Source: a virus. From it: a DNA stretch of 20,446 nt. A program made the translations under genes and the position numbers. The stretch's first letter is position 1, and every line of letters begins with the position of its first letter. Below are positions 1 to 20,446 of the stretch, in pieces. Under the pieces are notes generated by a model. That model worked only from the letters and a program-made list of their open reading frames with translations, was not told the origin of the DNA and made no database searches. The stretch covers positions 1-20,446 of IMG/VR virus record IMGVR_UViG_3300031851_001839, one strand, 5' to 3'.

Positions 1-1819
1 CATTGTTATATCTCTTTAGTAAAGTATCAAACTCTCTAACTCTATCGCTACCAACAACCATAACAACTCTATGGTAATCATCATATAGTTTTACTAAAAT
101 ATCTAATACATTGTTTGATGGATTGATCTCTATATTTCTAGCATGTGTACGAAACATTTGTTTCATTAAACGTAATTTATATCTAACGTCTAATGGGTTC
201 TTTTTAGGGTCTTCACTTCTACTTAAATATATTTTATAATCTCTAGCTTGTGTTTTAACTTTATCCATCAACTTTTGATGACCTATTGTTGGTGGATTAA
301 ATCTACCAAAAGTAAATGCTATTGTTTTAGGTGCTGAAGCTTCATGCATTTCTAAATCTTTTATTTCTTTATCTGAAACTTTACCATCTTCTAAAATTTC
401 TTTACACTTCCTATAGAATTTTAAGTAGTGATATTTTTCTAGGTACTTGTAGATAATATTTTTAGGTAGTTTATGTTTTTTACCAAACTGTCTAATCTCA
501 TCTGGTGTCATATCGTCATTGAAAGCACTTTGTCTTTGTTTGACTACATCATCACCTATATCAACTAATACCTCTATACTGTCTTCTATCTCGTCTAGTT
601 TAGTGTTAATTTTGTCTTGTAAGTTCAACACATCATCTGTTGTTAAATCTTTTAGTTCTTCGTAATCAATTAAATCTCTAGCTAGTTCACCTTTGACTAC
701 ATCTATCTCTTTTACTTTTTTCTGAAAGTCAGCTTCATATTTTTCTGAATCAAAAGTATCTTCGGTAGGTCTTCTTACAAATTCGTTTTCGTCTATATCA
801 TAAACACCATCAGCCATTGCGTCATTCTTTTTCTTTAATTCAGGATCGGTAATAACATAATAGTTGATTGGGTGTTGAGTACCTGGAACAAGTTTACCAT
901 TTATGCTTCTTAAACTAGATGCTAATTCTTTTCTAACTTCTTCTCTATCTTTTTCTGGAACATCAAACAAGATATTCATATCTAAATCTGCATCGTCTCT
1001 ATATCTTTTTGTAAGTATAGAACCTATCAATGAATATTTTTTTACTGGATACTTCTCTTGGAATTTATCTATTTGATTTAAGATAATATCTCTAACACTT
1101 TGTTTAAGTTTAGGATTGTTAGTATCAGCGTCATCAAATACACCTGGCGCATATCTTTGTCTAGGTATATCAATGATACTTTCTACAAATGATTCTCTTA
1201 ACTGCATGTCAGGATATATTTGTTTTGCTAGTTTTACAGATGCCTCATGGTCTGATGGATAATGCCAACCAGCATATAATCTACCCTTACCACATTCTTC
1301 AGCTGCTTTAATTAAACCATCTTTATGATTAGGATATTTTTCTATGCAATATTCTGCTACTAACCTAGATTGTAAACTATGACCTGCTGGATACGCTGGT
1401 GTTTTCATTGTATCACTATCAAGTGGCATGTTATCAAAGTCCATCTTTAAAGCTTCGGCTAAGTTGTAAGGTCTAGGTCTTTGAAATTTGTTTTTATAAT
1501 ATCTTACAATAGCACTACCAAGACTTACAATTTTATTAATATCGTTATCGCTGTAATCTAAATCTTTATCTTTTAAATATTTTTTTATTGCATGAGAAAC
1601 ATCTAAATCGTGAGCTTTTACACTATCCTCAATCTCACTAGTTCTCTTACTCATTAACTCTTTTAAAATATTAAGTTCTGCTAGTGAAGCTTTACTACTA
1701 TTAGTAGGTGGTGGAGATATAGATAACTTTTTATATTTGCCCTTAAAATTTTTTACAGGCTTTTCATCTACCTTTGCGTGACGTAAACTATCTATATTTG
1801 TAAACTCTTTAAATCTCAT
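1..1819 (-). CDS. PAP2 phosphatase / pol-beta-like nucleotidyltransferase / HIGH-type nucleotidyltransferase fusion (3' end outside window)
   Basis: Reading the minus strand from an ATG at 1819 gives 606 uninterrupted codons to the window edge, so the C-terminus is missing. Three enzyme regions are visible. Residues about 70-200 carry all three PAP2 acid-phosphatase motifs: K109-x6-R116-P117, PAGH at 144-147, and GR-x5-H-x3-D at 179-190. Residues about 255-325 look like a minimal DNA-pol-beta nucleotidyltransferase, with G266-S267, ten residues, then DLD at 278-280. From about 498 a cytidylyltransferase/NMNAT-like Rossmann domain begins, with FGRFNPPTIGH (504-514, the HIGH-type motif) and VVGSDRVREF (588-597). 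A charged, probably helical linker (about 360-490) separates the last two. The N-terminus MRFKEF resembles a phage capsid-targeting leader. The start overlaps the upstream kinase stop (ATGA), so translation is probably coupled. Domain calls are firm; substrates and the pathway are unknown. Confidence 0.85.
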   Translation of the reverse strand, partial: MRFKEFTNIDSLRHAKVDEKPVKNFKGKYKKLSISPPPTNSSKASLAELNILKELMSKRTSEIEDSVKAHDLDVSHAIKKYLKDKDLDYSDNDINKIVSLGSAIVRYYKNKFQRPRPYNLAEALKMDFDNMPLDSDTMKTPAYPAGHSLQSRLVAEYCIEKYPNHKDGLIKAAEECGKGRLYAGWHYPSDHEASVKLAKQIYPDMQLRESFVESIIDIPRQRYAPGVFDDADTNNPKLKQSVRDIILNQIDKFQEKYPVKKYSLIGSILTKRYRDDADLDMNILFDVPEKDREEVRKELASSLRSINGKLVPGTQHPINYYVITDPELKKKNDAMADGVYDIDENEFVRRPTEDTFDSEKYEADFQKKVKEIDVVKGELARDLIDYEELKDLTTDDVLNLQDKINTKLDEIEDSIEVLVDIGDDVVKQRQSAFNDDMTPDEIRQFGKKHKLPKNIIYKYLEKYHYLKFYRKCKEILEDGKVSDKEIKDLEMHEASAPKTIAFTFGRFNPPTIGHQKLMDKVKTQARDYKIYLSRSEDPKKNPLDVRYKLRLMKQMFRTHARNIEINPSNNVLDILVKLYDDYHRVVMVVGSDRVREFDTLLKRYNN

Positions 1820-2499
1820 GTTCTTTGTTTTGCTTTTAATTCGTTTGCTATCCATTGTTTAGCTGTTAGATTTTGAGGACTAGCTCTCAATTGACTTCGT
1901 ATATATCTCGCAGCTGTGTTAAGTGTTAGTGTTACTAATTCTTTTTCACTTTTATTGTTATCAACAATTAACATTCTATTAGGACTAAAAATTCTTTGAA
2001 ACTGACCAATGTTTCTTTGTACTTGATTCCAACTATTAGTTACAATGTATTCTGGTATAGTTCTAGGTCTATTTTTATTTCTTTCTAATGCCACTTCTAA
2101 ACTTGTATTAACAAAGATCATATAACTATCATAACCTATGGTGTCTAATTGTCTTTTCTGACTATTGATTGTATTTAAATCTCTGCCAGTTGCGTCAATA
2201 ACTAAACCTAATCTTCCTTGTATGTAAGTATCTAATTGAGTAGAAGTAGTCATCTTTGCTTTAGCTCTTACAATGTTTCTAAAGTATTCTTCTTCGTCAG
2301 GCATCTTTAATGATAGATTGCCTTTTTTCATAGCTCTTTCAAATGCTGCGTCAGAGTTAACAGTCTTTAATCCTGTACCACCAAAGGCACCAGCTGTTAC
2401 AAATGATTTACCACTTCCAGGTCCACCAGCTAAAAAGAAAGCTTTAAATATACCTGGGTCATAAACACCCTCTCGCAATATTTGATTTAGTTTTTTCAT
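1816..2499 (-). CDS. Zeta-toxin-like P-loop kinase
   Basis: This 227-residue protein has a Walker A motif, GGPGSGKS (25-32), directly after a hydrophobic strand (FFLA). It is followed by NSD (48-50), where zeta-toxin and polynucleotide-kinase-like enzymes keep a catalytic Asp, and by a VIDATGRD strand near residue 100 typical of this kinase clan. Many marine T4-like phages carry a similar protein annotated as zeta-toxin family. A nucleotide or polynucleotide kinase is the most economical role, since no antitoxin partner is visible. The N-terminus MKKLNQILREG contains an LxE-G sequence that could be a prohead-protease site. The gene starts as TAATG on the upstream stop and ends as ATGA on the downstream start, so it sits inside a tightly coupled late operon. 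The fold is confident; the substrate is unknown. Confidence 0.8.
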   Translation of the reverse strand: MKKLNQILREGVYDPGIFKAFFLAGGPGSGKSFVTAGAFGGTGLKTVNSDAAFERAMKKGNLSLKMPDEEEYFRNIVRAKAKMTTSTQLDTYIQGRLGLVIDATGRDLNTINSQKRQLDTIGYDSYMIFVNTSLEVALERNKNRPRTIPEYIVTNSWNQVQRNIGQFQRIFSPNRMLIVDNNKSEKELVTLTLNTAARYIRSQLRASPQNLTAKQWIANELKAKQRT

Positions 2500-2846
2500 T
2501 AATTATTTACTTTTGCTCCAGCTCTCCATTGATAACAAGACCAATATCTTGCCATAGTTTTTGGTCCTGGATCAGCGCAATTGTGTCTTGCTCTAAATGA
2601 CTTTCTTCTCGCTGGATTATCTCTCTTAATAGATAGACCAGTTGTATCACCAAATGATACTTTCTTAATCTTATCGCCATCTTTTACATATACATAAAAC
2701 TTTTTAGAACCACCTCTAATTGGGTCGTTTAATTTTACTTTTTTACCTTGATACTCTGCCTCTTGTAAAGGCTCGTTTTCATGTTCAAATATTACTTCTT
2801 CACATTGTATATCATAATCTTCAAATTGTTTAAATGTTTTAGCCAT
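2499..2846 (-). CDS. Conserved phage protein of unknown function (two-Cys C-terminal motif)
   Basis: This 115-residue protein has two parts. The N-terminal 35 residues are acidic and begin MAKTFKQF, again like a capsid-targeting leader. The C-terminal domain (about 45-110) is basic and contains KKFYVYVKDGDKIKKVSFGD followed by RRKSFRARHNC (80-90), PGPKT (93-97) and RYWSC (100-104). I recognise this arrangement, with paired Cys90 and Cys104, from hypothetical proteins of other marine T4-like phages, but I know no function. The cysteines could bind metal or form a disulfide, which is inference. It overlaps both neighbours by one base (TAATG junctions), so it is probably made in step with the ligase-like and kinase genes. 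Confidence 0.75.
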   Translation of the reverse strand: MAKTFKQFEDYDIQCEEVIFEHENEPLQEAEYQGKKVKLNDPIRGGSKKFYVYVKDGDKIKKVSFGDTTGLSIKRDNPARRKSFRARHNCADPGPKTMARYWSCYQWRAGAKVNN

Positions 2847-4063
2847 TAATTACTCCATCCTTTTGGCATTGTAAAGTTAGCTCTACTAAATTCCATTCTG
2901 TCAACTAACTTAACTGCTCCTGCTATTTTATCTACTGCTACATATCCTTCTGGACTTGTTACTCTATAACCAGTAGAAGTTTTTAAAAAATGTCCTATGC
3001 TTTGTATTTCACTCATCTTCTTTATCAAAAAGTCTTTAGCATTTTGTAACGTAACGTGTGAGGCAACAGCCATCACTAAAGCATTTCTATTTCTATCTAT
3101 AAATTTTAAATTTGTTGCTAATATATCTTTGTACTTTTGTTTTCCTTTATCTGTCTTCTTACTATCAATCTCTGCTTGTAGAATATTAATATAATAATCT
3201 CTAAACATATCCACTAAAGTTCTAACTTTGGCCATATGACCTGATGATCCTCTTATGTGATGATTAAAGAAAGTTTTTAATCTAAACCCTACACCCAAAC
3301 CATCAGCAGATGTTTCACTCATTTTATCTAACAAAGGTGCTGCCTTTGATAGTGAGCCTTCGGCCATTCTTAATTTTGCGTTAAATTGTGCTAGTTCGTT
3401 TCTTGTAAGTTTCGCAGAACCAGATACATCTTTGTAACCAGCACTCGCTAAAAATACATTAGTTGCTCTACCTCTAACTGTACCAAAACCAGCTGTCATA
3501 CTATCTAAAGTTTTACCTGTATATTTTGTGTGAAAAACAATTCCCATTCTTGCTCTACTAATCTGTCTACCAATACTAGAGTTTGCTTGAACAGCATATG
3601 TAATTGTATTAGGTGTAAATGAAATCATATCGTCACCATCTAAACTAATCTTTTTTAAATCTGATTGTGAGAAAAGAAAGTCGCCTTGTAATACGCCTTT
3701 AATACCTAGACGTTTTAATTCTTTTAATGCTATTTGAAGTTTAGACGCTAATTCGCCAGAGTGATTTTTACTTATATCTGCGTTAGTGTAATTTACTTTA
3801 GGATTTTTATTGAATACTGATTTTGTACCGACAAAGAATTTGTCGTTTTCTGGATTAATACCACAGATGATAGCTGGTGCGCCATCCCATTTAACTGTCA
3901 TATTAACTTTTTTACTAGAAGAACCTGCGAGCATATCTCTCACCGATCTTAAAAAGTTTAACGCATTTTGTCCACCTTTTGTACCACGATTTATTATATC
4001 GTCTTCTAGGTGTTCTAAATGTGTATTTCTATCTTGTGTTGTAAATCCTTTAAAACTAAACAT
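2846..4063 (-). CDS. Ligase-like (KWDG motif) conserved phage protein
   Basis: This 405-residue protein belongs to a family common in marine T4-like phages; I believe databases call it DUF6267, from memory. The sequence suggests a covalent nucleotidyltransferase (polynucleotide ligase/capping) fold. K58-W-D60-G61 follows a strand (VNMTVKWDGAPAIICG) in the manner of ligase motif I (KxDG). FVGTKS (77-82) sits where motif Ia is expected. GVLQGDFLFS (123-132) resembles motif III, GIVFHTKY (174-181) motif IV, and GFRLKTFF near residue 260 could be motif V. The motifs are in the right order, but motif III has Asp rather than the usual Glu. Residues from about 270 look helical and may be an accessory domain. 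The start lies about 60 bases below a T4-type late promoter, making this the first gene of a late operon. That the gene is real is near certain; the ligase assignment is moderate. Confidence 0.8.
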   Translation of the reverse strand: MFSFKGFTTQDRNTHLEHLEDDIINRGTKGGQNALNFLRSVRDMLAGSSSKKVNMTVKWDGAPAIICGINPENDKFFVGTKSVFNKNPKVNYTNADISKNHSGELASKLQIALKELKRLGIKGVLQGDFLFSQSDLKKISLDGDDMISFTPNTITYAVQANSSIGRQISRARMGIVFHTKYTGKTLDSMTAGFGTVRGRATNVFLASAGYKDVSGSAKLTRNELAQFNAKLRMAEGSLSKAAPLLDKMSETSADGLGVGFRLKTFFNHHIRGSSGHMAKVRTLVDMFRDYYINILQAEIDSKKTDKGKQKYKDILATNLKFIDRNRNALVMAVASHVTLQNAKDFLIKKMSEIQSIGHFLKTSTGYRVTSPEGYVAVDKIAGAVKLVDRMEFSRANFTMPKGWSN

Positions 4064-4125
4064 TTCTCTCTCATTTTATCCATAAGTCTATTCACGGTTT
4101 CCATATAAATCAATCTTGTTTATTA

Positions 4126-4133
4126 TATTTATA
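4126..4133 (-). promoter_or_regulatory. T4-type late promoter (TATAAATA)
   Basis: The minus strand reads TATAAATA exactly, the -10-like octamer recognised in T4 by the gp55/gp33 late sigma system; no -35 box is needed. It lies in the only intergenic gap between the UvsX/gp41 operon (ending 4137) and the ligase-like gene (starting 4063). This divides the window into an early/middle section upstream and a late operon downstream. The motif match is direct; use as a late promoter is by analogy with T4. Confidence 0.7.
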
Positions 4134-4136
4134 AGA

Positions 4137-4394
4137 CTAAACTCTTGTCCATAAGAATTTAGGTATGCCACCATTTCGTTGCCATACTTTATGTTTGTTT
4201 TGAAACTTGACTAATTTATGTGCGTCTTCTTCAAAGAAGCACTCGCTAATAATACTCATGGTTGGTTTTTCTATAACTTGCCATATGATATTCTTACCTC
4301 TTTTTATCATCTTTTTAGTATATGATAAATCAGGTTGTTCATTATTAGGCCTTTTATCACCTTTGTGAAATCTTACTTTTTGTGTTTTAGCCAT
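4137..4394 (-). CDS. Small protein of unknown function
   Basis: I do not recognise this basic protein. I chose the ATG at 4394, giving 85 residues beginning MAKTQKVR, because it forms a TAATG junction with the upstream oxygenase stop like others in this array. An in-frame ATG at 4415 would add seven residues but increase the overlap. The middle, KNIIWQVIEKPTMSIISECFF, looks like beta strands, and the end is rich in Lys, Trp and Arg. It is the last gene of the UvsX/gp41 operon and stops just before the late promoter. Confidence 0.6.
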   Translation of the reverse strand: MAKTQKVRFHKGDKRPNNEQPDLSYTKKMIKRGKNIIWQVIEKPTMSIISECFFEEDAHKLVKFQNKHKVWQRNGGIPKFLWTRV

Positions 4395-4918
4395 TAAAGT
4401 ATATTCATATCCCAACTAATTACTCTTTTAATTTGTTTTGATTTATGAGGCTCTGTAAAGTGTCTAATAAATTTAGGTGTAATCACTATATCACCTTCAT
4501 TAACTTTTAGTGGATAGTAAATTGTTCTATCACTATACCAATCATTCCAAGGTTGTACATATTGAGTAAGTGCACCATCTTTTGGCATATTCAAATATAA
4601 TATACCAGCAAGACCTACTGATCCATGATCGTGTGGTGTATGATAATCACCTTTCTTATAAGACACAGACCATATGTCTTGTAATTGAATATCTTTTTTT
4701 AATTTTTGAGATAACATACCTAATTCTTCACCCATAATATTATTAAAGGCATCAGCAAAACCTGATCTATCTCTCTGTCTATTTGTAGAAAAAGTTTGTA
4801 TACCATGTTTCTTTTCTGGGAACGCTTTACATAATTTTTCTAATTGTGGTTTTTTCTTCTTAAAATTTAAAGTAGGTATTGACCACATTGGTATATTAAA
4901 TAATGTATTTTCAATCAT
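4394..4918 (-). CDS. Putative 2OG-Fe(II) oxygenase
   Basis: This 174-residue protein is probably an Fe(II)/2-oxoglutarate-dependent dioxygenase of the double-stranded beta-helix type. Iron ligands are likely in YHTPHDHG (92-99: His93, His96, Asp97 or His98), followed by the strand LAGILYLNMP. A distal His153 lies in the segment TPKFIRHF, and Arg165 can bind the 2OG carboxylate. This HxH...H...R pattern is like the small putative 2OG oxygenases frequent in marine phages. The target could be a protein or a base and cannot be told from sequence. The gene overlaps both neighbours by one base. It is clearly different from the other 2OG enzyme at 6524-7066, so it is not a recent duplicate. Confidence 0.7.
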   Translation of the reverse strand: MIENTLFNIPMWSIPTLNFKKKKPQLEKLCKAFPEKKHGIQTFSTNRQRDRSGFADAFNNIMGEELGMLSQKLKKDIQLQDIWSVSYKKGDYHTPHDHGSVGLAGILYLNMPKDGALTQYVQPWNDWYSDRTIYYPLKVNEGDIVITPKFIRHFTEPHKSKQIKRVISWDMNIL

Positions 4919-5139
4919 TAGTTTACCTCCTCTTTTTTATGTTTATATTCTAATCCAAGTTTACCATAAACTTCTTCTATTGTTTCTTCTATGTGCCAAA
5001 AGTTATCTTTTGCCCATAGAGCCACTTTTTTTCCAGCTGTTAAATCCTCATATACAGAAACAATGTGATCTGTATTAATCAATATTGGTTGACCTTCATA
5101 TGGTGGATTTGCGTTTGTAAATGTTACAAATTTTGTCAT
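4918..5139 (-). CDS. Small protein of unknown function (73 residues)
   Basis: This short protein has alternating strand-like sequence (MTKFVTFTNAN, PILINTDHIVSVYED, KKVALWAKDNFWHIEE) and then an acidic helix, TIEEVYGKLGLEYKHKKEE. The pattern suggests a small beta-barrel or sheet with a C-terminal helix, possibly a nucleic-acid or protein adaptor, but I do not recognise a family. It sits directly below the gp41 helicase with an 8-base gap and ends as TAATG on the next gene, so it is a regular member of the replication operon. Confidence 0.6.
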   Translation of the reverse strand: MTKFVTFTNANPPYEGQPILINTDHIVSVYEDLTAGKKVALWAKDNFWHIEETIEEVYGKLGLEYKHKKEEVN

Positions 5140-5147
5140 CTTAATTC

Positions 5148-6527
5148 CTATAATTTAAAATCGGAAAACTTTTCATATGATTCTTCAGGTGATGGATAGT
5201 TTTCCTTTTCTTTTAATTCTTTACCACCAACTATATTTTGTGACCCACCTTCAGTATCGTACAACCTCATCTTGGCTCTATCAACACCTACAATAAATGA
5301 TCTATTAATACCAGGGTCATTGTATCTATTTTTTAATTGTTTTACTTTCATTTGACCTAGACTTTCTAGTTCTTCGTTTGACATAAGAGCAAACATAAAG
5401 TCAGCAGTTGCTGGTAGACCAAATGATTCTGATGTATCTTCTAAACCAATATCTGTACTTACAAACCCAGTTCTAGTTGTTTGTGTTGCACTAAAGATAG
5501 GTACATCATGTTCAACAGCAAGACCTCTTAATTCTTCAGCGATTGCTTTGATATAAAAATAACTGGAGATATTACCACCTTTAAATCTACTTGACGCACA
5601 TATATTAAGATAATCAATAAAGATTACATTTGGTTTAAAACTTTTCTTTAATGCTAGTTCATTCATTAACGCTTTAAAATGACCACTATGAGCTGACGCA
5701 GTAGGATATTCTTTGATAACTAAACGACCATTTGTCTTTGCCTCTAGTTTTTTAACTTTGTTATCGTATAACTCTTTTGGCATACTTCTAATATCGTCCA
5801 TAGATATATCAAATAAGTTTGCGTCTATTCTTTCAGCGATACGTTCTTCAGCCATTTCTAGTGTGATGTATAATACATTAAGACCTTGTGTTAAAAATGC
5901 TGACGCAGCATGACACATAAACAAAGACTTACCAACACCAGTACCAGCCAATGCGATATTTAAAGTCTTACTTGGTATACCACCTTTTGTAATTCTATTA
6001 AAGTATGATAAATCAAATGGGTATCTTTTTTCTTTTGTATGGTACCAATCAAATCTAGCTTGAGCGTCTTCTATATAATCATGCCCAACGTGTTTATCAA
6101 AACTTACACCTAACGCATCGCCTAATAAACTAGGTAACGCCTCTGGTGTTCTTGTTTTATCTTTACCATCTAATATTTTAATACCTTCTAATACAGCATT
6201 GTGTACTGCTCTATCTTTACAAAACTTTTCTGTTGTATCTAATAACCATTGTAAATCTGTATCTTCATTTGATATGGTAGCAACTAAATCTTTTACGTTC
6301 TTATATTCTTCTTCGTTTAAATCTTTTCTATTATTAAGTTCAATTAATATACTTTCTTTTGTAGGTAGATTATTATATTTGTGTAAAAATTTTTCAACTT
6401 CAATAAATAAAATCTTCTCGTCTCTTTTAGAAAAATAATGTTCTTTAAGAAATGGAATAGCTTTTCTAGTAAAATCCTCATTGTAGAAAAGGTTATTTAA
6501 TATTGTAGTTTCTAATCTATCGTTCAT
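5148..6527 (-). CDS. 41: Replicative DNA helicase, T4 gp41 type (DnaB family)
   Basis: This 459-residue protein is the hexameric 5'-3' helicase that unwinds DNA ahead of the phage fork and works with the primase. The N-terminal about 130 residues are the helical DnaB/gp41 N-domain. The RecA-like motor follows with Walker A AGTGVGKS (194-201), an LEMAEERIAERI segment (DnaB H1a-type), Walker B VIFIDYLN near residue 305, and an ATQTTRTGF sensor segment near 345. An R-finger-type FIVGVDRAKMRLY segment is near 415. Length is close to T4 gp41 (475). It overlaps the preceding 2OG oxygenase by four bases (ATGA). No primase gene is in this window. Confidence 0.95.
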   Translation of the reverse strand: MNDRLETTILNNLFYNEDFTRKAIPFLKEHYFSKRDEKILFIEVEKFLHKYNNLPTKESILIELNNRKDLNEEEYKNVKDLVATISNEDTDLQWLLDTTEKFCKDRAVHNAVLEGIKILDGKDKTRTPEALPSLLGDALGVSFDKHVGHDYIEDAQARFDWYHTKEKRYPFDLSYFNRITKGGIPSKTLNIALAGTGVGKSLFMCHAASAFLTQGLNVLYITLEMAEERIAERIDANLFDISMDDIRSMPKELYDNKVKKLEAKTNGRLVIKEYPTASAHSGHFKALMNELALKKSFKPNVIFIDYLNICASSRFKGGNISSYFYIKAIAEELRGLAVEHDVPIFSATQTTRTGFVSTDIGLEDTSESFGLPATADFMFALMSNEELESLGQMKVKQLKNRYNDPGINRSFIVGVDRAKMRLYDTEGGSQNIVGGKELKEKENYPSPEESYEKFSDFKL

Positions 6528-7066
6528 GTATAATGTAAGTAACTTCCTATTATATACTTTGGTTTCTTAACTGGTTTATGACCTATATGTTTATGTGTCC
6601 ACAATGGTGGAAACATTAAAAGAGTACCAGTCTTTGGTTGTATCATTGTATCATACTCTGGGAAGTCTGTCAACCCTCCCTCGTTATCATTTAAGTATAA
6701 AAACATAACTAAAAATCTTTTAGCACTAGCGTAATCCATAACATCAACGTGTTCTTTAAATTCATCTTTATCATTTACTTCATACTTTTTAAATCTAATT
6801 TGTTCCCAACCATATCTTTCTGGCCAGTTATTAGTTATATTGTGGTCATCTGCATACTTTTGTAAATACGGATTTAAAGCTTTGTATATAATATTAACAT
6901 ACTCTTGCCAATCTTCGTGTAAGTTAATATTAATTTCCGTAAATGATCTATGACCTTCTAACTCTGTTTTTTGCCATTGATTACGACTGTCTTCAAATTT
7001 ATCTATTAAGTGTTGACAATTTACATCACTTAAAACATTATCATAAGTTTTTATAAAATCATTCAT
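6524..7066 (-). CDS. 2OG-Fe(II) oxygenase, prolyl-4-hydroxylase-like
   Basis: This 180-residue protein shows the P4H-type iron site. His106-x-Asp108 in EHVDVMDY is followed by the strand FLVMFLYLND and EGGLTDFP, a signature of this family. A distal His (158 or 160, in WTHKHIGHKPV) and a Lys (168 or 170) for 2OG binding come before a final strand. Family members hydroxylate protein side chains, but phage versions are widespread and mostly without known substrate. It overlaps the gene upstream by eight bases and gp41 downstream by four, so it is translated with the recombination and replication proteins. Confidence 0.85.
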   Translation of the reverse strand: MNDFIKTYDNVLSDVNCQHLIDKFEDSRNQWQKTELEGHRSFTEININLHEDWQEYVNIIYKALNPYLQKYADDHNITNNWPERYGWEQIRFKKYEVNDKDEFKEHVDVMDYASAKRFLVMFLYLNDNEGGLTDFPEYDTMIQPKTGTLLMFPPLWTHKHIGHKPVKKPKYIIGSYLHYT

Positions 7067-7388
7067 TGATTTGTAACTTACCTGCTTCTAATTGTTCTTG
7101 TACAACTTCAACTAAAATGTCACCAATATAATTTCTAAAATCTTCTGACTCAACATCTTCCTTGTTTGGATTTGTCATAATATCATATGTAAATCTTAAA
7201 GGTATGTCACCTGAATCTAATGGCTTGGGTTCAAACGCAACTTTGTCATACTTATAGATAATACCTTCGTACTGGCCATCCATAATTTTAATACAACTAA
7301 AGTCATCGCCTTGTCTTTGAGCAAAGGCGTATCTTTTACTCTGCGTCTTCGTCTGATCCGTATTGGAATTTTCGTTTTGCTTGTTCAT
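7059..7388 (-). CDS. Conserved unknown downstream of uvsX, deep overlap with UvsX end
   Basis: The only usable ATG in this frame is at 7388, inside uvsX, so the first 18 codons are read from DNA that also encodes the UvsX C-terminus (53-base overlap). No ATG, GTG or TTG lies between it and the apparent domain start. The leader is Asn/Gln/Thr-rich and low in complexity. The rest ([20 protein letters not shown] onward) looks like a compact alpha/beta domain ending in a helix, [20 protein letters not shown] do not recognise a family. Its place directly after uvsX suggests a role with recombination or replication, but that is only context. Confidence 0.65.
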
Positions 7389-8367
7389 CTATTTTGTCTA
7401 ACACTTCCTTTGTAAAATATTTCTCTGGATTATCGTTGATGTTCTTACCAAAGACTTTAGACCCATCTGGCATTTCATATCTTGTAGATACTTTCTTAAA
7501 GATACCAGCTTCTTCACCGAGTTCTATAAGACCATAATATTTGTCTAAACCTTTTTTGTAAGTAAGTTTTACATCTATTTGTGCGTTTTCTTTTGTTAAC
7601 CTAGATTTAAAATTTTTACAATGTATAATGTTTCCAACGACCTCGGTACCTTCTTTGTCTTTTCTTTTACCAAGATAGATGATTGATGAGGCTGCGTATT
7701 TTAAACCACTACCACCGCCCATTTCTTTTTGAGGGAACATTGAACCTATGACATCATATGTGTGGTTAGTCATAATCATTGGTATGTTTGCTTTACCAAG
7801 TTTCAATGTTAATACTCTAAATGTTGACTTGACTATTTGTGATCTAGTCATATCTCTTGTTTCTTTACCAGCGGCAGTATCTTCCATTTCTTTTGTAGTA
7901 GATAACATACCTAAACTGTCTAGTACAAACATCAAAGGTTTTCTATTTTTCTCTGGTTGTTCTATGTACTTGTCTAATATTTTAATTGATTGAGCTCTAA
8001 ATTCTTGTACTGTGGCAACTGGTACGATAACCATTCTTTTAGAATCAATACCTCTAGTCTCAATCATATCTTTTGAGATAGCACTTTCTGATTCAAAATA
8101 GATAATACCTGCTTCAGGATCCTTATCTAAAAATGCTTTACATATACCTAGTGCGAAAAATGTTTTACCTGTTGCGGCTTCACCAGCGATTGCTGTAATC
8201 TTGTTTCCTGGCATACCACCATAGATACTACCAGATAATAATGCGTTGAAAGAATAAGAACCTGTGTCTATAAAACTTGTTACATCAGCACTATCAATAC
8301 CGTCACTTACTAAACCAGCATATTCATTACCAGTTTCTTTAATTATATCTTTTAAAAAATCACTCAC
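7336..8367 (-). CDS. uvsX: UvsX RecA-like recombinase
   Basis: This 343-residue protein is the phage strand-exchange protein, forming filaments on ssDNA for recombination-dependent replication and repair. Walker A is GEAATGKT (62-69) after NKITAIA. An acidic ESESA segment follows near 95, Walker B is in [12 protein letters not shown] near 150, and a loop with [19 protein letters not shown] lies near 218-236. The C-terminus is acidic (GSDEDAE), like RecA/UvsX tails. The start is GTG at 8367, supported by GGAGG about ten bases upstream. A consensus sigma70 promoter lies at 8396-8424, so it leads an operon running to 4137. Slightly shorter than T4 UvsX (391). Confidence 0.95.
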
Positions 8368-8395
8368 TTCAATTCCTCCATAAATTATTGTTCTT

Positions 8396-8424
8396 ATTAT
8401 ATATCATTCTACTTAAAATGTCAA
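8396..8424 (-). promoter_or_regulatory. Sigma70-type promoter for the uvsX operon
   Basis: On the minus strand TTGACA (8424-8419) and TATAAT (8401-8396), both perfect consensus, are separated by exactly 17 bases. The -35 box overlaps the stop codon (TGA) of the upstream gene. It reads into uvsX. This is a host-RNA-polymerase early/middle promoter by sequence. Confidence 0.85.
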
Positions 8425-8738
8425 CCCTTAAAGTCATCATCTTTATCCATCATTTTATCATAATATAGTGCTGGTAAATGTGCTTTACCCTCACCTTCTA
8501 CTCTCAATTTAGGATCCTCTGGTACATAACCTTTTCTTGGCTCTTCATAGTCTTCAGGTTGTACTCTTGTCCACAATATCTCTTTTAATTTGTCTAACGA
8601 AACCATACCAAAGTCATTATAGACTCTGTTTTGAAATCTATCAGCCATATGATATATTAACTCTTTATTATAAGCTATCTTACGTTGATAATCGTAATAC
8701 TCTTTCAAATCTTCGTACTTCGTTTTTGGTATCGCCAT
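8421..8738 (-). CDS. Small charged protein of unknown function
   Basis: This 105-residue protein is highly charged. It has a helical N-terminal half (KYEDLKEYYDYQRKIAYNKE, then LIYHMADRFQNRVYNDFGMV) and a Pro/Glu-rich C-terminal half ending in an acidic MDKDDDFKG. No motif or family is apparent to me. It follows the CmoA-like gene by 11 bases, with no strong ribosome-binding site, so its translation probably depends on that gene. Its stop codon lies inside the -35 box of the uvsX promoter. Codon use matches its neighbours. Confidence 0.6.
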   Translation of the reverse strand: MAIPKTKYEDLKEYYDYQRKIAYNKELIYHMADRFQNRVYNDFGMVSLDKLKEILWTRVQPEDYEEPRKGYVPEDPKLRVEGEGKAHLPALYYDKMMDKDDDFKG

Positions 8739-8749
8739 AGAAATATTTA

Positions 8750-9427
8750 TTATTTCTTTAACGCAACGATACCAACGAAATTAAAGTTCTGCCAAAAAGT
8801 ATGTATTTCAAAGCCAGCATCTTGTACCATTTTATACAACTCTGTTTTTGTATTTGGTTTCATCATATGCCTTAGCGTTACTTCTTTGTCAAGTATTTCT
8901 TTATCAGAAAAGTGTTGTCTTTTATAATCATAAAACATAAAGGTCATCATATCTTGTACCCTTGGATTACAACTAAAAGTTTTTTCTGAAAAGATAAACG
9001 CACCACCAGTATTAAGACCTTTGTAAATTTTATTAATTACTTCTTGTCTATCTTTTGGTGACATAAATTGTAAAGTAAATATAGAAGTAACCAGAGAACA
9101 GTTTTTAAAATCAAACTCTCTTACATCACCTCTAAAATAATTTAGTTGATGATACTTCTCCTCATCATGTGAATAGTCACCAAAAAAATCTTCTTCTATT
9201 TCTATACCTGTGTATTGTGCGTGAGGAATATTCTTATTGTTTTGTTCTATCATACCTTTTAATAGTTTACCTGAAGAACAACCCATATCAACAACTTGCG
9301 TATAGTCTTCTACGAAATATTTTGATAGGTTAAGTATATCACCCCATAAATGACTATAACCACGAACAGATTTATCTATGTGATTATCAAAGCCTTCCTT
9401 ACTTGTAGCAAAAGTAAATTTAGTCAT
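8750..9427 (-). CDS. CmoA-like SAM enzyme (candidate carboxy-SAM synthase)
   Basis: This 225-residue class I methyltransferase-fold protein aligns, by recall, over its whole length with bacterial CmoA, which turns SAM plus prephenate into carboxy-SAM. Shared landmarks are SVRGYSHLW (CmoA SVPGYSN), VVDMGCSSGK (46-54, SAM motif I), RGDVREFDF (99-107), SIFTLQFMSPKDRQ (115-128), INKIYKGLNTGGAFIFSEK (131-149), DYKR (167-170), and the final NFNFVGIVALK. By my alignment, CmoA Arg199, which holds the carboxylate of Cx-SAM, falls on Glu182, while an Arg appears one turn later (Arg186). The product is therefore uncertain. No CmoB gene is visible. It overlaps the cytosine methyltransferase stop by eight bases and has its own AAGGAG site (9440-9435), so the two proteins are probably co-produced. 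Alternatives are a plain SAM methyltransferase or a tRNA wobble-modification role. Confidence 0.8.
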   Translation of the reverse strand: MTKFTFATSKEGFDNHIDKSVRGYSHLWGDILNLSKYFVEDYTQVVDMGCSSGKLLKGMIEQNNKNIPHAQYTGIEIEEDFFGDYSHDEEKYHQLNYFRGDVREFDFKNCSLVTSIFTLQFMSPKDRQEVINKIYKGLNTGGAFIFSEKTFSCNPRVQDMMTFMFYDYKRQHFSDKEILDKEVTLRHMMKPNTKTELYKMVQDAGFEIHTFWQNFNFVGIVALKK

Positions 9428-10583
9428 TGTTTAACTCCTTATATGGTTTTAACACTTTGTTATATACACTTTCAGCAAGTGCCTTCATCATCAACGGTGG
9501 AACCATACGACCTATCCGTTCTGATTGTTGTTTATGTTTACCTGTCAATTTAAAGTCTTCAGGTAACGACATAATTCTTTTCAATTCTTTTATAGTAAAC
9601 TTTCTGTCTTCTATTGGGTGGCAAGTACCAGCAACACCAGCAAGATTACCCATCGCAGTAATTGTTGGACAAGGTTTTCTTAAACTTGATCTTTTTAAAT
9701 TAAAGTGATGACCTTTCTCGTGGTAGTCCATACCAGTCAATACTTTGTCTGGATCCTTTGGCATTTTCATTAATGTTTTACCAACAGCCTTTTCTGGACT
9801 AATCTTATCAAACAAATAATCTAGTTCTTCTTTATCTTCATTTACAATATCATTAATTGCTTCGCCAAGTGTAGTTCTAAAATCATTCTTATCAGGATAC
9901 AATTGATACATAGTCATAAAGTTTATACCGACTTTCTCAGCAACATCTTCTCTTACACCTATAAAGAAACATCTTTTACGAGATTGTGGTACACCAAAGT
10001 AACTTGAGTCTAATACATCAGCAACTATATGATAACCAATTTCTTCAAATGTATTTTGTATCTTGTGAAAATACTCTTTGGCTTCACCCATAGTCAAACC
10101 TTCAACATTCTCACCAATAATAACTTTTGGTTTTATATCTTTAGCCACTCTTAAAAATTCAAAGAATAAATCTTCTACATTTTCTACACCTTTAATATCA
10201 CTATACTGTTTCTTTTTACCAAACGCATCTGCGTGAGTTCTACCCTCACCGTGAGATACAGAACCAGCCATACTAAACGCTGAACAAGGAGGAGAGCCAT
10301 CTAATATATCTAACTCACTCACTTTAACTCCAGCTTGTTCCATTAGATATGTACCTGTCAATTTTTTTATATCGCCTGGCACAATTGTAGTATTAGGATA
10401 ATTTTCTCTATATGTATTTTGTGCTTCTTCAACAAATTCATTAATCGCTAGTATCTTACCACCAGCCAATCTATAACCAGTTGATGAACCACCACCACCA
10501 GCAAAAGTTGATAGAACATTGAATAGTGCTTTTTTCTCACTATCTAATGTATCTTTTAATGTATATCTTTTATAATTGTTCAT
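9420..10583 (-). CDS. DNA cytosine-C5 methyltransferase with motif X Asn replaced by Arg
   Basis: This 387-residue protein has the C5-MTase motifs in order. Motif I is STFAGGGGSS (25-34), IV is PPCSAFS with nucleophile Cys100, VI is ENV (158-160), VIII is QSRKR (200-204), then a target-recognition region (about 211-300), IX is RKPCPTITA (302-310) and X is GRMVPP (358-363). Two cofactor-pocket positions are unusual. Ser101 is where M.HhaI has Gln82, and Arg359 is where nearly all family members have Asn (M.HhaI Asn304, GNSVPP). Arg359 is codon CGT, read directly. It has its own sigma70 promoter and overlaps the CmoA-like gene. No restriction nuclease is nearby, so the role is genome modification or protection. 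Whether it transfers methyl or a carboxymethyl group is the key open question. Confidence 0.93.
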   Translation of the reverse strand: MNNYKRYTLKDTLDSEKKALFNVLSTFAGGGGSSTGYRLAGGKILAINEFVEEAQNTYRENYPNTTIVPGDIKKLTGTYLMEQAGVKVSELDILDGSPPCSAFSMAGSVSHGEGRTHADAFGKKKQYSDIKGVENVEDLFFEFLRVAKDIKPKVIIGENVEGLTMGEAKEYFHKIQNTFEEIGYHIVADVLDSSYFGVPQSRKRCFFIGVREDVAEKVGINFMTMYQLYPDKNDFRTTLGEAINDIVNEDKEELDYLFDKISPEKAVGKTLMKMPKDPDKVLTGMDYHEKGHHFNLKRSSLRKPCPTITAMGNLAGVAGTCHPIEDRKFTIKELKRIMSLPEDFKLTGKHKQQSERIGRMVPPLMMKALAESVYNKVLKPYKELNND

Positions 10584-10624
10584 TGTTCCATTTCATTAAT
10601 AACCATATGACAAAACCATAAATT

Positions 10625-10653
10625 AATATAACACATAATAACGAAAAAGTCAA
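10625..10653 (-). promoter_or_regulatory. Sigma70-type promoter for the cytosine-MTase/CmoA-like pair
   Basis: The minus strand has TTGACT (10653-10648), 17 bases, then TATATT (10630-10625), about 40 bases above the methyltransferase ATG. It sits in the 78-base gap after the MT-A70 gene, giving the modification pair its own early promoter in addition to read-through from upstream. Confidence 0.75.
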
Positions 10654-10661
10654 GTCTAAAA

Positions 10662-11198
10662 TCAAACTTCATTCCCCCAACTAGTCCAGCCTTCTCGTTT
10701 TCTACGAGCAAATAACTCAATATAAGGCCCAGGTAACATCTTCTCAATATGGTTATATACTATATCTGGTTTTCTACTGTGTTCTCGTCTTTGGTCCACA
10801 ACTAATTGTGGTATACTTTTATTTAGCCTTTTAGGTTTCCCACGAGTTGCCAATAAACACATTTCTGGATTACCTCTGGTCCAATAACCAAGACCTGTAA
10901 AGAAACCCATTTTGATACGATTCGTTTTCGCCCAAGTAAAACCTACTGTCTTGTACTTAAAACCCCACGCATTGATTACTTCAAATGCTTTATCTAGTAA
11001 AGGGTCAACTACCCACATTAAAAGGACTGCATCGTCCTTAGCAATTCGGTCAACAGGTAACCGAATAATGTCAGCGATAGACATGCAAGGATAATGTCTT
11101 TCAGGGCTTTTATCTTTTCCTTTGTTACTATACGTTTTAAACGTCCAAGGTGGATCTGCATATATTACTCCATGTTTTTTGTTTGTATTAAATTCCAT
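10662..11198 (-). CDS. MT-A70 family DNA N6-adenine methyltransferase
   Basis: This 178-residue protein is an MT-A70-type methyltransferase with catalytic DPPW (15-18, in GVIYADPPWTFK). It continues with HYPCMS, a segment VLLMWVVDPLL, the strand YKTVGFTWAKTN, and the C-terminal SAM-site region EHSRKPDIVYNHIEKMLPG with PYIELFARRKREGWTSWGNE, all typical of the family. Phage enzymes of this type usually make N6-methyladenine in DNA to evade host restriction. The target site cannot be read from the protein. It overlaps the tiny membrane-protein gene upstream by 11 bases and precedes the promoter of the cytosine-modification pair. Confidence 0.92.
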   Translation of the reverse strand: MEFNTNKKHGVIYADPPWTFKTYSNKGKDKSPERHYPCMSIADIIRLPVDRIAKDDAVLLMWVVDPLLDKAFEVINAWGFKYKTVGFTWAKTNRIKMGFFTGLGYWTRGNPEMCLLATRGKPKRLNKSIPQLVVDQRREHSRKPDIVYNHIEKMLPGPYIELFARRKREGWTSWGNEV

Positions 11199-11334
11199 AA
11201 GTTAAAAAAAAGTATCGTATTAATAAAACTATTAATAAAAATCTAGGTATAGACCAATTAGTTTTCATCGCAAGTAAATTACCTGTGGCAAATCCCCAAT
11301 GAATACAAACTAATGTTATAAAAAAACTATACAA
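11188..11334 (-). CDS. Tiny membrane protein, TTG start inside the polymerase gene end
   Basis: Several ATGs further upstream would place the start deep in the polymerase gene, but a TTG at 11334-11332 is preceded by a perfect GGAGG (11345-11341) with six bases between. It overlaps the polymerase stop by only eight bases. This gives 48 residues with two hydrophobic stretches (YSFFITLVCIHWGFATG and RFLLIVLLIRYFFLTYG), probably a two-helix hairpin in the inner membrane. No family is recognised. Small membrane proteins of T4-like phages often act on host physiology or lysis control, but nothing here proves that. Confidence 0.6.
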   Translation of the reverse strand: MYSFFITLVCIHWGFATGNLLAMKTNWSIPRFLLIVLLIRYFFLTYGI

Positions 11335-13816
11335 AGAAGTCCTCCAAACTAGCTGTCTTTTCATAAGTCCAGCCAATAGAGTTAAGTATAAAACTCATAG
11401 GGTCTAAAAATGTTTTTTGAAACATAATATCATAGTCAATATATTCTTGTAGTTTAAATTCACTAGGTAGTTTTGTTACATAACTTATTACATCAAACTT
11501 AAATGGATTAGCTTCTTTTAGTTTTAGAAACTTAATCTTATCACCTTCTTGTATTAGTGGATACTTTCTATGTAACTTAAATTGTTTTAATTGATGATTA
11601 TATATTAAAGCACCTTTAACATGAATAGGTGTACCTTTAATAAAGATATTACTACCATGCATATATTTTTTTAAGTTATTACAAGACCTTGGAAAAGATA
11701 TTTGTTCAGCTGTCATTTGATAAAACTCTTTTTTAAATTCAGCAACAAATGCTTGTAGTTCATCTTCACCTTTAGTCATTATAAGTTTGATAGCTTCTTT
11801 AATCTTTCCTCTACAAACTTCAGGTGTAGATGACTTCACAGCCTCAATACCCATAATCTTTAGTTTAGGTTCTTCAAATGTAATACCTTCTTCGTCTAAT
11901 ACATTTAACATATATCTTTTTTTCGCAGTCCATATACCTTTGTCAGCAATCACTTCACGTTTCATAACCATTTTTTGTTTAATGGCATTCGTATAATCTG
12001 CTAGTTCTGCGAAACACTTATCTATAAAGGGTTCTATTCTACTATTAACAACTTTGTTTAAAAATTTTAATGTATCAGCTTTTGATTTATCTTTACAAGT
12101 TGCTTCAACTAATTTATCTAGTGTAAGATAAATTGAATCTGTATCTGACGCAACAATATAATCAACCTTATCATGTGTCTTTAATATCTTATTCATATAT
12201 TCATTTACGTTCTTTTCAATAAATCTAATTACAAATTGACCAGATGATGTTATAGCAGTTGCTTGTCTTACATCATAATATCTAAAGTATTGATTACCAA
12301 TAGCACCATAAGCTGAGTTAAGAGCAATCTTCTTCGCCCATTGTATATTGTGACAACGAGATATTTCTTTAGCAGTCGCAGGGTCTTTTGTCTTTTGATA
12401 TTCCTTCTTTGCTTGAAACGCAAGAGTTTTAAACTTAACTCTATCATTGTACATACTCTCCATAAGTCTAGGTAGAAACCCTGGACTATCTGTTTTAAAC
12501 ATAGCACCATTTGGTGTAATACAGGCACCTTCAGTTTTTAAATGTGTCAACGGTGTCGCATGATTTAACAATCTATCAACTGAAATGCCTGATGGTTTTA
12601 CACCAATGATTTTTTCTGGTGAGATATTATACTGCATAATTAAATGTGGATATAGTGAGTTTATATCAAAAGAAACAATCCAGTTATGCATACCTGTGAT
12701 TGGGTCTTTTACATAAGCGCCATCGTACTTATCTTCCTTAATATTATCTTCCTTTGGTGGTATAATAATATTATCTTTTTTTAAGTAATTGTAAATTAAC
12801 ATATCCCACATTCTTACTTGTGAGAATACATCTGTATAATTTACTTTGGCTTCATATGCCATTGTTAGGACTAGTTCAATTAGTTTTAGTTTATCTTCTA
12901 AAGCATCAACAATTTCTACATCTTTAATATTGTAATCAATAAATGATTGATAGTCTTTAGTATACCAATCTCTAAATGTATCATAAGGGTTTTCATCTTT
13001 TTGTAAACCAAGTTCTACTTTACCTATGTAATCAAGTTTGTAACTCTCTTGTTTTGTTGGAATAAATTTTTGATATAGGTCAAGGTAATCTAACATAGAA
13101 ATACCAAAGATAGCATAATAAGTTTGAGGTCTACCTCTTACAACTATGGTTTCTCTTTCAACTAAATTCCAAGGCGAAAATCTTTTTAATACTTTTTCAT
13201 CTACTAGGTTTCTAATACGATTAAACAAATAAGGTATATCAAAAAACTTTGTATTCCAACCAGTGATAACATCTGGATAGTTCTTAATCCAAAACTTCAT
13301 AAACTCCATAATTAAAGACTTTTCATTCTTACATTTAATATAAGTTACATCTGATCTATCTGTTTTAAATTCACCTGTACCCCAAGTTATAATTTGTTTG
13401 TTGGATTGATTTTTAACTGTGATTGCTAGTAGTTCTTCTGTTGGATTTTCTATATCAGGAAAACCATTTTCAGCTGTACATTCTATATCAACTGTAAATA
13501 TTTTAATTTGTTCTTTATCAAATACCATATCTTCAGGATATTCATTTGCGATATATTGATATTGGTATCTATCCATACCATATAGTGGCGAGTTATCTGT
13601 ATTATAACTTCTTTTAAATTCTCTTGCTTTTGATATACTAGGAAATTGTATTGGTTTTAATGTTTGACCTTTTAAAGTTTTAAACTTTGAATCTTCTTGT
13701 GAGATAGCAAATAGAGTTGGACTAAAGTCTATTTTGTTTTTGTATTCTTTACCCTCGTGGATACCACGAACAAGTAACTTACCTCTATGTTCAATTACAT
13801 TTTTATAAAAGTTCAA
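11327..13816 (-). CDS. 43: DNA polymerase, family B, T4 gp43 type
   Basis: This 829-residue replicative polymerase has a complete proofreading and a complete polymerising domain. The 3'-5' exonuclease has Exo I VDIE (D110, E112), Exo II GWNTKFFDIPYL (186-197) and Exo III YNIKD (Y295, D299). The polymerase domain has motif A DINSLYP (384-390), motif B KKIALNSAYGAIGN (495-508) and motif C ASDTDSIY (556-563). The C-terminus, EKTASLEDFFV, resembles the sliding-clamp-binding tail of T4/RB69 gp43. It is somewhat shorter than T4 gp43 (898) and is encoded by one uninterrupted frame with no intron or intein. It overlaps the DUF7220-like gene upstream by four bases (ATGA). Confidence 0.97.
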   Translation of the reverse strand: MNFYKNVIEHRGKLLVRGIHEGKEYKNKIDFSPTLFAISQEDSKFKTLKGQTLKPIQFPSISKAREFKRSYNTDNSPLYGMDRYQYQYIANEYPEDMVFDKEQIKIFTVDIECTAENGFPDIENPTEELLAITVKNQSNKQIITWGTGEFKTDRSDVTYIKCKNEKSLIMEFMKFWIKNYPDVITGWNTKFFDIPYLFNRIRNLVDEKVLKRFSPWNLVERETIVVRGRPQTYYAIFGISMLDYLDLYQKFIPTKQESYKLDYIGKVELGLQKDENPYDTFRDWYTKDYQSFIDYNIKDVEIVDALEDKLKLIELVLTMAYEAKVNYTDVFSQVRMWDMLIYNYLKKDNIIIPPKEDNIKEDKYDGAYVKDPITGMHNWIVSFDINSLYPHLIMQYNISPEKIIGVKPSGISVDRLLNHATPLTHLKTEGACITPNGAMFKTDSPGFLPRLMESMYNDRVKFKTLAFQAKKEYQKTKDPATAKEISRCHNIQWAKKIALNSAYGAIGNQYFRYYDVRQATAITSSGQFVIRFIEKNVNEYMNKILKTHDKVDYIVASDTDSIYLTLDKLVEATCKDKSKADTLKFLNKVVNSRIEPFIDKCFAELADYTNAIKQKMVMKREVIADKGIWTAKKRYMLNVLDEEGITFEEPKLKIMGIEAVKSSTPEVCRGKIKEAIKLIMTKGEDELQAFVAEFKKEFYQMTAEQISFPRSCNNLKKYMHGSNIFIKGTPIHVKGALIYNHQLKQFKLHRKYPLIQEGDKIKFLKLKEANPFKFDVISYVTKLPSEFKLQEYIDYDIMFQKTFLDPMSFILNSIGWTYEKTASLEDFFV

Positions 13817-14013
13817 GCTCTTCTCTTTCTAAAGTACCATCGCCATATCGCTGATCTAGTCATAGAAACAACTGTAAAGATTAACGCAATACCTATACTA
13901 TCAAATATAGTAGGGTGTAATCCAAACAAAGGAAAAATTAATAATTGTATTAGTACGGCTAAAATAAAACCACTACCAACGTCTATGATACTTTCAAATA
14001 TATCTTTTTTCAT
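13813..14013 (-). CDS. Two-helix membrane protein, DUF7220-like
   Basis: This 66-residue protein has two hydrophobic segments (FILAVLIQLLIFPLFG and SIGIALIFTVVSMTRSAIWR) and a very basic end (RWYFRKRRA). The pattern FPLFGLH, then IFTVVSxxRS and a C-terminal RR is shared with a small phage/prophage family that I know as DUF7220; that name is from memory. No function is known. It overlaps the DNA polymerase start by four bases, so polymerase translation may be coupled to it. Confidence 0.75.
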   Translation of the reverse strand: MKKDIFESIIDVGSGFILAVLIQLLIFPLFGLHPTIFDSIGIALIFTVVSMTRSAIWRWYFRKRRA

Positions 14014-14024
14014 AATCTAATTTT

Positions 14025-14100
14025 TGGTGGAGCATAACAGAGTCGAACTGTTGACCTCCTGAATGCAAATCAGGCGCTCTCCCAGCTGAGCTAATGCCCC
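14025..14100 (-). tRNA. tRNA-Ala (anticodon UGC), CCA encoded
   Basis: The minus strand folds into a standard 76-base tRNA: acceptor GGGGCAT/ATGCTCC, D arm GCTC..GAGC, anticodon stem CCTGA/TCAGG with loop TTTGCAT, a five-base variable loop, and T arm AACAG-TTCGACT-CTGTT. The anticodon TGC and the G3-U70 pair, the alanine identity element, agree. Discriminator A73 is followed by an encoded CCA. It lies between the ferredoxin and the DUF7220-like gene and is probably cut from the operon transcript. UGC-type alanine tRNAs are natural substrates of the CmoA/CmoB wobble modification, relevant because a CmoA-like gene lies nearby. Confidence 0.97.
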
Positions 14101-14104
14101 AAAT

Positions 14105-14443
14105 TTATAGTTTGTGATTGTCCAATAAGTGTACAACCAAACCATCGTGTTTTTTTTCTAAACTAATTTGACAAGCTAATCTACTTTGCATACGATCATA
14201 ACCTTTTTCGTATTCAATTAAATCTGTTTCAACAGAACCTTGATTAGGTTGACCTATTATATGTGTCCAGTTTCTATCTACTAGTACATGACAAGTCGCA
14301 CACGCACAACAACCTGAGCAATCTGCTGGTATCTCATCAATGGCTTCTTTAGAATAATCTCTAGCCGCCTCCATCAATGTCATACCCTCGTCTACCTGGA
14401 CAGGAATAATTTCCTTTCCTCTAACAAAGTTAACCTTAATCAT
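14105..14443 (-). CDS. 2Fe-2S ferredoxin, adrenodoxin-like
   Basis: This 112-residue soluble electron carrier has the four cluster cysteines Cys42, Cys48, Cys51 (C-x5-C-x2-C in DCSGCCACATC) and Cys91 in RLACQI. VDEGMTLMEAARD at the front and CHVLVDRNW and RMQSRLACQIS later are typical of adrenodoxin/bacterial ISC-type ferredoxins rather than photosynthetic ones. Two extra cysteines (45, 46) lie inside the cluster loop. Possible partners include phage ribonucleotide reductase or an Fe-dependent oxygenase, but no reductase is in view. It starts as TAATG on the Sm-like gene, four bases before the tRNA. Confidence 0.92.
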   Translation of the reverse strand: MIKVNFVRGKEIIPVQVDEGMTLMEAARDYSKEAIDEIPADCSGCCACATCHVLVDRNWTHIIGQPNQGSVETDLIEYEKGYDRMQSRLACQISLEKKHDGLVVHLLDNHKL

Positions 14444-14763
14444 TAAAGTTTTGGTACTGAGTTTTCTGTAATTAGACCAGGTGTTTTAGCAGATATAATC
14501 GTGCTAGTATTTTGTTCGTATGATCTTAAAAGATCATCTTTTGGTTCTGTCATAAAAACAATTTTGTCTTTATCAACTGTGATTGTTTCACTTTTACCAA
14601 ACGCATTATACAAACTCATCATAAGTTGTATAGGTTTTCCTGGTGCTGTTTGTTGAGGTATGATTACGAAAGGCTGTTTTAAACTAACACCTTGGTCATT
14701 CTCACCTACTTTAGCGATTACATCTTCGCCAGTAGTCATTCTTAATATCTTCACTTCTTGCAT
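14443..14763 (-). CDS. Sm-like small protein (putative RNA-binding)
   Basis: This 106-residue protein begins VKILRMTTGEDVIAKV and has strands VSLKQPFVIIPQQ, IQLMMSLYNAFG, ETITVDKDKIVFMTEP, then a helix DDLLRSYEQNTST. The five-strand layout and the opening motif match my memory of an Sm-like protein of putative cyanophage origin whose structure was solved from ocean metagenome DNA. If so it may form a ring that binds RNA or proteins. I have not confirmed this by alignment. It is the first gene behind its own sigma70 promoter and leads into ferredoxin, the tRNA and the polymerase. Confidence 0.7.
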   Translation of the reverse strand: MQEVKILRMTTGEDVIAKVGENDQGVSLKQPFVIIPQQTAPGKPIQLMMSLYNAFGKSETITVDKDKIVFMTEPKDDLLRSYEQNTSTIISAKTPGLITENSVPKL

Positions 14764-14784
14764 AATATCTCCTATTTGTGTTAT

Positions 14785-14813
14785 ACTATATCATATCCTG
14801 ACGCATTTGTCAA
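14785..14813 (-). promoter_or_regulatory. Sigma70-type promoter for the Sm-like/ferredoxin/polymerase operon
   Basis: The minus strand has TTGACA (14813-14808), 17 bases, then TATAGT (14790-14785), in the only gap between the ATP-grasp fusion and the Sm-like gene. It would drive 14763 down through tRNA-Ala and DNA polymerase. Confidence 0.8.
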
Positions 14814-14817
14814 GGGT

Positions 14818-16311
14818 TTATTTCTTTTCAAAGCCAACCTTATCTTCTTTACCATCTTTTTCAATGGGTTTTAGTCTCTTACTTAATACAAATGTTCTAT
14901 TAGGGTTGACACTAATATTCATTAATCGCATTAAATCTCTATTTACAAGTAAGTCAGAGCCTGATCTAGGTCTTTGGTCTAAACCAATCTCAACATCTTT
15001 ATATGTAAAACCATTAAATGTTAAGTCCATTAATATAGTTGGTCTAATCTCTGATGGTTCATCTGTTGCATTTGATCTAAACACTTCACTCTTTCCATGT
15101 CTAGGTTTGCTATAAGTCTTACCATCATATTTCCATTTAACAATCTTACCATCTTCTAAAATTTCGTCTGCGTGTAAAGCACAAGCAGCTGAACCATTAC
15201 CAGTATCAAACTTAACTCTTACTTTACCTACTTCATCTAACTCAACAGTTTCTAACCAACCAGTTTCTATAAGTGATTGTCTATCCCAATGAGCTCTATC
15301 TGTAATATAATCTACTACATTGGCCATCATTTTTTCACCATCTATTCTACCAGCTGGTTCTGCGTCAGCATAATAATCTCTATGTTGATAACCTTCATAA
15401 TCAGCGCCTGATCCAGGACTACCATTAATCTCTAATAGATATGGTTTGTTTTTAAATATGATGTGATCTACACCTACCATATAAGCTCTAGATAATCTAG
15501 CTGCCTTTAATACGAGTTCTCTTTCTTCATCACTCAAAATATAAGGTGATGCCTCTGCGCCTCTATGTGTATTTGATCTAAAGTCATAAGAGCTGTGAGT
15601 TCTTTTTGTACTAGCGAATATTTTATTATCTACCACAAACGTTCTTATATCAAAATCTGAAGGCATATATTCTTGTATTAGAAGTTCTGCCTCTAGTTTC
15701 CACATCGCTTGCACAGTCGCCACAAGGCCTTCGTAACTTTCTATTTTGATTACTCCTACGCCTTGTGTTCCTGTTAGTGTCTTTAAGATTACGGGAAATT
15801 TCCCACCAATCATATCTAAGCCACTTTTAATATTGTTTTCGTTTGAAATGAATGCTGTTTTAGGCATTGGTAATCCAAACTTCTCAAATAATAATGCTGT
15901 TGTTAGTTTGTTATCACAAGTTAGCATTGAAGCTCTTGTATTCATCATAAAAGCTTGTGAGTTTTGAAATGATGATATTAAAGAAAGACCTGCTTCATTT
16001 TCAAGTGCGCCACCTCTAACTATACAACAGGTATCTCTACCAACGAAAGTATGTTCACCTTGTTTACCGTCATAGTTATAAACAGTAAGTGTACCTTTGT
16101 CTTCGTCTTTAGCTGTGATGATAGTTGAATTGATGTTTACAATAATACATTTGATACCTTTTTTCTTACACGCTTTTTGTATAAGATCGGCAGTAGTGTT
16201 TTCTTTTGGATCTTTAGAGTCAGCCACAGTTACCATAGCAACTGTAATAGGCTTATCTTTACGACCTATATCTGTTTCTGTAATAAACTCTTTAAACTTC
16301 GGTACTTGCAT
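14818..16311 (-). CDS. RimK-like ATP-grasp ligase fused to RimB/retropepsin-like domain
   Basis: Residues about 20-335 form an ATP-grasp enzyme of the RimK/glutathione-synthetase type. The region FPVILKTLTGTQGVGV (172-187) is the nucleotide-binding loop, DIRTFVVD (221-228) follows, and metal ligands lie in LLEINGSPG (292-300: Glu294, Asn296). Such enzymes join an amino acid or peptide to a carboxylate. Residues about 350-480 resemble the RimB / DUF785 family: GWLETVEL (351-358), VKFDTGNGSAACALHAD (366-382, with Asp369-Thr-Gly) and DLLVNRDLMRLM near 453-464. In cells RimK adds glutamates to ribosomal protein S6 and RimB trims them, so one phage chain may do both. The N-terminus, KFKEFITE, is very like the T4 capsid-targeting sequence. 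It overlaps regA by 20 bases. Target unknown. Confidence 0.85.
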   Translation of the reverse strand: MQVPKFKEFITETDIGRKDKPITVAMVTVADSKDPKENTTADLIQKACKKKGIKCIIVNINSTIITAKDEDKGTLTVYNYDGKQGEHTFVGRDTCCIVRGGALENEAGLSLISSFQNSQAFMMNTRASMLTCDNKLTTALLFEKFGLPMPKTAFISNENNIKSGLDMIGGKFPVILKTLTGTQGVGVIKIESYEGLVATVQAMWKLEAELLIQEYMPSDFDIRTFVVDNKIFASTKRTHSSYDFRSNTHRGAEASPYILSDEERELVLKAARLSRAYMVGVDHIIFKNKPYLLEINGSPGSGADYEGYQHRDYYADAEPAGRIDGEKMMANVVDYITDRAHWDRQSLIETGWLETVELDEVGKVRVKFDTGNGSAACALHADEILEDGKIVKWKYDGKTYSKPRHGKSEVFRSNATDEPSEIRPTILMDLTFNGFTYKDVEIGLDQRPRSGSDLLVNRDLMRLMNISVNPNRTFVLSKRLKPIEKDGKEDKVGFEKK

Positions 16312-16741
16312 TATCAGTATTATCCTTGGCTTCCACTTTTTTCCCTATATTATATTTTGCCGATAAGTTCCACTCTTTTTTTTCTTTAAAAGGTAATACT
16401 TTGATTTGTGATAGTGGTGCTTTGTCTTCCGACTTTGCTTTGTTCACTATATCAATTAAATTCCAATCTTGTAATAAGATAGAGATTGTGTTTCTTCTTT
16501 GAATATCGTTTTGTGTTAAAGTTGCTTTCTTACCATCTAACGCAAATAGTTCTTTAAAATGTGTTATGAAATATTTACCTTGTTTGTGTAATATGTGACA
16601 ACTTTGAAATAGTGTTTTGTCTTTTCTACTTGCAACGCCAATTCTAGTTAAAGTCTCTCTGATCTTTAAAAAGTCATCTGGTTGCTTAATTGTAACCTCT
16701 AACATACTGTCAGCGGACCAATTGATTGCTTCTTCGCTCAT
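16292..16741 (-). CDS. regA: RegA translational repressor
   Basis: RegA binds the start regions of early phage mRNAs and blocks their translation. From residue 13, MLEVTIKQPDDFLKIRETLT matches the RegA N-terminus, followed by SCHILHKQGKYFITHFKELF (47-66) and DIQRRNTISILLQDW, all conserved with T4 RegA by recall. The total of 149 residues exceeds T4 RegA (122). There is a 12-residue N-terminal extension and a Lys/Asp-rich tail (after about 120). The ATG at 16741 overlaps the gp62 stop (ATGA) and is preferred; the ATG at 16705 would give the T4-like start. Gene order 44-62-regA-(43) is that of T4. Confidence 0.93.
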   Translation of the reverse strand: MSEEAINWSADSMLEVTIKQPDDFLKIRETLTRIGVASRKDKTLFQSCHILHKQGKYFITHFKELFALDGKKATLTQNDIQRRNTISILLQDWNLIDIVNKAKSEDKAPLSQIKVLPFKEKKEWNLSAKYNIGKKVEAKDNTDNASTEV

Positions 16742-17130
16742 TTAGTTCTCCCACCTTTTAAAAGGCTAATCTTAATTAGTTCAATTTGTTCCTCAGTAAG
16801 TATATTGAGAGCATCTTTTGCCTTCTCATTGCTATATCCATAATACTCTTTTACATACTCTAAATTCTTCAACTTGGCTTGTGATAACCACTTGCCACCA
16901 AATCGCTTCTTTTTTCTAATACTATTTATATAAAAATGAAACTGGGTTCTTTTATCTAGGAAGTGATAGCCATTCATTTCGTTGGCTTGAGCAATACAGT
17001 CGTAATGTACGGAAAGACACTTGTTTATAACGAAAGGAGGATATTTTTTCTCCCATGTTTGATCGTCTGTGTCTAATAAATTTTCTTTAGTAAAATTAAT
17101 TGCGTTTAAATAATCTCTTAACTCGTACAT
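16738..17130 (-). CDS. 62: Clamp-loader small subunit, T4 gp62 type
   Basis: This 130-residue protein sits in the canonical place between gp44 and RegA and matches the gp62 family. It opens MYELRDYLNAINFTKENLL, continues with YPPFVINKCLSVHYDCIAQANEMN, and has a basic HFYINSIRKKKRFGGKWL region. It forms a complex with four gp44 ATPases and loads the gp45 clamp on primer ends. It is shorter than T4 gp62 (187), as in other marine T4-like phages. The end overlaps regA by four bases. Confidence 0.9.
   Translation of the reverse strand: MYELRDYLNAINFTKENLLDTDDQTWEKKYPPFVINKCLSVHYDCIAQANEMNGYHFLDKRTQFHFYINSIRKKKRFGGKWLSQAKLKNLEYVKEYYGYSNEKAKDALNILTEEQIELIKISLLKGGRTK
16923..16930 (-). promoter_or_regulatory. 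Possible internal T4-type late promoter inside gene 62
   Basis: The minus strand reads TATAAATA exactly within the gp62 coding sequence (segment FYINS). If used, it would give late transcripts of regA and the ATP-grasp fusion. In AT-rich coding DNA the octamer can arise by chance, so the call is weak. Confidence 0.3.
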
Positions 17131-17146
17131 AATATAAAACTTTCAA

Positions 17147-17239
17147 CTATTTTCTTTTATTGTGTCTACCCATATACCAATCACCTGGTTCGTAATTCCA
17201 ACGTTTACCATGATGACCTCGTATATCAGCCCAAAACAT
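17147..17239 (-). CDS. 30-residue Trp-rich basic small protein
   Basis: In the gap between the ArfA-like gene and gp62 the minus strand has an ATG at 17239, one base after the upstream stop, and an open frame of 30 codons to TAG at 17149-17147. The peptide begins MFWADIRGHHGKRW and continues with YEPGDWYMGRHNKRK; it holds four aromatic-rich patches and nine Lys/Arg. The tight spacing, the fill of an otherwise empty gap and the unusual Trp content (three of 30) suggest a real small gene. I know no family. A weak ribosome-binding site lowers confidence. Confidence 0.5.
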   Translation of the reverse strand: MFWADIRGHHGKRWNYEPGDWYMGRHNKRK

Positions 17240-17240
17240 T

Positions 17241-17447
17241 CTAGCTTTCACTATCAATTTTCTTAATAATGTTCTTCGTGCCATTTCTCGTATAACTCCC
17301 TTTACCTTTTTTAGCTTTCACTACACTAGGTTTAAACTTCGGAGTTCTTACTTCTTTGGCAACAGGATTGGTTTTAAATATTCTATCCCAACTTTCCCTG
17401 TACTTGTCATTTGATAATCTACTTCTACCGTCCCACTTACCTGGCAT
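17241..17447 (-). CDS. Small protein with ArfA-like ribosome-rescue region
   Basis: This 68-residue protein starts with a 25-residue part (MPGKWDGRSRLSNDKY...) that I recognise from small hypothetical proteins of marine T4-like phages. Residues about 27-56 align without gaps, from memory, with E. coli ArfA: N27-x8-P36-x-F38, VVK (42-44), and KKGKGSY (46-52) followed by x-R54. KKGKGSYxR is the signature of ArfA, which enters the empty mRNA channel of stalled ribosomes and recruits release factor 2. It is therefore a candidate phage ribosome-rescue factor fused to a phage-specific N-terminus. It lies between gp44 and gp62, in a highly expressed replication operon. The match is direct; activity is inference. 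Confidence 0.75.
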   Translation of the reverse strand: MPGKWDGRSRLSNDKYRESWDRIFKTNPVAKEVRTPKFKPSVVKAKKGKGSYTRNGTKNIIKKIDSES

Positions 17448-17473
17448 AATGTTCTTTGTTTGTTCTATTTAGT

Positions 17474-18418
17474 TTATTTAAATTTACAACCTGCCATTAT
17501 CTCTGTTAAACAAGCGACCATGTTGATCTCTTGGTCAGCGACAAACGCAGACTTGTATTGATACCCAGCAATAATCAATATCGCTTGAGGTACCGACTTC
17601 GCATCTAAAGAGGTATATAGCGTTTCATAGAGCGTCTTAAACAACGCTGAAGCCTCTTTGTCTAGGTTTTGTACTACCCATTTTCTCATGTCATTAAAAC
17701 GCTTCTCTTTAAGAAGTTTTACAAGTTCTTTGGTATTCGCCTCACCTAGATTGAATAATATACCACTATCAATTTTACCCCTTACAGAATATCTTTGTAG
17801 TTCGTTTATTGTTCTTCTAAAGTCAGGATAATACTTTTGAATTAACTCTGCTAGTACCTTCTTATCAAACTCTATATTCTCATCTTTAAGCACACCCTCT
17901 AGTCTTTTAAGAAAGGCAGTAGCAGTTTTAACTCTTTGACCATTTACAATTTTAAAATCAACTACCGTACATCTGGAGTGTAGAGCTGGTATGATTTTGT
18001 TTTTGTAATTACAGGTAAAGATAAAACGACAATTCTTATAAAAGGTTTCTATAAAATTACGAAGCGCTGGTTGAACACTATCAGCATTCATGTAATCAGC
18101 CTCGTCTATTATAACAACTTTGTGATTTGCGTCTTCGGTAAGTGATACTGTAGAAGCAAAGTTTTTAATTTTACTTCTTACAGTATCTATTTGTCTACCT
18201 TCGTCAGAACCATTGATAATGATATAATCACTACCTAGTTCTTCACATAGAGCTCTGGCGACAGTCGTCTTACCAGTACCAGCGCTACCAGATAGAAGCA
18301 AATTTGGTATTTCTTTTTGTTTTAGAAATTCAGTAAATGTTTTCTTTAAGTCTTCTGTAAGAATACAATCACTTATTTTTTTAGGTCGGTATTTCTCAAC
18401 CCATAGAAAATCAGACAT
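17474..18418 (-). CDS. 44: Clamp-loader ATPase, T4 gp44 type
   Basis: This 314-residue AAA+ ATPase of the RFC family opens and loads the sliding clamp. WVEKYRPKKISD (6-17) is the RFC box, Walker A is GSAGTGKT (44-51), Walker B is VVIIDEADYM (101-110), and the SRC arginine-finger motif is HSRC (147-150). The C-terminal collar (about 230-314) is helical. Length matches T4 gp44 (319). A strong GGGAGG site precedes the ATG, and it follows the clamp gene by 12 bases. Confidence 0.96.
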   Translation of the reverse strand: MSDFLWVEKYRPKKISDCILTEDLKKTFTEFLKQKEIPNLLLSGSAGTGKTTVARALCEELGSDYIIINGSDEGRQIDTVRSKIKNFASTVSLTEDANHKVVIIDEADYMNADSVQPALRNFIETFYKNCRFIFTCNYKNKIIPALHSRCTVVDFKIVNGQRVKTATAFLKRLEGVLKDENIEFDKKVLAELIQKYYPDFRRTINELQRYSVRGKIDSGILFNLGEANTKELVKLLKEKRFNDMRKWVVQNLDKEASALFKTLYETLYTSLDAKSVPQAILIIAGYQYKSAFVADQEINMVACLTEIMAGCKFK

Positions 18419-18430
18419 TTAAAACCTCCC

Positions 18431-19096
18431 TTAAAATTCAGAGTCAGGTTCTAATGCTATCCAATATTGTACAGATTTGTTTCTGTTTACAAAGTGAGAA
18501 ATCTTCGCTTTTGAAATCGCAACATCATAATCATCAACAATCTGTTTAAAGTTTTCTGTTCTAAAGTAAGCAGTAAACTTCTTATCAGATTCACCTACAT
18601 CAATAGAGTAAGCGTTAGATGATTTGTTTTTCTTATCTGTTGCAATCATTTTAATAGTCTTACCATCACCTGTAACAGCAACATCTGGTAGATTTAATGT
18701 AGTAGTACCTTTCATTAATCTAGCAAAGTCATCTTTTTTCAAAGTAAATGTAACATGCTTATCTGGCATATTGATACCTTTACTTGGCGATACGATAACT
18801 GATTTATCAGCAAAGAAATATTTAATTGATTGTGAAGATTGAGATATTTTAACATTAGTACCACCGTTAAATTTAAGTTCTGGTTTCTCAAATAGTTCAA
18901 CCGATCTTAAAAACTCTGGTAAATCGTATATCGCAAACTCGTCTTCAAACTTTTCACTCACCTCAGCTTCAGCCAAGATGTTTTTCATAGTAGAAATAGT
19001 TTGTATTTTGTTTCCAGGTTTAACCAAAATGTTTTGATTAATATCCGAAAAATTTTTTAACACATTTACTGTGTCACTTGATAGATTCATATTCAC
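18431..19096 (-). CDS. 45: Sliding clamp, T4 gp45 type
   Basis: This 221-residue protein is the processivity clamp, a trimeric ring tethering the polymerase and, in T4, also activating late transcription. It has the expected length (T4 gp45 is 228) and opens with MNMNLSSDTVNVLKNFSDIN followed by ILVKPGNKIQTIS, a T4-clamp-like beginning. Alternating beta strands run throughout, and it ends in YWIALEPDSEF. It is first in the operon 45-44-(ArfA-like)-(30 aa)-62-regA, behind a consensus promoter and an AAGGAG site. The T4-type late promoters in this window agree with a clamp-dependent late switch. Confidence 0.93.
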   Translation of the reverse strand: MNMNLSSDTVNVLKNFSDINQNILVKPGNKIQTISTMKNILAEAEVSEKFEDEFAIYDLPEFLRSVELFEKPELKFNGGTNVKISQSSQSIKYFFADKSVIVSPSKGINMPDKHVTFTLKKDDFARLMKGTTTLNLPDVAVTGDGKTIKMIATDKKNKSSNAYSIDVGESDKKFTAYFRTENFKQIVDDYDVAISKAKISHFVNRNKSVQYWIALEPDSEF

Positions 19097-19117
19097 TCCT
19101 TTTCATAATATAATATA

Positions 19118-19146
19118 ATTGTATCATAATTTAGTCTTATTGTCAA
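19118..19146 (-). promoter_or_regulatory. Sigma70-type promoter for the clamp/clamp-loader operon
   Basis: The minus strand has a perfect TTGACA (19146-19141), 17 bases, then TACAAT (19123-19118), about 20 bases upstream of the gp45 ATG. The -35 box lies just beyond the peroxiredoxin stop codon. Confidence 0.85.
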
Positions 19147-19148
19147 TG

Positions 19149-19706
19149 TTATAAGCTTTTCTCAATATCACTTGCTTGTAAAAAACTCATAATGTGTTCT
19201 GGTGATGAAACTGTATATGGGTCATCATCTGCGCTTTCATTATTAATACCTGGCTCTTCAAAAAACTCTTGCACTTCACCATCATTAATAATCGCAGCAT
19301 ATCTCCACGATCTCATACCAAATCCTTGAGCAGGTTTATTTACTAACATACCCATTGATCTCGTAAATGTACCACAACCGTCTGGTATCATCTTAACGTT
19401 TTCAATTTTTAAATCTCTAGCCCAAGCGTTCATAACAAACGCATCGTTTACAGATATACAATATATCTCATCAAAACCTTGGTCTTTAAATTTTGAATAC
19501 AATGTGTCATACATTGGTAATTGTTGTCCAGAACACGTTGGTGTAAACGCACCAGGTAAACTAAACATTAAAACTTTTTTGCCTTTAAATAATTGGTTGG
19601 TATCTATATCAACCCATTCGCCGCCGATAAAAGTACAGCCGCCTTTTTCATCACTATCACCCACTCTATATTTAAATGTGTGATCTATAACATTCCACTT
19701 GTCCAT
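19149..19706 (-). CDS. Peroxiredoxin (Prx5/AhpE-type thiol peroxidase)
   Basis: This 185-residue thioredoxin-fold peroxidase reduces hydrogen or alkyl peroxides. The catalytic motif PGAFTPTCSG (51-60) has the peroxidatic Cys58 with the conserved Thr55 and Pro51, and VLMFSLPGAF forms the preceding strand. EIYCISVNDAFVMNAWA and GFGMRSWRYAAIINDG are typical of the Prx5 group. Another Cys near 111 could be resolving, but glutathione or a ferredoxin/thioredoxin partner could also reduce it. It probably protects the infected cell from oxidative stress. It has its own consensus promoter and an AAGGAG site. Confidence 0.92.
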   Translation of the reverse strand: MDKWNVIDHTFKYRVGDSDEKGGCTFIGGEWVDIDTNQLFKGKKVLMFSLPGAFTPTCSGQQLPMYDTLYSKFKDQGFDEIYCISVNDAFVMNAWARDLKIENVKMIPDGCGTFTRSMGMLVNKPAQGFGMRSWRYAAIINDGEVQEFFEEPGINNESADDDPYTVSSPEHIMSFLQASDIEKSL

Positions 19707-19734
19707 AATATAAACTCCTTAATAATTTAGACTC

Positions 19735-19763
19735 ATTATATACTGAAAGCGCTTAGAAGTCAA
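19735..19763 (-). promoter_or_regulatory. Sigma70-type promoter for the peroxiredoxin gene
   Basis: The minus strand has TTGACT (19763-19758), 17 bases, then TATAAT (19740-19735), about 28 bases above the ATG. The -35 hexamer lies in the loop, and the spacer holds one arm, of the perfect inverted repeat at 19745-19777. Confidence 0.8.
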
Positions 19764-19777
19764 GTCTAAGCGCTTTC
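19745..19777. repeat. Perfect 13-bp inverted repeat (hairpin) overlapping a promoter
   Basis: Arms 19745-19757 (GAAAGCGCTTAGA) and 19765-19777 (TCTAAGCGCTTTC) are perfectly complementary with a seven-base loop. It lies just after the hsp20 stop, so as RNA it may end or protect that transcript. There is no clear U tract on the minus strand; the plus strand has a T-rich stretch after it. It also overlaps the peroxiredoxin promoter, so as DNA it could be an operator. Confidence 0.85.
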
Positions 19778-19787
19778 TATTTTTAAT

Positions 19788-20237
19788 TTACTTTATCTGT
19801 ATTGTTCTAGCTTTTTTGTGTTCTGGAATAACTCTTTCCATTGATACACTTAATAGGCCATCTTTTAACTCTGCGCCTTTGATTTCTACGTCTTCGGCGA
19901 TAGTAAAAGATTTAGTAAAGTTTCTTTTGGCGATACCTTTATGTAGTACACCCTCGTTTTCTTCAACCTCTTTTGTGTCTTTATCTTTTACAGATTTAAC
20001 TGTTAAGACGCTGTCCTCAAAAGATACATCTATATCCTTTTTACCATAACCAGCAAGTGCTACTTGTATATCATAAGTATGTTTACCTGTCTTAATGATA
20101 TTGTATGGTGGATAGTTAGGGACACTTATAGTATCCATCTGGTGGTCAAACATTCTTTCAAAGTTAGAAAAAATATCATCATACCCCACTGATAGTGGTC
20201 TTAATTGATTGAAGATTGAAATTGCTTTATTAGTCAT
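19788..20237 (-). CDS. Small heat-shock protein (Hsp20 / alpha-crystallin)
   Basis: This 149-residue ATP-independent chaperone has the alpha-crystallin domain from about residue 42. NIIKTGKHTYDIQVALAGYG, DIDVSFEDSVLTVKS and the hallmark AELKDGLLSVSMERVIPE (126-143) are present, followed by a C-terminal I-x-I anchor (IQI). The N-terminus, LRPLSVGYDDIFSNFERMF, matches bacterial IbpA-like proteins. Hsp20 genes are common in marine T4-like phages and probably help fold or hold virion proteins. It follows a T4-type late promoter at about 60 bases and has a strong AAGGAG site. Confidence 0.95.
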   Translation of the reverse strand: MTNKAISIFNQLRPLSVGYDDIFSNFERMFDHQMDTISVPNYPPYNIIKTGKHTYDIQVALAGYGKKDIDVSFEDSVLTVKSVKDKDTKEVEENEGVLHKGIAKRNFTKSFTIAEDVEIKGAELKDGLLSVSMERVIPEHKKARTIQIK

Positions 20238-20296
20238 TATAACTCCTTTTGTTAAGCAAGTTTATTTAAATACAACCCATTATGGCGTTGTACAAT

Positions 20297-20304
20297 TATT
20301 TATA
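20297..20304 (-). promoter_or_regulatory. T4-type late promoter (TATAAATA) for hsp20
   Basis: The minus strand reads TATAAATA exactly, about 60 bases above the hsp20 ATG, in AT-rich non-coding DNA. It predicts late expression of hsp20. Confidence 0.65.
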
Positions 20305-20329
20305 TAATCATTATTTTAATAATTACAAG

Positions 20330-20369
20330 TGCCACTTTTTTTGTTCTCGCAGGTAGTGGCAAACCTGCG
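20330..20369 (-). other. Predicted H-type RNA pseudoknot in non-coding region
   Basis: Read on the minus strand, stem 1 is CGCAGGT (20369-20363) with ACCTGCG (20354-20348). Stem 2 is TGCCACT (20361-20355, inside the stem 1 loop) with AGTGGCA (20336-20330). Loop 1 is one base, there is no base between the stems, and loop 3 is the A-rich AGAACAAAAAA. These proportions are those of a classical stacked H-type pseudoknot. It lies above the hsp20 late promoter, so it would be in the 3' part of an upstream transcript or in a read-through leader. No known riboswitch class is recognised. Confidence 0.7.
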
Positions 20370-20379
20370 TTTTGCGACA

Positions 20380-20395
20380 CCGAGATAAATCTCGG
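20380..20395. terminator. Hairpin CCGAGA/TCTCGG next to the pseudoknot, possible weak terminator
   Basis: CCGAGAT (20380-20386) pairs perfectly with ATCTCGG (20389-20395). On the plus strand it is followed by GCTTTT, like a weak intrinsic terminator, but no plus-strand gene precedes it. On the minus strand it lies just upstream of the pseudoknot and could be part of one structured RNA. The rest of 20238-20446 has no credible ORF. Confidence 0.45.
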
Positions 20396-20446
20396 GCTTT
20401 TACACCGTCAAGGACTTATGAACTGCCTGACCATAATATATATACA

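Follow-up and report, generated by a model that had tools for sequence, protein, structure and literature searches.

DNA cytosine carboxymethylation has been described in the Synechococcus phage S-B43, where both the biochemistry and the structure have been reported (Yang et al., Nat Commun, December 2025; PMC12783734). In this phage SpCmoA makes carboxy-SAM (Cx-SAM), the sole cofactor accepted by SpCmoX, which forms 5-carboxymethylcytosine at GC motifs, a modification that blocks HhaI (PMC12783734). SpCmoX has been crystallised with Cx-SAM (8YF3). Arg350, at the position of Asn304 in M.HhaI, contacts the carboxymethyl group, and mutation of this residue to asparagine (R350N) leaves the enzyme inactive with either cofactor (PMC12783734). 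Glycine is attached to the carboxymethyl group by the third enzyme of the system, CmoY, and 5-glycylcarboxymethyl-dC (5gcxmdC), but not free 5cxmdC, was found in the virion DNA (PMC12783734). CmoX is defined there by SPPC together with the arginine, and a search of IMG/VR v4 is described that gave 5,615 candidates (PMC12783734).

Here we describe a 20,446 nt marine virus fragment (IMG/VR record IMGVR_UViG_3300031851_001839, positions 1 to 20,446; hereafter the window), whose relatives are the Pelagibacter phages Mosig and HTVC008M and the Methylophilales phage Melnitz. Two overlapping genes in it are very probably a CmoX-CmoA cassette with which a T4-like marine phage carboxymethylates the cytosines of its own DNA. 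The chemistry of such a pair is already published, and the window is a further member, from a branch apparently without the published ligase CmoY. Since the survey drew on IMG/VR v4 and the window is the same kind of record, its sequence may already be among the candidates counted there.

The gene pair and its surroundings

The two open reading frames paired in a first-pass annotation are present where it placed them, and the overlap of eight bases that it gave is exact (Table 1). A ribosome-binding-like AAGGAG in the end of the methyltransferase (MTase) gene is eight bases 5' of the cmoA ATG. The overlapping pair recurs in dozens of separate marine contigs and is therefore not a chance arrangement. 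In one window-like contig a gene for ~230 amino acids is inserted between cmoX and cmoA (L032:3803-4498).

Table 1. Position of the gene pair and its neighbours in the window
Feature	Position	Strand	Basis or remark
CmoX homologue, predicted DNA cytosine C5-carboxymethyltransferase (387 aa)	9420..10583	-	Pfam, phmmer, 8YF3 alignment, AlphaFold model
Phage-type CmoA homologue, predicted carboxy-SAM (Cx-SAM) synthase (225 aa)	8750..9427	-	Identity, E. coli CmoA, model
Arg359 codon, motif X GRMVPP	9507..9509	-	Alignment; coordinates derived from ORF
cmoX/cmoA reading-frame overlap, eight bases	9420..9427	-	AAGGAG before overlap, in cmoX end
MT-A70 adenine methyltransferase gene	10662..11198	-	Next upstream of cmoX; conserved neighbour
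105-aa protein	8421..8738	-	Immediately follows cmoA in most window-like loci

Both enzymes are shared with S-B43 (59% and ~55% identity for CmoX and CmoA, respectively), as are the SPPC, the carboxylate-binding arginine and the closeness of the genes. The order in S-B43, however, is cmoA-cmoY-cmoX, with the glycine ligase between, whereas in the window cmoX overlaps cmoA and there is no cmoY. The CmoA and CmoX of the Synechococcus phage S-CRM01 are 57% and 56% identical to those of the window and their genes also overlap, but the order is cmoA-cmoX and the pair lies beside clamp-loader genes, whereas that of the window lies beside MT-A70 and uvsX.

Neither a CmoA nor any PF00145 protein was found in Mosig, the nearest DNA relative, so that within this group of phages cmoX-cmoA is an accessory cassette. 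HTVC008M gave no match for CmoA, PF00145 or RimK. The neighbouring MT-A70 gene was considered as the carboxymethyltransferase, but this is unsupported; as the gene is also present in Mosig, without CmoX and CmoA, it is not a dedicated part of the system. Elsewhere in the window are a DUF6267 protein (2846-4063, minus strand), with a KWDGAPA motif that resembles a nucleotidyltransferase/ligase active site, and, two genes from it, a P-loop kinase of the Zeta_toxin/AAA_33 type (1816-2499, minus strand). These two proteins are possibly involved in nucleic acid end repair.

The methyltransferase-family protein resembles SpCmoX

The larger protein belongs to the C5-MTase family (PF00145, E 4.9e-57). 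Among solved structures SpCmoX is by far its best match (8YF3; phmmer E 5.8e-141, 473 bits), with the next scoring 73 bits, and the identity of 59% extends over 372 residues. All nine of the SpCmoX residues checked in this alignment are kept. Phe25, Glu47, Phe48 and Asp69, which contact the Cx-SAM, correspond to Phe27, Glu49, Phe50 and Asp71, and Ser95, Pro96, Pro97, Cys98 and Arg350 correspond to Ser97, Pro98, Pro99, Cys100 and Arg359. As the first-pass annotation had noted, PPCS stands where M.HhaI has PCQ, and motif X reads GRMVPP (358-363), with Arg359 for the asparagine. The SPPC is at 97-100, followed by Ser101, and Arg359 is at the position of M.HhaI Asn304 and SpCmoX Arg350. The motif X asparagine (GN.V) of ordinary SAM-dependent C5-MTases is thus not present. 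A basic residue at this asparagine likewise enables the use of Cx-SAM in M.MpeI N374K (PMC12783734), though there it is an engineered lysine in a CpG-specific enzyme, whereas in the window it is a natural arginine in a dedicated one.

The AlphaFold model (pLDDT 87) aligns to 8yf3 with a Z score of 46.2 and an rmsd of 1.8 Å over 331 residues; against methyltransferase structures Z is 32.0 at most. The protein therefore has what we would look for in a CmoX: a fold nearest to 8YF3, SPPC with the catalytic cysteine, the equivalent of Arg350, the Cx-SAM contacts and a CmoA neighbour. In the C-terminal stretch from 270 to 345, which is expected to hold much of the target recognition, 43 of 70 residues are identical to SpCmoX, and from this it would seem likely that the window CmoX has GC specificity. 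The GpC observed/expected ratio of the window is 1.00, with no depletion as a trace of modification, and is uninformative.

The partner is a phage-type CmoA

The second protein is 53-57% identical to the CmoA of S-B43 and S-CRM01. It had been proposed to be a CmoA homologue along its length, and this is borne out by a full-length alignment with E. coli CmoA (4iwn; phmmer E 3.5e-30), a match to TIGR00740 (E 1.6e-34) and a model with a Z score of 28 to the CmoA structures 4gek, 4iwn and 1im8. E. coli CmoA (4gek, 4iwn), with which it thus shares its fold, is itself a Cx-SAM synthase, in which Arg199 forms a salt bridge with the Cx-SAM carboxylate (PMC3663124). In place of the E. coli pair Arg199/Glu203, however, both the window protein and SpCmoA have glutamate and arginine (Glu182/Arg186 in the window): the charges are swapped and the arginine comes four residues later. 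Glu182 and Arg186 are both within one helix of the model (175-188). The swap is common to SpCmoA and 126 aligned sequences and is seen in most phage CmoA of the family, while the E. coli arrangement is retained in the CmoA of PaBG and of the Erwinia and Yersinia phages.

On TIGR00740 the window protein scores 119.7 bits against a curated cut-off of 193.3. SpCmoA, a proven Cx-SAM synthase, also falls under this cut-off, with 115.6 bits, and curated CmoA cut-offs were therefore dropped as a test. As it misses the cut-off, as SpCmoA does, and has Glu182 in place of Arg199, we file the window protein as phage-type, on its full-length homology and the Glu/Arg pair in one helix, rather than as the bacterial equivalog.

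The residue at motif X tracks the partner gene

The first-pass annotation had suggested asking whether a basic residue at motif X occurs together with CmoA. Relatives of the MTase were collected from viral contigs whether or not a CmoA was present, and the residue at motif X and the genes nearby were then noted. CmoA accompanies 66 of the 72 Arg-type MTases. Of the six exceptions, four have less than 200 bases left on the downstream side of the MTase, and in two the sequence on one side is shorter than 1.4 kb; where 1.5 kb could be read on both sides CmoA is present in every case (30/30). None of the Leu-type MTases (GLMVAP, SPPCPP) has a CmoA (0/57), but 49 of the 57 have a Tet_JBP dioxygenase like that of Melnitz, the corresponding figures with 1.5 kb on both sides being 0/20 and 15/20. 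No TET/JBP dioxygenase was found near the Arg-type MTases (0/72). The Leu type is a single clade on the MTase tree (99/100), so the segregation of Arg with CmoA represents few evolutionary events and Fisher p-values overstate the evidence. The contrast is not reported in the main text of the published survey, which describes a selection for the arginine first (PMC12783734).

Among more distant lineages, PaBG and Mcat8 also have an Arg-type MTase with a CmoA homologue close by. In the Erwinia phage Y3 and the Yersinia phage fHe-Yen9-02 the arginine is within LGRICVP or LGRVCVP and CmoA is ~13-17 kb away. In both of these phages the CmoX is interrupted, immediately ahead of the catalytic cysteine, by an intein-like insert (SPP|CFTE...VVHN|CKGFS; L241:79-2271 in Y3 and L242:166-2244 in fHe-Yen9-02).

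Could the window pair nevertheless be an ordinary SAM-using DNA cytosine methyltransferase, beside a CmoA homologue that serves tRNA modification or depletes SAM? Membership of the C5-MTase family would fit with this, as would the PHROGs label of tRNA methyltransferase on the 8750-9427 product. Against it, the motif X arginine is that of SpCmoX, which accepts only Cx-SAM (PMC12783734), the segregation of Arg with CmoA is complete, the genes overlap and no CmoB-like protein was found among the window proteins scanned. We consider this explanation very unlikely.

The MTase of Melnitz, a related T4-like phage, is 45% identical to that of the window and adjoins the DNA polymerase gene, but it has leucine at the position of the arginine, with SPPCPP, and a TET/JBP dioxygenase takes the place of CmoA. 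Leu-type relatives of CmoX with a Tet_JBP gene nearby are present in Melnitz (L004:4010-6194) and 49 viral contigs, and the pair is apparently, and presumably functions as, a pathway from 5mC to 5hmC. The likeness to Melnitz would allow the window MTase to belong to such a pathway. With no Tet_JBP protein in the window, where the two 2OG-Fe(II) oxygenases match other Pfam families, and no TET among the 72 Arg-type loci, that is extremely improbable.

Staphylococcal pairs with glycine at motif X

CmoA also occurs with a C5-MTase that has glycine rather than arginine at motif X (VGGVINQ) and PCQ for SPPC. Such pairs were seen in staphylococcal phages or prophages (L231:5983-7682, L006:5950-8468, L246, L247 and L249) and in a metagenome contig (L248). 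Each of the genomes of PhiSepi-HH3 and vB-SscS-F1 has a single C5-MTase, which directly adjoins CmoA in the former and is one AsnB-like gene away from it in the latter; an AsnB-like ligase accompanies the pair in both F1 and L248. In L248 (4274-6184) CmoA and a CmoY-like ligase occur with two C5-MTases side by side, the motif X residue being arginine (GRTV) in one and glycine in the other. Those relatives without CmoA that could be read (L250-L252, L254) have the usual AGNS or AGNG. It is possible, judging from these sequences, that the Gly-type MTase is a second type of Cx-SAM-dependent DNA transferase, and it is outside the published SPPC-plus-Arg definition of CmoX.

The ligase and the final base

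CmoY, which is AsnB-like (PF00733), was not found in the window, nor beside any of the 72 window-like CmoX genes. A PF00733 protein was likewise not found in 16 records that resemble the window, all of them fragments and the longest 37.7 kb, or in the complete genome of S-CRM01, which has both CmoA and CmoX; the search that gave none in S-CRM01 did give matches in S-B43 and PaBG. Among the cyanophage-like CmoX (59-64% identical) CmoY is common, with 24 loci. At least one complete genome therefore has the system in a form without an AsnB-like ligase, and from its fragmentary records the window branch looks to be without one as well.

With CmoY absent from the window, the window-like loci and S-CRM01, the final base may be free 5-carboxymethylcytosine. 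We suggest tentatively, as a possibility rather than an expectation, that this is the end product in this marine T4-like branch, which would then have free negatively charged bases and no amide ligase step, unlike S-B43. The carboxymethyl group may instead be only a handle, to which a CmoY encoded outside the fragment, or the RimK-like protein of 14818-16311, couples an amine, giving an amide as in S-B43. This has not far short of an even chance. It is the amide, and not 5cxmdC, that is present in S-B43 virion DNA (PMC12783734), a ligase could lie elsewhere in the genome of which the window is a fragment, and the RimK-like gene is ~4 kb from the cmoX-cmoA pair. On the other hand, PF00733 is missing from the 16 records, the 72 neighbourhoods and S-CRM01, and RimK is present in Mosig and Melnitz, both without CmoA, and absent from S-CRM01 and S-B43. 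On this distribution the RimK-like ligase is not favoured as a dedicated substitute for CmoY. The protein itself (minus strand) is of the ATP-grasp type with a C-terminal extension, and its Mosig homologue is 34% identical. An amide end product is compatible with the pair being a CmoX-CmoA cassette, as it concerns the final base only.

Discussion

For the window itself we observed the sequence, the residues, the fold, the gene arrangement and the co-occurrence of Arg with CmoA. The combination of a Cx-SAM source with a C5-MTase basic at motif X, put forward as a hypothesis in the first-pass annotation, is now published fact for the close relative S-B43, from which the chemistry, the arginine contact, the GC specificity and the HhaI resistance are known (PMC12783734). 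With identities of 59% and ~55% to the S-B43 pair, the enzymes of the window would be expected to act in the same way, at GC sites, and in this branch possibly with no ligase following.

CmoA would convert host SAM and prephenate to carboxy-SAM. CmoX would then flip a cytosine out of newly made phage DNA, Cys100 would attack C6 and the carboxymethyl group would be moved to C5, while Arg359 holds the Cx-SAM by its carboxylate. The phage DNA would carry 5-carboxymethylcytosine, probably at GC steps, and this base would protect it from host restriction.

Beyond the published work, the analysis adds the test of the Arg/Leu contrast, the apparent branch without the ligase, the charge swap in CmoA and the staphylococcal lead. 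Within one MTase family a single residue of the cofactor pocket tracks the partner enzyme, arginine with CmoA and leucine with TET/JBP. The window widens the known range of this newly discovered modification to include pelagiphage-related marine phages, and it points to a branch without the ligase, in which the carboxymethyl base may undergo no further change.
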